Assembly (NCBI GenBank): GCA_947482115.1 | Contig: CANKII010000002.1 | Coordinates: 124,001 to 188,000, forward strand | Length of the DNA stretch: 64,000 bases | DNA from: Fibrobacterota bacterium | GTDB taxonomy: Bacteria > Fibrobacterota > Fibrobacteria > UBA11236 | Reading direction: 5' to 3' | Shown here: piece after piece, positions 1 through 64,000 of the stretch | How positions within the stretch are numbered: position 1 is the stretch's first letter | Layout of the letters: every line of letters begins with the position of its first letter | The notes under the pieces: model-generated | Told to the model about the DNA's origin: nothing | The model's database searches: none | The model's input: the letters and a program-made list of their open reading frames with translations, nothing else | Translations under genes and position numbers: made by a program

Positions 1-250
1 TCAGATTCAAGGGAACCGCAATGACGGCGATGAGCAAGGTGAGGCGGATGGAAAACAAGGTGTCCGCATCCGCGAAGGAATGGAAATAAGCCCACACACC
101 TTTTTCAAAAGCGTTCACGAATACCGCAGCCAATGGCAGCAGCAACAAAAAGACGAGATAACCCACAGCCACGGCGATGAGCAGCCATTGAAACCACTTG
201 GGTTCGGTGACGGCTTCGCGTTTACCGGGTTCAACTTTATTCGCATTCAT
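1..250 (-). CDS. cysW: Sulfate ABC transporter permease CysW (5' part, cut by window edge)
   Basis: First 83 codons of the second membrane subunit of the sulfate/thiosulfate importer. The visible part has a charged cytoplasmic N-terminus ([14 protein letters not shown]), then a transmembrane helix ([20 protein letters not shown]) and the [15 protein letters not shown] stretch typical of CysW. The ATG overlaps the cysT stop codon (ATGA), so the two permease subunits are translationally coupled. The family works as a CysT-CysW heterodimer with a CysA ATPase and a periplasmic binding protein; CysA is presumably encoded beyond the left edge. Assignment rests on this segment plus operon context. 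Confidence 0.88.
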
Positions 251-1119
251 CGGATCGGAGCCTTGCTACCCACCCATTTTTGTAACAGATTGATGAACAG
301 CAACAGGGAGAAGGACAACACCAGCATCACGCAGGCGATGGCGGTGGCTCCGGCGTAATTGTATTGCTCAAGTTTACTGACGATGATCAGCGGGACGATT
401 TCCGTTTTCATCGGCATGTTGCCGGAAATGAAAATCACCGAGCCGTATTCGCCGAGTACGCGGGCAAAGGCGAGAGAGCCGCCGGTGAAAAGGGGAGGGA
501 GCAAAGTCGGGAAAATCACCTTGGAAAAAGTCTGCCAGCGGTTGGCCCCCAGCGATGCGGCCGCTTCTTCCACTTCCCTGTCCAAGTCCTCAATCACCGG
601 TTGCAAAGTGCGGACGACGAAGGGCAGGCCGATGAAAATCAACGCCACTGTGATGCCCAGCGGAGTGTAGGCCACTTGAATGCCGAATCGATCCAATATG
701 GATCCAATCCATCCGGTGGGCGCGTAAATCTCGGTGAGGGCAATACCCGCGACGGCGGTGGGTAATGCGAAAGGCAAATCAACCATGGAATCCAGCAAGC
801 CTCTTCCGGGAAATCGGTAACGGACCAGCACCCATGCCACCAGCAATCCGAAGAAGGTGTTGACTCCCGCCGCTTCCGCCGAAGAAACGAAAGTCAAACG
901 GAAAGCCAGCAACACTTCACGGTCGGTGAAGATTTCCTTGAATTGCGCCCATGTCAGCAAAGACGCTTTGAAAAAAGTGGCGGAGAGCGGAATGAGCACC
1001 AACAGGCTCAGGTAGAGCGTGGTGAAACCCAAAGTCAGGCCAAAGCCGGGAATGATGGAAGCGGTTTTCTTCCTTCTCTTTCCGGTTGCCTGAATCTTTT
1101 CCGCGACTGCTGCGTTCAC
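247..1119 (-). CDS. cysT: Sulfate ABC transporter permease CysT (CysU)
   Basis: 290-residue inner-membrane permease subunit of the sulfate/thiosulfate importer. About six hydrophobic helices are visible, the first near residues 25-48. The cytoplasmic EAA loop ([21 protein letters not shown] at about residues 190-210) docks onto the CysA ATPase. The C-terminal [19 protein letters not shown] stretch is characteristic of the CysT/CysW family. It lies 3 bp downstream of the binding-protein gene and overlaps cysW by 4 bp. Length matches the family. CysT rather than another molybdate or phosphate permease is favoured by the adjacent Sbp-type binding protein. Confidence 0.93.
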
Positions 1120-1122
1120 GCC

Positions 1123-2142
1123 TTACTTGCCTTCCTTTTGGATTTGATCGAACACGCCGCCGTCCGCAAAATGGACTTTCTGAGCCTTCTGCCATCCGCC
1201 AAACAGGTCTTTAATGGTAAAAAGACTCACCTGTGGAAAGGACGCAGCGTATTTGTCCGCCGCTTTTTTGGAAATCGGACGGTAGAAATTTCGCGCCGCC
1301 ACATCCTGTCCTTCATCCGAGTACAGATATTCCAGATAAGCCCGCGCCACTTTTGCAGTACCGTGTTTGGACGCGACGCGATCCACTAAGGCCACGGGAG
1401 GTTCTGCGAGAATGCTAATGGAGGGAGTGACGATTTCCACTCTCCCCGCGCCCAGTTCTTTCACGGCCAGTTGGGCTTCATTCTCCCACGCGAGCAACAC
1501 ATCGCCTATGCGTCGCTGCACAAAGGTGGTTGTTGCACCGCGCGCACCTGCATCCAACACAGGTACGTTCTTGTACATGCGCTTCACAAAGTCGCGCGCT
1601 TTTGCGGAATCGCCATTGTTCTTCTTGAGCGCAAAACCCCATGCCGCGAGATACGCCCAGCGTGCCCCGCCGGAGGTTTTCGGATTGGGTGTGATGACGG
1701 CGATTCCCTGTTTCACCACGTCATCCCAGTCCTTGATGTGCTTGGGATTTCCCTTGCGAACCAGAAAGACGATGGTGGAAGTGTAAGGCGTGCTGTTGTT
1801 GGGCAGCAAAGTCTGCCAGTTCTTCGGAAGCAACTGTGCCTTTTCGGAAATGGCGTCGATGTCATAGGCCAATGCCAAAGTCACCACGTCGGCATCAAGT
1901 CCATCGATCACGGAGCGCGCCTGTTTCCCCGACCCGCCATGCGATTGGGAAACGCTGAGGTCTTGTCCGGTTTTCCCCTTCCAATAATTGGCGAACACCT
2001 TGTTGTAGTCTTCGTACAATTCGCGGGTGGGATCATAGGACACGTTGAGCAACTTGACGCCACCTGCCTTCACGGGAATGATTGCGAGAGTCAGACCCAC
2101 GGTTAAAACCTTGAGCGCGTATTTGTGAACCCAATTTTTCAT
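1123..2142 (-). CDS. sbp: Periplasmic sulfate-binding protein
   Basis: 339-residue sulfate-binding protein that delivers sulfate to CysTW in the periplasm. Residues 1-26 form a Sec signal peptide ending in a PVKAG-type cleavage region. Family signatures are [17 protein letters not shown] near the mature N-terminus, [18 protein letters not shown] (anion-binding loop), [20 protein letters not shown], and C-terminal [20 protein letters not shown]. An AGGA Shine-Dalgarno sequence 7 bases before the ATG supports the start. It is the third gene of an Rrf2 regulator-porin-sbp-cysT-cysW operon. Sbp and CysP (thiosulfate) are hard to separate by eye. Confidence 0.93.
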
Positions 2143-2181
2143 GATGATTTCCTATTGCCTTTTTCAGTTTTAGTTGTTGGT

Positions 2182-3720
2182 TTAAAAGTTGAGTTGCAAG
2201 CGGGTGGTGATGACCTGTTCCTTGTCGCGGTTCTTGACCTTACCAGACCAGTCTTTGGCGCCCTGCTGAAATTTTGTGAATTCATAATCGAGTACCCATT
2301 TCACCTGACGGGAGAGGTACCAGTTCACCCCGCCGCCGTAGGACGTTGCCTTTCTCACGCTGGCCAAAGTATCGGCATAGAGTGGAAAGGTTTTTTTGTC
2401 GGGAGTGAATTGTCCGGCGCGCGCCACCAATTCGATGGCACCGATGTCGGAAAAGCTGGGAGAAAAAGGATGCCGGGGTTTTACGCCCTTGAAAGAAGTC
2501 GGATCCCCGGTGACAACCCAGGAAGCGGAAAGTCCCCACGCGGCATTGACCAAGGTGGTCGGATTCCGCACGATATAGGTCTTGTTTGCGGCGATGGTGT
2601 CGCGAATGGGTTTGCTGCGTGCGACTTTTTGGGAGGAGAGGATGTATTCGCCAAACAGGCTGAAGGGGCCCGCATACCAGTATCCCTGCGGATTGACCCG
2701 GTAATGTGCTCCCACCGTGCGAACCGTCAGGGAATCCACAATGGTGGCAACGCCATTGAGGGGTACTCCACTGGTCGGAACTTTGTTTTGGCGGTAGGAA
2801 AAAATCGTGTTCTGTCCTGCAGATTTAATCGAGGGCAGGTTGCTGATGGTGCTGTCGCCCCAAAATGCGCCCCACGATCCGGAAGTTCCCAATCCCAAAT
2901 TGCTAAGCCAATCGATGCTCAGGCTTTTGAAGGGCTGGAGGAACAGTCGTCCGGTGAAGTCCTTGTGATCGGTGAGATCATTATCCTTGCTGGCTCCGTC
3001 TTCCGCACCGTTGAAATAACCCACGGCGTAGTTGACCGATTCGCCCAAAAGATCCCCCGAGATTTGCACACCGACATCACGGCTGGGGGACAACGCTGCG
3101 GGAAAGTTGTATTCCACGAAATTATTGTCCGAACTCGCCTGTAATCTTTCCAAACCGATGGGCGGCGTGAATTTTCCGATGCGGACTTTGAACTCCGGCC
3201 AGAAATTCACTTCACCATAGGCATCCAGCAACACGAAGGTCCCGCCTCCGAAGTCTGGAGTGATCCGTAAGTTGTAATACTTGTACAGGGTCACATCCCA
3301 GACGGGACGGATTCTGCGCAAGAGAAAAGTGTTGACCAGTTTCGGGTTCTGTCTCAGATAGTTGTTTTCCACATAGACGCTGTCATTCTTGTACTTGCGA
3401 ACGTCGCTGTAGTTGGTGTCGTTCACGAAGCCGCGATAATCCGCCTGAAGCAAGCCCCGCCACTTCATCACGAAATTTTCATCGGCGGATTTTAGAGTGA
3501 ACCCATCCTGTCCGACGCTGATGGTGGGAGCAGGGGTTTTGTTTGCGGTCACTTCATCCTGAACCTCAAGCTTCCTTTCCAGAATGCGGATCTTCTGATC
3601 CAGCTGATCCAGGGTGGGGGTGTCGGAAGATTCCTGTGCGCCGGAAAGGGTTGGAATGGAAAGCAGTGCTGCTAAAAGCACCTTGTTTCCTATGGTGTGA
3701 AGGGCGTTTCTCGTTTTCAT
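2182..3720 (-). CDS. Outer-membrane porin, phosphate-selective porin O/P type
   Basis: 512-residue protein with a signal peptide (cleavage near residue 28), a short coiled coil (about residues 35-55, LDQLDQKIRILERKLEV) and a long run of alternating aromatic beta strands ending in Phe (LQLNF), the usual outer-membrane barrel ending. The layout matches the Porin_O_P family, whose members form anion-selective trimeric channels. Its place between an Rrf2 regulator and sulfate-transport genes suggests sulfate or another sulfur oxyanion as cargo rather than phosphate; that is an inference from context. AGGA lies 7 bases before the ATG. Confidence 0.8.
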   Translation of the reverse strand: MKTRNALHTIGNKVLLAALLSIPTLSGAQESSDTPTLDQLDQKIRILERKLEVQDEVTANKTPAPTISVGQDGFTLKSADENFVMKWRGLLQADYRGFVNDTNYSDVRKYKNDSVYVENNYLRQNPKLVNTFLLRRIRPVWDVTLYKYYNLRITPDFGGGTFVLLDAYGEVNFWPEFKVRIGKFTPPIGLERLQASSDNNFVEYNFPAALSPSRDVGVQISGDLLGESVNYAVGYFNGAEDGASKDNDLTDHKDFTGRLFLQPFKSLSIDWLSNLGLGTSGSWGAFWGDSTISNLPSIKSAGQNTIFSYRQNKVPTSGVPLNGVATIVDSLTVRTVGAHYRVNPQGYWYAGPFSLFGEYILSSQKVARSKPIRDTIAANKTYIVRNPTTLVNAAWGLSASWVVTGDPTSFKGVKPRHPFSPSFSDIGAIELVARAGQFTPDKKTFPLYADTLASVRKATSYGGGVNWYLSRQVKWVLDYEFTKFQQGAKDWSGKVKNRDKEQVITTRLQLNF

Positions 3721-3763
3721 CCATATATCCTATGGGTTTGGCATTTTTTTTAAAAGAGTTCGT

Positions 3764-4219
3764 TCAGATGGAGTACATCAAGGCCGATTCATCGGACTCG
3801 GAGTTTTCCATCGCGACCAGAGTTTCGAGACTGGTTCCATCGAGTATCTCTGCGGTGATGTCCCGGACTTTTTTCATCACGCGGCGAATGCCACAGTTCT
3901 TGAAGTCCAGACATTCCTCGCATTTCTCAAAGGCCGTTGCGCTGACGCACGGGACAAGGGCGAGGGGACCGTTGAAGGTACGGACGATTTTTCCCACGGC
4001 GATTTTTTTCGGATCCAGTCCCAGATAATACCCGCCGTTCTTTCCCTGTTTGCTTTTCAGGATGCGGAGATTCTTCAATTCCAAAAGAATTTGTTCCAGA
4101 AATTTTCTCGGCAGCTTTTCCGCATCGGCGATTTCTCCGATCAGTACGGGGCCCCGATCCTTGGATTTGGCCAAGTAAATCAGGGCTTTCAACGCGTATT
4201 TGGCTCTCATGGAAATCAT
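3764..4219 (-). CDS. Rrf2-family transcriptional regulator
   Basis: 151-residue winged-helix regulator. The N-terminus (MRAKYALKALIYLAKSK) and recognition-helix region (AEKLPRKFLEQILLELKNLRILKSKQGKNGGY is the corresponding stretch in outline: LEQILLELKN then GKNGGYYLG) are classic Rrf2. Four cysteines in the pattern C-x8-C-x2-C-x5-C (about residues 98-116) could ligate an iron-sulfur cluster as in IscR/NsrR, though the spacing differs. It heads the sulfate operon, so a CymR-like sulfur-availability regulator is the likely role. Two in-frame ATGs three codons apart (4219 and 4210) are possible starts. An inverted repeat directly upstream may be its own operator. Confidence 0.88.
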   Translation of the reverse strand: MISMRAKYALKALIYLAKSKDRGPVLIGEIADAEKLPRKFLEQILLELKNLRILKSKQGKNGGYYLGLDPKKIAVGKIVRTFNGPLALVPCVSATAFEKCEECLDFKNCGIRRVMKKVRDITAEILDGTSLETLVAMENSESDESALMYSI

Positions 4220-4220
4220 A

Positions 4221-4239
4221 ACATAGTATTCCTATATGT
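4221..4239. promoter_or_regulatory. Candidate Rrf2 operator upstream of the regulator gene
   Basis: A 19-bp dyad with arms ACATA and TATGT around a 9-bp centre, containing an inner inverted repeat ATAG-N5-CTAT. It lies 1-2 bp upstream of the regulator ATG. The core TTCCTAT recurs just before the porin start (TCCTAT at 3728-3733) and before sbp (TTCCTAT at 2149-2155). Read on the minus strand this core is ATAGGA, so at the two downstream genes it may simply be the ribosome binding site. Confidence 0.4.
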
Positions 4240-4390
4240 TTAATAATAAAAAGATGAAGCGCCTTTGTCAAGATGAAAAATCATGGGTGTTGTGTATCAC
4301 AATGTTTCAGATTCCAATCTTGTTTCAGGCAATAAAAATCAGCTTTAAATCCCGTATGGCTTTATATTCAGAATAAAGAAGGAGGCGGTC

Positions 4391-6349
4391 ATGAGAACCC
4401 ACATAGCGATGCTAGGAATGCTTGCGATACTGGAGATTGCCGTTGCCGAGGAGAATTATTCACAATGGTCCAAATACCGCCCCATCTCGATAAATACCAC
4501 TAGTAGTGGCGCAAACGTTGCCGGGACGGTATCGAATTTCCCGGTACTCGTGCGATTGACATCCGCCTATGCTGACGTTTTCACTCAGACATTGAGCGGT
4601 GGCGCCGACATTCGCTTCACGGATTCCACGGGAACGGTGCGATTACCGCATCAAAAAGAAAGATGGGATACCGCTGCACAAGTTGCAGAATTTTGGGTCT
4701 TGGTTCCCAGCATCGCGGGAAATGCCAGCACCGGTATTCGTCTTTACTGGGGGAAGAGCGGCGTCGCCGATAGTTCCAATGGAAGCCGGGTTTTTTCCAC
4801 GGGCAATGATTTCAGGGCTGTCTGGCACCTGAACGAGCCTTCCGGGGATATCAGCGATGTCACCGACAATGCTTTTGCGGGAATCAATAACGGCACGGTA
4901 AGCGCGGCAAGTCAAATCGGAATGGGGCGTTCATTCAATGGAACAACGTCGAATTATATCCGTATCGATAAAAGCGGCCGGGATGACGGCGGTGCCAATA
5001 CGAATAATGCGAAGGCAAGTCTTTTGGATTCCCTGTTAACCACGTTCACCGTGTCGACGTGGTTCAACGCCACCAGTTGGGGTAGCACCGTTTCCAAGCT
5101 TATTTGCCGGGGAAGCTCCACCATCAAATACGCTTTTCAGGGAACCAATCCCGGTTTACTCTTCAATCAAAACGCAACGACTTCGGGCCCCAAAACCACA
5201 AGTGATCCTGCAACCGGCTGGCATTTGGTGCACGGGACATACTCGGGTGGCACGGCGAATTTTTTCATGGATGGCGTGCTCGTTGCTTCCCGGACGGGTG
5301 GTTCCCGCGCCACGGATTGCAGTCCCTATGAATTGATGATTGGTGCACGCAACACCTCCACCGCCTATCCTCCGACTTCCGTCGCCGAGCCTTTCCACGG
5401 GTTGCTCGACGAAATCCGAATCCAAGGCGCGCCGCGAAGCACCGATTGGATCAAGCTGGACTATGAAACGCAAAAGGCCGGTTCGACCGCCGTGACTTTG
5501 GGCGCCACGGTTGTCCGTGTTTCAGGTTCTCCCATCATCATCTCGGGTCCGGCAAACAAAACCTTTGTGCCGGGCACCACCGTGAAGTTCGGTGTGGTTG
5601 CATCGGGCAATGCCACGCTCGTTTACAAATGGGTTCGACGCAATGTGGATACAGTGGGAACCAACTCTGATAGCTTGACTTTGACGAATGCTTCGGCGGC
5701 GGATACGGGGACGTATAAATGCGTGGTGAGCAACAGTCTCGGCCAAGCTGTGACTGCTTCGGCAACGTTGACCCTGGCGATTGCACCTAACATTGTACAA
5801 CATCCCACAGATTGGAATATGCTCAATTTAGGGAGTTACAGATTTGTAGTGGTTGCAACGGGAAGTAATCCGCTGACTTACAAGTGGGTGAAAAACAATG
5901 TGGATACACTTTCAAATACAGGGGTATTCTCAGGAGCAACGACAGATACCTTGAAGTTTACTAATGCTCAAATTTCTGATACAGGAACGTTTAAATGTGT
6001 GGTAAGAAATGTGGCTGGGCAAGCGGTGACTAATACGGCGCATTTGTTTTCAGCGGAAGTAGGTATATCACGAGGTTTTATAAATGGAAATTTCGCCATT
6101 CAAAATCTTGGCTCCTCTGTAAAATTCCATCTTCCCGACGGGATTTCCTCCGCTCGTGTTTCTGTGATGGATGTTTGGGGGCGGATTGTGTGGAACAAAA
6201 CGGCGGGTGGGGGAGTGCATGAATTGGTTTGGGATGGCAAAGTCAATGAAGGCAGGCCAGTCACAGGCATTTACTTTGCACGCATGACCACGGACGATGG
6301 AAAAAATTCCAGGATTCTCGCAGAAAGCAAAATAACCTTGGTTCATTGA
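4391..6349 (+). CDS. Secreted DUF2341/LamG/Ig-domain protein, copy 1
   Basis: 652-residue exported protein. Signal peptide about residues 1-19. A DUF2341 domain follows (about 30-128, with RFTDSTGTVRLPHQKERWD and RLYWGKSG), then a LamG/concanavalin-like fold (about 140-345), two Ig-like domains (about 380-465 and 470-555, each ending in DTGTYKCVV or DTGTFKCVV), and a C-terminal FlgD-like beta domain (RVSVMDVWGRIVWNKTAGGG). Such tails act as secretion or sorting signals in FCB bacteria; whether that holds here is unproven. Likely a carbohydrate-binding surface protein. GGAGG 6 bases before the ATG supports the start. The second Ig domain (5780-6060) is visibly AT-richer than its surroundings. 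A paralogue follows 30 bp downstream. Confidence 0.78.
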   Translation: MRTHIAMLGMLAILEIAVAEENYSQWSKYRPISINTTSSGANVAGTVSNFPVLVRLTSAYADVFTQTLSGGADIRFTDSTGTVRLPHQKERWDTAAQVAEFWVLVPSIAGNASTGIRLYWGKSGVADSSNGSRVFSTGNDFRAVWHLNEPSGDISDVTDNAFAGINNGTVSAASQIGMGRSFNGTTSNYIRIDKSGRDDGGANTNNAKASLLDSLLTTFTVSTWFNATSWGSTVSKLICRGSSTIKYAFQGTNPGLLFNQNATTSGPKTTSDPATGWHLVHGTYSGGTANFFMDGVLVASRTGGSRATDCSPYELMIGARNTSTAYPPTSVAEPFHGLLDEIRIQGAPRSTDWIKLDYETQKAGSTAVTLGATVVRVSGSPIIISGPANKTFVPGTTVKFGVVASGNATLVYKWVRRNVDTVGTNSDSLTLTNASAADTGTYKCVVSNSLGQAVTASATLTLAIAPNIVQHPTDWNMLNLGSYRFVVVATGSNPLTYKWVKNNVDTLSNTGVFSGATTDTLKFTNAQISDTGTFKCVVRNVAGQAVTNTAHLFSAEVGISRGFINGNFAIQNLGSSVKFHLPDGISSARVSVMDVWGRIVWNKTAGGGVHELVWDGKVNEGRPVTGIYFARMTTDDGKNSRILAESKITLVH

Positions 6350-6379
6350 ACAGCTTAGAGAAAGAAAACGGAGGCAATC

Positions 6380-8350
6380 ATGAAAACAAAAATTGGAGTT
6401 TTCGCCGTTCTTTTGGGCATCACGATGGTATTCTCGGAGGAATATTCCCAATGGTCCAGGTATCGCCCTATCACCATTAACACCACCAGTAGCGGTGCAA
6501 ACGTCGCCGGGACAGTGTCGAATTTCCCGGTTCTCGTACGGTTGACTTCAGCTAATGCCGATGTATTTGCCACAGCCTTGAGCGGTGGCGCGGATATTCG
6601 CTTCACAGATTCTACGGGAACGGTGCGATTGCCGCATCAAAAAGAAAGATGGGATACCGCTGCGCAAGTTGCGGAATTTTGGGTTCTGGTTCCCAGCATC
6701 GCGGGAAATGCCAATACCAGTATTCGCCTGTACTGGGGAAAGAGCGGAGTTGCGGACAGCTCCAAAGCTTCGCAAGTGTTCACCGCTTCCAACGGGTTTG
6801 TGAGCGTTTTGCATTTGGGAGACTCGTCCGGAATTCAGCCGCGTCCCAATGCCGTTTCGGGAGCTCCGGCAGCCACGCCGATGAATTTCCCCAATGGTTA
6901 TGCCCCGAAGAACGGTGTCATCGGAATGGCGGATTCACTTCGCGGCGGATTTCCAGCTACCAAGGATTACATGGATTTGGGAACGATTGCGGGATTCTCC
7001 GATTATACCACAGGGTTCACTTTTTCTGCGTGGGTGTATTCCACTGCGCAGTTGAAAGACATGCCTTACTGGAGCAGCGGGAACGGAGTTAGTGACATCA
7101 TCATCGTCGGGCAAAGCGGAACGGGAACCGGTGAAAAATTCCGTTTCAACGTGGGCACGGGCAGTAACATCGGCATCAATGGCGGAGCCAACAAAATTGC
7201 ATTGAACCAGTGGCGGCGCTATACGTACACCAAGGGTTCGGCAAACGGTCCGTTGCGGATTTACATCAACGGCGTTCTGGATTCCACGGTCACTGGTTTG
7301 CAGGACATTCCCAATGTCAGCCGTCCCAACAATTATCTGGGCCGTTCGTACAACGCTCCGGATTCCAATTTTGCGGGAGCTTTAGACGAAGTGCGTCTGA
7401 GTAATTCAGAATTGAGCGCGAACTGGGTCAAGTTGGATTATGAAACGCAGAAAGCGACAGCGACCGCCGTGACTTTGGGTGCCACGGTTGTCCGTGTTTC
7501 AGGTTCTCCCGTAATCATCTCGGGTCCGGTGAGTAAAACTGTTTTATCGGGCGCTACGGTGAAGTTTGGTGTGGTTGCATCGGGCAATGCCACGCTCGTT
7601 TACAAATGGGTTCGGCGCAATGTGGATACGGTGGGGACCAACTCCGATTCCTTGACTTTGACCAATGTTTCAGCGGCGGATACCGGGGCGTATAAATGTG
7701 TGGTGAGCAATAGTCTCGGCCAAGCCTTGACGGCTTCAGCAAGTCTGACCTTGGCGATTGCGCCTGTGATTACCAATCAACCTTTAAATTCCTTTATCCT
7801 GAATGCGGGTGCGGGTACGGCGAGATTTGGGATTAAAGCTACAGGTAGCACTCCGTTGATCTACCAATGGATTCGAAGGAAGAACTCGGTGATAGATACG
7901 TTAACGAATACCGGAATATTTTCGGGTGCGACAACGGACACTTTGACAGTAACTAATCCATTATTCCCCGACAGTGGTTCCACCTTTAAATGTAGCGTGA
8001 GGAATGCAGCGGGTGTCGTTGTGAGTGACTCCGCGGTCTTGAACGTGCGGGCAGTATTAGCTGTTTTTCCTGGAAAAGGCATTAATTCCTTTTCGATCCA
8101 AAACTTGAGATCCTCCGTGAAGTTTCATCTTCCGGATGGAGTTTCCTCCGCTCGTGTTTCCGTACTGGATATCTGGGGACGTATGGTGTGGAGTAAAACA
8201 GCGGGTGGGGGAGTGCATGAATTGGTTTGGGAAGGTTCTCATTCCGGTCCGGTTGCGGTCCCCGGGGTTTATCTCGTTCGTCTCACCGTTCAGGATGCAA
8301 ACCATTGGTCGAGGCTTGCAGGCGAGTCCAAGGTTTTAGTCACACCTTAA
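6380..8350 (+). CDS. Secreted DUF2341/LamG/Ig-domain protein, copy 2
   Basis: 656-residue paralogue of the preceding gene with the same order: signal peptide (1-19), DUF2341 (about 27-125), LamG-like domain (about 135-345), two Ig-like domains and a FlgD-like C-terminus (RVSVLDIWGRMVWSKTAGGG). The DUF2341 block, first Ig domain and C-terminal motif are nearly identical to copy 1. The LamG region and second Ig domain differ strongly, so ligand specificity may differ. CGGAGG precedes the ATG at 6380. Presumably cotranscribed with copy 1. No catalytic motif is recognisable; an adhesin or polysaccharide-binding role is an inference. Confidence 0.78.
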   Translation: MKTKIGVFAVLLGITMVFSEEYSQWSRYRPITINTTSSGANVAGTVSNFPVLVRLTSANADVFATALSGGADIRFTDSTGTVRLPHQKERWDTAAQVAEFWVLVPSIAGNANTSIRLYWGKSGVADSSKASQVFTASNGFVSVLHLGDSSGIQPRPNAVSGAPAATPMNFPNGYAPKNGVIGMADSLRGGFPATKDYMDLGTIAGFSDYTTGFTFSAWVYSTAQLKDMPYWSSGNGVSDIIIVGQSGTGTGEKFRFNVGTGSNIGINGGANKIALNQWRRYTYTKGSANGPLRIYINGVLDSTVTGLQDIPNVSRPNNYLGRSYNAPDSNFAGALDEVRLSNSELSANWVKLDYETQKATATAVTLGATVVRVSGSPVIISGPVSKTVLSGATVKFGVVASGNATLVYKWVRRNVDTVGTNSDSLTLTNVSAADTGAYKCVVSNSLGQALTASASLTLAIAPVITNQPLNSFILNAGAGTARFGIKATGSTPLIYQWIRRKNSVIDTLTNTGIFSGATTDTLTVTNPLFPDSGSTFKCSVRNAAGVVVSDSAVLNVRAVLAVFPGKGINSFSIQNLRSSVKFHLPDGVSSARVSVLDIWGRMVWSKTAGGGVHELVWEGSHSGPVAVPGVYLVRLTVQDANHWSRLAGESKVLVTP

Positions 8351-8429
8351 AAGTTTTTGCCTTTTTTACACCAAAGCCTCCATATCGCCAAATTTCAACA
8401 AATGGCCTTATAGAGATTGAGACTGAATC

Positions 8430-8458
8430 TTGATTTGATCTCCCGCCCGAACTATATT
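8430..8458 (+). promoter_or_regulatory. Sigma-70-like promoter of feoAB
   Basis: TTGATT at 8430-8435, a 17-bp spacer, and TATATT at 8453-8458. The expected transcription start is 6-8 bp further on, practically at the feoA ATG (8466), and no Shine-Dalgarno sequence precedes that ATG. No clear Fur box is visible. Confidence 0.55.
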
Positions 8459-8465
8459 CAGAAGC

Positions 8466-8720
8466 ATGATCAAGCCGATGCAAACCGCCCAAAGTGAGAT
8501 GACGCTGGACAAACTGTTGGCGGAGATGAATGCCGTGGTGACTGGTCTGGAAGGCTCGCCTGTTTTTCGCCGTCGTTTGCTGGAAGTCGGTTTTGTGGAG
8601 GGAAGCCAGGTCCGTTTTCTGATGGCAACTCCTTTTGGAGACCCGCTGGTGTTTTCCCTGCGCGGAGCCTCGATTGCCTTGCGGAAAAGCGAAGCGCGTT
8701 GCGTTAAAGTTCGGTTATGA
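8466..8720 (+). CDS. feoA: Ferrous iron transport protein FeoA
   Basis: 84-residue SH3-like cytoplasmic protein that assists the FeoB iron(II) transporter. Family pattern is VVTGLEGSPVFRRRLLEVGF (glycine plus arginine-rich helix), then EGSQVRFLMATPFGDPLVFSLRG and ALRKSEARCVKV, matching FeoA end to end. Initiation at ATG 8466 lacks a ribosome binding site; ATG 8478 in the same frame is an alternative. feoB begins about 10 bp downstream in another frame. Confidence 0.93.
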   Translation: MIKPMQTAQSEMTLDKLLAEMNAVVTGLEGSPVFRRRLLEVGFVEGSQVRFLMATPFGDPLVFSLRGASIALRKSEARCVKVRL

Positions 8721-8730
8721 CGGTTCGATT

Positions 8731-10686
8731 GTGAGTGAAACGCATCCGGCTATGCCATTGCTGGCTTTGATCGGTTCCGCCAACTCCGGTAAGACCACCC
8801 TTTTCAACGCCCTCACCGGTTCCCATTATGACACCGTGAATTACCCTGGTGCCACGGTGGAATACGCCATGGGCGCTTCGCGTTATTTGCCGGAATTTCC
8901 CTGTCAGGTGATGGACACACCCGGATTGACCAGTCTGGTTCCGTCCTCGCCGGATGAAAAAGTGACCGTGGATGCGTTGTTCAAAAAGGAACAGCAACCG
9001 GATGTGGTGGTTGCCGTTGCCGATGCGAACCAGCTTTCCCGCCATCTCTACCTTGTCAAGCAATTGCAGGAACTGGGCTTTCCACTCGTCCTCGTCGTGA
9101 CCATGAAGGATTTGCTCCATCGCAAAAATCTGCGCGTGGACGAAGCCCGTCTTTCGGAATTGATGGACTGTCCCGTCATTGCAATGGACCCGCGCAAACC
9201 GGATGTGCTGCCAAAATTATCGGAAGTGCTGCAAACCTTGCATGCCGGGTCGAAAAACCGGGTTCGTCCCTCGATTGCGGAATACGAATCGTTCGCATCG
9301 CATCTGGATGAAGTTCGCATTTCAGGTTTGTTTGCGACACTCGATCAGGTGGAAAAACTGGTGGTGCGTCCCGTTCAAACCGATGCAGCGCATCCGGCTC
9401 CTCCCTTGAAACCAGTGGCGGGTATTGGAGCGGATCGTATCCTGTTGCATCCGTTCTGGGGCCTGTTGATTTTTATTGCGTCCATGTCGTTTATTTTCAC
9501 GGCGATATTTTGGATGGCGCTTCCGTTGATGAACGGAATCGATTTTCTGTTCGGCCATTTGGTGGAGGGAACCAAGCACGTGCTGCCGGATTCCTGGTTC
9601 ACCGATCTTTTTGCGGACGGCATTCTCGGTGGAATCGGAGCTGTGGCGGTTTTCATTCCCCAAATTGCCATTCTGTTTTTGTCGATGGGATATCTGGAGG
9701 ACTCGGGGTATCTGGCGCGCGGCGCCGCATTGGTGGACAGGCCGCTTTCCAAAATCGGCTTGAACGGGAAATCCTTTGTGCCCCTGCTCTCCGGATATGC
9801 CTGCGCCATTCCGGCCATGATGGCGGCACGCACCATTCCCAACCGCTTCGAAAGAAAAGTGACGCTGTTCATCATACCACTGATGAGTTGCAGTGCGCGG
9901 CTTCCCGTTTACGCATTGTTGCTGGCTTTTCTCACGCCCAAGGATAAACCGTGGTTGGGGGGGCTGGCGATGACTGGTCTCTATGTGATGGGCTTGGTTC
10001 TAGGCGCAATTGTTTCCACGATCATCAGCCGTTTTTCCCGGATGAAACGGGAGGCGTCGGGTTTCATGCTGGAGTTGCCCGCCTTGCGCGGTCCCGTTTT
10101 GCGCGTAGTGGTTGTTTCAGCGTGGCATAAATCCGCGCAATACATCAAGAAGGCCGGCCCTGCCATTGTCGTGATTTCACTCGGGCTTTGGATTCTGACG
10201 CATACTCCCGTTCCGTCAAAAACCGATCCGAATGTTTCCGGGGAATATGTGACCATCTCGAATTCCTATGCGGCTTCGATGGGACATTTCATCGAACCGA
10301 TTACCCGGCCCATGGGGCTGGACTGGCGCGGTGGTGTGGCGTTGATTTGCGGCTTTGCCGCGCGGGAAGTTTTTGTCGGATCGCTGGCGCTGGTTTATCG
10401 CGTTCAGGAAGCGCAGGACGATGCGGGGCTTTCCGGCAAGCTGCTCAGTCGCATGCATGATTTGCGATTTGAAGACAACGGAGAATTGATTTTTACGCCA
10501 TCGACCTGTGTGGGTTTGCTGGTTTTTTTCATGATTGCCCTGCAATGTCTTTCCACTGTGGCGGTGGCCCGCAAGGAGATGGGCTCCTGGAAACCCGCTT
10601 TGATTCAATTAACTCTGTTCACCGGTGTGGCGTATGTTTTGACGGTGATGGTGGTGCAGGGATTGAGAATGTTGGGCGTGGCTTAA
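8731..10686 (+). CDS. feoB: Ferrous iron transporter FeoB
   Basis: About 651-residue inner-membrane iron(II) transporter with an N-terminal GTPase domain. G1 is GSANSGKTT, G2 includes the YPGATVE motif, G3 is DTPG, and the G4 position reads TMKD instead of the usual NxxD. Gate-type and core helices follow, including GAVAVFIPQIAILFLSMGYLEDSGY, GLNGKSFVPLLSGYACAIPAMMAART and AREVFVGSLALVY. The reading frame is open from 8635, but that region overlaps feoA; GTG 8731 (VSETHPAMPLLALIG) or ATG 8752 is the plausible start. The G4 change could weaken guanine specificity. Somewhat shorter than typical FeoB. Confidence 0.94.
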   Translation: MSETHPAMPLLALIGSANSGKTTLFNALTGSHYDTVNYPGATVEYAMGASRYLPEFPCQVMDTPGLTSLVPSSPDEKVTVDALFKKEQQPDVVVAVADANQLSRHLYLVKQLQELGFPLVLVVTMKDLLHRKNLRVDEARLSELMDCPVIAMDPRKPDVLPKLSEVLQTLHAGSKNRVRPSIAEYESFASHLDEVRISGLFATLDQVEKLVVRPVQTDAAHPAPPLKPVAGIGADRILLHPFWGLLIFIASMSFIFTAIFWMALPLMNGIDFLFGHLVEGTKHVLPDSWFTDLFADGILGGIGAVAVFIPQIAILFLSMGYLEDSGYLARGAALVDRPLSKIGLNGKSFVPLLSGYACAIPAMMAARTIPNRFERKVTLFIIPLMSCSARLPVYALLLAFLTPKDKPWLGGLAMTGLYVMGLVLGAIVSTIISRFSRMKREASGFMLELPALRGPVLRVVVVSAWHKSAQYIKKAGPAIVVISLGLWILTHTPVPSKTDPNVSGEYVTISNSYAASMGHFIEPITRPMGLDWRGGVALICGFAAREVFVGSLALVYRVQEAQDDAGLSGKLLSRMHDLRFEDNGELIFTPSTCVGLLVFFMIALQCLSTVAVARKEMGSWKPALIQLTLFTGVAYVLTVMVVQGLRMLGVA

Positions 10687-10710
10687 ATCCTTTTTGCACC
10701 TTTTAACCCC

Positions 10711-11076
10711 ATGAAATCCACTGTCATCAAATCCTTCACCTTCGAGGCCGCGCATTTTTTGCCCCAGGTTCCGCCGGGTCACAAATGCGGTCGCATTCAC
10801 GGACACAGTTTCCGCTGTGAAATTCAAGTCACTGGAGAAGTGCATCCGGTCACGGGTTTTGTGGTGGATTTTGCGGACATCTCCGATGCCTATCGTCCCT
10901 TGCACGATGTATTGGATCATCGTTTTCTGAATCAGGATGTTCCCGGTCTGGAAAATCCAACTTCCGAAGTCATCTGTGGATGGATTTGGAACAAGCTGAA
11001 ACCCGCTTTGCCCGGTCTCAGTGCCATCGTGCTTCACGAAACCTGCACCGCGCGGTGCGAGTATCGGGGGGGGTAG
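10711..11076 (+). CDS. queD: 6-carboxy-5,6,7,8-tetrahydropterin synthase QueD
   Basis: 121-residue enzyme of the queuosine/7-deazaguanine pathway converting dihydroneopterin triphosphate to carboxytetrahydropterin. The zinc site is visible: His15 (FEAAHFL) and the GRIHGHSF pair, with the catalytic Cys just before (HKCG). PTSEVICGWIW, LDHRFLN and HETCTARCEY complete the family pattern. Its TAG stop codon (11074-11076) lies inside a palindromic repeat that also ends the convergent aminopeptidase gene. No other queuosine genes are in the window. Confidence 0.93.
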   Translation: MKSTVIKSFTFEAAHFLPQVPPGHKCGRIHGHSFRCEIQVTGEVHPVTGFVVDFADISDAYRPLHDVLDHRFLNQDVPGLENPTSEVICGWIWNKLKPALPGLSAIVLHETCTARCEYRGG

Positions 11077-11104
11077 GGGCAACCCGCCGGGTTGCCCCTA
11101 CCCC
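11070..11104. repeat. Palindromic repeat, GTAGGGGC family, at convergent gene ends
   Basis: 35-bp near-perfect inverted repeat (17-bp arms, 1-base centre at 11087) with half-sequence GGGTAGGGGCAACCCG. It carries a TAG stop in each strand: 11074-11076 ends queD and 11100-11098 ends the M18 aminopeptidase. As RNA it would be a strong hairpin in both directions but has no U tract. Related copies are at 27786-27845, 51922-51958, 52820-52853, 46660-46701 and 46265-46309. Confidence 0.9.
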
Positions 11105-12384
11105 TTCAAAAACTCCTTCAACACCGCAATCATTTCTCCATGGTCATCCGCGCCGCACATTTCGCGTGCGCTGTGCATGGACAACATTGGCGTTCCCGCA
11201 TCCAAAGTTGGAATTCCCAGTTGCGCACTGAGTCCCGGTCCCACCGTGGTTCCACAGCCGAGATCGCTGCGGCTTAGAAAACGCTGCAGGTTCACTCCCG
11301 CGCGTTGTCCGTAACCCAAAAAACGGGCGGCGGAAAGTCCGTCACTCGCGTATTTCAATCCTGCATTGGACTTGAGCACCACGCCGCGATTGAGCAGGGG
11401 AAAATGTCCGGGTTCGTGCTTGTCCGGATAATTGGGGTGAATCCCATGCGCCATGTCTGCGGAGATTAAAAAGGATTGGGGAAGCAAACCAAGCCAGGTT
11501 TCACGGCTGAGACCCAATGCGAGTGCAATGCGTTCCAAAGTCGCCGCGAGAAAGTTGGACTCGGCTCCCTGTGCTGAAACACTTCCCACCTCTTCATGAT
11601 CAAAAAGGGCGATCACCTGAATGGCGTTTACTGAATCGGCTTCCAGAAAAGCCGTCAACGCTGCATGACACATGGCCAGATTATCCAGCCGTCCGGAGTA
11701 GATGAACTCGTCTCCCGTTCCGCCATAGCAGGCCGGAGTTTTGTCATAGAGGCAGAGGTCGAAGGAAAGTTCTCCGAAAGGCGCTCCGGCCGTGGTTTCA
11801 ATGAGAGACTCGAGGGAAACGCCGCCTTGTCCCGTCTGTCCTAAAACCGGGATCAAATGTTTTTGCGGATTTAAAATCAACCCGTCTTCGTTGACTTTTC
11901 GATCCAGATGAATGGCCAGTTGGGGAATGCGCAGTGGATGTTCTTCCAGCCGGATCTGTTTGGATTCCTGCGAACCTGTTCCAATGCGGGTTACCCGTCC
12001 CGCGATGCCGAGATCGCGATCGAGCCATGAGTTGAACAGGGCTCCGCCATAAACTTCCGCGCCCCATTGCCGGTATTGATGTGTCGATTCCGCCGGACGG
12101 GGCTTGAGCCGCAGGCCCGGACTGTCTGTGTGGGCGGCAACGATGTGGAAAGGAACGGGCCGGGAAGGCGAGAAACTTTTGGGAATGCGAAAGGCTATCA
12201 ACGAGCTGTTGCCACGAACAACAAAGGAACTGCTGCCCGGGAGTAAAGTCCACGGATCAGCTTCCTTCAAAACCGGAGTTACCGATCCGGACAGACGAAG
12301 GATGGCGGCATCCACTGCATGGTAAGGAGAAGGGCTTTCGTTTAGATAACGGAGTAACGCGTCTGCACTGGGGTTTTTTGCCAT
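11098..12384 (-). CDS. apeB: M18-family aminopeptidase
   Basis: 428-residue cytoplasmic zinc aminopeptidase (aspartyl-aminopeptidase family) removing N-terminal residues from peptides. Metal-site and catalytic motifs are AAHTDSPGLRLKP (about residue 84), FDHEEVGSVSAQGAES, DMAHGIHPNYPDKHEP, and C-terminal GTPMLSMHSAREMCG with its metal-binding His. The N-terminus (LRYLNESPSPYHAVDAA) is typical of M18. It converges on queD, and its last codons and stop lie inside the palindromic repeat. Length agrees with the family. Confidence 0.93.
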   Translation of the reverse strand: MAKNPSADALLRYLNESPSPYHAVDAAILRLSGSVTPVLKEADPWTLLPGSSSFVVRGNSSLIAFRIPKSFSPSRPVPFHIVAAHTDSPGLRLKPRPAESTHQYRQWGAEVYGGALFNSWLDRDLGIAGRVTRIGTGSQESKQIRLEEHPLRIPQLAIHLDRKVNEDGLILNPQKHLIPVLGQTGQGGVSLESLIETTAGAPFGELSFDLCLYDKTPACYGGTGDEFIYSGRLDNLAMCHAALTAFLEADSVNAIQVIALFDHEEVGSVSAQGAESNFLAATLERIALALGLSRETWLGLLPQSFLISADMAHGIHPNYPDKHEPGHFPLLNRGVVLKSNAGLKYASDGLSAARFLGYGQRAGVNLQRFLSRSDLGCGTTVGPGLSAQLGIPTLDAGTPMLSMHSAREMCGADDHGEMIAVLKEFLKG

Positions 12385-12398
12385 GATTATCCTGTTTT

Positions 12399-12428
12399 TT
12401 GAAAAAATTTAAACCTATGCCGGATAAT
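12399..12428 (+). promoter_or_regulatory. Candidate promoter of the OmpA-like gene
   Basis: TTGAAA (12399-12404), an 18-bp spacer and GATAAT (12423-12428) give a reasonable sigma-70-type promoter. It would make a leader of roughly 90 nt before the ATG at 12525. A purine-rich AAAAAAGGGAAAAC precedes the start codon. Confidence 0.4.
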
Positions 12429-12524
12429 TTGAGCTTTCCGATCACTTATTCATCAAAATTTCCCTGAAACGACCGCGAAGAAACCATATTTTGGCCTCAA
12501 TTCCTAAAAAAGGGAAAACAACTT

Positions 12525-14381
12525 ATGACATTGATTGCATCACGTACCGTTCGAAATTTTGCGCTGGCAATGGCTTGCGGACTTTGCCTCTCTGCTTCCG
12601 TTTTTGCCTCCACCCAAAGCGAAGACGGTGGTGCAGGTGTATTCAGGCTTCAATCGGCTGAATTGCCGAAAGAAACCACGTACGGTGTTGGCCTTTACAA
12701 CCATCTTTTGAACATCAGCGATGGCGCAGCCCCTTTCAACAGCCTCTTGAAGGGACATTCTGTGATGGACACGGGCGGTGTGCTCGGAACCAGTTCGCCT
12801 GCCCATCTTTGGGCTTTGAGCCACACTCTTTCCGCAAGCATTTCCACGCATGAATTTTTTGAATTGCACCTCGCCCTTCCGATGTACACCCAGCTTCTGG
12901 ACTACGGAAACGGATACCATACCAATGTGATTGGCGCCGTGGGCGATGTTCGTTACGGTTTGAAACTGGCCCTGCCCATTGCCGAAGATCATTTCCCTCT
13001 CGCTGTGGCGGTTCTTCTGGGTGGAAGCATTCCCACCGCTTCCGGATTGGTTCCGGTTCCCACCCGTTTGGAATATTTCCCCGAAGACACGGGCAAGGCT
13101 TCCACCAAGAAGTCGACTGGGGATGGAACCCGGCGCGACGACTGGCACCTCGGACTTGCCGCAACTTTGGATCTGGAAAGAAGCACCCTCGACTGGCCTT
13201 TGCAAATCCATTTCAACACCGGCGCGCGCAAGACCAGCGCCCTTATGAAGAAGGACCGGGACTTTTACGATGTCCTTTCTGCGGGTCTGGGTTTCGAGAC
13301 TCAGGTGGTGGACTGGGCCTCCATCGTCGGCGAATACTGGCATGAGAACCGTGTTGAGACATTCAATGGATATCCGAAGGTGGATGACATTTCCCTTGGC
13401 GTTGCCTTCCATACTCCTGTGGGAATCTCGATTCTTGCGGCTGGAGCAATTGGCCTCGCGAATGGTGAATCCACCCGGTATTCGTTCAATGATGACAAGG
13501 GCATTCATCGCTACGACATGAACGTCCGCTCCTCAGCCGACGCGCAGCTGATTTTGGCGGTGACCTACTCCAGTTATATGAAGTCCAGGGATTCGGATCA
13601 CGACGGCGTTCCGGATCGCATGGATAAATGCCCCCGTGAACCCCAAGGAAAGAATGGCAAAAACGGCTGCCCCATGCGCGATCGCGATGGCGACGGCATA
13701 GCGGACAATCTCGACAAATGCCCGGATGAAGCGCAAGGTGTGTTTGGTTCGGAAGGCTGCCCCATCAAGGATCGCGACAGCGACGGCATTCCAGATGATG
13801 CCGACAAGTGCCCCGATGTGGCTCAAGGCACCGGAGGCCTGGATGGCTGCCCGATCCCGGATAGCGACCGCGACGGAATTTGCGACGCGTGGGTTGCTGA
13901 AGGCGGGTTGAGCGCACAGTTTGCCATGGATTGCTCGGGTTCGGACAAGTGCCCGAACATGCCGGCAGGTAAGAACGGTGTGGATGGCTGCCCCGGTCGC
14001 GATACCGTACTCGTGGTGCAGAAGCTGCTTCCTGTTCAGCAGAAGACCTTGGTTCTCCAAGGTGTGACCTTCGAAACCGGCAAGGCCGTGTTCCTCACGG
14101 GCTCCTCGGCGGCGTTGGATGACATCGCAGAGCAGTTGCTGAAAGTTCCGGATGTGGAGCTCGAAATTGCCGGCCATACCGACAATCGCGGTGGTGCAGC
14201 CCTGAACCAGAAGCTGTCGAAGGCACGTGCGCAGGCTGTGGCGAACTACCTCATGAAGCATGGCGTAGCCGCCAGTCGCTTGAAGGTTGTGGGCTATGGC
14301 TCCGACAAGCCCGTTGCGACGAACGGTACCTCGGAAGGCCGTGCACAGAACCGCCGCGTTGAGTTCAACCGGTTGAAGTAA
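12525..14381 (+). CDS. OmpA-family outer-membrane protein with thrombospondin type-3 repeats
   Basis: 618-residue envelope protein. Signal peptide about residues 1-28, then an N-terminal barrel-like region (about 30-350), a calcium-binding thrombospondin type-3 repeat stretch (about 355-490, repeated D-x-D-x-D-G and DKCP motifs) and a C-terminal OmpA peptidoglycan-binding domain (about 510-618; VTFETGKAVFLTGSS, IAGHTDNRGG, RAQAVANYL, GYGSDKP, NRRVEF). The likely role is anchoring the outer membrane to peptidoglycan. It has its own promoter region and a strong terminator, so it is probably monocistronic. Confidence 0.88.
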   Translation: MTLIASRTVRNFALAMACGLCLSASVFASTQSEDGGAGVFRLQSAELPKETTYGVGLYNHLLNISDGAAPFNSLLKGHSVMDTGGVLGTSSPAHLWALSHTLSASISTHEFFELHLALPMYTQLLDYGNGYHTNVIGAVGDVRYGLKLALPIAEDHFPLAVAVLLGGSIPTASGLVPVPTRLEYFPEDTGKASTKKSTGDGTRRDDWHLGLAATLDLERSTLDWPLQIHFNTGARKTSALMKKDRDFYDVLSAGLGFETQVVDWASIVGEYWHENRVETFNGYPKVDDISLGVAFHTPVGISILAAGAIGLANGESTRYSFNDDKGIHRYDMNVRSSADAQLILAVTYSSYMKSRDSDHDGVPDRMDKCPREPQGKNGKNGCPMRDRDGDGIADNLDKCPDEAQGVFGSEGCPIKDRDSDGIPDDADKCPDVAQGTGGLDGCPIPDSDRDGICDAWVAEGGLSAQFAMDCSGSDKCPNMPAGKNGVDGCPGRDTVLVVQKLLPVQQKTLVLQGVTFETGKAVFLTGSSAALDDIAEQLLKVPDVELEIAGHTDNRGGAALNQKLSKARAQAVANYLMKHGVAASRLKVVGYGSDKPVATNGTSEGRAQNRRVEFNRLK

Positions 14382-14406
14382 TCGAAAGACATTAGGCCTT
14401 ACATGA

Positions 14407-14437
14407 AAGCCCCGCTCACGCGGGGCTTTTTTTATTT
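14407..14437 (+). terminator. Rho-independent terminator after the OmpA-like gene
   Basis: Hairpin with stem GCCCCGC/GCGGGGC, loop TCAC, flanking A/T pairs, followed by seven T residues. It sits 26 bp after the stop codon. Confidence 0.9.
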
Positions 14438-14475
14438 AGGCTTTTGTATAAGACGGCGAAAGCGATTCTTTGAAT

Positions 14476-14937
14476 ATGGATAGAAACGACGAATTCGAAG
14501 CTGCCTGGGGAGAAATCACAGACATCATTGCTCAGATGGTTAATGCTTCTATTGCGGATGATGATATTACTGTTGAATCCCTACGCATGGAGGTCCTCGA
14601 TAAATTGAAGGATATCGATTGCGAGTTTGATGGCAATGCTTCAGTGCTCGCAACCATTGCTCAATATCTTGCGTTACCAAACGAGAAACTCGACCTTTTT
14701 CTTAAGGCATATCGAATAGCGGAACGTACACAGGATTTATTGAATCTGACTTTGATCTCACACTCGATAGCCGAAATCTATGTGTGTGATTTTAAAGACG
14801 TTGAAAATGGAGATGCTTGGCTGTCCAAGCTCAATAACAGTTTGCTGAAATACCATTCCAATTTTGAATATGACGAATCGAAATACCTAGCTGGAGAACT
14901 TGAGCGTCTCAGGCAGGAAAAAACACAAAACCCCTGA
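14476..14937 (+). CDS. Hypothetical acidic helical protein
   Basis: About 153-residue acidic, mostly helical protein of unknown function, with no signal peptide or membrane segment. ATG 14476 is preferred over the TTG two codons upstream. A central stretch (ASVLATIAQYLALPNEKLDLFLKAY) and following helices could form a TPR-like or immunity-protein-like helical bundle, but no family is recognised. The gene is AT-richer than its neighbours and stands between a terminator and a palindromic repeat, consistent with an acquired accessory gene. Confidence 0.55.
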   Translation: MDRNDEFEAAWGEITDIIAQMVNASIADDDITVESLRMEVLDKLKDIDCEFDGNASVLATIAQYLALPNEKLDLFLKAYRIAERTQDLLNLTLISHSIAEIYVCDFKDVENGDAWLSKLNNSLLKYHSNFEYDESKYLAGELERLRQEKTQNP

Positions 14938-14979
14938 CCTTACATTGTATTTGCTCTTCGTTAGGCGCATTGTGCGGGG

Positions 14980-15049
14980 CTTCGACTACGCTCAGCCACC
15001 GCGAAAACGTTTCAACTTGAGTTTTCCCGAGCCCTGAGCGTAGCCGAAG
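14980..15049. repeat. Palindromic repeat, TTCGAC-TACGCTCAG family
   Basis: Outer arms CTTCGACTACGCTCAG (14980-14995) and CTGAGCGTAGCCGAAG (15034-15049) pair with one mismatch. An inner pair GAAAAC/GTTTTC (15002-15007 and 15021-15026) sits in the loop. It fills the gap between the hypothetical gene and the convergent barrel gene. The same core occurs inside the 27786-27845 repeat. Confidence 0.8.
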
Positions 15050-15060
15050 GGCGAGGGGGT

Positions 15061-17163
15061 TCAGTTAAACAAATTCCAGTCAATCCCAAACCGGAAGTTC
15101 ACTCCCGGCGGATGAACGCCTGGCTCCGTCGCGTATCGATCATGATTCAGATTCATCGCCCTAAAATGCAGCATGAATGTTTTAATCTCCATCCGCGCTG
15201 TAAAATCGAGAGCCAGATATTCATCCAGCTTCACCGCACGTGAAAAACCGTTCATGTCCGACGCATAAACGTATCGGGTCGAAGTCCATTCCCAATCCCA
15301 TTGTGTTTGCAGCCCCAGCTTGCCGTCGAGAATTTTCCTGCGCCAGAATAATTGGCCTTTGAAAATGCGACTGGGGATTTGGCGGTTGAGCTCTTCGTAG
15401 CCGAGCCGGTTGCCATCCTTAACGGAGTTTTTGAGAAGGAAAGAGTTGAGCAGGGAGAGTTTCCAGTTTCCTGCGCGCAGAAAAAGGGAATAGTGCAACA
15501 AGTCTCGGATTTCCTGGTGATAATTCACCAAGGCTAGCGCAATCGAGTCGGGAACGAGCGTGTTATTTGCATCAGCGCACAGCGGTTCTTTTTCCTGCGG
15601 ATAGCGCGTGGAATCGACGTGATCGCAAATATTGGCCTCGGGCAATACGCGTGGCAACCAGTTGTTTCCGTATTGATGTCGTTCCCACGAAGCACCGAAG
15701 CCGACCCAATGGCTTTCCCACGAGCCGCCCGCCTGCAAATGGAGATCGGTGCGGGGCTTCAGGTTTGGGTTCGGATAAAAACCGAGAGCGGGTTGCCATC
15801 GGAACAGATGATCCTCAGCCGCTTCTTCCTTCTTCCAACCCGCGCCTCCGTTGATCTTGAAATCCCAAGGCAGCGAGAGTTCCCCGTCTCCTGCGATTCC
15901 GCCGAGCCATTCCGCTGCGGAATTGCCGGGAAGTTTTCGGTATCCGCCTGTCACTTCCAAATCCGTCCGGAGGATGCGATAGGCAGGATGCACCGCAAAT
16001 TTTTCATTAATCGTCGTCGTATATGCGTTTGCGGCCGGAGCGATGTCTTTGTCTCCGTGCAACCACAATACGTTGGCTTCATCGGCGGATTGAATGCCAA
16101 AGTTGAATTCAGGTCGACCCGGAAAATTCAAAAAGGTGCTTGCAGCTTCAGCATGGATGAGCGTGCCCAATGCGTTTTCTGAAAAACGGACCGCACTATC
16201 TCCTATTGGGGACAGTTCCCGGTTCCATTCCGAATAGGTGAGTACATAACGGGTGTTGCGATTTTTTGTGGAGCGTGCGCCGATTAACCCGTAGGTATTG
16301 GCGTTGAACACAGCCGGGTAAAGCAGTTGGATGGAATCCCTGCTGGCCGGATGGGTGGGATTGGCCATGGAAGTCGAGTTTTCGAAAATGTCCGCGTAGG
16401 CTTCGACCACCGTTTGCGAGTCAATCCAGTATCCCACACGTGGGCGCATTTGAAAGGCGCGGATGCTATGCGAAGTGTCCGCGAGAACCAGTGACGCGCT
16501 GTCGCGCTTAAATGCCGGAATGCCCCAACCGCTCAAATACGGTTGATCCACATTGAAGGAATATTCATAGGGCAGCTGATCCGCGCGATCGGAATGGATT
16601 TGCAAGCCGAGATAGGTTTTGTCGCCCACCATGCGGCGCAAATCGAGTGTGAATTGGTTCAATTGCAAAGCGCCGCGCATCCAATGCAGCGAGGTGACAG
16701 GCGTATCCACCGGCACCACGGGAGACCACACTTCGGAAAGTTGTTCCCCTTCTTCAACCCTATTGAAAGGAGTATAGCCACCGATCCCATACGGTGAAGC
16801 GTAAAGAGCGGGCTGATAAAAGGGTTTAATCGATGCGGGCTCCAAGGAAGAAAGCGAGATCGTTTGTGAGCGCGCGCCGGGAAATCCGATTTCCTGAATG
16901 GCCCAGCGCGGGGACTGCCGCCAGCATTCGGCGGGAGTTTCCATCGGCTCGCGGCAAACAGTTTGCGTGCTGTCTACGATCCAGTGGTAGTTGATGGGTA
17001 TGCGCGGAGTAGGCCTCTTCAAGGCATGGGAGGAAGAATCGATGGACGTGTGAGCCGTATCTACCACCACAGGATGCGCCGAAGAATCCGGCGCAGTGGC
17101 GATATCGGCGGATGCCAGCGAATAAGCGAAGAAAAACAGGCTTGCGGCCCAGTATTGGGACAT
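15061..17163 (-). CDS. Putative outer-membrane beta-barrel protein
   Basis: 700-residue exported protein with an N-terminal signal peptide (about residues 1-19) and a Ser/Thr/Pro-rich segment (20-55). Many amphipathic, aromatic-rich strands extend to a C-terminal strand ending FRFGIDWNLFN, as in TonB-dependent receptors and large barrels. No TonB box or clear plug domain is recognisable, so the substrate is unknown. It is divergent from mnmA, with starts only 38 bp apart, so promoters must overlap. Could be a receptor-like barrel or a lineage-specific putative porin. Confidence 0.55.
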   Translation of the reverse strand: MSQYWAASLFFFAYSLASADIATAPDSSAHPVVVDTAHTSIDSSSHALKRPTPRIPINYHWIVDSTQTVCREPMETPAECWRQSPRWAIQEIGFPGARSQTISLSSLEPASIKPFYQPALYASPYGIGGYTPFNRVEEGEQLSEVWSPVVPVDTPVTSLHWMRGALQLNQFTLDLRRMVGDKTYLGLQIHSDRADQLPYEYSFNVDQPYLSGWGIPAFKRDSASLVLADTSHSIRAFQMRPRVGYWIDSQTVVEAYADIFENSTSMANPTHPASRDSIQLLYPAVFNANTYGLIGARSTKNRNTRYVLTYSEWNRELSPIGDSAVRFSENALGTLIHAEAASTFLNFPGRPEFNFGIQSADEANVLWLHGDKDIAPAANAYTTTINEKFAVHPAYRILRTDLEVTGGYRKLPGNSAAEWLGGIAGDGELSLPWDFKINGGAGWKKEEAAEDHLFRWQPALGFYPNPNLKPRTDLHLQAGGSWESHWVGFGASWERHQYGNNWLPRVLPEANICDHVDSTRYPQEKEPLCADANNTLVPDSIALALVNYHQEIRDLLHYSLFLRAGNWKLSLLNSFLLKNSVKDGNRLGYEELNRQIPSRIFKGQLFWRRKILDGKLGLQTQWDWEWTSTRYVYASDMNGFSRAVKLDEYLALDFTARMEIKTFMLHFRAMNLNHDRYATEPGVHPPGVNFRFGIDWNLFN

Positions 17164-17201
17164 GGCTTTGTAAGGTAGCTAGTTTCTAATTTGAATCCCC
17201 C

Positions 17202-18320
17202 ATGTCCAGCCTTCCGAAACCCCAAGACACGTTGATCGCGGTCGCCATGAGCGGCGGTGTCGATTCCTCCGTGGCAGCCTTGCTCCTGAAGCAGGCGGGG
17301 TATAACGTGGTGGGTTTGACCATGAAATTGTGGAGCCCTCCGGCCTCAACGTGTTCCACGGATGAAGACTCCACCGAGAAAACCTGCTGCACGGTGGACT
17401 CGGCGATGGACGCCAAGCGCGTCTGTGATCAGCTCGACATGCCGCATTATACACTCGACATGCAGGAGGATTTCAAAGAACGGGTCATGGATCCGTTTTA
17501 CGAGTCTTATCTGCGAGGCGAAACCCCGAATCCCTGCGTGAACTGCAACAGCTTCGTCAAATGGGATGCCTTGTGGCAGCGCGCCCGTTCCATTGGGGCG
17601 GCGCAAATCGCCACGGGTCATTATGCCGCCGTCACTGAAGACGATGGCTCGACCTATATCCTGCGCGGGGATGACCCCAGCAAGGATCAGAGTTATTTCC
17701 TGTGGGGCATTCCCGGCGATTCGTTGAAACAGACTTTGTTTCCTCTGGGTAATCTTCCCAAAACCGAAGTGCGGCGTTTGGCGCTTGAAGCCGGATTGCG
17801 CACCGCGACCAAAGGCGAAAGTCAGGACATTTGTTTCATTCCCCGCGGAAATTATCGCGACTTTATTTCGGAGCAAGCCGAAAGGCGCGGCGACGCGATT
17901 GACTCGGGGCCTTTGGTTGGACCGGATGGGGAAGACCTCGGTACGCATCGCGGGCTTCCGTATTATACCATCGGTCAGCGCAAGGGATTGGGTGTGGCGC
18001 AGGGTGAACCGCTTTTTGTTCGCAAGTTGGAGTCGAAAACCAATACTCTTGTGTTGGGCCGCAAAGAGGATTTGTATTGCAGCGCCTTCGTGGCGGATCG
18101 CTTCAACGGTTTTGGCCCCGATTGGGAATCGCGCGAATGTCTGGTTCAATACCGATATCGTTCCCCGGTTAAGCCGGCTCTGGTGGAAAAGGAAAGCGAT
18201 GGCCGGGTGCGCGTCACCTTCCGCGAGCCGGGTTATTGTGTTTCTCCCGGTCAGAGTGCGGTGTTTTATGACGGCGATCGCCTTCTTGGTGGCGCCCGTA
18301 TTCGCGATATTCTGGACTGA
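17202..18320 (+). CDS. mnmA: tRNA-specific 2-thiouridylase MnmA
   Basis: 372-residue enzyme installing the 2-thio group on wobble uridine 34 of tRNA-Lys/Glu/Gln. PP-loop AMSGGVDSSVAALLL at the N-terminus; catalytic cysteines in PNPCVNCNSFVKW and GESQDICFIP; tRNA-binding KDQSYFLW; GLPYYTIGQRKGLGV. Length and motif order match MnmA. It receives sulfur from IscS/Tus relay proteins, none of which is encoded here. A short dispersed repeat lies 10 bp after the stop. Confidence 0.96.
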   Translation: MSSLPKPQDTLIAVAMSGGVDSSVAALLLKQAGYNVVGLTMKLWSPPASTCSTDEDSTEKTCCTVDSAMDAKRVCDQLDMPHYTLDMQEDFKERVMDPFYESYLRGETPNPCVNCNSFVKWDALWQRARSIGAAQIATGHYAAVTEDDGSTYILRGDDPSKDQSYFLWGIPGDSLKQTLFPLGNLPKTEVRRLALEAGLRTATKGESQDICFIPRGNYRDFISEQAERRGDAIDSGPLVGPDGEDLGTHRGLPYYTIGQRKGLGVAQGEPLFVRKLESKTNTLVLGRKEDLYCSAFVADRFNGFGPDWESRECLVQYRYRSPVKPALVEKESDGRVRVTFREPGYCVSPGQSAVFYDGDRLLGGARIRDILD

Positions 18321-18329
18321 TTCGCCATC

Positions 18330-18348
18330 GGGGTGACACCCGTCACTC
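18330..18348. repeat. Short dispersed repeat, GACGGGTGTCAC family
   Basis: GGGGTGACACCCGTCACTC contains the dyad GTGAC-ACCC-GTCAC. The reverse-complement core GACGGGTGTCAC recurs at 58934-58945, and a close variant GACGGATGTCACCCC at 63572-63586. All three are intergenic. Confidence 0.55.
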
Positions 18349-18388
18349 TCCAAGTTTCCATCCAAATCCTCATCGCGTCAAAGCCGCG

Positions 18389-19420
18389 ATGAAACAAATA
18401 ACCCTACCGCTCATCGTGGCCAGCTTCTTAATCCTTCAGGCGAATGCGGCTTCTACGCTGCATTTCTCCGCGTCACCTGTCCTCGAACATTTTCCGGATG
18501 GCTCGGTGGAATGGAGCGCAACTCTGAGTTGCACCGACCCAAGTTCCTTGTCGGGCGTCCGCGTGCTGTTCTCCTTCGATTCCGATCTTGATGGTGTGGC
18601 CGATGGTGCTCGTGATTCGATTGTGGTTTCTTCCGCCACTTGTGAGAATGGGCAGGCAAGGTTGTCGCGAACGTTCTTTCCTTCAAGTCCGGCTATTCTC
18701 ACAGCGGAATTATGGCAGGGAGTTGTTCTTTCGGATCACCCTTCCGCTTTTACAGGCAGTCTTGGAACCTTGCTCTCCATCCTTCGCTTTTGCGCCCGTC
18801 CCACCAATGGCGAACCGGAATGGGTTGAACTTCGAAATACTTCATCCGGTCGCATCAATTTGTCCAAGGTTCGCATAGAGGGACATTTGTTGAAGGGAAC
18901 TTTGGATGGTGGTGCCACGGTGCTGGTGGGACGGGATTCGAACGACCTTCTGAACTGGCAGCCGGGCGCGAACATCATGACGACCACTTCCTGGTCAAGC
19001 CTGCGCAACACCGGAGATACGGTGCATGTGACATGGGATAATACCGTTGCTTTGGACAGTCTCGTTTACGGAGCGGCTGTGGATTCGCATGAGGGCTGTG
19101 CTTCCGCACCTACGGAAGAAAATGTTGCGGCCGCTTCCGGGTTTGCGATGGATCTTTCCAAGATGCGATGGAATCCGCGCACTGAATTTCTCAGCATAAA
19201 CATTCAGGCTCCCATCAGCAGCGAATACGATCTTCGTGTTTTCGACCTGGACGGATTTGAACTCTGCGCCATTGCGAAAAACAAGGCGGGGCCCGCGAAG
19301 ATTCAGTTTTCCGGTTCCGATTGCAACGGGCTTCGGGGGAAAACCGGATCCATTCTTTTGCAATTGCGTCCCCAAAGCTCCGCACCGCTACGCAAAATAA
19401 TCCGAATTCTTGGCCCATAA
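18389..19420 (+). CDS. Exported protein with lamin-tail-like domain
   Basis: 343-residue protein with a signal peptide (about 1-20), a beta-rich region (25-125) containing DSDLDGVADGARDS, and a lamin-tail-like domain (about 128-235; EWVELRNTSSGRINLSKVRIEG, then NTGDTVHVTWDNTVALDSLVYG). A FlgD-like C-terminal segment (EYDLRVFDLDGFELCAIAKN) follows. These domains occur in secreted proteins and nucleases, but no nuclease motif is visible. The next gene, a PorV/PorQ-like barrel, starts about 20 bp downstream and is likely cotranscribed; an export or surface partnership is possible. Confidence 0.6.
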   Translation: MKQITLPLIVASFLILQANAASTLHFSASPVLEHFPDGSVEWSATLSCTDPSSLSGVRVLFSFDSDLDGVADGARDSIVVSSATCENGQARLSRTFFPSSPAILTAELWQGVVLSDHPSAFTGSLGTLLSILRFCARPTNGEPEWVELRNTSSGRINLSKVRIEGHLLKGTLDGGATVLVGRDSNDLLNWQPGANIMTTTSWSSLRNTGDTVHVTWDNTVALDSLVYGAAVDSHEGCASAPTEENVAAASGFAMDLSKMRWNPRTEFLSINIQAPISSEYDLRVFDLDGFELCAIAKNKAGPAKIQFSGSDCNGLRGKTGSILLQLRPQSSAPLRKIIRILGP

Positions 19421-19441
19421 AAGAATCACAAAGGAATGACC

Positions 19442-20242
19442 ATGAAAACCCGAATCGTTTTATCGCTGTGTCTTTTAATCCCGTTCAGTGCGACTGCATC
19501 GTTACCCACCATTCCTTTTTCCGGTTCTTCTGGCGCTACGGTGGGCGCTGGATCGGTGGTGGGGTGGGAACGAAACGGTTTGGGGATCAATCCGGCGGCA
19601 AGTGAACCGCATAGCGCGGCCGTTTCCATTGCCGGATATTCTCCCTTTGGAATTGAAGAAGTGAAAGTAGCGGAAGCCGGTGCTTCGTGGGATGGTGGAC
19701 GATTTGGAACGTCGCTGGCCTATCGCGGACTTTATGTCACCGATGGAAGTTCCTCATCCGTGTGGCAGCTTCAAGAATCGGTTCGATTGGGTTGGGGATT
19801 TTCAACCGGACTCTCCGGACAATTTCAAAACGATGAGGATCAACAGGGATTTGGCGGAAGCGTAGGAATGCTTTGGAACAAGTTTTCTTTTCTGTCTCTG
19901 GGAACCTCGGTGGAAACGTCGCCTTTGCTTCAAGGCCGTGAAATCACATCCGGTTTCGGTGCGGATGTTGGGTCAAACTTCGCCGGTGGTTATGGATGGA
20001 GAATTTCCGCAGAGGAATTTTACAGCAGTTACAAGGATGTTGAATACCGATTTGGAGCGATCCTTCGGTTGCACTCCCTGTTGTCCATTCACAGTGGCTG
20101 GTCTCCACAAACTCAAACCATGGCCCTGGGCATTCGATTTGGAATGGGGAACTGGGAAGGCTTTTCCGCTCTGCGCCGTCACTCTGCTTTGGGAGCCACG
20201 TCGATTCAGGGGCTCCATTGGCGGAAAAGTTTGGGGCAATAA
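19442..20242 (+). CDS. PorV/PorQ-like outer-membrane barrel protein
   Basis: 266-residue exported protein. An AAGGA at 19431-19435 lies 6 bases before ATG 19442, which is preferred over the ATG at 19436. Signal peptide about residues 1-20. The mature N-terminus (GNGLGINPAAS-like: GLGINPAASEPHSAAVS) carries the NPA signature seen in PorV/PorQ and UPF0164 barrels, followed by repeated Gly/aromatic strands (WGFSTGLSGQF, SFLSLGTSVE). In FCB bacteria such proteins shuttle type IX secretion substrates. That role here is inferred and weakly supported. Confidence 0.5.
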   Translation: MKTRIVLSLCLLIPFSATASLPTIPFSGSSGATVGAGSVVGWERNGLGINPAASEPHSAAVSIAGYSPFGIEEVKVAEAGASWDGGRFGTSLAYRGLYVTDGSSSSVWQLQESVRLGWGFSTGLSGQFQNDEDQQGFGGSVGMLWNKFSFLSLGTSVETSPLLQGREITSGFGADVGSNFAGGYGWRISAEEFYSSYKDVEYRFGAILRLHSLLSIHSGWSPQTQTMALGIRFGMGNWEGFSALRRHSALGATSIQGLHWRKSLGQ

Positions 20243-20257
20243 GGCCCAGATTTAGTA

Positions 20258-20286
20258 TTGACGTATTATATATACAATTGTAAAAT
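20258..20286 (+). promoter_or_regulatory. Promoter/operator region of brnTA
   Basis: TTGACG (20258-20263), a 17-bp spacer and TAAAAT (20281-20286) form a near-consensus promoter whose -10 overlaps the brnT ATG (20285). The spacer contains an AT-rich dyad (GTAT-N5-ATAC at 20263-20275). Because transcription from this promoter would begin inside brnT, the real start site may be elsewhere. BrnA antitoxins usually autorepress at such AT-rich dyads. Confidence 0.35.
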
Positions 20287-20572
20287 GAAATATGAATGGG
20301 ATGCCGGGAAAAGGCAAAGGGATCTCGAAAAGCATGGGATCGATTTTTTGGATGTTCAAAAAATCTTTTCACATCCGGTCTTGATGCGGCATGATGGACG
20401 ACAGGATTACAGAGAGGAACGATGGGTTGGAATAGGTTTGATGGAATGGCTGGTTATCGTAGTTGTGTTTACGGAACCCAACGAAGAAACCATTCGAATT
20501 ATTTCAGCGAGAAAGGCAAAGACACATGAAAAAGAAAATTACGAGAGCTGGATCCAAAACCAACTGGGCTAA
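20285..20572 (+). CDS. brnT: BrnT-family toxin
   Basis: 95-residue RelE-fold ribonuclease toxin that arrests translation by cutting RNA; neutralised by BrnA. The start MKYEWDAGKRQRDLEKHGIDF is diagnostic of BrnT, as are GRQDYREERWVGIGL and the ending RIISARKAKTHEKENYE. ATG 20285 is chosen; the upstream TTG at 20258 looks like a -35 element, not a start. The toxin-first order and long overlap with brnA are typical. The pair is AT-rich relative to flanking genes. Confidence 0.93.
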   Translation: MKYEWDAGKRQRDLEKHGIDFLDVQKIFSHPVLMRHDGRQDYREERWVGIGLMEWLVIVVVFTEPNEETIRIISARKAKTHEKENYESWIQNQLG

Positions 20573-20792
20573 ACTGGCCCGGATGAAGGATTCCGAAATC
20601 GATACTTCGGAAATCCCCGAGTTGGGACCAGATTTCTTTCGCAATGCCGTGCTTCGTATGCCCAAACCCAAAAAAATGGTTTCGATCCGGTTGGACGACG
20701 ACGTTTTAAGCTGGTTCAAGCGTCAGGGACGGGGGTATCAAACCAAAATCAATGAAATTTTGAAGGTTTACATGAAGGCCAAGACGGTTTGA
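20526..20792 (+). CDS. brnA: BrnA-family antitoxin
   Basis: 88-residue antitoxin. The C-terminal ribbon-helix-helix (KMVSIRLDDDVLSWFKRQGRGYQTKINEILKVYM) is split here as VSIRLDDDVLSWFKRQGRG and YQTKINEILKVYM, the BrnA signature. The basic N-terminus MKKKITRAGSKTNWAKLARM matches the family. ATG 20526 lies inside brnT, giving a 47-bp overlap. It binds BrnT and represses the operon. Confidence 0.92.
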   Translation: MKKKITRAGSKTNWAKLARMKDSEIDTSEIPELGPDFFRNAVLRMPKPKKMVSIRLDDDVLSWFKRQGRGYQTKINEILKVYMKAKTV

Positions 20793-20916
20793 TTAAAGAC
20801 TTGTTTCAAGAGCGAAAATAGGGTGCGCAGGTTGGTCTCTCAGCGTACTTTAATCCACAACTTCCCCTGTTGGAAGTTTTCAAAAACATTGCACGATAAC
20901 TCATAAGGAGGTTCTT

Positions 20917-21348
20917 GTGGTTCATGTGAATAACACTGCGATTCTCATAGCTGTGGTTGCAAACTTTATTCTCGGCTGGGTGTGGTATGGGCCTTTGTTT
21001 GGCAAGGCATGGGGCAAGGAAATGGGAATGCCCATGGATATGAAGCCCAGCGCCGGAGTCATGGCCAAAGGCATGATTCTCATGATTATCGGCTGTTACC
21101 TGACGGCGATGGTGCTGGCGCATGATGCGGCGGCTTGGGCCATGGTTCCCGGTATGATGATGGGAGAAGTCTCCGCTGTGAAGTTCGGCTTCATGGGAGG
21201 CTTTTTTACCTGGCTTGGATTTTTCGTGCCCCAGCAGTTGAGCGGCGTGGCATGGGAAAACAAGTCATGGAAACTGTTTGCCATCAATGTGGCCTACTCT
21301 TTTGTTGCCTTGCAAGTGGTGGCGCAAATTCTCTCACACATGCCTTAA
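20917..21348 (+). CDS. DUF1761-type small membrane protein
   Basis: 143-residue inner-membrane protein with about four hydrophobic helices. The N-terminal ANFILGWVWYGPLFGKAWGKE and mid FFTWLGFFVPQQLSGVAWENK segments are characteristic of DUF1761. Function unknown. The start is GTG 20917, fixed by a perfect AAGGAGG at 20905-20911. It stands alone between brnTA and xerC, with about 120 bp of noncoding sequence upstream. Confidence 0.82.
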   Translation: MVHVNNTAILIAVVANFILGWVWYGPLFGKAWGKEMGMPMDMKPSAGVMAKGMILMIIGCYLTAMVLAHDAAAWAMVPGMMMGEVSAVKFGFMGGFFTWLGFFVPQQLSGVAWENKSWKLFAINVAYSFVALQVVAQILSHMP

Positions 21349-21415
21349 TCGTGGTTTCCGTGCCGGCCTCGGAAGCGGGGTCGGCAAATTTTATGTTGAG
21401 TGCTACTGAATACTC

Positions 21416-22309
21416 ATGACGCTTTCCGAATCCATCGAACTTTTCCTCGTTTATCTTCGCACCGAACGTGCGGCGTCTCCGAATACCCTGTTGGCCTATC
21501 GCCGCGACTTGAACAAACTGGTGGAATATTTTGAGGTGAGGGGAAAAAAGGAATTGCCGGTGGCTTCCTTGAGCAAAGCCATGTTGCAAAATTTTCTCAT
21601 CAAAACAGGGAAGGATTTAAAACCCGCGAGTCAATCGCGCAGTGTGGCCTGCCTGAAAAGTTTTGGCGGATTTTTAACAACGGCGAATCTGGTGGAGAAG
21701 AATCCCTCGCAGGGATTGCGGTTTCCTAAAAAGGAACAGCATCTGTTTTCTGTTGCGGGAGAAGACATGCTGGCGAACGCTATGGAACCCACAGTAGATT
21801 CCGATCCATTTCTGGATTCCCGCGATCGACTTTGTCTGGAATTGTGCTATGGCTCCGGCTTGCGTCTTGCCGAGCTCATGGGACTGAAATGGAATGACTT
21901 TTCACGCGGTGGCGAATCGGTGCATGTGTTGGGCAAAGGCAACAAGACCCGCACGGTGCCAGTGACTCGCAATGCCCGCGAAGCGTTGAACACTTATCGC
22001 TCCACTTGCACGGACAAAGGTTTCTCTCCACGTGGGGCACTGCTTCTCAGTCACAAAGGATTACCACTCGGACGGCGCACGGTTCAGCGCGTGGTCGAGG
22101 CGCGTTTGCGTGCGCAAGGTCGCAAAGGGAAGTCTTCGCCGCACGTTTTACGTCATTCCTTCGCTACGCATCTTTTGGACAATGGAGCGGATTTGCTGGC
22201 GGTCAAGGAAATGCTGGGCCACTCGTCTTTATCGACGACGCAGAAATACACGCATGTTTCGGTGAAACGGCTGAAACAGGTGGTGTCGGAAAAACATCCG
22301 CGGGGATAA
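21416..22309 (+). CDS. xerC: Tyrosine recombinase XerC/XerD
   Basis: 297-residue site-specific recombinase that resolves chromosome dimers at dif. N-terminal SAM-like domain (IELFLVYLRTERAASPNTLLAYRRDL) and catalytic domain with the R-K-H-R-H-Y set: Arg in YGSGLRLAEL, Lys in KGNKTRTVPV, H-x-x-R in SPHVLRHSFATHLL, His in LGHSSLSTTQ, and nucleophile Tyr in KYTHV. Length fits a housekeeping Xer rather than a phage integrase. XerC and XerD cannot be separated by eye. Confidence 0.92.
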   Translation: MTLSESIELFLVYLRTERAASPNTLLAYRRDLNKLVEYFEVRGKKELPVASLSKAMLQNFLIKTGKDLKPASQSRSVACLKSFGGFLTTANLVEKNPSQGLRFPKKEQHLFSVAGEDMLANAMEPTVDSDPFLDSRDRLCLELCYGSGLRLAELMGLKWNDFSRGGESVHVLGKGNKTRTVPVTRNAREALNTYRSTCTDKGFSPRGALLLSHKGLPLGRRTVQRVVEARLRAQGRKGKSSPHVLRHSFATHLLDNGADLLAVKEMLGHSSLSTTQKYTHVSVKRLKQVVSEKHPRG

Positions 22310-22317
22310 GGTCACGG

Positions 22318-22389
22318 TTTTGTCATTCCCGCGAAGGCGGGAATCCAGGAATTACAATCTGGATGCCCGTCTACACGGGCATGACAAAA
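22318..22389. repeat. Intergenic REP/BIME-like double hairpin
   Basis: Two hairpins, TTCCCGCGAAGGCGGGAA and ATGCCCGTCTACACGGGCAT, are enclosed by an outer inverted repeat TTTTGTCAT...ATGACAAAA. The unit resembles the GTCATTCCCGCG-type elements common in many Gram-negative genomes. It lies between the convergent ends of xerC and hisC, where it could also stabilise or terminate transcripts. Confidence 0.88.
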
Positions 22390-22394
22390 AAGGG

Positions 22395-23513
22395 CTACAA
22401 CACCGATTTCAATTCTTTTAGAAAAAACCGGTTCTGTTCCGCCGTACCAATGGTTACACGGCACCAGTCGGGTAGCCCGAAACTTTTCAGCGGACGGATG
22501 ATCATCCCGCGTTTCATCAAATCTTCGCACAATTCCACTGCCGGACGCGGCACTTTGAAGCAAATGAAATTCGCCTCAGTGGGAAGAGCCACCAGCCCGA
22601 GTTTTTTCAAACCCGCCATCAACTGAATCTTGCCCTTATTGTTCATCGTCAGCGAACGGCGAACGAACGCGAGGTCCTTCAATGCCGTCAACGCTGCGGT
22701 TTGCACCAGCAAATTCAAATTGAAAGGTGTTTTCACCCGCAAGGTTTCCCGAATCAATGCCGGATCGGCGAATCCATATCCGAGTCGCAGTCCCGCCATG
22801 CCGTACAGTTTGCTGAAGGTGCGCGACACGATCAGATTGGGATAACTCTTCATCAATTCCAGACAGCGCGGAAAATCCTTCGCGGTCGCATAATCCGCAT
22901 AGGCTTCATCCACCACCACCAAGCAATTTCGCGGAGCTTTGCGCAACAACGCTTCGAGTTCAGCATGGGTGAAATAATTTCCAGTGGGATTGTTGGGGTT
23001 GCACAAAAATAAAAGCTTGGGTTTGAGTGCCAACGCTTTGGTGAAGGCTGGAAGGTCGTAACGGAAATTACGGAGCGGAATCTTGATGATCTCGCCGTCC
23101 AGCACGCGGCCGGAGAACTCGTATTCCGAAAAAGTGTTTTCCGAAACCACCACGTGCTCACCCGGTTTCACGAAAGCCTGCGCGATCATCAGCAACACTT
23201 CATCGGAGCCGTTGCCCACCATGACCTGTTCCGTTTGCAGTCCGTAAACCTTGGCGAGTGCTGTGCGGACTTCGCGGTTCGAGCCGTCGGGGTAGAGGGA
23301 CACGCGGGGCATGGCCTTGGTCATAGCCTTGAGCACCTTGGGGTTTGCGCCGAGCGGATTCTCATTCGATCCGAGTTTCACGATACGGAGCGGATTGTAT
23401 TGGGCGCGGACATCGTCGATGGATCGGCCGGGGACATACGGCTTGAGGGCCTGAATGCAGGGACGGGCTAGATTCAGCACTTCGGCTTCGGTATAAGGTT
23501 TTGCTTTGGGCAT
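22395..23513 (-). CDS. hisC: Histidinol-phosphate aminotransferase
   Basis: 372-residue PLP enzyme of histidine synthesis (imidazole-acetol phosphate to histidinol phosphate). Fold-type I aminotransferase signatures: SNENPLGANPKVL, YPDGSNREVR, GNGSDEVL, NPNNPTG, DEAYADY, and the PLP lysine in SRTFSKLYGMAGLRLGYG. The N-terminal LKPYVPG-type phrase favours HisC over other aminotransferases. No other his genes are present. It overlaps nothing and ends beside the REP-like element. Confidence 0.94.
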   Translation of the reverse strand: MPKAKPYTEAEVLNLARPCIQALKPYVPGRSIDDVRAQYNPLRIVKLGSNENPLGANPKVLKAMTKAMPRVSLYPDGSNREVRTALAKVYGLQTEQVMVGNGSDEVLLMIAQAFVKPGEHVVVSENTFSEYEFSGRVLDGEIIKIPLRNFRYDLPAFTKALALKPKLLFLCNPNNPTGNYFTHAELEALLRKAPRNCLVVVDEAYADYATAKDFPRCLELMKSYPNLIVSRTFSKLYGMAGLRLGYGFADPALIRETLRVKTPFNLNLLVQTAALTALKDLAFVRRSLTMNNKGKIQLMAGLKKLGLVALPTEANFICFKVPRPAVELCEDLMKRGMIIRPLKSFGLPDWCRVTIGTAEQNRFFLKELKSVL

Positions 23514-23601
23514 TGGGGCTAAAATAGTATCTGGAGAATGAGCATTGGCAGGTGAAACAGAGAGCTTTAGCTATTGTATGGGGGTAGAATAGAGGTCGGG
23601 T

Positions 23602-24396
23602 ATGCGACATTTCAAAAAAATAATTCTTGCCATCTTACTCTTTGGTATGGCTCTTGCCGCATACTATCATGAAGAGCTTGTCTGCTTTTACGCAGGCTTG
23701 CACGGTGAAGACAAAATCAATTTTTGGATTCTAATTGTCCTCGGATTTCATGCCGTTGTTTTCACATGGCAAGCATTTAGTCTCGACATCACCGTGAAAG
23801 ATGCTTCAGACACCAACAGAGAAACCACAAAATCCAGACAAGCTGAACTCAGGGCTTACGTTCATGTTGAACACTGCCAAGTTTTAAATCCCGAAGAATT
23901 TGAGCATCCCATGTATTCCGAATCCACAAGCACCGAGGGTGTTCATACTGATTTTGGGTTTCTCCCCAGAAAATTGAGTTATAACATCACGATCAGGAAT
24001 AATGGGAAAACCCCGGCCAAATCCGTTAGAGTTGATTGGGATTATTCTGTTGCTGAATTCCCAATTAAAACGGCACCACTTATTCGTAAAAAAGGTCCAT
24101 TGGTGATCGATGATATCCCTGAACTGTATAGCCAGACACTTTCAATTGGCCCGAATGGAAAGATTGAGTTCCCACTTCCCTTCAAAAGAGGATTTAAAAG
24201 GCAAGAAGTAACCAGTTTTGGCGAGTACGGAAATGCGGTTTATATACACGGAACCATAACCTATAGAGACGCGTTTCCTGATAGCCCGCTTAGAACATCT
24301 AATTTCTGTTTTGTGCATAGAAGAAAACTTGAAGTGATTGGGGATTCATACACCCAAAGCCTAACACTGTACCATCAATATAATGATGCGACATAG
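23602..24396 (+). CDS. Hypothetical membrane-anchored protein, AT-rich
   Basis: 264-residue protein with two N-terminal hydrophobic helices (about residues 5-22 and 40-60, WILIVLGFHAVVFTWQAF). A soluble, beta-rich domain (about 80-264) contains LSYNITIRNNGKTPAKSVRVDWD, a pattern seen in uncharacterised membrane-anchored proteins of accessory regions. Function unknown. Base composition is clearly AT-richer than hisC and thrS, which points to recent acquisition. Confidence 0.6.
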   Translation: MRHFKKIILAILLFGMALAAYYHEELVCFYAGLHGEDKINFWILIVLGFHAVVFTWQAFSLDITVKDASDTNRETTKSRQAELRAYVHVEHCQVLNPEEFEHPMYSESTSTEGVHTDFGFLPRKLSYNITIRNNGKTPAKSVRVDWDYSVAEFPIKTAPLIRKKGPLVIDDIPELYSQTLSIGPNGKIEFPLPFKRGFKRQEVTSFGEYGNAVYIHGTITYRDAFPDSPLRTSNFCFVHRRKLEVIGDSYTQSLTLYHQYNDAT

Positions 24397-24454
24397 GGCT
24401 TAATTTTCATTATTTCTGCGATGACTTGGTTGCAGCCCCCTCCCGTTCATTTTT

Positions 24455-24478
24455 ACCTTCTCACCTCCTGAGAAAGGT
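24455..24478 (+). promoter_or_regulatory. Hairpin covering the thrS ribosome binding site
   Basis: ACCTTCTC (24455-24462) pairs with GAGAA-A-GGT (24470-24478, one bulged A) around the loop ACCTCCT. The 3' arm GAGAAAGG is the apparent Shine-Dalgarno sequence for the GTG start at 24484, so folding would hide it. It may control translation, as the thrS operator does in E. coli, though sequence mimicry of tRNA-Thr is not evident. Confidence 0.35.
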
Positions 24479-24483
24479 TTCCT

Positions 24484-26418
24484 GTGTCGAAAATTTCCAT
24501 TACCCTTCCCGACGGGAAGGTCCTTGAATCCGAAGCGGGCGCGCCGATCGCCGACGTGGTGAAATCCATCGGCATGGGACTTTTCCGCGATTCCATCGCC
24601 GCCATGTGGAACGGCAAAGAGGTGGACTTGTCCTTCCAGCCCGCCGAGTCCGGTTCGCTGAAGGTGATCACTTCCAAAAGCCCCGAGGCTGTGGAAATCA
24701 TCCGTCACTCCACCGCGCATCTCATGGCCATGGCCATCACCGAACTTTTTCCCGGCACCTTGCTGACGATCGGTCCTGTCATCGACAATGGTTTCTATTA
24801 CGACTTCGATTCGAAGCATGCGTTCACGCCCGAGGATTTTGCGACCATTGAAAAACGCATGGTCGAATTGGCCGCGCAGGATATTCCCATCGTCCGCAGC
24901 GAGAAGCCGCGCACGGAAGCGATTGCGTATTTCAAAGATGCCGCTCATGCGGAACCTTACAAGGTCGAATTGCTTGAAGGCTGGGATTACGACAAGGTGA
25001 GTTTTTACAGCCAGGGTTCCTTTTCGGATCTCTGCAGCGGACCGCATGCGCCTTCGACGGGAAAGCTCAAGCATTTCAAACTGCTCTCCGTGGCCGGTGC
25101 CTATTGGCGCGGAGACGTGACGCGGCCCATGCTGCAGCGTATTTACGCCACCGCATTTGTGACCAAGGAACAGCTCGAAGCGCATCTCTTCCAAATCGAG
25201 GAAGCGAAGAAACGCGACCATCGTAAACTCGGACGCGAACTGGATTATTTCCATTTCGACGAGAACACGCCCGGCATGATTTTTTGGCATGCGCGCGGTT
25301 GGGGCCTGTATCAGAACCTCATGAATTACATCCGCACCAAGCTGAGCCGGAACGGTTACATCGAAGTGCGCACCCCGGAAGTGGTGGACATCGGCATGTT
25401 CACCAAGTCGGGGCATGTGGGAAATTATTCCCACAACATGTTCTTCACCGAAAGTGAAAACCGCAAGTATGTGATCAAGCCCATGAACTGTCCCTGTCAC
25501 ATCGAGATTTTCAATCAGGGACTCAAGAGCTTTCGCGATCTGCCCATGCGCATCGCCGAGTTCGGAAAATGCCATCGCAACGAACTTGCGGGCACCATGC
25601 ACGGCCTCATGCGTGTGCGCGGGTTTACGCAGGACGATGCGCATATTTTCTGCGCCGAAGATCAAATTGCCACTGAGGTCGCGGCGTTCTGCCGTTTGCT
25701 GCAGGAAGTTTATGCGGACTTTGGCTTCAACGATATTCTGGTGAAGCTCTCGGATCGTCCCACCCCGCGCGTGGGCGATGACTCGGTGTGGGACAAGGCT
25801 GAAGAGGCTTTGCGACAAGCTTGCGCATTCTCCGGCATGACTTATGAATTGAATCCCGGCGAAGGTGCTTTTTACGGACCCAAACTGGAGTTCACCTTGC
25901 GCGACAGTCTGGGACGCGAATGGCAATGCGGAACCATTCAGGTGGATTTCAATCTGCCCGGGCTCTTGGGAGCCGAATATGTGGGTTCCGATTCGGCGCG
26001 TCACCAACCTGTGATGTTGCATCGAGCCATTTTTGGATCGATGGAGCGCTTCATCGGCATCCTGATCGAGCACTTCGCAGGCGATCTTCCTTTCTGGATC
26101 AATCCGCAGCAAGTCCGTATTTTGCCGGTTTCAGAGAAATATCTGGACTTTTCCCGGCAAATCGAGTCGAAGATCCGGGACGCAGGATTCGCCTGCGAGG
26201 TGGATGCCCGCAATGAAAAAATCGGGTTTAAAATCCGGGAAGGGGAGAAGGACAAGGTCCCTTACCTCTTTATTATCGGTGAAAAAGAGGCCAATTCCGG
26301 CCAGATTTCGCTCCGTAAACGCAAGGACGGCGACCTCGGAACCTTTACTTTAGACGCTATTCTGGAAAAATTTAGATTTGAGGCTTCCACTAAAGGCCGT
26401 TCGGCTGTACCAGCCTGA
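24484..26418 (+). CDS. thrS: Threonyl-tRNA synthetase
   Basis: 644-residue class II synthetase charging tRNA-Thr. Domains in order: TGS (about 1-62), second additional/editing domain with HSTAHLMAMA (about 75-225), class II core (about 240-535) and anticodon-binding domain (540-640). Zinc ligands lie in PMNCPCHIEIF, NELAGTMHGL and VMLHRAIFGS. Motif 2/3 features include RGFTQDDAHIFC and GSMERFIGILIEH. Start is GTG. It heads the conserved thrS-infC-rpmI-rplT cluster. Confidence 0.97.
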   Translation: MSKISITLPDGKVLESEAGAPIADVVKSIGMGLFRDSIAAMWNGKEVDLSFQPAESGSLKVITSKSPEAVEIIRHSTAHLMAMAITELFPGTLLTIGPVIDNGFYYDFDSKHAFTPEDFATIEKRMVELAAQDIPIVRSEKPRTEAIAYFKDAAHAEPYKVELLEGWDYDKVSFYSQGSFSDLCSGPHAPSTGKLKHFKLLSVAGAYWRGDVTRPMLQRIYATAFVTKEQLEAHLFQIEEAKKRDHRKLGRELDYFHFDENTPGMIFWHARGWGLYQNLMNYIRTKLSRNGYIEVRTPEVVDIGMFTKSGHVGNYSHNMFFTESENRKYVIKPMNCPCHIEIFNQGLKSFRDLPMRIAEFGKCHRNELAGTMHGLMRVRGFTQDDAHIFCAEDQIATEVAAFCRLLQEVYADFGFNDILVKLSDRPTPRVGDDSVWDKAEEALRQACAFSGMTYELNPGEGAFYGPKLEFTLRDSLGREWQCGTIQVDFNLPGLLGAEYVGSDSARHQPVMLHRAIFGSMERFIGILIEHFAGDLPFWINPQQVRILPVSEKYLDFSRQIESKIRDAGFACEVDARNEKIGFKIREGEKDKVPYLFIIGEKEANSGQISLRKRKDGDLGTFTLDAILEKFRFEASTKGRSAVPA

Positions 26419-26462
26419 ACTTCCAGAGTTTGGAGAGTTAAAAAACCGATGAAAGGATTCGA

Positions 26463-27116
26463 TTGCTAAAACGCCGCCCCTTTTTTGTTCCCCCCAAAGA
26501 AACAATCCGCATTAACGAACATATCCGAGTTTCAGAAGTCCGGGTCGTCGATTATGACGGTACTCAACTTGGAGTTATTTCTGTTCCTCAGGCACTCGAA
26601 AAAGCCAAGGAACGTCAATTGGATTTGGTCGAGGTTTCTCCCAATTCCGCCCCGCCTGTCTGCCGGATCATGGATTTTGGCAAGTACAAGTACGAGATTC
26701 AGAAAAAATTGAAGGTATCGAAGTCAAAACAGCACATTATCAAGGTCAAAGAAATCAAGTTTCACCCGAAAACAGGCGAGAATGACTATAATTACCGCCT
26801 CGTTCAGGCCAAGGAATTTCTTGAAAAAGGGTTCAAGGTCAAGGCAACCGTGGTATTTCGCGGCCGTGAAATGGCTCACATGGAATATGGAGCCCGCTGG
26901 CTGAAGAAGATGACGGTGGATCTTGCGGGTCTCGGTGCGGCGGAAACGAACACCATGGTTGAAGGCAGAAATGTCACCGTGATTTTCGCCCCGACCAAGA
27001 CTGCGGTCAAGCCGAAAAAAGTTGAAGTGAGTGTTGAAGGAAAGCCCGAGAAGAAACCGGTTGCAACTGAAGTCGCAAAACCGGCGGAAGTTCCGGCAGT
27101 TGAAGTTGAAGGTTAA
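26463..27116 (+). CDS. infC: Translation initiation factor IF-3
   Basis: 217-residue IF-3, which binds the 30S subunit and proofreads start-codon and initiator-tRNA choice. N-domain (INEHIRVSEVRVVDYDGTQLGVI), linker (GKYKYEIQKKLK) and C-domain (KEIKFHPKTGENDYNYRL, FRGREMAHMEYG) are intact. A Lys/Glu/Ala/Pro-rich tail of about 40 residues follows, absent from short IF-3s. The start is TTG, with AAGGA 5 bases upstream; no in-frame ATG lies near. IF-3 genes commonly use a weak start for autoregulation. Confidence 0.96.
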   Translation: MLKRRPFFVPPKETIRINEHIRVSEVRVVDYDGTQLGVISVPQALEKAKERQLDLVEVSPNSAPPVCRIMDFGKYKYEIQKKLKVSKSKQHIIKVKEIKFHPKTGENDYNYRLVQAKEFLEKGFKVKATVVFRGREMAHMEYGARWLKKMTVDLAGLGAAETNTMVEGRNVTVIFAPTKTAVKPKKVEVSVEGKPEKKPVATEVAKPAEVPAVEVEG

Positions 27117-27131
27117 CAGGGAAGATTTATC

Positions 27132-27329
27132 ATGCCAAAGATGAAAACTCACAGCGGTGCGAAGAAGCGTTTCAAGGTGACGGCGACCGGCAAGGTCAAG
27201 TATCGCGGCGCGAACTTGAACCACATCAATGCCAAGAAAAAACCGGAACGCAAGAACCGCATCGGTGGGGCGCATTATGTCGACCCTTCCATGGCGGCCA
27301 ACATCAAGCGTTTGCTGCGCATCGCCTAA
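27132..27329 (+). CDS. rpmI: Ribosomal protein bL35
   Basis: 65-residue basic large-subunit ribosomal protein. MPKMKTHSGAKKRFKVTATG is the canonical start; the ending MAANIKRLL is also standard. It is 15 bp after infC and 37 bp before rplT, as in most bacteria. Expression in this cluster is classically repressed by free L20, but the short spacers here show no obvious L20 pseudoknot. Confidence 0.97.
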   Translation: MPKMKTHSGAKKRFKVTATGKVKYRGANLNHINAKKKPERKNRIGGAHYVDPSMAANIKRLLRIA

Positions 27330-27366
27330 AAGGCTTTTCGCGAAATTCTATCTGGAGATTTGAACA

Positions 27367-27717
27367 ATGCCAAGAAGTACACCCCGCGTCGCTGCTCGTC
27401 GGCGTCACAAGAAAGTTCTCAAGGCCGCCAAGGGTTACTATGGCCGCCGTAAGTCCAACTTTCGTTTGGCCAAGGAAGCGGTTGACCATGCCGGTCAATA
27501 CTCCTATGCCCATCGCAAGGACAAGAAGATGCAGTTCCGTTCGCTGTGGATCGTGCGCATCAACGCTGCGGTGCATGAGCTGGGAATGACCTATTCGCGT
27601 TTCATCGCCGGATTGAAGAAGGCGCAGATCGAACTGGATCGCAAAATCCTCGCCGAGATCGCCCTTTCCGACGAGCATGCCTTTTCGAAATTGGTTGAGC
27701 TGGCCAAAGCGGCATAA
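27367..27717 (+). CDS. rplT: Ribosomal protein bL20
   Basis: 116-residue RNA-binding large-subunit assembly protein. The basic N-terminus ([20 protein letters not shown]) and globular end ([22 protein letters not shown]) are full-length. Last gene of the thrS-infC-rpmI-rplT cluster, closed by a strong terminator. Confidence 0.97.
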
Positions 27718-27736
27718 CACCAAACGCCATTATGAG

Positions 27737-27770
27737 CCCCTGTCCAATAAACATTGGGCAGGGGTTTTTT
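27737..27770 (+). terminator. Rho-independent terminator after rplT
   Basis: Long hairpin CCCCTGTCCAAT-AAAC-ATTGGGCAGGGG followed by six T residues, 20 bp after the rplT stop. Confidence 0.92.
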
Positions 27771-27785
27771 GTTGGTGATGGTTTT

Positions 27786-27845
27786 CATGGTAGGGGCAAC
27801 CCGCCCTTCGACTACGCTCAGGGACCGTGGGTTGCCCCTACCATG
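27786..27845. repeat. Composite palindromic repeat upstream of pheS
   Basis: Perfect 17-bp arms CATGGTAGGGGCAACCC (27786-27802) and its complement (27829-27845) enclose a 26-base loop. The loop contains CCTTCGACTACGCTCAGGG, the core of the second repeat family. This nesting links the two families. It lies between the rplT terminator and pheS (27868). Confidence 0.9.
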
Positions 27846-27867
27846 AATTGCTAATCTTGAAACACCC

Positions 27868-28905
27868 ATGAATTCTGCAAACGATTTGGAAGAACTGAAG
27901 ACACGGCTGCTGGCCGATTTGAACCTTGCTGTGTCCGGCGCTTCGGAATCTCCGCGTCTTGAAGATTTGAAAACCAAATACCTCGGCAAAAAAGGTGAGA
28001 TATATGGATTGATGCGCGGCATGGGTGCTTTACCCGCCGATCAGCGTCCGGCGTTTGGTCAAAAGGTGAATGAGTTGCGCGACCTGGCCGAAGAACGCTT
28101 TGCAGCGCTTGAAGCCAAAGCGGAAGAGCAGGCCATCAATGCGAAGTTAGCGCAAAGCACTTTGGATCCAACCTTACCCGGCATCCGCGCACCGATGGGA
28201 CATCTGCATCCCTTGAGCCAGGTGCGTGAGGACACGATCAATTTCTTTCGCGGCCTCGGCTTCGAACTGGCCGAAGCGCAGGAAGTCGATCACGAGTGGT
28301 ACAACTTCGAGGCGTTGAACATTCCGCCCGATCATCCCTCGCGCGACATGCACGACACGTTCTACGTGGACGAAGGCATCGTGCTGCGCACGCACACCTC
28401 GAACACGCAGGTGCACTATCTGCTCGATCACAAGGAACCGCCGATTCGCATTCTCGCGCCGGGCTTTGTTTATCGCGTGGACAATGATGCCACGCATTCG
28501 CCCATGTTCCAGCAGGTGGAATGTCTCGTCGTGGATGAAAATATTTCCTTTTCCCATCTCAAGGGAACTTTGTTTCTTTGGGCCAAGCATGTGTTTGGAC
28601 CCGATGTGAACATGCGTTTCCGTCCCAGTTATTTTCCGTTTACTGAACCTTCCGCGGAGATGGATATCTCCTGTATTTTCTGCGGGGGCAAAGGCTGCCG
28701 CGTGTGCAAACAGTCCGGATGGATTGAAGTGGGCGGTTGCGGCAGCGTGGACCCGGCGGTGTTTGAAAAAGTGGGTTGGGACCCGGAACGCTACACCGGC
28801 TTTGCCTTTGGCTTCGGCATCGATCGCATCGCCATGCTCAAATACGGCATTCCCAACATCGCGCATTTGACCCGCGGTGACACACGTTTCCTCCGGCAGT
28901 TCTGA
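27868..28905 (+). CDS. pheS: Phenylalanyl-tRNA synthetase alpha subunit
   Basis: 345-residue catalytic subunit of the alpha2-beta2 synthetase. N-terminal coiled coil (about 1-90), then the class II core: LRTHTSNTQVHYL, FVYRVDNDATHSPMFQQVE, PSYFPFTEPSAEMDI, and AFGFGIDRIAMLKYGI (motif 3). The Cys-rich CIFCGGKGCRVCK insert is usual in bacterial PheS. pheT starts 7 bp after its stop. Confidence 0.97.
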   Translation: MNSANDLEELKTRLLADLNLAVSGASESPRLEDLKTKYLGKKGEIYGLMRGMGALPADQRPAFGQKVNELRDLAEERFAALEAKAEEQAINAKLAQSTLDPTLPGIRAPMGHLHPLSQVREDTINFFRGLGFELAEAQEVDHEWYNFEALNIPPDHPSRDMHDTFYVDEGIVLRTHTSNTQVHYLLDHKEPPIRILAPGFVYRVDNDATHSPMFQQVECLVVDENISFSHLKGTLFLWAKHVFGPDVNMRFRPSYFPFTEPSAEMDISCIFCGGKGCRVCKQSGWIEVGGCGSVDPAVFEKVGWDPERYTGFAFGFGIDRIAMLKYGIPNIAHLTRGDTRFLRQF

Positions 28906-28912
28906 GACCGTC

Positions 28913-31360
28913 ATGCAAATCAGTTTGAATTGGCTCAAGCGGTATGTGGATCTCAAGGAGACGCCGCAAAATATCGCCAGCGCTTTGACCGCTCTCGGTT
29001 TTGAAGTCGAAGGCATGACCTTTCGCGGCACCGAAATTCAGGGCGTAGTGGTCGGCGAAGTTCGTGAATGCGGGAAACATCCCGAAGCGGATCGTTTGAG
29101 TGTTTGCCGTGTGTTTGATGGCAATGAAGAAGTTCCTGTGGTTTGCGGTGCGCCCAATGTGGCTGCGGGCCAGAAGGTTTTGTTCGCCCGCGTCGGCGCA
29201 GAATTACCCGGTGGATTGAAAATCAAAAAAGCGAAATTGCGAGGAGTGGAATCCTTTGGAATGATTTGCGCCGAGGATGAATTGGGACTCGGTGAATCTC
29301 ACGATGGCATTCTGGTTTTGGATCCATCCGCACCTGTCGGCATTTCCATGCAGGACATTCCGGGCCTGTGCGATGTGCTGTATGAAATCAACGTCACGCC
29401 GAACCGTCCGGATGCCTTGGGTCATCTCGGTGTGGCGCGTGAATTGGCGGCCCGATTCGAAACCCCATTGCGTTATCCCGACGAAGCTTTGCGCGAAGAT
29501 GGTTCGGATATCCAAGGCCTTGTGTCACTGGCAGTTGAGGATGAACAAGGCTGTACGCGCTATGTGGGACGTGTGGTTGAAGGTGTTACCGTTGGGCCAA
29601 GTCCCGATTGGCTGGTGCAATCGCTGAAGTCTCTTGGAAAGAAATCCATCAACAGCGTGGTGGACCTGACCAACTTCGTTTTACTCGAATGGAGTCAGCC
29701 TTCCCACGCTTTTGATCTCGATCTTTTGGCGGGAAAGAAAATCGTAGTCCGGCGTGCTCGCTCCGCTGAAACATTGAAAACGCTGGATGGTGTGGAGCGC
29801 AAACTGGATGAACGCGATCTGGTCATTGCCGACGGGGAAAAACCACAGGTGTTGGCTGGAGTCATGGGCGGGGAATCCAGCGGAGTCAGTGAAAAAACCA
29901 AAAACATTTTCGTCGAAGTGGCCTGTTTCGATCCGCGCACGGTGCGAACGCAATCGCGTCGGCATGGACTGCAAAGCGACTCCTCCTACCGTTTCGAACG
30001 CGGAGTGGATCCGCTGGCGACTGCGCGGGTTTGCGATCATCTCGCAGCTTTGATAGCGAAAGTATGCGGCGGCAAAGTAGCCGAGGGCCGTGTGGAATCT
30101 ATTTCAAAAGCTCATCCGAAAAAACCGCGTGTGGTTTCCCTGCGGCCCGCCCGTGTTGGAAAACTCCTTGGTGTTTCTCCCAGTACCAGCGAGATTGAAA
30201 AGCTATTGGCGGGAATTGAAATCAAAAGTTCCGGTAAAGACGCTTCGACAGGCTCAGCGCGAGATGTCGATGCGTTGCGTTTCGAGATTCCCGGCTTCCG
30301 CAATGATTTGGAACGCGAGGTGGATTTGATCGAGGAAGTGGCGCGTTTGATGGATTACAATAAGATTCCAGCAACGTTGCCCAGCTTTCCTTTGACGGCC
30401 GTGGCATTGCCTCCCGGCGAAAAATTGGCTTCCAAAATCCGGCATTCCTTGTGCGATTTAGGTTTGAGTGAAACCATCTCCTTGCGGTTCACTTCGCGCA
30501 AGGCTTTGGAGAAATTGATTCTTGCTGAAAATGATGCGCGTAAAAATTTTGTGCCCATTCAAAATCCACTTTCCGAGGAATGGGAAGTGTTGCCCACCAC
30601 CTTGATGCCCGCTTTGTTGCAGGCTTTGGAACGCAATCAGAACACGCAAGAGCCCAATGTCCGTTTGTTTGAAACGGGCCGCGCTTTTTTCCGCAGTGAA
30701 CGGAGCGGAGAACGGGATTCCGGCGTGCGTGAAGAACCGGTGTTGGGCATTGCCTTGATGGGGGAGTGGACGGATTGTTCCTGGGATGGGCCGCATCACC
30801 CGGTGGATTTCCTTCGCCTCAAAGGTTTGATTGAAAATTTGTTGGACGGATTACGGGCGGATTTGCGATGGGAATACGGCTCCAAAGCTGGTTTCCTGCA
30901 TCCGGTGGAATCTGCGGAACTTTATGCGATGGATTCCAAAGAACCGATCGCCGTGTTGGGAACATTGCATCCCAAAGTACAGGTGGAATACGGTTTGAAA
31001 AATCCCGTGGTGGTTGCGGAGTTCCATTTGGACGCTTTGCTAAAATCGCCGAAGAAACCGCTTTTGTTCGAGGCTTATGAGTCGCATACCGGAACGGTTC
31101 GCGATGTCAATATCGTGGTGGCTGAAAAAGTCCGCCATGCGGATGTACTGGCTGCGGTTCCCAAAGAGGTGCTGCATTTGCGCGAAGTGCGTCTGAACAG
31201 CGTCTATCGGGGCAAAGGGCTTCCTGAAAACCATAAGGCCCTGCATTACAGCTTCATTTACCGGCATGCTGAGAGAACGCTGACCGATGATGAAGTCAAT
31301 GCCATTCAAGAAAAAGTCAAAGTGGAACTTCTCAAGAATCCCAATATCAGCATTAAATAG
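28913..31360 (+). CDS. pheT: Phenylalanyl-tRNA synthetase beta subunit
   Basis: 815-residue beta subunit providing tRNA binding and editing. Domains: B1 (MQISLNWLKRYVDL), tRNA-binding OB fold (about 40-150, GEVRECGKHPEADRLSVCRV), B3/B4 editing domain (about 210-385), B5 (about 400-480, EVDLIEEVARLMDYNKIP), core-like region, and C-terminal anticodon-binding fold (about 720-815). ATG 28913 is chosen because the preceding 12 codons overlap pheS. In the B5 domain the segment KDASTGSARDVD is encoded by a repeat-family sequence (30242-30260), apparently an in-frame insertion in a surface loop. Confidence 0.96.
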   Translation: MQISLNWLKRYVDLKETPQNIASALTALGFEVEGMTFRGTEIQGVVVGEVRECGKHPEADRLSVCRVFDGNEEVPVVCGAPNVAAGQKVLFARVGAELPGGLKIKKAKLRGVESFGMICAEDELGLGESHDGILVLDPSAPVGISMQDIPGLCDVLYEINVTPNRPDALGHLGVARELAARFETPLRYPDEALREDGSDIQGLVSLAVEDEQGCTRYVGRVVEGVTVGPSPDWLVQSLKSLGKKSINSVVDLTNFVLLEWSQPSHAFDLDLLAGKKIVVRRARSAETLKTLDGVERKLDERDLVIADGEKPQVLAGVMGGESSGVSEKTKNIFVEVACFDPRTVRTQSRRHGLQSDSSYRFERGVDPLATARVCDHLAALIAKVCGGKVAEGRVESISKAHPKKPRVVSLRPARVGKLLGVSPSTSEIEKLLAGIEIKSSGKDASTGSARDVDALRFEIPGFRNDLEREVDLIEEVARLMDYNKIPATLPSFPLTAVALPPGEKLASKIRHSLCDLGLSETISLRFTSRKALEKLILAENDARKNFVPIQNPLSEEWEVLPTTLMPALLQALERNQNTQEPNVRLFETGRAFFRSERSGERDSGVREEPVLGIALMGEWTDCSWDGPHHPVDFLRLKGLIENLLDGLRADLRWEYGSKAGFLHPVESAELYAMDSKEPIAVLGTLHPKVQVEYGLKNPVVVAEFHLDALLKSPKKPLLFEAYESHTGTVRDVNIVVAEKVRHADVLAAVPKEVLHLREVRLNSVYRGKGLPENHKALHYSFIYRHAERTLTDDEVNAIQEKVKVELLKNPNISIK
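30242..30260. repeat. TTCGACAGGCTCAG element inside pheT
   Basis: GCTTCGACAGGCTCAGCGC matches the core of the TTCGAC repeat family and is read in frame as ASTGSA. The nadK tail carries the same coding phase (ASTGSA). It falls between two beta strands of the B5 domain, where homologues usually have a short loop. Confidence 0.65.
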
Positions 31361-31452
31361 CCCCTGTGTCATGTTTCCGTCTCACTACGGAAAAATTTTG
31401 GATTTAGACCCCGGGTAAGACTCGAAATTTTTTCAGCTTGTTAAATTTCCTC

Positions 31453-31481
31453 CTGACAATCGGTTGGTTGTGCATTAGAAT
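31453..31481 (+). promoter_or_regulatory. Sigma-70-like promoter before zapB-like/zapA/6S RNA
   Basis: CTGACA (31453-31458), exactly 17 bp, then TAGAAT (31476-31481). Transcription would start near 31488, about 12 bases before the ATG at 31500, leaving room for the GGGAG ribosome binding site. Confidence 0.65.
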
Positions 31482-31499
31482 ACAGAAACGGGAGATGTA

Positions 31500-31703
31500 A
31501 TGGACGCGGGTGAATTTGAGTCTTTGGCTCAAAAAGTGGAACAGGCAGTGTCTTTGATCGAAGATTTAAAGCGGGAGCGCGATGGTTTGCAATCGGAGTT
31601 GCAAGGTTTGCGTGAAGAATTGAACCGGAAATCGGAAAATATTTCCCAAGCCGGGGATCGGGTCCGGGGTCTTGTTTCACGGTTGGAAATGGCCTTGGCC
31701 TGA
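31500..31703 (+). CDS. ZapB-like coiled-coil cell-division protein
   Basis: 67-residue protein that is coiled coil almost throughout: heptads from FESLAQKVEQAVSLIEDLKRE to LREELNRKS, ending RVRGLVSRLEMALA. Size and position directly before zapA fit the ZapB/YgfE-partner role of bridging FtsZ-associated ZapA to other division factors. Homology of such short coiled coils cannot be proved by eye. GGGAG precedes the ATG. Confidence 0.65.
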   Translation: MDAGEFESLAQKVEQAVSLIEDLKRERDGLQSELQGLREELNRKSENISQAGDRVRGLVSRLEMALA

Positions 31704-31710
31704 GGATTTG

Positions 31711-32049
31711 ATGAAGGACGCTGTCAATCCGGAAAGTCATCCTGAAAAAATAGGGATGCGTTCCGTTCGGGTGAGCATTGGCGGTGAGCCGGTGTCCCTG
31801 CGTTCGGATCAACCGGAGGCGGTTGTGGAAGGGCTGGCCGACTATCTGGATCAAAAAATCCGGGAAGTCGGCGGTGCGCTCCACCAGGACAAATTCAAAG
31901 TTCTGGCGTTGGCAGCCATGAGTGTCACCGGAGAATTGATGGAGTTGAAAACCAAACTGGAGGAAAACGCCCAAGCCAAACAGGACATGCTGGCACAAGC
32001 TCAATCGCTGACGGAAACTTTGGATCGCGCGCTGGCGCGACCGAGGTAA
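31711..32049 (+). CDS. zapA: Cell division protein ZapA
   Basis: 112-residue FtsZ-bundling protein. The N-terminal VRVSIGGEPVSLRSDQPEAVVEGLADYLDQKIREV and the KVLALAAMSVTGELMELKTKL segment are the ZapA pattern, followed by a C-terminal coiled coil. The frame extends upstream to 31672, but ATG 31711 with GAGG before it is the likely start, 7 bp after the ZapB-like stop. As in many bacteria, a 6S RNA-like sequence follows. Confidence 0.87.
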   Translation: MKDAVNPESHPEKIGMRSVRVSIGGEPVSLRSDQPEAVVEGLADYLDQKIREVGGALHQDKFKVLALAAMSVTGELMELKTKLEENAQAKQDMLAQAQSLTETLDRALARPR

Positions 32050-32061
32050 CGTCGGTTGAAA

Positions 32062-32240
32062 AAGGCCCTGTCGCCCGCGTCATGTGTCTCGACTTTACAA
32101 GCCTTGAAATGAACAGCCAGAGTCTTTCGGTTGTCTAGAGCATGCCCCCTTGCGGGGAAGCGCGAACCAGCAGAAGCTCTTTAACCCTTTTCAGCTACCA
32201 AGGTCCGAGACGATGCGCGGTAAGTCGGCAGGGCTTTTTC
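32062..32240 (+). ncRNA. ssrS: 6S RNA (SsrS) candidate
   Basis: About 175-nt rod-shaped RNA between zapA and folD. The closing stem is GCCCTG (32065-32070) with CAGGGC (32229-32234), CCGCG (32075-32079) with CGCGG (32216-32220), and GTCTCG (32086-32091) with CGAGAC (32206-32211). CCTTG/CAAGG pairs next, then a large unpaired bubble, then an upper stem AGAGC/GCTCT capped by a CCCC/GGGG hairpin. This open-promoter mimic shape and the zapA neighbour are hallmarks of 6S RNA, which sequesters sigma-70 RNA polymerase. The 3' T run may terminate it. Confidence 0.75.
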
Positions 32241-32264
32241 TTTGAATTTTTTTAAAGTTGATTC

Positions 32265-33167
32265 ATGGCCATAATCATTGACGGCAAGAAAACAGCGCAG
32301 GAAATTCGCGCGAAACTAAAGATTCGTGTTGAGAAACTCCGCGAAAAAGGGATCACCCCCGGCTTGAGCGTGACCTTGGTGGGCGAAAACGCGGCCAGCA
32401 AGGTGTACGTGTCCTCCAAGGATGCCGCAGCGCGTGAGATTGGCATGTCCTCATGGACGCATAAATTTCCCTCCGATGTTTCCGAAATCGAATTGCGAGA
32501 ACATCTTCGCTGCCAGAACTCCGATCCGGCGGTGCATGGCATTCTTTTGCAATTGCCATTGCCCTCTCATTTGCCGGAAGAACATCTTCTCAATCTCATT
32601 GCCGCTGAAAAAGATGTGGATGGATTTCATCCGGTCAGTTTGGGAAATCTCATGCTGGGCCGTCCGGGTTTTAAACCCTGTACTCCGTGGGGTGTTCAAG
32701 TGCTGTTGAATCGATACGGAATTTCAACTCGTGGAAAACATGTGGTGATTGTGGGCCGCTCTAATATTGTCGGCAAACCGCTTGCGAATCTTTTCATGCA
32801 AAAAGGCGAAGGTGCGGATGCGACGGTGACGGTATGCCATAGCGCGACTCCGGATTTGGCACAGTTCACCCGTCAGGCGGATATTGTTGTGGCCGCCATT
32901 GGCTGCGCCGAATTCATTCGCGGTGACATGGTCAAGGATGGTGTGGTGGTGGTGGACGTGGGTATCAATAGGGTGGAAGACTCCTCTTCGCCCAAAGGCT
33001 ATCGTCTCTGCGGTGATGTGCATTTCTCATCGGTGGAACCCAAGGCCTCGGCGATTACGCCTGTGCCCGGCGGAGTGGGGCCGATGACGATTGCCATGCT
33101 TTTGGCCAATACCGTGTGGTCGGCTGAGTCCAAAACCGGCATCTCCGGCCCCATAGATTTGTTTTAA
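32265..33167 (+). CDS. folD: Bifunctional methylenetetrahydrofolate dehydrogenase/cyclohydrolase FolD
   Basis: 300-residue one-carbon enzyme interconverting methylene-, methenyl- and formyl-tetrahydrofolate. Catalytic Tyr-x3-Lys in VYVSSKD, GILLQLPLP, DVDGFHP, the Rossmann signature GRSNIVGKPLANLF, and PGGVGPMT near the end are all present. Follows 6S RNA, in the place where E. coli has the folate-related gene ygfA/fau. Confidence 0.96.
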   Translation: MAIIIDGKKTAQEIRAKLKIRVEKLREKGITPGLSVTLVGENAASKVYVSSKDAAAREIGMSSWTHKFPSDVSEIELREHLRCQNSDPAVHGILLQLPLPSHLPEEHLLNLIAAEKDVDGFHPVSLGNLMLGRPGFKPCTPWGVQVLLNRYGISTRGKHVVIVGRSNIVGKPLANLFMQKGEGADATVTVCHSATPDLAQFTRQADIVVAAIGCAEFIRGDMVKDGVVVVDVGINRVEDSSSPKGYRLCGDVHFSSVEPKASAITPVPGGVGPMTIAMLLANTVWSAESKTGISGPIDLF

Positions 33168-33213
33168 AAAGCGGGAATTGCGTCGGGCTGGAATTTTTGC
33201 TATTTGCTTACCC

Positions 33214-33435
33214 ATGGAACGGATACTCGTAAATCCTGACATCTGCAATGGTCAGCCTACCGTGCAAGGCACTCGAATTACGGCTCAAACCGTGCTGGAA
33301 TTTCTTGCTGCAGGGGATTCCATAGAGGATGTGCTTGAGGAATATCCCTCTTTGTCGAGAGAGGATATTCTAGCCTGCATTGGTTTGTCTTCCAGTTTGA
33401 TGAAGCATCATTTTTCTCTTCAGGAAGTCCCTTGA
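33214..33435 (+). CDS. DUF433-family antitoxin-like protein
   Basis: 73-residue protein with the DUF433 pattern: ILVNPDICNGQPTVQGTRIT, then VLEFLAAGDSIEDVLEEYPSL and a helix-turn-helix-like end. DUF433 proteins usually pair with DUF5615 PIN-like proteins as toxin-antitoxin modules; exactly that gene overlaps by 4 bp. Start chosen at ATG 33214 because upstream codons do not match the family. Confidence 0.87.
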   Translation: MERILVNPDICNGQPTVQGTRITAQTVLEFLAAGDSIEDVLEEYPSLSREDILACIGLSSSLMKHHFSLQEVP

Positions 33436-33776
33436 AAGGGATACTTCTCGACGAGAATATTCCCACCCGCCTTGCTTTTGTTCCGTCTCTTCCAATAATT
33501 CATTCAACAGATCTTGGTTTTAGTGTTTCTGATACATTCATTTGGGAATACGCTCGCACTCATTCGCTGGTAATTCTGACCAAGGACGCTGATTTCTCAA
33601 ACAGAATGTTTGTTTCCTCCCCGCCGCCGTGGGTGGTTCATCTGCGGTTCGGCAATATGCGTAAAAAGGAATTTCACTTGCTGCTTGGAAAAGTATGGCC
33701 GCGAATCGAGATGCTCTTACCGGAACATAAACTCGTGAATGTCTATCTGAATCGGATAGAAGGCGTCAAGGATTGA
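33432..33776 (+). CDS. DUF5615 PIN-like toxin
   Basis: 114-residue PIN-domain-like protein, probable RNase toxin of a VapC-like pair. Acidic motifs LLDENIP at the N-terminus and LTKDADFSNR are the DUF5615 active-site features. The start is TTG 33432, overlapping the antitoxin stop (TTGA), so translation is coupled. The typical second-half PPWVVHLRFGN segment is present. Confidence 0.87.
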   Translation: MKGILLDENIPTRLAFVPSLPIIHSTDLGFSVSDTFIWEYARTHSLVILTKDADFSNRMFVSSPPPWVVHLRFGNMRKKEFHLLLGKVWPRIEMLLPEHKLVNVYLNRIEGVKD

Positions 33777-33789
33777 AAACTTGAGGCCT

Positions 33790-34341
33790 ATGAAACTCAT
33801 CTTATTCGTGTTGATTGTTTTCACGATAGGAGAAATAAACGGCTCTGAAAACGCAAAAGATCCGGATACGAATTACAAGTCGATTGCATTCTATTCCACG
33901 ATTCCTTTCGGCTTCGATCATCTGGAAGACTTGGTTAATGCAAAATTAACGCACAAATATTTTACGAACATTGACACTCCATATTGCTCGAAATGCCGAT
34001 TGGTTGGGGCTCAATTTCGATACGTAGAGGACACCCTAACCGCCATCCAATATCTGTCGCTTGTTCAGAAAATAAAGGCTGCGGATCTCCCATCGCTTGT
34101 GAAGAGAAACAAACCCTATAGGGGATGCCCATTTAATTTTAGAATGGTAGAGGACGAGAGATTAAGTCGTCTGGTTATCGAAAAATCGAATACGACCGAA
34201 GAATATCGAATCAAAGAAGGATGTAACTACCAATATGACTACGACAGCACCTATTTGCAAAAACTCAACGAAATTGGTGCTGCTTTGAAGGCTTTGAGAA
34301 AAAATCACTGTTGCACTGAATACTCTAACCAAATCAGGTAA
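33790..34341 (+). CDS. Hypothetical exported protein, AT-rich
   Basis: About 183-residue protein with a signal peptide (KLILFVLIVFTIGEINGS) and several cysteines (YCSKC, RGCPF, EGCNY, HCCTE), suggesting disulfides in the periplasm. No family recognised. The codon composition is AT-rich compared with folD and ispA, and it follows the toxin-antitoxin pair, as if part of the same acquired segment. ATG 33790 preferred to TTG 33781. Confidence 0.55.
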   Translation: MKLILFVLIVFTIGEINGSENAKDPDTNYKSIAFYSTIPFGFDHLEDLVNAKLTHKYFTNIDTPYCSKCRLVGAQFRYVEDTLTAIQYLSLVQKIKAADLPSLVKRNKPYRGCPFNFRMVEDERLSRLVIEKSNTTEEYRIKEGCNYQYDYDSTYLQKLNEIGAALKALRKNHCCTEYSNQIR

Positions 34342-34464
34342 TAGGCCTGTTCCTTGGCTCAAAAGGCCTCGTTTTTAGCCCAATACCCCCCTCTTTTTTA
34401 ATATTTTGGCCCTCACACTACGGGCGCGTTTTGCCCCCGTATTTCCGGGTAAATTCCAAGCTTC

Positions 34465-35355
34465 ATGTTCGCTGAAAAAACGCAGTCCGCCGCGACGGTG
34501 GAAGATTACCTCCGGCATGCCTCGGAACGGGTGAACCAGGCCCTTGACCGGCTGTTGCCCTCCGAGCAGGAATTGCCCGTGGATTTGCACAAGGCAGAGC
34601 GGTATTCGATTTTCGCGGGTGGAAAACGGCTGCGTCCGGCACTGTGTCTCGCGGCTTATGAAGCCTGCGGTGGTCAGGGCGACGATGCCTTGCCTGCGGC
34701 TTGCGCCTTGGAAATGGTGCATACCTTCTCCCTGATTCACGACGATCTTCCCTGTATGGATGACGACGATTTCCGCCGGGGACGTCCCACCAACCACAAA
34801 GTTTTTGGTGAAGCCATGGCCGTGCTGGCGGGGGACGCCCTTCTCGTTCAGGCGTTTGAATTGGTGGCGCGTGGCGGCAATGCAGCTTGTGCACTCACTT
34901 TGGCGGAATCCCTCGGTTCCAAAGGCATGCTCGGCGGTCAAGTCGTGGATATTCTGAGCGAAGGCAAACACGTTGAACTCGAAACTGTGGATTTCATTCA
35001 TCGCCACAAAACAGCGGCATTGATTGCCGGTTCTTTGGTGATCGGTGCGCAGATGGCGAATGCTGCGACCGCAACAGTGGAAGGCTTGCGTTCCTTCGGT
35101 TTCAAAATTGGTTTGGGATTTCAAATCGTGGACGATTGCCTCGACCTTGAGCAAACCACGGAGACATTGGGCAAGGATGCGAAGTCTGATTTGGCCAAGG
35201 GCAAGGCGACCTATCCTTCGGTGATGGGTTTGGAAGCTTCCAAAAAGAAGGCTCACGAATTGATTGAAAGCGCGATCGCCGATTTGCGCAGTTTGCCGAT
35301 TGAAGGCACCGTGCTGGAAAGCATGGCTCGCTACATTTTCACCCGGGTCCATTGA
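34465..35355 (+). CDS. ispA: Polyprenyl (farnesyl/geranyl) diphosphate synthase
   Basis: 296-residue short-chain isoprenyl diphosphate synthase condensing IPP with allylic diphosphates. First Asp-rich motif DDLPCMDDDDFRRGRPT, second GFQIVDDCLD, and the substrate lysine region GGKRLRP are visible. The two residues inserted in the first DDx4D motif fit IspA-type enzymes. Directly followed by dxs, its pathway partner, with a stop/TTG overlap at 35352. Confidence 0.94.
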   Translation: MFAEKTQSAATVEDYLRHASERVNQALDRLLPSEQELPVDLHKAERYSIFAGGKRLRPALCLAAYEACGGQGDDALPAACALEMVHTFSLIHDDLPCMDDDDFRRGRPTNHKVFGEAMAVLAGDALLVQAFELVARGGNAACALTLAESLGSKGMLGGQVVDILSEGKHVELETVDFIHRHKTAALIAGSLVIGAQMANAATATVEGLRSFGFKIGLGFQIVDDCLDLEQTTETLGKDAKSDLAKGKATYPSVMGLEASKKKAHELIESAIADLRSLPIEGTVLESMARYIFTRVH

Positions 35356-35387
35356 AGGACTTTGGGAAACCTATTGGAAGTCCATTG

Positions 35388-37259
35388 ATGTTGGAGAAAA
35401 TCAATTCCCCCGCCGATCTCAAAAAACTGAGCCCGGACGAACTCAAGGAACTCGCGCAAGAGATGCGTGAGACCGTGGTGAAACAGGTGGCCGCGACAGG
35501 TGGGCATCTTGCCAGCAATTTGGGCGCGGTGGATATCACGGTGGCCTTGCACAAGGTGTACAATGCTCCGACCGATAAAATTGTCTGGGATACGGGTCAT
35601 CAGGCGTATCCGCACAAACTGGTTACGGGGCGGTACAAGGATTTTCACACGCTGAAACAATACGGCGGCTTGTCTGGATTTTTGAAACGCGAAGAAAGCG
35701 TTTACGATGCTTTCGGTGCTGGCCATGCAACGACTTCGCTGTCAGCAGCTTTGGGCATGGCTGTGGCGCGCACCAAGCTCAAGAAGAAATACGATGTGGT
35801 GGCGGTGATTGGCGATGGCGCCATGACGGGTGGCATGGCCTACGAGGCGTTGAACAATGCCGGAGAGATCGACGAGAAGATTGTTTTCATTCTGAATGAT
35901 AACCGCATGTCGATTTCCAAAAACGTGGGTGCGATTTCCAAATACTTAAATCGTATCATGAGCCATCCGACTTACAACAAATTCAAAGATGAGATGTGGG
36001 ACATTGCAGGCCGGTTGCCGCAGGGCAAGGGTCTGCAAAAAATCGTGTCGCAGGTGGATGCCGGTCTCAAGCGCATGCTGACGCCGGGCGGCTTCTTTCA
36101 GGATTTGGGTATTCGCTATTTCGGTCCTGTGGACGGACACAATCTCGATGAATTGATCGAGATACTCGCTGCGGTAAAATTGCTTCCCGGTCCCAATTTG
36201 ATTCACGTTGTGACCACGAAAGGTTATGGCTGGGACAAATCCGAGCAGGATGCCATCAAGTGGCACGCCTCCAATCCATTCGACATCGACTCCGGAAAAC
36301 CGAAAGCCGCTCCGGCCAAAACACCTTCGCTTACGCAAGTGTTCGGCGAAGCCATGTTGGAGATCGCGCGCGAAGACAAACGCATCATTGGCATTACAGG
36401 AGCCATGCTGGAAGGCTGCGGCCTCAACATCATGCAGAAGGAAATTCCCGATCGCGTATATGACGTGGGTATTGCTGAGCAGTATGCTGTGACTTTCGCT
36501 GCAGGTGCGGCGTGTGACGGTCTCAAACCCGTGGTGGCGGTATATTCCTCCTTCCTGCAACGCGCCTTCGATCAAATTATCCACGACGTGGCCATTCAGC
36601 ATCTCAATGTCACTTTCATTCTCGACCGCGCAGGGCTGGTCGGTTTGGACGGGCCCACGCATCATGGCGCAATGGACTTGAGTTATTTGAACATGATTCC
36701 CGGCATGGTGATCCTCGCGCCGTCCGATGAAAAGGAATTGCGCAACCATCTTTACACGGCGATGAAATACAACGATGGTCCTATTGCCATGCGTTATCCA
36801 CGCGGAAGCGCGTATGCGCTGGATGAAAAACTTCCCTTTGAAGAAATTCCGATTGGTTTGCCGCGCGTGATTGAAGAAGGTGAGAATCTTCTGATTCTTT
36901 CCGTGGGACACATGCTTGCGTATGCCCGCAAGGCAGTGGAGATGCTTCGCGCCGAAGGATTCAAACCCACCGTAGTGGATGCACGCACGGTTAAGCCCTT
37001 GAATGCCAAAGCGTATGGCGATCTTTTTGCGCGCCATAGTTCTGTCCTTACGTTGGAAGACAACGTTCTGTCCGGTGGCTATGGTTCGGCTGTCGCGTTG
37101 TTGTTGGAAGAGTTGGGATACTCCAATCTTCCCGTAAAGCACATCTCGCTGCCGGATGAATTTGTGACGCATGGCGACGTTCCCACTTTGCATCGCATCA
37201 GCGGAATGGATGCCGAAGCCATCCACAAAAAAGCTTTGGAACTTTTGCGCCCGGTTTGA
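35388..37259 (+). CDS. dxs: 1-deoxy-D-xylulose-5-phosphate synthase
   Basis: About 623-residue thiamine-diphosphate enzyme, first step of the MEP isoprenoid pathway. WDTGHQAYPHKLVTGR, the ThDP motif GDGAMTGGMAYEALNNAG, catalytic Glu in GIAEQYAVTFAAG, FLQRAFDQIIHDVA, and the C-terminal transketolase domain are present. The frame is open from TTG 35352 (overlapping ispA), but ATG 35388 (MLEKINSPADLKKLS) matches the usual Dxs start. Cotranscribed with ispA. Confidence 0.95.
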   Translation: MLEKINSPADLKKLSPDELKELAQEMRETVVKQVAATGGHLASNLGAVDITVALHKVYNAPTDKIVWDTGHQAYPHKLVTGRYKDFHTLKQYGGLSGFLKREESVYDAFGAGHATTSLSAALGMAVARTKLKKKYDVVAVIGDGAMTGGMAYEALNNAGEIDEKIVFILNDNRMSISKNVGAISKYLNRIMSHPTYNKFKDEMWDIAGRLPQGKGLQKIVSQVDAGLKRMLTPGGFFQDLGIRYFGPVDGHNLDELIEILAAVKLLPGPNLIHVVTTKGYGWDKSEQDAIKWHASNPFDIDSGKPKAAPAKTPSLTQVFGEAMLEIAREDKRIIGITGAMLEGCGLNIMQKEIPDRVYDVGIAEQYAVTFAAGAACDGLKPVVAVYSSFLQRAFDQIIHDVAIQHLNVTFILDRAGLVGLDGPTHHGAMDLSYLNMIPGMVILAPSDEKELRNHLYTAMKYNDGPIAMRYPRGSAYALDEKLPFEEIPIGLPRVIEEGENLLILSVGHMLAYARKAVEMLRAEGFKPTVVDARTVKPLNAKAYGDLFARHSSVLTLEDNVLSGGYGSAVALLLEELGYSNLPVKHISLPDEFVTHGDVPTLHRISGMDAEAIHKKALELLRPV

Positions 37260-37296
37260 TCGATTTGATATTTGTGTTGTGTTCTCGAAAGGTTTT

Positions 37297-38940
37297 ATGA
37301 CTGCATCCCGTGATGACAACGCGCCGGAAGGCGATTCGGCCCCGAAGAAAAAGCGCCCGGCGGGAGACTCTTTCGATCTGCCCGGTTTTAAACCTGCTGG
37401 AAGCAAACCGCCTTCGAGTTCGCCGCGTCCGCGTTCTTCTTATTCGGATCGACCCAGTGGAGATCGTCCTCGCAGTGGTGGCGGTGATCGTCCCGCGCGA
37501 TCCTACGGTGGTGGTGGAGACAAACCCCGCTACGGTTCACGCGATGGTGGCGATAAACCGCGATACGGCGGAGGGGATAGACCTTCTTATGGGGGTGGCG
37601 GAGGAGACCGTCCCCGTAGCGGAGGAAGTGATCGCCCACGATTTGGTGGAGGTGATAAACCCCGCTATGGTTCACGTGATGGTGGCGGCGATAAACCGGC
37701 CTATGGTGGTGGAGATCGTCCAGCGCGATCCTACGGCGGTGGTGGAAGTGATCGTCCGCGATTTGGTGGAGGTGATAAGCCTTCCTATGGTGGTGGATCA
37801 AGAGAAGGTGGTCGTCCTCCTTACAAGCCTGCCGGTGACCGACCCGCTTACGGTGGCGGTGGAGATAGACCTCGTTTTGGTGGTGGAGATCGCCCGAGAT
37901 TTGGTGGAGGCGACAAGCCTTCCTATGGTGGTGGTTCACGCGATGGTGGAAGAGAAGGTGGTCGTCCTCCTTATCGTCCTTCCGGTGACCGACCTGCTTA
38001 TGGCGGAGGTGGAGATCGCCCCGCCCGTTCTTTTGGAAATGATCGCCCGCCGCGGTCTTACGGTGGTGGTGGCGGAAGTGATCGTCCCCGTTTTGGAGGT
38101 GGAGATCGCCCTCCACGATCTTACGGCGGCGGCGATCGGGATTTCAAAACTGCGCCCCGCAGTTTTGAACCGACCATTTCGCCCGAGGTCAGCAAGTTTT
38201 TGCCGCTCAAACATGAGAAGGGCCGCTATCGCGAATCCCGTTTTCTGATTGAAGGCGCGAAAAATATTTCCGACATCGTCGCCATCTCACCGGGTATCAT
38301 ATACACCGTTTTGGTTGCGACGGGCTTTGAAGACGACAAACTGAAAGAGGCGCTGAATCGTCTGCGCATTCACACGCAGGAAGTATCCTCTTCGGATCTC
38401 AATGCGTTGTGCGACACCGAAACACCTCAGGGTATTGTGGCCATTGCGAATCTCGGCGCGATTAAACCGGACTGGGCCAAAGCCAACATGGTCACATTGC
38501 TCGATGGCATTCAGGATCCCGGAAATGTGGGCGCGATCTTGCGCACTTCTGCAGCATTGGGTGTGGATGCCGTGGTGTTCGGCAAGGGAACCTGTGATCC
38601 GTACAATCCGAAAGTGGTGCGTGCTTCGGCGGCATCTCTCATGCGCGTTCCGATTGAAACGGGCGAAGATTTGGGAGCAAAGATTCAATTCCTTCGCTTG
38701 AAAGGCTTTTCCGTTGTCGCTACTTCGCCGCATGCGCCGATTACTTTGACGCAAGCCAAGTTGCGTCGCAAGGTTGCGATTTTGTTTGGCAACGAAGGCG
38801 CAGGCGTGGGAATCAACTTCCTCGATCAGGCCGATGCTCTTGTGCGCATTCCCATGCAGGGCAAGGTAGAATCGTTGAACGTGGCCGTGGCGCATGGCTT
38901 GATGACCTACGAATTGTTGCGATTGCGGGAAAAGCCGTAA
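37297..38940 (+). CDS. TrmH/SpoU RNA 2'-O-methyltransferase with long low-complexity N-terminus
   Basis: 547-residue protein. Residues about 1-290 are low-complexity, built of GGGDRPRYG, GGDKPSYGG and SRDGG-type units (Gly, Asp, Arg, Pro, Tyr). About 300-375 is a SpoU substrate-binding-like domain (LKHEKGRYRESRFLIEGAKNI). About 390-545 is a SPOUT methyltransferase with motif 1 LDGIQDPGNVGAILRTSAALG, motif 2 LFGNEGAGV and motif 3 IPMQGKVESLNVAVAHGL, as in RlmB/TrmH-like enzymes. The N-terminus resembles RGG-type RNA-binding, phase-separation-prone tails. ATG 37297 is chosen; upstream codons overlap dxs. Confidence 0.87.
   Translation: MTASRDDNAPEGDSAPKKKRPAGDSFDLPGFKPAGSKPPSSSPRPRSSYSDRPSGDRPRSGGGDRPARSYGGGGDKPRYGSRDGGDKPRYGGGDRPSYGGGGGDRPRSGGSDRPRFGGGDKPRYGSRDGGGDKPAYGGGDRPARSYGGGGSDRPRFGGGDKPSYGGGSREGGRPPYKPAGDRPAYGGGGDRPRFGGGDRPRFGGGDKPSYGGGSRDGGREGGRPPYRPSGDRPAYGGGGDRPARSFGNDRPPRSYGGGGGSDRPRFGGGDRPPRSYGGGDRDFKTAPRSFEPTISPEVSKFLPLKHEKGRYRESRFLIEGAKNISDIVAISPGIIYTVLVATGFEDDKLKEALNRLRIHTQEVSSSDLNALCDTETPQGIVAIANLGAIKPDWAKANMVTLLDGIQDPGNVGAILRTSAALGVDAVVFGKGTCDPYNPKVVRASAASLMRVPIETGEDLGAKIQFLRLKGFSVVATSPHAPITLTQAKLRRKVAILFGNEGAGVGINFLDQADALVRIPMQGKVESLNVAVAHGLMTYELLRLREKP
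37440..38145 (+). repeat. Degenerate tandem coding repeats (Gly/Arg/Asp-rich)
   Basis: About 700 bp of imperfect tandem units built from GGTGGAGATCGTCC-like and TATGGTGGTGG-like phrases, encoding the low-complexity N-terminus of the methyltransferase. Units vary from about 10 to 30 residues, so copy number probably changes by slippage or recombination. Confidence 0.8.
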
Positions 38941-38946
38941 GGGCGG

Positions 38947-39567
38947 ATGAAAATCCGTTGGGTTCCGGCGTATAATGCGCCGGTGGTTCTGACCTTCGCC
39001 TTGCTGGCTTTTGCCGTGCACGGCCTCGATGTAATGTCCGGCGGTCGCATCGTCCCCCTTTATTTTGCAGCGCTGCCGCATTTTGATTTCCGTTCGCCGT
39101 GGTCGTGGTTTCGTCTCGTGTCCCATGTGCTGGGCCACAAGGACACAACGCACTTGGTCACCAATTTTTCCATGATCCTTCTCATCGGTCCCATTCTCGA
39201 GGAAAAGTACGGGGGTCGTGCTCTGCTATTCATGATTTTGATCACGGCGCTGGCGACAGGCGTGTTGAACACGGTTTTTTTCAGCACGGGATTGATGGGC
39301 GCCAGCGGGATCGTGTTCATGATGATTCTGCTGGGTTCCTTCGCCAATCACACGCCTGGAGAAATCCCCATCACGTTTTTGCTGGTGCTGGCATTGTATT
39401 TGACCGGCGAAGCCACCTCCATTTTTCATCACGACGGCGTTTCCCATTTCGCGCACCTCTTCGGTGGTTTGTTCGGCACCGTGTTTGGATTTTGGATGGG
39501 TGGAAAAGGCGGTGGAAAGTCTAAGTCCGCCGGTGCAGCAAAAACGAAAGCCAAGGCTAAAGCATGA
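38947..39567 (+). CDS. Rhomboid-family intramembrane serine protease
   Basis: 206-residue polytopic membrane protease. H-x3-N in the second helix (THLVTNFS), nucleophile Ser in GLMGASGIVF, and catalytic His in SHFAHLFGGLFGTVFGF complete the rhomboid Ser-His dyad. The C-terminus is a basic Lys/Ala tail (KSKSAGAAKTKAKAKA). Starts 6 bp after the methyltransferase and overlaps the next gene by 4 bp, so it is in the same operon. Substrate unknown. Confidence 0.88.
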   Translation: MKIRWVPAYNAPVVLTFALLAFAVHGLDVMSGGRIVPLYFAALPHFDFRSPWSWFRLVSHVLGHKDTTHLVTNFSMILLIGPILEEKYGGRALLFMILITALATGVLNTVFFSTGLMGASGIVFMMILLGSFANHTPGEIPITFLLVLALYLTGEATSIFHHDGVSHFAHLFGGLFGTVFGFWMGGKGGGKSKSAGAAKTKAKAKA

Positions 39568-39929
39568 GAACCATCGTTGTCGTCGGTGCTTCCGACAAAC
39601 CGGAACGCACCAGCAACCAATTGATCCGCCGCCTGCAAAGACGCGGCGATTTCAATGTCATTCCGGTCAATCCGGTGCTTCCGCAAATCGAAGGCATACC
39701 CGTGGTGTCTTCGCTTTCGAATGTTCCCGCCGGACCGGATGTCGTGTCCCTCTATGTGGGCGCAAAGATCAGCGCAGGATTGGAAGCGGAACTGGAACGG
39801 CTGAAGCCGGGCAAGGTGATCTTCAATCCCGGGGCGGAGAATTCCGAATTGCAGGACAAGCTGCTTCAACACGGCATTGATGGGGAAGAGGCTTGTTCCC
39901 TGGTGTTGCTCTCCCAGAACGCGCTCTAA
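39564..39929 (+). CDS. CoA-binding domain protein (YccU-like)
   Basis: 121-residue Rossmann-fold protein: VVVGASDKPERTSNQLIRRLQRRG, then VIPVNPVLPQIEGIPVVSSL and VIFNPGAENSEL, the succinyl-CoA-synthetase-like CoA-binding pattern of YccU/YmcO proteins. Function of the family is unsettled. Overlaps the rhomboid stop (ATGA). Confidence 0.87.
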   Translation: MRTIVVVGASDKPERTSNQLIRRLQRRGDFNVIPVNPVLPQIEGIPVVSSLSNVPAGPDVVSLYVGAKISAGLEAELERLKPGKVIFNPGAENSELQDKLLQHGIDGEEACSLVLLSQNAL

Positions 39930-39937
39930 GTGCCTCC

Positions 39938-40684
39938 GTGATTTTGGATTTGTTGCAAGATTCAATTCTGTCGGGACAGCTCACCCGATGGATTCTTTAC
40001 GTGTTCTCAATACTTGGATTCTTTCTGATTCCTTCTGCGCTCGGTCGTTGGACGTGGGTTGTTCCTGGTGGATTCGCAGGATTGAATCTGTTTCTCTTCA
40101 TCGCCCCTGAATTTTTGCAGCCGCGTCAGGATGTGGTGATTTATTTACTGCTCTCACAAGCACCATGGATTTTGTTTTGTGCGGATTTGGTTTTTCGAGG
40201 TCGCATCGCCCGTGTCGTGGAGCAGGTTCCTGTGCGTTCATGGATTGCGCTTCCCATCTTTCGTTTTCTCGGAGTCGGTTTTTTCTTCATGGCATACACC
40301 GGCGATTTGCCTCCGGACTTTGCCATACACTTTTCCTTTGGAGAATTGGTGACGGCCTTGGGAGCCTTGTTGTTGTGGATTTTATTTCGTCCGGCTAACC
40401 TGTGGTATCGCTCCCTGTTATTCTTCTGGAATGCCTACGGTCTCATGGCTGCCTTGATGTTGAGCTGGGTATTGTTACGGTCTCACCCGGGATTTTCCTC
40501 CGGACAGCCTTCTTTTGACATCCACGGCTATTTTGCGGGATACCCGCAGGTATGGATACCACTTTTTTGGATTCCACTAAGCATCTGCGCGCATGCCTCG
40601 GTATTTTTTAAACTGTACTCTGAATCGAAATCCACACACACCCAGGCATCCAAAGATGCTGTTTCGGAAACGACATGGACATGA
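39938..40684 (+). CDS. Hypothetical polytopic membrane protein
   Basis: About 248-residue inner-membrane protein with roughly six to seven hydrophobic helices (for example WILYVFSILGFFLIPSAL and LFLFIAPEFLQ). No family recognised. The frame opens earlier, but GTG 39938 (VILDLLQDSILSG) just after the preceding stop is the likely start. Overlaps the downstream M48 gene by 4 bp. Confidence 0.65.
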   Translation: MILDLLQDSILSGQLTRWILYVFSILGFFLIPSALGRWTWVVPGGFAGLNLFLFIAPEFLQPRQDVVIYLLLSQAPWILFCADLVFRGRIARVVEQVPVRSWIALPIFRFLGVGFFFMAYTGDLPPDFAIHFSFGELVTALGALLLWILFRPANLWYRSLLFFWNAYGLMAALMLSWVLLRSHPGFSSGQPSFDIHGYFAGYPQVWIPLFWIPLSICAHASVFFKLYSESKSTHTQASKDAVSETTWT

Positions 40685-41517
40685 AAAACGCCCCTTTAAG
40701 AATCATCCGGCCCGTCCTTCTTTTGGCATGCCTGTTCCTTTTTTCCAGTTGCACTCTGTTCGATTCCATTAGCACCTTGTTTGTCACCGAACAGGACGAA
40801 GTCAAACTGGGTACGGAATTCGATCAACAACTTCACGATTCAACCCGGACCTTCCCCGTCTACAATCCGGGTAATTCCGCCGCGAAACTGGCCTTCCAGA
40901 ATTACGTCACCCACCTCGCGGACTCCGTTCTTGCAGGTATTCCCGCCGGTAAAAAACCGGGATACCCCTTCAAGTTCACCTTGATTGATCAGGATATTGA
41001 CAACGCCTTCGCCGTTCCGGGGGGATTCGTTTACATCTATACGGGAATCATCAAGCACATGCAGAACGAGTCCGAGCTCGCCGGAGTTTTGGGTCATGAG
41101 ATCGCCCATGTGACCCAGCATCATTATCGGGATGCCATGGTCAAACAGCAGGGGCTTTCCCTGTTGGTACAGGCACTGGTTGGTGACGATGCGGGGAAGA
41201 TTACCGAGCTGGTGGCTTCGAGTTTCGTTCAACTGACGAGCCTGCAAATTTCACAGGGAAATGAATCGGATGCGGATGCCTACGGGACGCGTTACGAAGC
41301 GGCCATCGGACGCAACCCGATGGGGATTGCGAATTTTTTCAGCCGCATGCAGGATCAGGGCATCGCGATCCTCAGCACACATCCCCAGCCCAGCAGTCGC
41401 GTGGCCGATGTGACTGCGGAAGTGAACGGTGATGCCACCTTGCAGGCTCTTGCGGCGGACTCTTTGAACACGAACTACAAGTCGCGCTTTGAGCAGTATG
41501 TAGGTCCGATCCGTTAA
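40681..41517 (+). CDS. M48-family metallopeptidase lipoprotein
   Basis: About 278-residue outer-membrane lipoprotein protease. Lipobox LFSSC at about residues 18-22; zinc motif HEIAH followed by VTQHH; third ligand Glu in GNESDADAYG. AVPGGFVYIYTGIIK and STHPQPSSR are typical of BepA/LoiP-type M48 proteases, which handle outer-membrane protein quality control. Start ATG 40681 overlaps the upstream stop; ATG 40675 is an alternative. Last gene before a hairpin at 41550-41573. Confidence 0.9.
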   Translation: MKNAPLRIIRPVLLLACLFLFSSCTLFDSISTLFVTEQDEVKLGTEFDQQLHDSTRTFPVYNPGNSAAKLAFQNYVTHLADSVLAGIPAGKKPGYPFKFTLIDQDIDNAFAVPGGFVYIYTGIIKHMQNESELAGVLGHEIAHVTQHHYRDAMVKQQGLSLLVQALVGDDAGKITELVASSFVQLTSLQISQGNESDADAYGTRYEAAIGRNPMGIANFFSRMQDQGIAILSTHPQPSSRVADVTAEVNGDATLQALAADSLNTNYKSRFEQYVGPIR

Positions 41518-41549
41518 ATTTCTCCCGGAATTTCGCTTAAATCTTTTCC

Positions 41550-41573
41550 AACCCCCTTGAAACAAAGGGGGTT
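41550..41573. terminator. Hairpin after the M48 gene, possible terminator
   Basis: AACCCCCTT-GAAACA-AAGGGGGTT, a perfect 9-bp stem 32 bp after the stop. No U tract follows, so it may be a 3'-end stabiliser rather than an intrinsic terminator. Confidence 0.5.
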
Positions 41574-41579
41574 ATGAAG

Positions 41580-41648
41580 TTGTCAAGTGTGACAAGGCAA
41601 TAAAGCCTGTCAGGGGTTATTATTCATCAGGCTCTTATAAGAAGCCTG
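41580..41648. promoter_or_regulatory. Cluster of inverted repeats upstream of a secreted protein gene
   Basis: Three dyads follow one another: TTGTCA-AGTG-TGACAA (41580-41595), AGGC-N6-GCCT just after it, and CAGGCT-CTTATAAG-A-AGCCTG (41628-41648). The last lies 42 bp before the ATG at 41691 and has a palindromic centre, as expected of an operator or a leader hairpin. No regulator is identifiable. Confidence 0.45.
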
Positions 41649-41690
41649 TTGTTACGTCATCGAAAACAAAACACATCCTTGGAGGTTCCC

Positions 41691-42671
41691 ATGTTCGATA
41701 AACGCGGAATATTTCTGTATGTGATTGCCGCGATCCTGATTCTGTCACGCCCCGCTTCCGCAGGTGATGAAAAAACCTGGAAGGATTTTTTTGACACGAA
41801 GAAACCTGGCACGCTTGATGATGAAAAACGGATCATCGTGGCGGGATATCATTGTGGCTTCACGATTCAACAGGGGGTCAGTGCCAGTGTCGGTGGAAAG
41901 AAAATTGCAATGAATTTGATGCTCGGCGGCATCAAGAAGGAGGACCTGCAAGAGATTGCGGACAATGCCTATGTCGCATTCCTTGAACAAATTAAAGCTT
42001 CGGGTCGCGAGGTTGTGTCTCTCGAAGAGCTCAAGGCCACCAAAGGCTACGCCAAGCTGGATACCACGGTGCTTGCGCCGGACAAGGTTTTCAGCGTGCA
42101 GTACACGGTTTCTCAAAGCAGAACTTATGTGGTTGTCAGCCCCAAGGCCATCCCCCTTTCCTTCGCGGTCACGGAACCTCTTAAAGATGCAACCTCACCT
42201 GTTGGCAACTTTAAAGCCATCGCAGCCATTGCCGATGAACTCAAGGCCGTCGTGGTTGTTCCGCTAGTGACCATTGACTTTTTGAATTTGGAAAGTTCCG
42301 GCCACAGTGCTGGTGGTGCCTATTCCGGCACTGAATATACGGGCGCCAAGATTAGCGCAGAACCCATGATGTACATCGGGCCAGCCACCACGCAATATCT
42401 TTTTTACAGCCCGGGTTACGGCTTTGGATCGGCGTATGTGGAAAAAAACATTGTGATCGAAGGGGACTTCGGAAATAAGTTCGCCGAAGGTGACGACGCC
42501 ATGAATCATTTTGACATCGGTAGCGCGCTTATTTCCTTTGACACGGGTAAAAATTGGGCGGATAAAATGCTGTTACTTGCGGATCCTCCGAAATACAAGC
42601 AACTCGTACTGCAGGCCCATGTACAGGCGGGCAAGTACTTTGGCCAGATACTCGATAAATACAAACCCTGA
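41691..42671 (+). CDS. Hypothetical secreted protein
   Basis: 326-residue protein with a signal peptide (about 1-25, ending RPASAG) and a soluble domain: KRIIVAGYHCGFTIQQGVSASVGGKKIAMNL in part (AGYHCGFTIQQGVSA), a hydrophobic stretch AVVVVPLVTIDFLNLESSGH, and GGAYSGTEYTGAKISAEPMMYIG. No recognised catalytic motif. GGAGG 6 bases before ATG 41691 fixes the start (upstream TTG rejected). Monocistronic, between inverted repeats and its own terminator, so it is probably individually regulated. Confidence 0.6.
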   Translation: MFDKRGIFLYVIAAILILSRPASAGDEKTWKDFFDTKKPGTLDDEKRIIVAGYHCGFTIQQGVSASVGGKKIAMNLMLGGIKKEDLQEIADNAYVAFLEQIKASGREVVSLEELKATKGYAKLDTTVLAPDKVFSVQYTVSQSRTYVVVSPKAIPLSFAVTEPLKDATSPVGNFKAIAAIADELKAVVVVPLVTIDFLNLESSGHSAGGAYSGTEYTGAKISAEPMMYIGPATTQYLFYSPGYGFGSAYVEKNIVIEGDFGNKFAEGDDAMNHFDIGSALISFDTGKNWADKMLLLADPPKYKQLVLQAHVQAGKYFGQILDKYKP

Positions 42672-42705
42672 AGGTGCAGACAAGTCGTAATATTGGCGGA
42701 TTTGG

Positions 42706-42736
42706 TATGCCTCTCCAGTCGGAGGGGCATTTTTTA
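42706..42736 (+). terminator. Rho-independent terminator
   Basis: ATGCCTCTCC-AGTC-GGAGGGGCAT stem (one G-T pair) followed by TTTTT, 35 bp after the secreted protein gene. Confidence 0.88.
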
Positions 42737-42811
42737 TGACGGGGTTTAACGGCGCTTTTCCCTGCCGGGAAAACCCCCTGAATCTTCGCAAAAACTACCT
42801 TTGCGGCCTCT

Positions 42812-44062
42812 ATGAATCCCCATCAACTTCCCGATGAATGGGGGCGTTTCGGCCCTTATGGCGGTAAATACGCTCCTGAAGTTCTCATGCCCGCCTTGGA
42901 GGAATTGGAAGGCTTTTACAATCAGGTGCAAGGGGATGCCGCATTTCACCAGGAGCTGGATGGGTTGCTGCGCGATTTTGTCGGCCGTCCTTCGCCTTTG
43001 TATTTCGCGGAGCGCTTGACGGAACTTTGCCGCGGCGCCAAGGTGTATCTCAAACGCGAGGATCTAAATCATACCGGCGCGCACAAGATCAACAACTCCG
43101 TTGGACAGGTGTTGATTGCGCGGCGTATGGGCAAGAAGCGCATTATCGCTGAAACGGGCGCGGGGCAGCACGGCGTGGCCACGGCCACGGCGGCGGCGCG
43201 CTTCGGCATGGAATGCGTCATCTACATGGGACGCGTCGACATGGAGCGGCAGGCGCCCAATGTCCATCGCATGAAACTGTTGGGCGCGGAAGTCGTGCCC
43301 GTCGATTCCGGCAGCATGACGCTCAAGGACGCCATCAACGAAGCCATTCGCGACTGGGTGACGCATATCCGCGACACGCATTATGTGTTTGGATCGGTGC
43401 TCGGCCCGCATCCCTATCCGAAAATCGTGCGCGACTTCCAGAAAATCATTGGCATAGAAACCGAAACCCAAATGCAGGAAAAGGAAAAACGCCTGCCTGA
43501 CGTGCTCGTGGCTTGCGTGGGCGGTGGCAGCAACGCGATGGGGTTGTTCTACAACTTCCTCGACAAGCCTTCGGTCCGTTTAGTTGGCGTGGAAGCGGGC
43601 GGAGAAGGGATCGCGACAGGTCGTCATGCCGCGCGTTTTGAAGGCGGAACATTGGGCATCCTGCATGGAACCCGCAGCTATGTCTTGCAAACCCCGCAAG
43701 GACAGATTGCCGAAACCCATTCCATTTCGGCGGGCTTGGACTATCCCAGCGTCGGACCCGAGCATGCCTTTTACCGCGATCAAAAGCGCATCGAGTTTGC
43801 CAGTATTACCGACTTGGAAGCGTTGAATGCTTTCCACACCTTGTGCCGGTTGGAAGGTATCATTCCCGCCCTGGAAAGTTCGCATGCCGTGGCCCATGCC
43901 TTGAAGTTGGCGCCCACCTTGCCGAAAGAGACACTGTTGGTGATCAACCTTTCAGGTCGTGGCGACAAGGATTTGCAAACCGTGCTGGATACCATGACGC
44001 CGGAAAGCGGAAGTCCGGGTCAACAAGCGGTTCCCAAAACGACGGGAGCTGTAAAGCGATGA
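42812..44062 (+). CDS. trpB: Tryptophan synthase beta chain
   Basis: 416-residue PLP enzyme joining indole and serine. [19 protein letters not shown] at the N-terminus, PLP lysine in [28 protein letters not shown], the phosphate loop VGGGSNAMG, and [11 protein letters not shown] are canonical TrpB1. The C-terminal tail ([17 protein letters not shown]) is extra. First gene of a chain with 1-4 bp overlaps running to nadK. A GC hairpin lies upstream (42756-42773); no Trp-rich leader peptide was seen. Confidence 0.97.
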
Positions 44063-44865
44063 ACCGGATCGATGCCGCTTTTGTACGCTTACGCGAAAAA
44101 AAACAAAAGGCCTTTATTCCTTATATTGCGGCGGGAGTGCCCGGTTTCAAGGAAACCGTGGACATCGCTCTCGATCTCGAAGCGGCGGGTGCGGATATTT
44201 TGGAATTGGGCTATCCCTTTTCCGATCCCATGGCCGATGGGGCAGTGAACCAATTGGCAGCAAATCGCGCCTTGCAAAACGGTCTGAACGACGAGGCCTA
44301 TTTGGACATCGTCCGGGGCATCCGAACAAAATCGCAATTGCCCATCGTGGTGTTCTCCTATCTCAACCCGATTTTCAAACTCGGCATGGCGGACTTTGCC
44401 CGTCGCGCCAAGGAAGCCGGCGTGGATGGCTTTCTGTTGGTGGACATGCCTGTCGAGGAGTCTGCTGAATTTCAGGAGACTTGCCGGACTTTAGACTTGC
44501 GTCTCATTTTTCTTGCTGCGCCCACGACCACGCCCGTGCGGCTGCAACGGTTATTGCGGGAGGCCAGCGGCTTCCTCTATTACATCTCGCGCACCGGCAT
44601 CACCGGCGAACGCGCAGGTTTCGAAGAAAATTTCGAGGAGAAGTTGCGCGCGGTGAAAGCCGCTTCGAAACTTCCCGTGGTAGTCGGTTTCGGTATCTCG
44701 ACGCCGGAACAGGTACGCGCCGTATGTGCCTTGTGTGACGGAGCGGTGGTCGGCAGTGCTTTGGTGCGCCGCACCTTGGACGACAAGCCCTTTGCTGACT
44801 TGCGGGAGGAATTACGCGGTGTGGCACGTGCACTAATCTCACCCACCAAGGAGATTTGGCCATGA
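44059..44865 (+). CDS. trpA: Tryptophan synthase alpha chain
   Basis: 268-residue TIM-barrel subunit cleaving indole-glycerol phosphate. YIAAGVPGF, catalytic Glu in [15 protein letters not shown] with the Asp in the same motif, [26 protein letters not shown] and VVGFGIS are conserved. The ATG overlaps trpB stop (ATGA). Upstream codons in the same frame overlap trpB and are rejected. Confidence 0.96.
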
Positions 44866-45128
44866 GCATGGATTTGGATGGATGGCGCAGCCGCATTGAT
44901 GCGCTGAATTCAAAGCTGGTGGATTTGCTGAATGAGCGCGCGCGCTGCGCCCTCGAGATTGCAGCCTTTAAAAGCAAGAACAATCTTCCCGTTCTCGATC
45001 CGATACGCGAGCAGCAAGTACTCGACAAAGTGGCCCAGCACAACGGCGGTCCTTTGACAGATGAAGCCTTGCAGGGAATTTTCCGCTGCATCATGGCGGA
45101 GCATCGCAAGCTGGAGGAAGAGGCTTGA
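44862..45128 (+). CDS. Chorismate mutase (AroQ type)
   Basis: 88-residue all-helical enzyme turning chorismate into prephenate. WRSRIDALNSKLVDLLNERARCALEIAAFK with the Arg and Lys of the active site is given here in two parts: RIDALNSKLVDLLNERA and LEIAAFKSKNNLPVLDP, then RCIMAEHRKLEEE. ATGA overlap with trpA; overlap with tyrA downstream. It supplies prephenate to the next enzyme. Confidence 0.93.
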   Translation: MSMDLDGWRSRIDALNSKLVDLLNERARCALEIAAFKSKNNLPVLDPIREQQVLDKVAQHNGGPLTDEALQGIFRCIMAEHRKLEEEA

Positions 45129-46246
45129 GCAGCCAGCAGAAAACATTGGCCGTTGTCGGCCTGGGTTTACTTGGCGCCTCCATCGCCGATGCGACACGGA
45201 AGCGTTATCCGGGTTGGCGCATTCTTGGGATTTCTTCCGCAGCCACCATTCAGGAAGCCTTGAATCTGAAGCTCATTGATGAAGGTTGGGATTATCCGGA
45301 CGTCGCCAAGGCTTTGGAAGCTTGTGACATCGGCTTTCTGTGCACTCCCATCGATAATATTCTGGGCCTGCTGCAATCGTGGGTGGAAAAACCACTGCAA
45401 CTGAAACCCGGCGCAATTATTTCCGATGTGGGCAGCACCAAGGCTGTCATTTGCGTCGCGGGAAAAAAAGTATTCCCGGCGGATCGCGATGGTGTGTTCA
45501 TCGGTTCGCATCCCATGGCGGGTTCGGAAAAAACCGGTTTGAAAGCACGCGATGCACATCTCTTCGAAAACGCGGCTTGGATTATTTGCCCAGACAAAGA
45601 TGCTTCTGCGAAAATGGAAGTGGCTCGTATTGAGTTGGAGAAATTCGTGCAGGGATTGGGCGCGCGGACTTTGACCTTGAATCCACAGAATCACGATCTC
45701 ATCGTGGCGATGGCTTCGCATCTTCCACAAATTCTTTCCACCGCTTTGGCGGCTTATGCGGGCACCAGTGAATCGTTGTCCAGTATTTTGGAAGTGGCGG
45801 GCGGCGGGTTTCGCGACATGACACGTCTCGCCGGCTCGAGTTTCGCGGTGTGGGAACCCATCCTGCGCACCAACCGCAGCAATCTGGAATTCATTCTGCC
45901 CACCTTCCGTCGCGAACTGGAAGCCTTGGAAATATCCCTTTCCAAGGATGGGGGAGAGCAGTTTTTTGAAGAGGCCAATACCCTGCGAAGCAAATTTTCC
46001 GCGCCGCGAAAAGGTTTTACTTCTCCCACCACGGAAATTCTGGTGGATCTGGAAGACAAACCCGGTGCCCTGCTTGCCGTTCTCTCTCCGCTGTCTCAAG
46101 CGAACCTGAATGTGTTGGATTTGGAAATTTTAAAAGTGCGCGAAGGTGAAGAAGGCGTGTTGATGATGGGCTTCCACAAATTGGAGGAAGCACAGTCTGC
46201 ACTGGTACTGTTGGAAAAATCGGGACATCAGGCGAGGTTGCGTTAA
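45125..46246 (+). CDS. tyrA: Prephenate dehydrogenase with C-terminal ACT domain
   Basis: 373-residue NAD-dependent enzyme of tyrosine synthesis. Rossmann motif VVGLGLLGASIADA, SDVGSTKAVI, GSHPMAGSEKTG and helical dimerisation region, then an ACT regulatory domain (about 300-373, VDLEDKPGALLAVLSPLSQ) that probably senses tyrosine. Start is TTG 45125, overlapping the chorismate mutase stop (TTGA). Stop TAA shares one base with the next ATG. Confidence 0.93.
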   Translation: MSSQQKTLAVVGLGLLGASIADATRKRYPGWRILGISSAATIQEALNLKLIDEGWDYPDVAKALEACDIGFLCTPIDNILGLLQSWVEKPLQLKPGAIISDVGSTKAVICVAGKKVFPADRDGVFIGSHPMAGSEKTGLKARDAHLFENAAWIICPDKDASAKMEVARIELEKFVQGLGARTLTLNPQNHDLIVAMASHLPQILSTALAAYAGTSESLSSILEVAGGGFRDMTRLAGSSFAVWEPILRTNRSNLEFILPTFRRELEALEISLSKDGGEQFFEEANTLRSKFSAPRKGFTSPTTEILVDLEDKPGALLAVLSPLSQANLNVLDLEILKVREGEEGVLMMGFHKLEEAQSALVLLEKSGHQARLR

Positions 46247-47646
46247 TGCAAGAGGAACTGTTGATTCCCCCCGTAGGAGCGGGATTCAATCCCGCTCCTA
46301 CGGGGGGAACAGAAATCCATCGCAGCAAACGTTTGCGCGGTGCGATCTCCTTTTCAGGTGACGCCTATTCCTCCATGTTTGCCGCAGCCATTGCATCGCT
46401 GGGTGAAGAATCCACGCGGCTGGAAAACTTGCCGGATGCGCCATGGTTCCAGAATTTCCGTGCATGCCTCGAATCACTCGGTACTTCGTTTGAACAATTT
46501 GAAAATCACTGGCTGGTTCATGGCCCGTTGCATCCCGTTTCGGAATCGTTGGAAGCCAAACATGAAATTGCCGCATTGATTTTGGCGGGATTGAATGCCC
46601 CGTTAAATCTGGATTCAATCCATATTCCCAATGATATACACGTCTTGTTGGATTCGATGTTCCCCGGTAGGGGCGACTCGCGAGTCGCCCCTACCGGGGA
46701 ATTGCATCGCAAGGCCAAAAATTTCTGCAAGCCTGCCGATTTGAAATGGGACGGAACTCTGGCAAAAGTCCCGTTGTTGTTCCATCATCTCGTTGCAGGT
46801 GAAAGCCTGGAATTGCAGTTGCGCCGGTTGGGATCGGATGTGCTGGAAAATCTGTTGCAGCAATTCGAGATCGACGCCAAAGTCGAGCGTGACGACGACA
46901 AGAATGCCGATGAGTTCACTCGCCGTCAGGCGCGGTTGATGCGCACCGCGGGCAAAGAGGAAATATTGACGCGAGTCAAACTCCCCGCCGCCTCGAAACC
47001 CAAGGCTGCGTTCATCTCTCTGCCGGGTGATGTGAGCGAAGCATCCATCGTTGCCTTGGTCGCGACCTTGATCAAAGGCTCGGACGTGATGCTGGACGGC
47101 GTATTACTGAACACGGGACGTGGTGGGTTTTTCAAAGCGCTGCGGCGCATGGGCGCGGATATTGAAATGGTGCAGCGCAAGGATCGCTTCGGAGAATCGG
47201 TGGGAAGCGTTCGTGTCCGTTCCAGTGAATTGTTCGGCAAACGCTTCGACGCCGAAACGCTGTCGGATATGCGCGACGAGGTTTTCCTGTTGTTATTGGC
47301 CGCCGCGTTTGCGGAAGGCGAATCGGTATTCCGCGATTTGGATTATCTGCGCGAAGGCCAGGTGGATTTGCTCAAGCCTTTCATTAACACCTTGAAGCAG
47401 GCCGGAGTGGAAGTTGGAGAATTTGAAGACGGGCTCGTCATTCGCGGCAAGCAGGAAAACGACGGTGGCGTCTATGACTCACTCGGCCATTCTGGATTGG
47501 CCGCTGCGTATGCCGTTCTCGCATTGAAGTCCCACGGCACTTCGACACTCGCCGGAATCGAAGCGTTGGATTATCGCTTTCCCGGATTGTTGAGTCGTCT
47601 TGAAGCTTTGACCACGGCGGAAAAACAGGTGGAGAGGGTCGCATGA
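46246..47646 (+). CDS. aroA: EPSP synthase-like protein with degraded active site
   Basis: 466-residue protein in the AroA position of the operon. Fold-level matches to 5-enolpyruvylshikimate-3-phosphate synthase: RLRGAISFSGDAYSSMFAAA (family PGDKSISHRA), LPGDVSEASIVALVATL, RDEVFLLLLAAAFAEGESV (Asp kept), FPGLLSRLEAL. Key residues are missing: the N-terminal Lys/Ser/Arg (K-S...R becomes A-Y...F), the GNSGT motif, KESDR (becomes GQVDL) and DHRIAMA (becomes GHSGLAAA). Two palindromic repeats lie inside the frame (codons about 7-22 and 139-153). Either a repurposed EPSPS paralogue or a decaying gene that still has an open frame. Confidence 0.7.
   Translation: MQEELLIPPVGAGFNPAPTGGTEIHRSKRLRGAISFSGDAYSSMFAAAIASLGEESTRLENLPDAPWFQNFRACLESLGTSFEQFENHWLVHGPLHPVSESLEAKHEIAALILAGLNAPLNLDSIHIPNDIHVLLDSMFPGRGDSRVAPTGELHRKAKNFCKPADLKWDGTLAKVPLLFHHLVAGESLELQLRRLGSDVLENLLQQFEIDAKVERDDDKNADEFTRRQARLMRTAGKEEILTRVKLPAASKPKAAFISLPGDVSEASIVALVATLIKGSDVMLDGVLLNTGRGGFFKALRRMGADIEMVQRKDRFGESVGSVRVRSSELFGKRFDAETLSDMRDEVFLLLLAAAFAEGESVFRDLDYLREGQVDLLKPFINTLKQAGVEVGEFEDGLVIRGKQENDGGVYDSLGHSGLAAAYAVLALKSHGTSTLAGIEALDYRFPGLLSRLEALTTAEKQVERVA
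46265..46309. repeat. Palindromic repeat inside the EPSPS-like gene, 5' copy
   Basis: 45-bp inverted repeat, 22-bp arms around a single C (46287), half-site CCCCCCGTAGGAGCGGGATT. Read in frame as PPVGAGFNPAPTGG. It lies before the first recognisable EPSPS motif, so it extends the N-terminus. Confidence 0.93.
46660..46701. repeat. Palindromic repeat inside the EPSPS-like gene, internal copy
   Basis: 42-bp perfect palindrome without a loop, half-site TTCCCCGGTAGGGGCGACTCG in two parts: TTCCCCGGTAG and GGGCGACTCG. Read in frame as FPGRGDSRVAPTGE. It interrupts the region where EPSPS homologues have the end of the first domain segment. Confidence 0.95.
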
Positions 47647-48581
47647 AGGCGAAGAAAGTTTCCGATCCCGCCATCTCTGCGCCGAAAATCCAAATTCGGA
47701 CGCTTGGAGTCATGGCCATCAAGGGTCGCATGGACAAAGCCATGCACATTGTGCGTGACTTTGCCGAAGCGAATCGTGATGTGAAAGTTTACGTCAACAG
47801 CTATCTCAAATCGTTTGCGGGCAAGCGCCTGCATTCGGAAAGCGACGCATTTCTTGGCTCGAAAGTGGATGTGCTGCTGTCCCTCGGCGGTGACGGAACA
47901 TTTTTGACGGCGGCGCGTTTGGTGCGCGGCCAAAAGGTTCCCATACTCGGTGTGAATCTCGGCCGTGTCGGATTTCTCGCCGATGCATCGCTTGAAAATC
48001 TCGCGCAAATTCTTGAGGAGTTGTTGCAGCACAAATACACATTGCGCAGCCGCATGTTGCTTTCCATTGAACACAGCCGTGGCCGCAAGCGTGTGTTCGA
48101 GGATATTTCGCTCAATGAAATTGCCTTTACGGGGGTGATGGGCATTCAGATGGTGGAATTGTCGGTGACGGTGCAAGGACGTTTTCTCACCGAGTACCGC
48201 GTGGATGGATTGTTGGTTTCGACTCCCACCGGTTCGACGGCGTATTCGCTTTCAGCGGGCGGGCCGATTATTCACCCCTCTGGAAATTCCATTCTGCTCA
48301 CGCCCATGAATCCCGCCTCGCTATCCGTGCGGCCTCTCGTGCTGCCGGACTCCATGGAAATTGAAGTGAAGAGTCTTGTAGCTCCGGACAAGACGGTGAA
48401 CATTTATGTGGATGGCCGCCATCGCGGGCGTTTGCGTTTGGGCGACACCGTTCGCATTCTGAGAAATCCAGAGGACATTCGCATCATTAGGCCGCTGAGC
48501 AGTTCGTATTTCAATTCGCTGCGCACCAAGTTGGGATGGACGGGAAGCCGTGCCTCGACAGGCTCGGCAACCGCGCTTTGA
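47643..48581 (+). CDS. nadK: NAD kinase
   Basis: 312-residue enzyme making NADP. GGDGT motif in LLSLGGDGTFLTAARL, GVNLGRVGFLAD, ISLNEIAFTG-type region, and STPTGSTAYSLSAGGPI are present. ATGA overlap with the EPSPS-like gene. The last 10 residues (RASTGSATAL) come from a TTCGAC-type repeat sequence, so the native tail has been replaced or extended. Last gene of the operon that begins at trpB. Confidence 0.95.
   Translation: MKAKKVSDPAISAPKIQIRTLGVMAIKGRMDKAMHIVRDFAEANRDVKVYVNSYLKSFAGKRLHSESDAFLGSKVDVLLSLGGDGTFLTAARLVRGQKVPILGVNLGRVGFLADASLENLAQILEELLQHKYTLRSRMLLSIEHSRGRKRVFEDISLNEIAFTGVMGIQMVELSVTVQGRFLTEYRVDGLLVSTPTGSTAYSLSAGGPIIHPSGNSILLTPMNPASLSVRPLVLPDSMEIEVKSLVAPDKTVNIYVDGRHRGRLRLGDTVRILRNPEDIRIIRPLSSSYFNSLRTKLGWTGSRASTGSATAL
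48553..48568. repeat. TTCGAC-type element at the nadK 3' end
   Basis: CCTCGACAGGCTCGGC, close to CTTCGACAGGCTCAGC in pheT and read in the same phase (ASTGSA). It supplies the final codons of nadK. Confidence 0.55.
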
Positions 48582-48630
48582 TGACCCATCCTGCGCAGCC
48601 GTAATTTTTCCGCGACAAAAAATCGCCCAT

Positions 48631-48660
48631 AAAAAAAGACCCGCCTTTTCGGCGGGCCTC
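48631..48660 (-). terminator. Rho-independent terminator of the Ala-rich lipoprotein gene
   Basis: On the minus strand: CCCGCC-GAAAA-GGCGGG stem followed by TCTTTTTTT. It lies 40 bp past the lipoprotein stop and, read the other way, could also slow transcription leaving nadK. Confidence 0.85.
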
Positions 48661-48700
48661 TTCACAAAAGAATTCTTCTAATCCAACGTTATTTCTCTGA

Positions 48701-50056
<1,356 letters not shown>

Positions 50057-50186
50057 TCAACAAAAAATATTTGTCTTATTGCCACGGACTTAAAATTTTA
50101 AATTTGATGTCTCCAGCGAAGCCTAGCTAACTGCCCATCCGGGCCCCTCTTTGTTACCTTTAATCGCTTCTGAGGATCGGTAACCT

Positions 50187-51884
50187 ATGCTGCGCAGCTT
50201 GAACATCCGCAACTTCGCGATCATCGATGAAAGCGGGATCGAATTCGAATCCGGTTTCACAGCAATCACGGGTGAAACAGGTGCTGGCAAATCCATTCTG
50301 CTCAATGCGCTGAAACTCATTCTCGGCGCGAAAGCCCGATCCGATTTGATTCGACAGGGTGCGGACAAGCTCCGCGTCGAGGCTGTTTTCAATCTGCCAT
50401 CGTCTCCCGCTTTGCGTGAACTCCTGGGCGGACTTGAACTGGATGTGGAAGATGAACTGACGTTGGAGCGCGAGCTGACTTCTGCGGGGAAAAATCGTGC
50501 GCGAGTGAACGGAACTTTAGTCACACTGGCCGATCTTGAAGCCATCGGTCGGCATCTCGTTGATCTTCATGGGCAGCATGAACAACAGGGATTGCTGGAC
50601 ACCGCCACTCATGGCGCTTATCTCGATGGCTCTGCGGGATTGAGCGAGGAAGCGACGGCTTACACGCGTCTTTATTCGGCCTTCCGTTCCTCCGAGTCTG
50701 CACTGCGTCAAGCTGAAGAAGATGCGGGACGTTTGCGGGAGCAAATTGAATTTCTGCAATTCCAATTCAAGGAGTTGGACAAAGCCGGGCTTCGCGAAGG
50801 CGAGGAGGAAAAACTCGAAGGCGAATTGAAAATGCTTTCCGGTTTGGAAAAGGTCGTGGCGGGGCAACAGGCTTGTCTTGAAGCGCTGGAAGGTCAAACC
50901 GGTGCACTGGGTGCATTGGGACGGTTGGAACGGGAACTGCAGAATTTGGCGAAGCATCTACCGGGCGTTTCGACCCATTCGACAAGCTCAGGGCAGGCAC
51001 GCTCAACGACCGGTCGTGGTGGAATTGATGAAGCTCGAGAGATACTCTCTCAATTGCGTGATGAATTGCGGCATCTCAACATTCCGGCTTCGGCGGATCC
51101 GGTACGGATCGACGCATTGAATGCACGACTGGCGTTGTTCCAAAAGCTGCGGACCAAATACAAAACGAATTTGGCAGGTCTGATTGGATTGCGCGATCGG
51201 CGCAAGGAAGAAATCTCTCGTGTGGAAAATGCCGAAGTGGAAACCGCCTCACTCAACGATCAACGCGATGCTGCGTTGGCCGCAGCGAAGAAAGCTGCGA
51301 AAGCGCTCTCGGATAAACGCCATGCAGCCGCCAAAAAATTTGATGCAGAAGTGAATAAACGCCTTGCCCAACTGGGCATGGAAGGCAGCCGCTTTGAAAC
51401 GCGCTTTCAGCTCGTGGAAGGCGAAGGCCTCGGAACTTTCGGTTTGGATCGCATTGAATTTTTTCTTGCAGCGAATGCAGGCGAGCCGACTCGATCCCTC
51501 AAACAAAGCGCTTCCGGCGGAGAAATTTCCCGCGTGATGCTGGCCATCAAGGGCGCGCTGGCGCAGGGTGATCCGCGACCGGTGTTGGTGTTCGATGAAT
51601 TGGACACCGGCATCGGCGGAACCACGGCCTTGCGAATAGGGGAGGCGTTGGTGGAACTGGCGAAGCATCATCAACTGCTCGTGATTACCCATCTCCATCA
51701 GGTGGCCGCGCAGGCCAGTCATCAGCATCGCGTGGTGAAAACCATGGAGGGCGGGCGTACGGTAACAAACGTGTTACCCCTGAAAGAAAAGGATCGTGCC
51801 GCGGAATTGGCGCGTATGATGGGCGACGAAGGCTCGGACGCGGCATTGCGGCATGCCAAGGAGTTGTTGCGCAAAGGCGGTTGA
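50187..51884 (+). CDS. recN: DNA repair protein RecN
   Basis: 565-residue SMC-like ATPase in double-strand break repair. N-terminal MLRSLNIRNFAIID and Walker A GETGAGKSILL, central coiled coil (about 150-370), ABC signature SASGGEISRVMLAIKGAL, Walker B LVFDELDTGIGG, and the H-loop VITHLHQVAAQA. In the coiled-coil region about 19 residues (VSTHSTSSGQARSTTGRGG) are encoded by a TTCGAC repeat element at 50965-51020. That is presumably tolerated because it extends a flexible stretch. Confidence 0.95.
   Translation: MLRSLNIRNFAIIDESGIEFESGFTAITGETGAGKSILLNALKLILGAKARSDLIRQGADKLRVEAVFNLPSSPALRELLGGLELDVEDELTLERELTSAGKNRARVNGTLVTLADLEAIGRHLVDLHGQHEQQGLLDTATHGAYLDGSAGLSEEATAYTRLYSAFRSSESALRQAEEDAGRLREQIEFLQFQFKELDKAGLREGEEEKLEGELKMLSGLEKVVAGQQACLEALEGQTGALGALGRLERELQNLAKHLPGVSTHSTSSGQARSTTGRGGIDEAREILSQLRDELRHLNIPASADPVRIDALNARLALFQKLRTKYKTNLAGLIGLRDRRKEEISRVENAEVETASLNDQRDAALAAAKKAAKALSDKRHAAAKKFDAEVNKRLAQLGMEGSRFETRFQLVEGEGLGTFGLDRIEFFLAANAGEPTRSLKQSASGGEISRVMLAIKGALAQGDPRPVLVFDELDTGIGGTTALRIGEALVELAKHHQLLVITHLHQVAAQASHQHRVVKTMEGGRTVTNVLPLKEKDRAAELARMMGDEGSDAALRHAKELLRKGG
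50965..51020. repeat. TTCGAC-type element inside recN
   Basis: Contains TTCGACAAGCTCAGGGCAGG flanked by GCGTTTCGACC and AACGACCGGTCGTGG. Read in frame as a Ser/Thr/Gly-rich insert within the coiled-coil portion of RecN. Confidence 0.8.
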
Positions 51885-51921
51885 TGTAAACTGTTGGGGC
51901 AGGGGTTTCATGTTTTGAAAC

Positions 51922-51958
51922 TTCGGTAGGGGCAACCCGCCGGGTTGCCCCTACCGAA
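51922..51958. repeat. Palindromic repeat, GTAGGGGC family, between recN and bcp
   Basis: 37-bp inverted repeat, 18-bp arms around one C (51940), half-site TTCGGTAGGGGCAACCCG. The inner 31 bp equal the 11070-11104 copy. It ends 16 bp before the bcp ATG, so the hairpin could influence translation of the peroxiredoxin. Confidence 0.93.
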
Positions 51959-51974
51959 TAAAATAGGGGTTCCA

Positions 51975-52559
51975 ATGTTTCGAAATTTCAAATTTTTTCT
52001 GAGAAGCGCCGCCACGGTTTTTTTGATCCTCTCTGCGGGTGTTCACAGGATATTCGCTGATTCCACTGCGGTGGTAAAAGCCAAAAGCCCTGAGGTTCAG
52101 ACAATGATCCCCGGCCAGCCTGCGCCGGATTTCAAATTGCCGAATCAGGACGGCAATGTCGTCAGCCTGGCAGACTTCAAGGGAAAATGGATTGTGCTGT
52201 ATTTCTATCCCAAGGATTTCACCAAGGGTTGCTCGGTGGAGGCCCACAACTTTCAGGTAGATCTTCCCAAGTACGACAAGGCCAATGCGGTGATTCTCGG
52301 TGTAAGCGTGGATGCGGTGAGTTCACACAAAAGTTTTTGTGCCAAGGAAGGCCTGAATTTCAAGCTGCTCGCCGATACGGACGGAGTGGTTTCAACCCTT
52401 TATGGTTCGATAAGGGAGGTGCTGGGCTACAAGATGGCCAAGCGCAACACCTTTGTCATCAATCCGGATGGTATTGTGGTTCGCGCATTTATCGGCGTGA
52501 AACCCTTAGATCACAGCCGGGAAATTCTCGCTGCCCTGGCGGATTTGCAGAAGGGGTAA
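51975..52559 (+). CDS. bcp: Exported Bcp-type peroxiredoxin
   Basis: About 194-residue thiol peroxidase. N-terminal hydrophobic segment (about 8-27) looks like a signal peptide. AhpC/TSA domain: PGQPAPDFKLPNQDGNVVSL, then peroxidatic Cys in YFYPKDFTKGCSVEAHNF, GVSVDAVSSHKSFC and LLADTDGVVSTLYG. The usual second Cys four to five residues after the first is a His, but another Cys occurs in SFCAKEG. Cytoplasmic Bcp normally lacks a signal, so this form probably detoxifies peroxide in the periplasm. Confidence 0.88.
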   Translation: MFRNFKFFLRSAATVFLILSAGVHRIFADSTAVVKAKSPEVQTMIPGQPAPDFKLPNQDGNVVSLADFKGKWIVLYFYPKDFTKGCSVEAHNFQVDLPKYDKANAVILGVSVDAVSSHKSFCAKEGLNFKLLADTDGVVSTLYGSIREVLGYKMAKRNTFVINPDGIVVRAFIGVKPLDHSREILAALADLQKG

Positions 52560-55500
52560 TCACCCAATCTGAAACGCGGCGAAGTCGGCGACTTCGAGAA
52601 CCACTTCGCGCACAGCTTGCAGTAATGCATGACGGTTCTGTCGCACCACCAAATCCGGATCGTTGACCATCACAGCGGTAAATAATTCCGCCACCGGAAC
52701 CTGCAGCTTGGCAATCTCGGCCAATGCCTTGTCCCATGCCTGACTTTGCACGGCGGATTGAACAGCGGATTCGGCCTGTCCCAATGCGGCCAATAATTTT
52801 TTTTCGGATGGATGGGCGTCCTGTAGGGGCACGGCATGCCGTGCCCCTACAGGCGCCCCGACCAATATATTGCTGACCCGTTTGAACGTTTCCGCAATCT
52901 GCGCAAAACCGGAATCGCGGCGGAAGGCTTCGAGGGCCACCAACCGTGAAACCAAACCGGGGAAATCTTCCCATGTGGCTTTGGCCCCGACAGCGGCATC
53001 GAATGTGTCGGCGGAGATTCCGCCTTGAATTCCCGAACGATCCGATTCGCCGAACAAATTCTGTGCGCGGTTCTTGAAGAACTCGCGAATCTTCTCCACC
53101 AAGCCTTCGCGTTCTGCCGGTTTGATTTCAGCGTCAGTGAATTGATCATCCAAAGAGGCGACTAGAAGTGTTTCCAATGGTATGCGAATCTCTAAACGCA
53201 CGAGTAATTCAATACAAGTACGGCAAGCACGACGTAAAGCGAATGGATCTGCTGAACCGGTTGGAATCTTGCCTTTGGCGAACATGGCAACTAGCGTGTC
53301 AATTCGATCTGCAATTCCTACGAGCGCGCCTTCCTGTGTTTCTGGAAAACCATCATTGGCATTACGCGGTTTGTAGTGATCCGCAATTCCATCAGCAACA
53401 ACTTGGGAATACCCTTCGCCCAGTGCGTAATAAGAACCGACCGTTCCTTGTAATTCTGGGAACTCACCAACCATTTGTGTAGTAAGGTCATTTTTGCACA
53501 AGGATGCAATGGTTTTTGCTATCTCAATTTTTTTTGCATCCCAACCAAGTTGTAAGCCTAGTTCGGTTGTATACCGTTCCACGCGCAAGGTCTTGGCATA
53601 TATGCTCGCGCCTTCGCCGAGATCTTTGAGAAAGGCCACAACTTTCAAGTCTTCGCGGCGTTCCAGCAATTTCTTCTTGCGATCTTCCTGCAGAAAGAAT
53701 TCGGCATCGGCGAAGCGGGCGCGCACCACGCTTTCATTGCCTTGGCGAATCAGAGAGTAGTCGGTTGCTTCCATGTTGGACATGGCGACGAAGTTGTGGC
53801 TGAGCTTGCCTGCGGGATCGATCAGCGCAAACAGTTTTTGATGCTCGCGCATTTCGGAAACCAGAACTTCTTCGGGAATTTCCAGCAGTTTGGAATTGAA
53901 GGAACAGAGCACAGGCACGGGCCATTCCAGTAATTGGGTGACGGTGTCCAGCAAATCCTCGTCGGTGCGCCATGCTAAATCGGCTTTGGCTGCGGTGTCG
54001 AGCAGCAAAGAACGGATCTTGTCCTTGCGTTCGCTTTGATCCACGATCACCTTGTTGTCCCGCAACGCCGACAGATAGGACTCGCGTTTTGCTTTCACAA
54101 CAATCGACTTGTTGTGCAGAAAGCGATGCCCACGGCTTTGATCAGAACTTTCGATTCCGGCGAAGGAGATCGGAATGATTTGTTCGCCGAGCAAGGCGAC
54201 GAGCCATGTCACCGGACGCACGAAGGACGCGCCTTCGCCATCTCCCCAGCGCATGGTCTTGTACCAGTGAATCTCCGCGAAGATTTTCGGCAGCGCTTCG
54301 GCGAGAATGTCCAGCGCATCGCGCCCGATCTTTTCCACATTGGCGCAGAGGTAACCGTCCTCGATCTTCAACTGATCGATGGTGATGTTGTTCTTCTGCG
54401 CGAAGGCCGTGGCGGCCTTGGTCCATTGACCGGAGGCATCCTGCGCGACATTGGCGGGCGGCCCCTTCAACGCCAGTTTTTGATCCGGCTGCCGGGTTTG
54501 CATGGACTCGGCGGAAATGACGATGCGGCGCGGTGTGACGAAAATCTTGACGTCCTGCATGTCCAGCTTCGCGGGCGCAAGATGCTTTTCGATCAACCGG
54601 GGCATTTCTTCCAGCAACGGTTTGAACACACGTGCGGGCATTTCTTCGACGCCCAATTCGATCAGCAGGGGTGCGGTTTGCCCAAAGGGGGGATTCCGGT
54701 TTCCCCCTAGCCCCCCGTTGGCGGGGGGCATGGTGGGAATCCCCCCTTTGGGGGTTAGGGGGGCGCGCATCATGGGAAATCCCAATCCCTCGCGATTCTT
54801 CAACCACGCCTCGGCCACCATTTTCGCCAGCGCGCGCACGCGCAGGATGTATCCCTGCCGCTCGTTGACGGAAATCGCACCGCGCGCGTCCAGCAGGTTG
54901 AACGAATGGCTGGCCTTCATGCAATAGTCGAAGGCCGGTGCGGGCAGATCCGCTGCGCACAACCGCGCGCATTCTTTTTCGAAACTGTCGAACAGTTTGT
55001 AATGCAGCGCCGCGTCGCTTTCCTCGAAGTTGTGCCGCGAGTATTGCACTTCGTTCTGGTGGTAGATGTCGCCGTAGGTGACGGTGTCGTTGTACTTCAG
55101 CTTGAAGACATTGTCGACGCCCTGCAAATACATGCACAGGCGTTCGAGTCCGTAGGTGATTTCGCCCATGATGGGTTTGAGATCGATGCCGCCGACTTGC
55201 TGGAAGTAAGTGAACTGCGTGACTTCCATGCCATCGAGCCATACTTCCCAGCCGAGACCCCATGCGCCGAGGGTGGGGGATTCCCAGTCGTCGTGGACGA
55301 AGCGGATGTCGTGCTTTTCGGGATCGATTCCGATTTCGCGGAGCGATCCGATGTACAGGTCGAGGATGTCGAGCGGGCTGGGCTTGAGCACGACCTGGAA
55401 CTGGTAGTAGTGCTGCATGCGGTTGGGGTTGTCGCCGTAGCGGCCGTCCTTGGGGCGGCGGCAGGGTTCGATGAACGCGGCGTTGAACGGCTCGGGGCCG

Positions 55501-55628
55501 AGCGAACGCAGGAAGGTGGAGGGGTTGAACGTAGCGGCGCCCTTTTCGACGTCGTAGGGTTGGGCGATCAGGCAGCCGCGCTTGCCCCAATAGTTCTGGA
55601 GCGTGAGGATCAGGTCTTGGAAGTTCAT
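52560..55628 (-). CDS. glyQS: Fused glycyl-tRNA synthetase alpha-beta
   Basis: 1022-residue single-chain version of the alpha2-beta2 GlyRS. Residues 1-290 are GlyQ ([48 protein letters not shown]). From about 320 it is GlyS ([19 protein letters not shown]) with the HD-like region and DALR anticodon-binding end. Fusions are known in Chlamydia and some others. The joint (about 288-320, [19 protein letters not shown] and on) is encoded by a palindromic element, and a second palindrome encodes [12 protein letters not shown] near the C-terminus. Confidence 0.95.
52820..52853. repeat. Palindromic repeat inside glyQS, C-terminal region
   Basis: 34-bp perfect palindrome without a loop, half-site CCTGTAGGGGCACGGCA. 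Read on the minus strand in frame as [11 protein letters not shown], within the linker before the C-terminal helical domain. Confidence 0.95.
54681..54752. repeat. Complex palindromic element at the GlyQ-GlyS joint
   Basis: Outer arms CCCAAAGGGGGGATTCC (54681-54697) and their exact complement (54736-54752) enclose an inner hairpin CCCCCCG-TTGG-CGGGGGG (54711-54728). Further G/C-rich sequence (GGGGGTTAGGGGGG) follows to about 54763. It encodes the whole linker between the two enzyme halves. Confidence 0.93.
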
Positions 55629-55883
55629 AAGCCTGTAAAAATGCCCTTTTTAGGGGCGAAATCCAAAGGCTTGATGGGGTTTTAGACTGTGTTTGTTGAA
55701 GTTTTGGAGAACTGGGCGCCTGGGTGGATTCCGGGGGGAATCAATGGCGCTTGATGGGGGTGCATTTCCTTGGTGGTCACTGTTCGATGGAATTGGTTTG
55801 CACTATCCAGCGGAATGCTTTGACTGTTATACTTGCATCGATCGAACTCGTTCGCAGCTTAGGAATTAATAGGAGCCAAGTTC

Positions 55884-57794
55884 ATGAAGTTGAATAGAAT
55901 TGAAATCGAAAATTATAGATCAATCAAAAGCTATAAGCTAATTCCGGAAGATCGGTGCACGATTTTAGTTGGGAAAAACGAATCAGGAAAGAGTAACATC
56001 CTAAAGGCCATTTCACTCTTAAATGAAGGCAGAGAGTCGAGTGAGGATGATGTTAGAGATCATTTACTTCACGAAGATGTGCCAAGTCGATCGCATGTCT
56101 ACTTCGTTTTTGATTTAGCGCGCGAAGATCTTGAGAAAATTTCCGACGAGTGCCAAGCGGACATTTTGTGTGAAAATTATGCCGATCCGATAGTTTCAAT
56201 TGGGCTAGAAAAGCTCAACATCAAAGAATATGTAAATCACAAAAAATCAGCCCTATACGTTGCAAATATCAAAACTGGGCAAAAATATGGAACTAGGTGG
56301 AATTTGGGAAATGAAAAGGCATACAAAATCCTCAGTAGTTGGAAAAAATTAAAAGATTTGATTCCGCCCAGTGTTTATGTGACAATTCTAAAAGACGGCG
56401 AGCAGGTTCAACTAAGAACTTTCAAAATCATTAATATCGTTGATTATCCCGGTTTCGAGCAATATGTAGAAGACCTAACTATTACGGGTCTAGAGGCCAT
56501 TGTAAGGGCGAATGTTGCAGTCCAAGTCGAAGCGTCATTGCCGGACTGCGTTGTTTGGGAGTACAGCGAAAAAAATCTTCTTCCCGGTCGCATTGATATC
56601 ACACAATTTAAATCGAAACCGGAAACGTGTATTCCGTTAAAAAACATGTTTTTATTGGCAGGATACTTGGAGATTGAGGAAAGCTTGTCTGCGGCGGAAG
56701 ATAAAAAGAATGGTATGACGAATTTGCTTAGAAAAGTAGCAGAAGCGACAACTACCCATTTAAGAAAGGTATGGCCAGAGAAAAGAGACATCAAAATATA
56801 TCTCCGCCAAAATGGGACACATATTGAAGCTGGGGTCGAAGACGAATCAAACGTGTTCGATTTTTCTAGAAGAAGCGACGGGTTTAAAAGATTCATGACG
56901 TTTCTATTGCTTATTTCTGCAACGAGCAAGTTAAAGGAAATTAGTAACGCTGTAATTGTTATAGATGAGCCGGATATTGGGCTGCACCCTTCCGGTGCGA
57001 AGTATTTGTTACAAGAATTAATTGAAATATCGAAAAATAATTTTGTTTTCTTCAGTACGCATTCAATATTTATGATTGATAAGGCTAATATCGGCAGGCA
57101 TCTAATTATTAAAAAGCAGAAGGAAACTACTGAAATAACCAAAGCGGATACGTCTAATTTGATGGACGAAGAAGTTATTTATAACGCGCTAGGTTATTCC
57201 ATCTTTGAGAATTTGAAAGAGAAGAATGTTGTTTTTGAAGGATGGAGTGATAAGGAGTTATTTAGGTGTGCATTAAATAAATTTGTTAAACCTGCGACAT
57301 CCAAGGCTTTCTTCTCCAGCGTGGGCGCATGCCACGCGTTCGGAGTGAAGGACATCCCTAGAATTGTCTCAATGTTGCAACTGGCAAATAGGGAATACCT
57401 AATTGTTAGCGATTCTGACGCGATGTCAAGGGGAGCGAAGAAAAAATTTGAGGAAAATGAAAAATGGAGCATGTACAGTGAGCTTGGTGCGAATGATATT
57501 GATTTAACAGCGGAGGACTTTGTGTCGTTTGCTTGGGTTAAAAAATGTTTTGATGAAGAATTTGTGTCGCCTTCCGGAAAAGTCATAGTACTGCGTGAGC
57601 CGACTCCAAGCGGGAGTGTCTTGGAGCAAATAAGAATCGCTTTGACAAGTGCAGCGATTGAAGGGGAAGAACAGAAGGTTTTAGTTAAAGCAATTAAGAA
57701 GAGGATATTTGATGGGATAAAAAAATCTGATGTGAAGGATACCTATGAGGCAATTTGCAAAGGAATATTGAGAAAAGTTGGGCTGGAAGAATAG
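55884..57794 (+). CDS. OLD-family ATPase-nuclease (AAA plus TOPRIM)
   Basis: 636-residue defence-type protein. ABC-like ATPase: N-terminal IEIENYRSIKSYKL, Walker A VGKNESGKSNILKA, signature-like region FSRRSDGFKRFMTF, Walker B IVIDEPDIGLHPS and H-loop FSTHS. TOPRIM: VVFEGWSDKELF (catalytic Glu and Asp), VSDSDAMSRG (DxD). This is the architecture of phage P2 OLD and GajA of Gabija. No UvrD-like GajB or other partner is adjacent, so a class 1, single-gene OLD is likely. AT-rich, unlike its neighbours, hence probably acquired. AGGAG precedes the ATG. Confidence 0.9.
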   Translation: MKLNRIEIENYRSIKSYKLIPEDRCTILVGKNESGKSNILKAISLLNEGRESSEDDVRDHLLHEDVPSRSHVYFVFDLAREDLEKISDECQADILCENYADPIVSIGLEKLNIKEYVNHKKSALYVANIKTGQKYGTRWNLGNEKAYKILSSWKKLKDLIPPSVYVTILKDGEQVQLRTFKIINIVDYPGFEQYVEDLTITGLEAIVRANVAVQVEASLPDCVVWEYSEKNLLPGRIDITQFKSKPETCIPLKNMFLLAGYLEIEESLSAAEDKKNGMTNLLRKVAEATTTHLRKVWPEKRDIKIYLRQNGTHIEAGVEDESNVFDFSRRSDGFKRFMTFLLLISATSKLKEISNAVIVIDEPDIGLHPSGAKYLLQELIEISKNNFVFFSTHSIFMIDKANIGRHLIIKKQKETTEITKADTSNLMDEEVIYNALGYSIFENLKEKNVVFEGWSDKELFRCALNKFVKPATSKAFFSSVGACHAFGVKDIPRIVSMLQLANREYLIVSDSDAMSRGAKKKFEENEKWSMYSELGANDIDLTAEDFVSFAWVKKCFDEEFVSPSGKVIVLREPTPSGSVLEQIRIALTSAAIEGEEQKVLVKAIKKRIFDGIKKSDVKDTYEAICKGILRKVGLEE

Positions 57795-57797
57795 TCG

Positions 57798-57992
57798 TTA
57801 GATCTTTCCCTTTGTCAGTATTACATCAATTGAAAACTCCAGAAACATCTCCTTAATCTTCACCGCCACCATCGTTGTGATCGGCATATAGAACCGGAAT
57901 CCCGGTTTCTCGATCCGAATGTCTCCCGATAATTTCCCAAACCACGACAGCGGGCCGAGCCATGCCAGGACACCAGCGATCACGAGGATCAA
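57798..57992 (-). CDS. DUF2905-like ORF fused to an antitoxin-derived tail
   Basis: 64-residue ORF. Residues 1-43 match the small DUF2905 membrane family (WFGKLSGDIRIEKPGFRFYMPITT), but instead of the usual second transmembrane helix it continues VKIKEMFLEFSIDVILT. That is very like the end of the HicB-type protein encoded at 58346 (VKIKGMFPGLSIDAVLTQ). The joined tail probably destroys the membrane topology. Overlaps the upstream small gene (57989) by 4 bp. May be a recombination relic rather than a functional gene. Confidence 0.6.
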   Translation of the reverse strand: MILVIAGVLAWLGPLSWFGKLSGDIRIEKPGFRFYMPITTMVAVKIKEMFLEFSIDVILTKGKI

Positions 57993-58195
57993 CCCGGCGA
58001 TGATTTGCGGAGCGCTTTTAACCGCTTCACCGTCTTTTCATGGAGCAATTCGTGTAACAGTCCCTTTGAGAGACTTTTAATTCCATTAAATATCCGGCCG
58101 AGAAAGTTGGACCAGGAATTGGCAATCAATGGGGGTTGGGGAACCACGCGACGGATGTAGCCAGGTCGCCGTATGTTTAGGGGATTCAATTTCAT
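57989..58195 (-). CDS. Small hypothetical protein
   Basis: 68-residue basic protein (MKLNPLNIRRPGYIRRVVPQ...), start chosen at ATG 58195. The beginning resembles MKPNSPNVRTGIPVRIL of the small membrane protein at 60082-60252, but no transmembrane helix is obvious here. ATGA overlap with the DUF2905-like ORF. Function unknown. Confidence 0.4.
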   Translation of the reverse strand: MKLNPLNIRRPGYIRRVVPQPPLIANSWSNFLGRIFNGIKSLSKGLLHELLHEKTVKRLKALRKSSPG

Positions 58196-58345
58196 GCATT
58201 CACCTTGCGTCACAAGACTGAAACACCTCAGGCTGCTTCCCATGCCCTTGAGAGGAGTTTACAGCCTGAATGGCCGGAGATCAATACGCAAAACACCCCA
58301 TCCCTAATATGTCGCAGCATTTGCTGATCACAACTTATGAGGAGC

Positions 58346-58774
58346 TTACTGCGTCAGCACAGCATCAATCGACAGCCCCGGAAACATTCCCTTAATCTTC
58401 ACCAGCGTCCCCAACTCCGGATTCGTCTTTCCCGATTCCAACCGCTGGTATTGCGAAAGATGTTTGATACCCAGTTTCTCTGCGGCAGCCCGTTGCGACA
58501 TGCGTGCCATCATCCGCTGACGGCGCAGCAACATCGCTAGTGCCATATTGGGGCTGACCGCCACCTCCACGATATTCTTTCCCTTGATTTTTGGATCCGG
58601 CAGGGGAAGGATGAGATTGGAGTCCTCAGGTTCATCCAGACACAACTCCAGCACTTCTTCCATATTCGGGCGCAATTCAGCAAGAGTTTTGGCTTGCGTA
58701 TTGGCATAAGGGATTTCCACACCTTCTGCCCAGTAATGGGTTGTACCCTTATGAACTTTGAAGTGATATTTCAT
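58346..58774 (-). CDS. HicB-type antitoxin with C-terminal helix-turn-helix
   Basis: 142-residue protein. N-terminal partial RNase-H-like HicB fold (HYWAEGVEIPYANTQAKTLAEL) and a C-terminal XRE-like HTH (RMSQRAAAEKLGIKHLSQYQRLESG). HicB proteins bind HicA toxins and repress the operon. No HicA-like ORF lies on either side, so it is solitary here. A degraded copy of its 3' end seems fused to the DUF2905-like ORF 500 bp away. Confidence 0.8.
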   Translation of the reverse strand: MKYHFKVHKGTTHYWAEGVEIPYANTQAKTLAELRPNMEEVLELCLDEPEDSNLILPLPDPKIKGKNIVEVAVSPNMALAMLLRRQRMMARMSQRAAAEKLGIKHLSQYQRLESGKTNPELGTLVKIKGMFPGLSIDAVLTQ

Positions 58775-58842
58775 TTTGAATTCTCCAGATGCGGTAACTA
58801 AAAAGAAGATTCAGTTTAACGAAGTGTCGCTGGCCGAGTGGC

Positions 58843-58877
58843 CGCCGGCATTTCGACTTCGCTCAATGACCGGCGGT
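58843..58877. repeat. Palindromic repeat with TTCGACTTCGCTCA core
   Basis: Arms CCGCCGG (58843-58849) and CCGGCGG (58871-58877) enclose TTTCGACTTCGCTCAATGA, a variant of the TTCGAC family. Intergenic, upstream of the HicB-type gene. Confidence 0.75.
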
Positions 58878-58932
58878 TGTATCGAGGCCAAGACACATAT
58901 AAGTGGTCAATGTAGAATTTGAATGAGGCCGA

Positions 58933-58951
58933 GGACGGGTGTCACGCCGTC
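58933..58951. repeat. Short dispersed repeat, GACGGGTGTCAC family
   Basis: GGACGGGTGTCACGCCGTC shares the 12-base core GACGGGTGTCAC with the repeat after mnmA. It lies 32 bp past the end of the acyltransferase gene. Confidence 0.5.
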
Positions 58952-58982
58952 AGCGGGTTTTTATCCCCGCCATTATTCCTTG

Positions 58983-60026
58983 TCAGACGCAGGCCCGGAG
59001 AACCGGAATTTTCAGAATGAGAAACGTAATCAGCCACGATAGCAGCATCACCACAACAAATGTCAGCGGAAGACTCAGGAGCGGATTGCCCGCATTGGAC
59101 GATAGCGAAATGCCGAATTTCCCCGACCGGAGGGCATCAAGAAGGAGCGGATGGATTACAAATATTCCAAGACCGCAGGCGCTGATGCTTTGCACCGCTG
59201 AGCGGGCCGCTGCAGGCCAGACGACGCTGCCCCACTTCTGCAACAGGATAAAGAGCGCCACGGACATGGCGATAATGTTGAGCGCGCGGTAATCGTAGAG
59301 AAAGGTGTCAAGCGCTCCGTTATGGCGCATGTTCACAATACCGGTTCCGCCTACGCTGACAATGGAGCCCAAGACAAAAACAACCGCTGATAAAATCAAA
59401 ACACCCCGATTGTATTTTCCTTTGGCCAGCTGATACCCTATTGTCAGGAACCCCGCGTAGGTGGGGAATATGTTGGTGAAATTGCCTTGAATTGTAAAGC
59501 TGTACACTTTGTGAAGCATGAACAAAACCGGGATGCTGCAAAGCCAGAAAATGCTGACATACTTCATTCCGTTTGCATCGAGGAACCGGAATACGGGTAC
59601 AAGAAGGTACAGGCCGATGATCGAATAGAAAAACCAGAGATGATAATAGGCGGGCGTTGCCAGAATCCCGAAATATTTGGCGGGCGTGAGCGGAACATGC
59701 GTCCTGACCGAAACAATGATCAGATATACCATGCTCCAGACAATAAAGGCAATTCCTATCCGTGAAGCGCGTTTCCTGAAAAATGTGGAAATAGGTTCGT
59801 TTGCCTTTCCCAGCAGCAACGCGCCGCTGATCATGAAAAAAAGCGGAACCCCGCACCGTCCGATCCCATTTACCGCCAATGCAAACCACCAAGCAATCGG
59901 CTTGACGGTATAATAGCCGTTGTTGAGTATCTGCCCGGAAACGTGAACTGCAACAACAAGCGCAATGGCAAGCGCGCGAATCAAGTCGGGCCAGAGGAGC
60001 CGCTCCGGTGTTGCATCGGTATTCAT
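58983..60026 (-). CDS. Acyltransferase family 3 membrane protein
   Basis: 347-residue polytopic protein with about ten helices. N-terminal WPDLIRALAIALVVAVHVSG carries the conserved His-containing helix of the acyltransferase_3 family (WecH/OafA type), followed by GIGRCGVPLFFMISGALLLG. Such enzymes O- or N-acetylate surface sugars. The acceptor is unknown and no polysaccharide genes adjoin. Followed upstream on the same strand by a small membrane protein gene. Confidence 0.88.
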   Translation of the reverse strand: MNTDATPERLLWPDLIRALAIALVVAVHVSGQILNNGYYTVKPIAWWFALAVNGIGRCGVPLFFMISGALLLGKANEPISTFFRKRASRIGIAFIVWSMVYLIIVSVRTHVPLTPAKYFGILATPAYYHLWFFYSIIGLYLLVPVFRFLDANGMKYVSIFWLCSIPVLFMLHKVYSFTIQGNFTNIFPTYAGFLTIGYQLAKGKYNRGVLILSAVVFVLGSIVSVGGTGIVNMRHNGALDTFLYDYRALNIIAMSVALFILLQKWGSVVWPAAARSAVQSISACGLGIFVIHPLLLDALRSGKFGISLSSNAGNPLLSLPLTFVVVMLLSWLITFLILKIPVLRACV

Positions 60027-60081
60027 TTAAACCTGATTCTCAAATTGCCATCCACCTCTCTCGTAAGAAATTCCGGATGTC

Positions 60082-60252
60082 TCAATCCTTCTTGCCGCCT
60101 GACAGCAGTTTCTGAAGTCCTCCCAGCAAAAGTCCGCTGAGTAAATTGATTCCCTTGATGAGCAAAGTGAACCAGCCCAGCACGATGAGCAGGGAAATAC
60201 GAAGGATGCGGACGGGGATTCCCGTTCGGACATTTGGTGAATTCGGTTTCAT
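60082..60252 (-). CDS. Small membrane protein
   Basis: 56-residue protein, start ATG 60252 fixed by AGGGAGG just upstream. One transmembrane helix (ILRISLLIVLGWFTLLIKGI) and a basic tail (LSGGKKD). The N-terminal MKPNSPNVRTG resembles the small protein at 57989-58195. Function unknown. Confidence 0.5.
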   Translation of the reverse strand: MKPNSPNVRTGIPVRILRISLLIVLGWFTLLIKGINLLSGLLLGGLQKLLSGGKKD

Positions 60253-60387
60253 GCAGACCTCCCTTTGGTGGAAAACTGCATCAAAGCGGAACCGTTTCAG
60301 GGAAATTTCATTGGACAAATCATCGGGCATCTCCACTCAATACCGATATCCGGGTTTTCAGCCCGTTCTTGAAGAACTATTCACGCA

Positions 60388-60945
60388 TCACACCGTACCG
60401 CCGTCCGGAGCAGACGGGGGCAAGAGCAGATCCTCGAGGAAGAAGGCCGATAATTCGGCGCGGCCTGAAAGTCCGGATTTCCGATATACCACGATTGCGT
60501 GTTGACGCACTGTCCTCTCGCTTCTTTTTGTGAGGATTCCGATTTCCTTGTGGCTGAATCCCTTGAGAAGCAGCATGGCTGTTTCGCATTCGGTGGAAGT
60601 CAAGTCCCATTCCTTGAGTTGCCGGGCTATGATTTCTCCCAATCCCAGAAGGTATTCCTGCGCCTGTTTGCGCCAATCATCCCGTTCCGATTGACGGGTC
60701 TCGAGGGTCAGGCGGGTATGGGCCAGCGAAGCATTGGCTGCGATCCATCCCCGCCACAGGATTACGGCTGAAACCAGGCTTGTGAGAATGAAAAGCAATT
60801 CAAGAATCACATGAACGCTCATCCAGGTTTTGGGCGCATCTTGAAAGAGATCCGCAATGCCCATGATTGTGATGGCAAGAAGCAGCCCCGCAAGTAAAAG
60901 CGACAGCCTCGGATTGGGCGTTTCGGAAACAGACATCATTTTCAA
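60388..60945 (-). CDS. Membrane-anchored LuxR-type regulator
   Basis: 185-residue protein with two N-terminal helices (LLLAGLLLAITIMGIADLF and HVILELLFILTSLVSAVILW), a coiled coil (about 70-105) and a LuxR HTH (about 112-175: LTSTECETAMLLLKGFSHKEIG, RSERTVRQHAIVVYRKSGLSGRAEL). It lacks a receiver domain, so the membrane segment may sense the signal. Divergent from the DUF2231-like gene (starts 107 bp apart), a likely target. Confidence 0.85.
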   Translation of the reverse strand: MKMMSVSETPNPRLSLLLAGLLLAITIMGIADLFQDAPKTWMSVHVILELLFILTSLVSAVILWRGWIAANASLAHTRLTLETRQSERDDWRKQAQEYLLGLGEIIARQLKEWDLTSTECETAMLLLKGFSHKEIGILTKRSERTVRQHAIVVYRKSGLSGRAELSAFFLEDLLLPPSAPDGGTV

Positions 60946-61052
60946 TCGAATTCAGTCAAATATGCGCTGGAGCATCCGACCCGGAACATCTGACGGATAG
61001 GCATTCGGGAACAACGGGAATAATTTCCAGAAACAGATTCAAGGAGCATCCC

Positions 61053-61574
61053 ATGTTTGACATTCCGATTCATCCCGTGGTCGTCCATTTTCCCCTCGTC
61101 CTTGCGGCGTTTCTTCCCCTGGCAGTGCTTGGCGCTCTGTGGTCTGGTTTGCATTTCGGAACGGGAAGAAAATACTGGATCATCGTGGTGGTGGTCAACG
61201 CCTTATTATTCGGGTCCAGCTTTTTAGCCGTACAGGCGGGGGAAAAAGACGAGGAAACAGTTGAGGATGTCTTATTGTCAAAAGTTCCTCTTGAGACGCA
61301 TTCCGACAAGGCTGAGTTTTTCCTGGTATTGACTGGCGCGGCACTGCTCGTCACCACGATGGGATTGGTGCCCGGTATCCTTGGAATGTCCGGAAGAATC
61401 CTCGGCGGTATCGCATCCTTGTGGATTCTTCTACTGGGGCTGCAAGTGGGACATACCGGCGGTGCTCTTGTCTACAAACACGGTGCCGCATCGGCTTTCG
61501 TCGCGGGTAAAACAACCGGAAGTCCTGGTTATGGCCCGCATATCGGGACAGCGAAAGAAAAAGATGACGACTGA
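61053..61574 (+). CDS. DUF2231-like membrane protein
   Basis: 173-residue inner-membrane protein with four helices. FDIPIHPVVVHFPLVLAAFLPL at the N-terminus, with two His in the first helix, and a helical hairpin ending GHTGGALVYKHG are typical of DUF2231, thought to bind heme or act in redox chains. AGGAG precedes the ATG. The quinoprotein-like gene follows 68 bp downstream, so a redox link is possible. Confidence 0.8.
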   Translation: MFDIPIHPVVVHFPLVLAAFLPLAVLGALWSGLHFGTGRKYWIIVVVVNALLFGSSFLAVQAGEKDEETVEDVLLSKVPLETHSDKAEFFLVLTGAALLVTTMGLVPGILGMSGRILGGIASLWILLLGLQVGHTGGALVYKHGAASAFVAGKTTGSPGYGPHIGTAKEKDDD

Positions 61575-61642
61575 TTTTGCAGTGACCCGGATGAACCAAC
61601 CCCAGAAACAACAAGAATGAAACACAAAAAAATGGAGGAACA

Positions 61643-63460
61643 ATGAATTTCAAGAGATGGTTATCAGTTGTGTCTGCTTTTATGATCTTGGGGGCTCAGC
61701 AAATCCATGCGCAGGCATGGACCAGCGCCTACACTTCACCCACCGCCACTGGGACGTGTTCTGGACTTTCCTCCACCCTGAACACGGAGTTTGCCGTGGC
61801 ACCCGTGGTCAGTCGCGCCCTGTTTCCGGCCATCAACCCGTTTCACATCGTCAAAATGACCTTCTGGTTGAATCCGTCCTCTGGGAAAACGGACATCTAC
61901 ATGTGTGAAAAAGGAGGGGCGGGATCCGCAGGGAGGGTACTGTATTATAACGGTACCGCCAACACACTGACAGCCATCGGTACGGTACCAAATGTCTACA
62001 TCGGTTTTCAAGAGCAGGGCGTGATTGGCATCGCACTGAACCCCAAAACTTTCTCGCAGGATAATCTCCTCTATATCATGTATGCCACGGGGTCGAGCGG
62101 CATCCCTTCCGCCACGAACGGCTGGCGTATTTCCAGATTCAAGTTGAATCCGTCCACCAAAATGATCGATCTCGCCTCGGAGAAAATTTTGCTGCACATT
62201 CCGGCCGGCACTGCGAATCGCTGGCATACTGCAGGCTCCATGCAGTTCGACAATTTCGGAAACCTGTACGTCGCCGTTGGGGACAATGAATCCGAAGCGA
62301 TGGGTCCGGCGAACACGGCGGACTTGCGTGGCGGCATTCTCCGCATCAAACCGGATTCCACGACTACAAGGGGTTACACGATTCCTGCCGGGAATTTCGG
62401 CGACTACTGGGCGAACCAGTGGCAGAGCCAGGGGCTTGCCACCAGGGCGGCGGCGTATCGTGACACCGCGATTGTGAAATCGGAGATTTATGTTAAAGGC
62501 ACCCGAAATCCTTACGGATCCAGTCTCGACAGGAACCGTCTCGGTTGGGTCGCTTGGGGTGAATGCGGTCCCGATGTTCAACGCTCCGAGGAGTATGATT
62601 TCGTCACCCATCCCGTCTTCGGAGGCTGGCCCTTCTGGGCCGGGAATGCGGTCCGACAAGGTGCTCTCGCCGCAAGTTATGATGAAACTCCGGAGCCGAA
62701 TACCTCCCCCCTCTGGACGGCCTTCAATCCCACGACCATGAGCACGAGCGTACCCGTAAACAACTGGGCGCAAGCCAAGGGATATGACACCCTGCCACCC
62801 ATGCACGTACCAACCTACACCGAGCAGAACGGCTGCGCCACGGGCGCGGCCGTCATCCGTTATGATGGCCGGATCAGCAACCCAGGCAAAATGCCGCCGC
62901 ATCTCGACAACACTGTGTTGTATACGAACCAGACAAGCAACGGCCATTTCGCCGTGAAGTTCGATCCCGTCACTGCGGGAAATGTCGGAACAGTGGCAAC
63001 GGTATTCACAAGCGTCGGATTCCGCTCCACGGCACAACCCCTGCTGGGGTCATCCTTGGATCTTCAGCAGGGTCCGGACGGCGCCATTTATTCTGTGAAT
63101 TGGGGAGCGGGATGTTGCGACGGCGATCGGGCGGCATCCGCATATGAAGGGGTTTCACGCGTCACGTATACCGGTACCTGCCAGGATTCCGGTTTGTACC
63201 CTGCCACGACGTCCATATCCAGAAATCATTTTTACCAAGATGTCGACTGGTTCAAAATGGGTGGGAACAATTTCTTTGTGCTTGCGGATGGAATGCACGA
63301 GATTCGGATCCTACAGGTCAATGGCAGCATCCTGTATGCGTTCAAGGGGGAGGGTCGGAAGAAGTACGAGTTCCCCGTCAATCTCTCCAGGAACAACCTG
63401 TACTATTTGGAGGTCAAAACGGAGAGGGGTGTCGCCATCCGCGGATTTCTTCGCCCTTAG
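61643..63460 (+). CDS. Secreted quinoprotein (sugar/sorbosone) dehydrogenase-like protein
   Basis: 605-residue exported beta-propeller. Signal peptide 1-25 (ending IHAQA). The propeller (about 45-510) has the soluble glucose/sorbosone dehydrogenase pattern: QEQGVIGIALNP, HTAGSMQFDNFGNLYVAVGD, LRGGILRIKPD, KGTRNPYGSSLDRN, WGECGPDVQ and DLQQGPDGAIYSVNWGAGC. A short C-terminal beta domain (about 520-605) follows. PQQ dependence is likely by family but unproven; no PQQ synthesis genes occur here. GGAGG supports the start. Confidence 0.85.
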   Translation: MNFKRWLSVVSAFMILGAQQIHAQAWTSAYTSPTATGTCSGLSSTLNTEFAVAPVVSRALFPAINPFHIVKMTFWLNPSSGKTDIYMCEKGGAGSAGRVLYYNGTANTLTAIGTVPNVYIGFQEQGVIGIALNPKTFSQDNLLYIMYATGSSGIPSATNGWRISRFKLNPSTKMIDLASEKILLHIPAGTANRWHTAGSMQFDNFGNLYVAVGDNESEAMGPANTADLRGGILRIKPDSTTTRGYTIPAGNFGDYWANQWQSQGLATRAAAYRDTAIVKSEIYVKGTRNPYGSSLDRNRLGWVAWGECGPDVQRSEEYDFVTHPVFGGWPFWAGNAVRQGALAASYDETPEPNTSPLWTAFNPTTMSTSVPVNNWAQAKGYDTLPPMHVPTYTEQNGCATGAAVIRYDGRISNPGKMPPHLDNTVLYTNQTSNGHFAVKFDPVTAGNVGTVATVFTSVGFRSTAQPLLGSSLDLQQGPDGAIYSVNWGAGCCDGDRAASAYEGVSRVTYTGTCQDSGLYPATTSISRNHFYQDVDWFKMGGNNFFVLADGMHEIRILQVNGSILYAFKGEGRKKYEFPVNLSRNNLYYLEVKTERGVAIRGFLRP

Positions 63461-63567
63461 ACTCGGTTGACTCGGCGGTTTTCTGTGGGAGTTGATCCTT
63501 TTGAAAACCAGTTCGGGCCGTCCGGTCATTATTTCGAATGGGGTTTTGTGAAGAAAATCCGGGGCCG

Positions 63568-63589
63568 GAGCGACGGATGTCACCCCTTT
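63568..63589. repeat. Short dispersed repeat, GACGGATGTCACCCC variant
   Basis: GAGCGACGGATGTCACCCCTTT differs by one base from the GACGGGTGTCAC core of the copies at 18330-18348 and 58933-58951. Located between the dehydrogenase-like gene and tRNA-Ser. Confidence 0.5.
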
Positions 63590-63612
63590 GAAGAACTATT
63601 TTTCTCCCCCTC

Positions 63613-63698
63613 GGAGAGTTAGGCTAATTGGTAAGTCAGCGGTCTTGAAAACCGCCGCTCGTAAGGGCTTGGGGGTTCGAGTCCCTCACTCTCCGCCA
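63613..63698 (+). tRNA. tRNA-Ser (anticodon TGA)
   Basis: Acceptor stem GGAGAGT/ACTCTCC with encoded CCA. Anticodon stem GCGGT/ACCGC (63639-63643, 63651-63655) around loop CTTGAAA, so anticodon TGA. The long variable arm (63656-63670) is typical of serine tRNAs. T arm GGGGG-TTCGAGT-CCCTC. No integrase or direct repeat marks it as an attachment site within the window. Confidence 0.96.
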
Positions 63699-63708
63699 TC
63701 AAAAATCC

Positions 63709-64000
63709 TCAGGCTTTGCTTAATCGCTTTGCCGCCAACACCAAACACAAAGTTGAACCCAGAAGCAGTGCGGACAAAACGCCTGCTTGTGCCATTGCGT
63801 TCCCAATCAAAGCCTGCGAAGAAACCGTTACTAGCGGGAACAGCACCAACAGGGACAACCCCGTCAATTGCGCCGCAGAGCGTACGGTTTCACAGCGCAG
63901 TGAAATGAACGCAGACAGGGAACAGAAGAACAGGGACAGGAATGGTGTGAGCAACAGGGCGAAGATCCAGTCCGACGGCTCGGCGTATTGAAAGCTTCCG
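63709..64000 (-). CDS. Transporter permease, C-terminal part (cut by window edge)
   Basis: Open frame running in from the right edge and ending at 63709, about 97 codons visible. Three hydrophobic segments (LLTPFLSLFFCSLSAF, LTGLSLLVLFPLV, AGVLSALLLGSTLCLVLA). The segment ISLRCETVRSAAQLTGLSLL resembles ABC-2-type permeases (TVREAQQL motif). Family assignment is tentative. Confidence 0.5.
   Translation of the reverse strand, partial: GSFQYAEPSDWIFALLLTPFLSLFFCSLSAFISLRCETVRSAAQLTGLSLLVLFPLVTVSSQALIGNAMAQAGVLSALLLGSTLCLVLAAKRLSKA

Follow-up and report, generated by a model that had tools for sequence, protein, structure and literature searches.

Sequence evidence for repeated exchange of LamG domains between DUF2341 surface-protein genes in an uncultured Fibrobacterota lineage

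The closest known parallel to the locus described here is the adhesin-domain variation of Kgp, RgpA, and HagA in Porphyromonas gingivalis. These surface proteins of the type IX secretion system (T9SS) have cleaved adhesin domains and a C-terminal domain that is conserved; HagA, a large repeat protein, contains adhesin modules of the kind found in smaller P. gingivalis proteins, Kgp adhesin variants are unlinked to Kgp catalytic-domain variants, and the adhesin repeats break assemblies (PMC5266723). The genes in the window (the whole 64,000-nucleotide stretch of DNA that was analysed) and their relatives resemble those proteins, as described there, in the predicted T9SS-type tail, a large repeat gene with the modules of smaller genes, a module unlinked to its frame, and assembly breaks. 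They differ in that the P. gingivalis proteins combine cleaved adhesin domains and DUF2436 with proteinase-bearing frames, whereas here the modules are LamG and DUF2341; further, the described variation is among strains of one species, whereas here it lies between paralogues and species and at many more loci. In Neisseria pilE/pilS and Treponema tprK, a variable segment is carried on a constant frame and changed by non-reciprocal recombination, with closely matching donors and fast switching. Such silent-cassette variation shares the variable segment and constant frame with our genes, but closely matching donors and fast switching were not seen here. As for DUF2341, it also occurs within large surface proteins of methanococci, which are proposed to be pilus-tip-like adhesins; their context, unlike the present one, is an archaeal type IV pilus, and the passage on them is silent on domain exchange (PMC4858521). 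The comparisons described here, made with controls, show that in a large surface-protein family the presumed binding domain and the frame that displays it have evolved separately; the lineage concerned is uncultured and has been little studied.

Module-by-module divergence of two tandem genes

Two neighbouring paralogues lie at positions 4391-8350, just where the original prediction had placed them (Table 1). Both carry PF10102 followed by PF13385, each above its Pfam cut-off, the combination that identifies a DUF2341-LamG surface protein, and they seem to have arisen by tandem duplication of a single secreted surface protein in a Fibrobacteres/Fibrobacterota lineage, their signal peptides having been called by eye only. 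In six genomes of this lineage for which a count was made, DUF2341 units number 10 to 46 each. The TIGR04183 tail scored 28.1 bits in copy 1 and 21.3 bits in copy 2 (cut-off, 23), the genome contains 32 such matches, 27 of them over the cut-off, and SprA_N, the sole T9SS machinery component searched, had one match (86.3 bits). The tail would direct the proteins through the type IX secretion system, and both are probably displayed at the surface. Structure models of the two copies were modest (mean pLDDT, 70.0 and 63.6); in a fold search with the copy 1 model, the 50 matches listed were Ig-domain proteins, silent on LamG, and searches of solved structures with both LamGs gave nothing firm, the best match being the arabinanase 5hon (E 0.033) for copy 2. 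Judging from its fold family, LamG would be the binding domain.

Table 1. Features of the two genes, in window coordinates.
Feature	Position	Strand	Evidence
Copy 1, 652 aa: signal peptide, DUF2341, LamG, Ig1, Ig2, T9SS-type C-terminal domain	4391..6349	+	ORF, Pfam, NCBIfam TIGR04183
Copy 1 DUF2341, kept module, 87-88% identity to copy 2	4451..4807	+	Pfam, alignment
Copy 1 putative 5′ exchange junction VFSTGNDFRAVWH; similarity passes from copy 2 to giant-gene unit	4790..4828	+	
Copy 1 LamG, putative exchanged module; 75% to LamG of unit 3, giant frame G000:C4:3-7346	4808..5443	+	
Copy 1 putative 3′ exchange junction DWIKLDYETQK; similarity returns to copy 2	5444..5476	+	
Copy 1 linker and Ig1, kept module; 87% (protein) and 86% (DNA) to copy 2	5444..5782	+	
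Copy 1 Ig2, diverged module; GC 41.7%, GC3 36.4%	5783..6046	+	
Copy 1 C-terminal domain, T9SS sorting type	6047..6346	+	
Copy 2, 656 aa; architecture as copy 1, 30 bp downstream of it	6380..8350	+	ORF, Pfam
Copy 2 DUF2341	6437..6793	+	Pfam
Copy 2 LamG; nearest in-genome LamG 36-43%	6794..7420	+	BLAST
Copy 2 linker and Ig1	7421..7759	+	
Copy 2 Ig2; 74% to Ig2 of G000:C2:405596-407692, 55% to copy 1	7760..8047	+	
Copy 2 C-terminal domain	8048..8347	+	

The mosaic pattern of the two genes is real. Protein identity between the copies is 87-88% in DUF2341 and 87% in the linker and Ig1, about 30% in LamG (32-33% over the alignable part), 55% in Ig2, and 60% in the C-terminal domain; the DNA identities are 80% (DUF2341), 86% (Ig1), 42% (LamG), 58% (Ig2), and 60% (tail, in which a core of 148 bp reaches 82%). 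DUF2341, the first Ig domain, and the C-terminal motif had been predicted to be nearly identical, which holds for the protein of the first two, less so for the tail, and not at the DNA level. The strong divergence of LamG and Ig2 was borne out, as was an AT-rich Ig2 in copy 1, where GC and GC3 are 41.7% and 36.4% versus 54.9% and 61.9% in its Ig1 (the Ig2 of copy 2 has a GC of 47.6%); uniform divergence after proper alignment, which would have spoken against a mosaic, was tested for and not seen. Differences at fourfold-degenerate sites amount to 28/56 in DUF2341 and 14/61 in Ig1 (Fisher p=0.0036), so these modules are neither recent copies nor of one age.

That an assembly or binning artefact produced this pattern is extremely improbable. 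Contigs C4, C8, C11, and C14 do end within giant frames of the DUF2341 family, and three of those ends have common stretches of 144-183 bp that are 94-99% identical, but the pair itself sits 128 kb inside a 505-kb contig, both same-strand frames are intact, and the pattern was found again in other genomes.

LamG lineages and breakpoints

The LamG of copy 1 matches a unit of the giant frame on C4 at 75% over 207 aa by BLAST, and the copy 2 gene is absent from its match list at E 1e-4. Because the DUF2341 of that unit is only 47% identical to that of copy 1, the LamG difference between the copies is best read as exchange and not as fast point mutation, with the LamG of copy 1 coming from another lineage than that of copy 2, in whichever direction donor and recipient stood. 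In a three-way alignment of both copies and the giant unit there is one switch in and one switch out, both at domain edges: copy 1 is 90% identical to copy 2 and 46% to the giant unit upstream of LamG, 31% and 75% within it, and 84% and 26% downstream. Among 11 such triples, chosen by hand with identities already known, the switch-in fell at the DUF2341/LamG border in nine (two misfit on the 5′ side) and the switch-out lay no more than about 12 residues from the DWIKL motif in eight (three misfit on the 3′ side); the sharpness of the junctions tells which pieces are interchangeable. For the LamG of copy 2, the best relative in four genomes reached 36-43%, and no parent was found there. The Ig2 of copy 2, closer to that of another gene of the genome than to that of copy 1 (74% vs 55%; Table 1), has by this measure been exchanged too.

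The probable explanation is that recombination between paralogues swaps LamG while DUF2341, Ig1, and the sorting tail stay. LamG, and less so Ig2, would be the exchangeable module of the DUF2341 family, replaced through breakpoints at the DUF2341/LamG and LamG/linker borders that leave the other modules in place, and the agent would be general homologous recombination. If LamG binds glycans or other surfaces, such exchange may diversify adhesion on a constant display frame.

The same locus was recovered in a congener, G002, where the order porin, one DUF2341 gene, FeoB is the same as in the source genome. Its gene is 60% identical to copy 1 in DUF2341 and 52% in Ig1, and its LamG is of a third type: self-match aside, it comes closest to the LamG of a unit in giant frame C14 (58%), the DUF2341 of that unit being 39% identical to that of the locus gene, and identities to copies 1 and 2 are 29% and 21% in one alignment and 25% and 26% in another. 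By these identities, one locus in two species, each represented by one genome, has three LamG lineages, and the porin-FeoB locus is a fixed place at which to measure LamG turnover in strain or metagenome data.

Fast evolution is frequent in exposed domains, and LamG is the most different module within the pair, as it would be had LamG and Ig2 simply evolved faster than DUF2341 and Ig1 after duplication. This unequal constraint is nevertheless very improbable, and it was rejected on two counts. DUF2341 and LamG are about equally conserved in cross-species pairs that are reciprocal-best in both domains (means of 65.0% and 64.9% in 9 pairs of the first genus, 69.5% and 67.1% in 14 pairs of the second), a control selected on LamG similarity and so biased to unswapped pairs; and it is contradicted by the alternative parent lineage of the copy 1 LamG. 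Single pairs vary, one having a DUF2341 at 71% and a LamG at 86%, and one of the 9, copy 2 with a G001 gene, 63% and 40%.

Domain histories across the family

Four congeneric genomes yielded 94 DUF2341 matches (two of them, on G003:C68, overlapping frames), of which 90 units were kept after three without LamG and one with a 55-aa DUF2341 fragment were dropped. Over their 4005 pairs, DUF2341 and LamG identities correlate at only 0.19, and the two domain trees have 14/87 splits in common. At a support of 0.95, 11/19 and 23/33 clades conflict between the domains, compared with 0-2 clades in eight within-domain split controls, which have half the columns and hence fewer supported clades. SH and AU tests rejected each domain's tree for the other domain, the AU test with 2000 replicates, a number flagged by the program as too low. 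The trees are poorly resolved, with within-domain halves having in common only 15-23/87 splits for DUF2341 and 40-51/87 for LamG, and when the support threshold is lowered to 0.8, conflicts appear in the controls as well (DUF2341, 16-30 of 37-50 clades; LamG, 7-16 of 48-58; between domains, 41/51 and 47/60). Nor are they independent, since each fits the other domain better than eight relabelled trees (log-likelihood loss 2051 vs 2830-2990, and 4704 vs 7251-7615). In a second genus (G005 and G006; 88 of 90 listed places taken, two in G006 being omitted, giving 89 matches, 87 with a full LamG), 7/22 and 10/38 clades conflict at 0.95 and none in six controls, and co-inheritance is stronger (25/84 splits in common; correlation, 0.39).

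The per-domain phylogenies that had been named as a check thus conflict in both genera, more weakly in the second, and point to repeated exchange of LamG domains between genes in this family, with separate ancestry of adhesin module and frame as in Kgp/RgpA/HagA. Together with the giant-gene LamG lineage and the third LamG at the G002 locus, this domain-level conflict, seen against its controls, supports the cassette exchange of the original prediction. The exchange further suggests a reason for contigs breaking off within genes of this family and for trees built on the complete proteins being misleading.

Several observations fit a different history, in which the LamGs are ancient paralogues that diverged in place while, inside each genome, continuing conversion kept DUF2341, Ig1, and the tail alike. 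Silent differences between the copies are fewer in Ig1 than in DUF2341; one G002 paralogue has an Ig1 82% identical to that of the G002 locus gene, although another reaches only 56% and the best G000 genes 52-59%; the nearest neighbour comes from the unit's own genome for 54/90 DUF2341 units (permutation mean 29, maximum 49) and 44/90 LamGs (mean 29, maximum 47); and in two giant frames of G005, four DUF2341 units correspond in order at 70-78%, their LamGs at 27-38%. Concerted evolution is still an unlikely account of the whole, because a close relative of the copy 1 LamG sits in a gene of another architecture, the syntenic G002 gene has a third LamG type, and conversion alone would need to have replaced the copy 1 modules that flank LamG on either side. 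Gene conversion may well act in addition to LamG exchange; as part of the original prediction, it is consistent with the lower silent divergence of Ig1, which is no proof of it. Old LamG paralogues set in a frame that gene conversion keeps uniform would partly give a similar picture.

A programmed switch is a less likely cause than ordinary recombination acting over evolutionary time, given that no reverse transcriptase, no conserved junction DNA, and no near-identical donor was found. Rewriting of LamG on a short time scale by a diversity-generating retroelement, shufflon, or silent-cassette switch would suit a presumed binding domain that varies modularly on a constant frame, the multi-unit giant genes could be cassette stores, and the giant-gene ends are absent from the assembly; it is nonetheless highly improbable. 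A profile search for reverse transcriptase PF00078 had no match in the genome (3/14 control genomes match), and recombinase searches, which covered PF00589 and the serine recombinases of PF07508, found no PF07508 and only two PF00589 tyrosine recombinases, the nearer about 13.5 kb from the pair. No conserved DNA site occurs at the exchange borders, since the choice of synonymous codon is unconstrained at the two junction motifs (32 and 33 units in the genome; across four genomes, 67 and 64 of 91 units fitted the patterns used to find the motifs). The nearest relative of the copy 1 LamG differs at about 51/82 fourfold sites, so no near-identical donor is seen in the genome, where the best protein matches are 75% (copy 1) and 36-43% (copy 2) and contig ends cut giant frames that may have further units; no DNA tract of at least 100 bp at 76% or more falls on either LamG. 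As far as sampled, the LamG exchange is old and not a running switch.

A more specific scenario, tentative and rather doubtful, is that the giant four-unit genes are the genome's LamG cassette store, a lectin library common to several species and exchanged at domain borders, which would supply new LamGs to single-unit T9SS-type adhesins at fixed loci. The nearest in-genome LamG lies in a giant frame for 14/25 non-giant units, at 56% or more for nine of the 14 and at only 38-45% for five, and the nearest DUF2341 does so for 3/25; in this comparison, chosen post hoc, discordant units number 12 against 1 (p=0.003).

Mosaic structure of the gene pair

The window covers C2:124001-188000 of the genome (2.72 Mb, 15 contigs). 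The pair is flanked there by FeoB and, on the opposite side, by genes for a phosphate-selective porin and an Rrf2 regulator. Both copies encode a putative signal peptide, DUF2341, LamG, two Ig domains (Ig1 and Ig2) and a T9SS-type C-terminal domain (tail). The DUF2341, Laminin_G_3 and Ig domains of both copies pass Pfam cut-offs; the tail scores above its model's cut-off in copy 1 and slightly under it in copy 2. With one SprA_N match and 32 tail matches in the genome, 27 over the cut-off, copy 1 is likely to be secreted by a T9SS, and copy 2 plausibly so. Ligand binding by LamG is putative, judged from its fold family, and DUF2341 has been proposed as a component of methanococcal pilus adhesins (PMC4858521).

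The original prediction of a mosaic with diverged LamG and Ig2, the latter AT-rich in copy 1, was borne out: protein identity between the copies is 32–33% in LamG and 55% in Ig2, versus 87–88% in DUF2341 and 87% in Ig1, with 60% in the tail, and copy 1 Ig2 has a GC content of 41.7%. Fourfold (silent) sites differ at 28/56 positions in DUF2341 versus 14/61 in Ig1 (p = 0.0036), and the conserved modules therefore differ in age.

Coordinates of the features (window positions unless a contig, C, of the same genome, G000, is named)
Feature	Position	Length	Remarks
Copy 1	4391-6349	652 aa	intact gene
5′ exchange junction	4790..4828		in copy 1
3′ exchange junction	5444..5476		in copy 1
Copy 2	6380-8350	656 aa	intact gene, same strand as copy 1, gap 30 bp
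Weak TafC fimbrial protein match (NF052521)	6794-7420		copy 2 LamG region; 27.7 bits, cut-off 410
OmpA-family protein	12525-14381		thrombospondin type 3 repeats
Tyrosine recombinase match	21812-22264		phage integrase family; one of only two in genome
Giant frame L088	C4 start		3′ side past contig end
Giant frame L089	C8 start		3′ side past contig end
Giant frame L090	C11 end		3′ side past contig end
Giant frame L091	C14 start		3′ side past contig end
Long internal repeat of L091	frame positions 6187-7655	949 bp	84% identity
Two-unit gene	C8:98029-100566		
Ig-series frame L094	C1:612491-616957	1489 aa	no DUF2341 match

Relatives of the diverged modules

The LamG of copy 1 is 75% identical to that of unit 3 in the C4 giant frame (one of the multi-unit DUF2341-LamG open frames), versus 47% for the DUF2341 domains of the same two units. 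In a three-way alignment of copy 1, copy 2 and this giant unit, copy 1 turns from copy 2-like to giant-like at VFSTGNDFRAVWH and back again at DWIKLDYETQK; in its structure model, these junctions are placed in the first LamG strand and in a short helix behind the last, respectively. The nearest relative of copy 1 LamG differs at ∼51/82 fourfold sites; either partner in the exchange may have been the donor. No close relative of copy 2 LamG was found in the genomes examined. In Ig2, copy 2 shares 74% identity with a different gene, against only 58% in DUF2341; therefore, Ig2 also moved.

At the same locus in one congener (G002), a single DUF2341 gene is flanked by the porin (68% identity) and FeoB (71%), with a frame akin to both copies (DUF2341 60%, Ig1 52–53%). 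Its LamG is 29% and 21% identical to those of copies 1 and 2 (25% and 26% in a second alignment). It shares 58% identity with unit 3 of the giant frame on C14 in the window's genome, against 39% between the DUF2341 domains of these two units. Across the two species, the locus thus shows three lineages of LamG; for two of them, the closest relatives in the four genomes are giant-frame units. In the other two congeners, the FeoB contig has no DUF2341 among the matches listed.

Partly separate domain histories

Across 90 units from four genomes, DUF2341 and LamG identities are weakly correlated (0.19, 4005 pairs) and the two trees have 14/87 splits in common. At support 0.95, 11/19 DUF2341 and 23/33 LamG clades are contradicted by the tree of the other domain, versus 0–2 conflicts in eight within-domain split controls. 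The contrast is weaker at support 0.8, where 41/51 and 47/60 clades conflict between domains and 16–30 of 37–50 (DUF2341) and 7–16 of 48–58 (LamG) in controls. Likelihood tests reject each domain's tree on the other domain; however, each fits the other better than eight relabelled trees, and some co-inheritance therefore remains. Co-inheritance is stronger in the sister genus (87 units, two genomes; 25/84 splits in common, correlation 0.39), where 7/22 and 10/38 clades conflict at 0.95, versus none in six controls. Fast LamG evolution, as a cause of the mosaic in place of exchange, is spoken against by cross-species pairs that are reciprocal best in both domains: in this selected sample, a caveat on its use here, DUF2341 and LamG show roughly the same degree of conservation (65.0% and 64.9% in nine pairs; 69.5% and 67.1% in 14 sister-genus pairs). 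The mosaic is well supported, and wider than first noted.

Mechanism, parallels and spread

Among 11 breakpoint triples picked by hand, breakpoints lie at domain edges in nine (5′) and eight (3′). The giant frames are DNA-level mosaics of one another; that of C11 is, from left to right, C4 giant-like, C8 giant-like, then like the two-unit gene. No conserved DNA site was found at exchange junctions, and the genome has neither a reverse transcriptase nor a PF07508 serine recombinase. Its only two tyrosine recombinases, one 13.5 kb from the pair and the other farther away, are probably XerC and XerD. The simplest account is that LamG would be exchanged by ordinary homologous or homeologous recombination, filtered through protein function, probably with gene conversion of the frame alongside.

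This mode resembles that of Kgp, RgpA and HagA of P. gingivalis, which, as described in one study (PMC5266723), are T9SS proteins, include a large repeat protein, have adhesin variants not linked to catalytic-domain variants, and contain repeats that break assemblies; they differ in domains and phylum, and the present pattern is seen among paralogues and species. Searches outside most subscription journals found no publication joining DUF2341 with LamG or with Fibrobacteres, and titles and abstract openings gave no description of LamG exchange in bacteria. Domain exchange of this type has precedent, and its occurrence in the present, new setting is well supported.

The genome has 42 DUF2341 matches, 16 of them in the four giant frames, each of which has four units, measures between 2409 and 2784 aa and extends past a contig end; three other genomes of the genus have 10, 11 and 28, and two of the sister genus 44 and 46. 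With copy 1 as query (E 1e-30), 11 of 31 genomes match, all belonging to the taxonomic order of the window's genome; the 20 genomes from elsewhere in the class gave no match. The C4, C8 and C11 contig ends have 144–183 bp in common at 94–99% identity, a possible cause of the assembly breaks there. The Ig series of L094 is related to Ig1 (about 41–54% identical).
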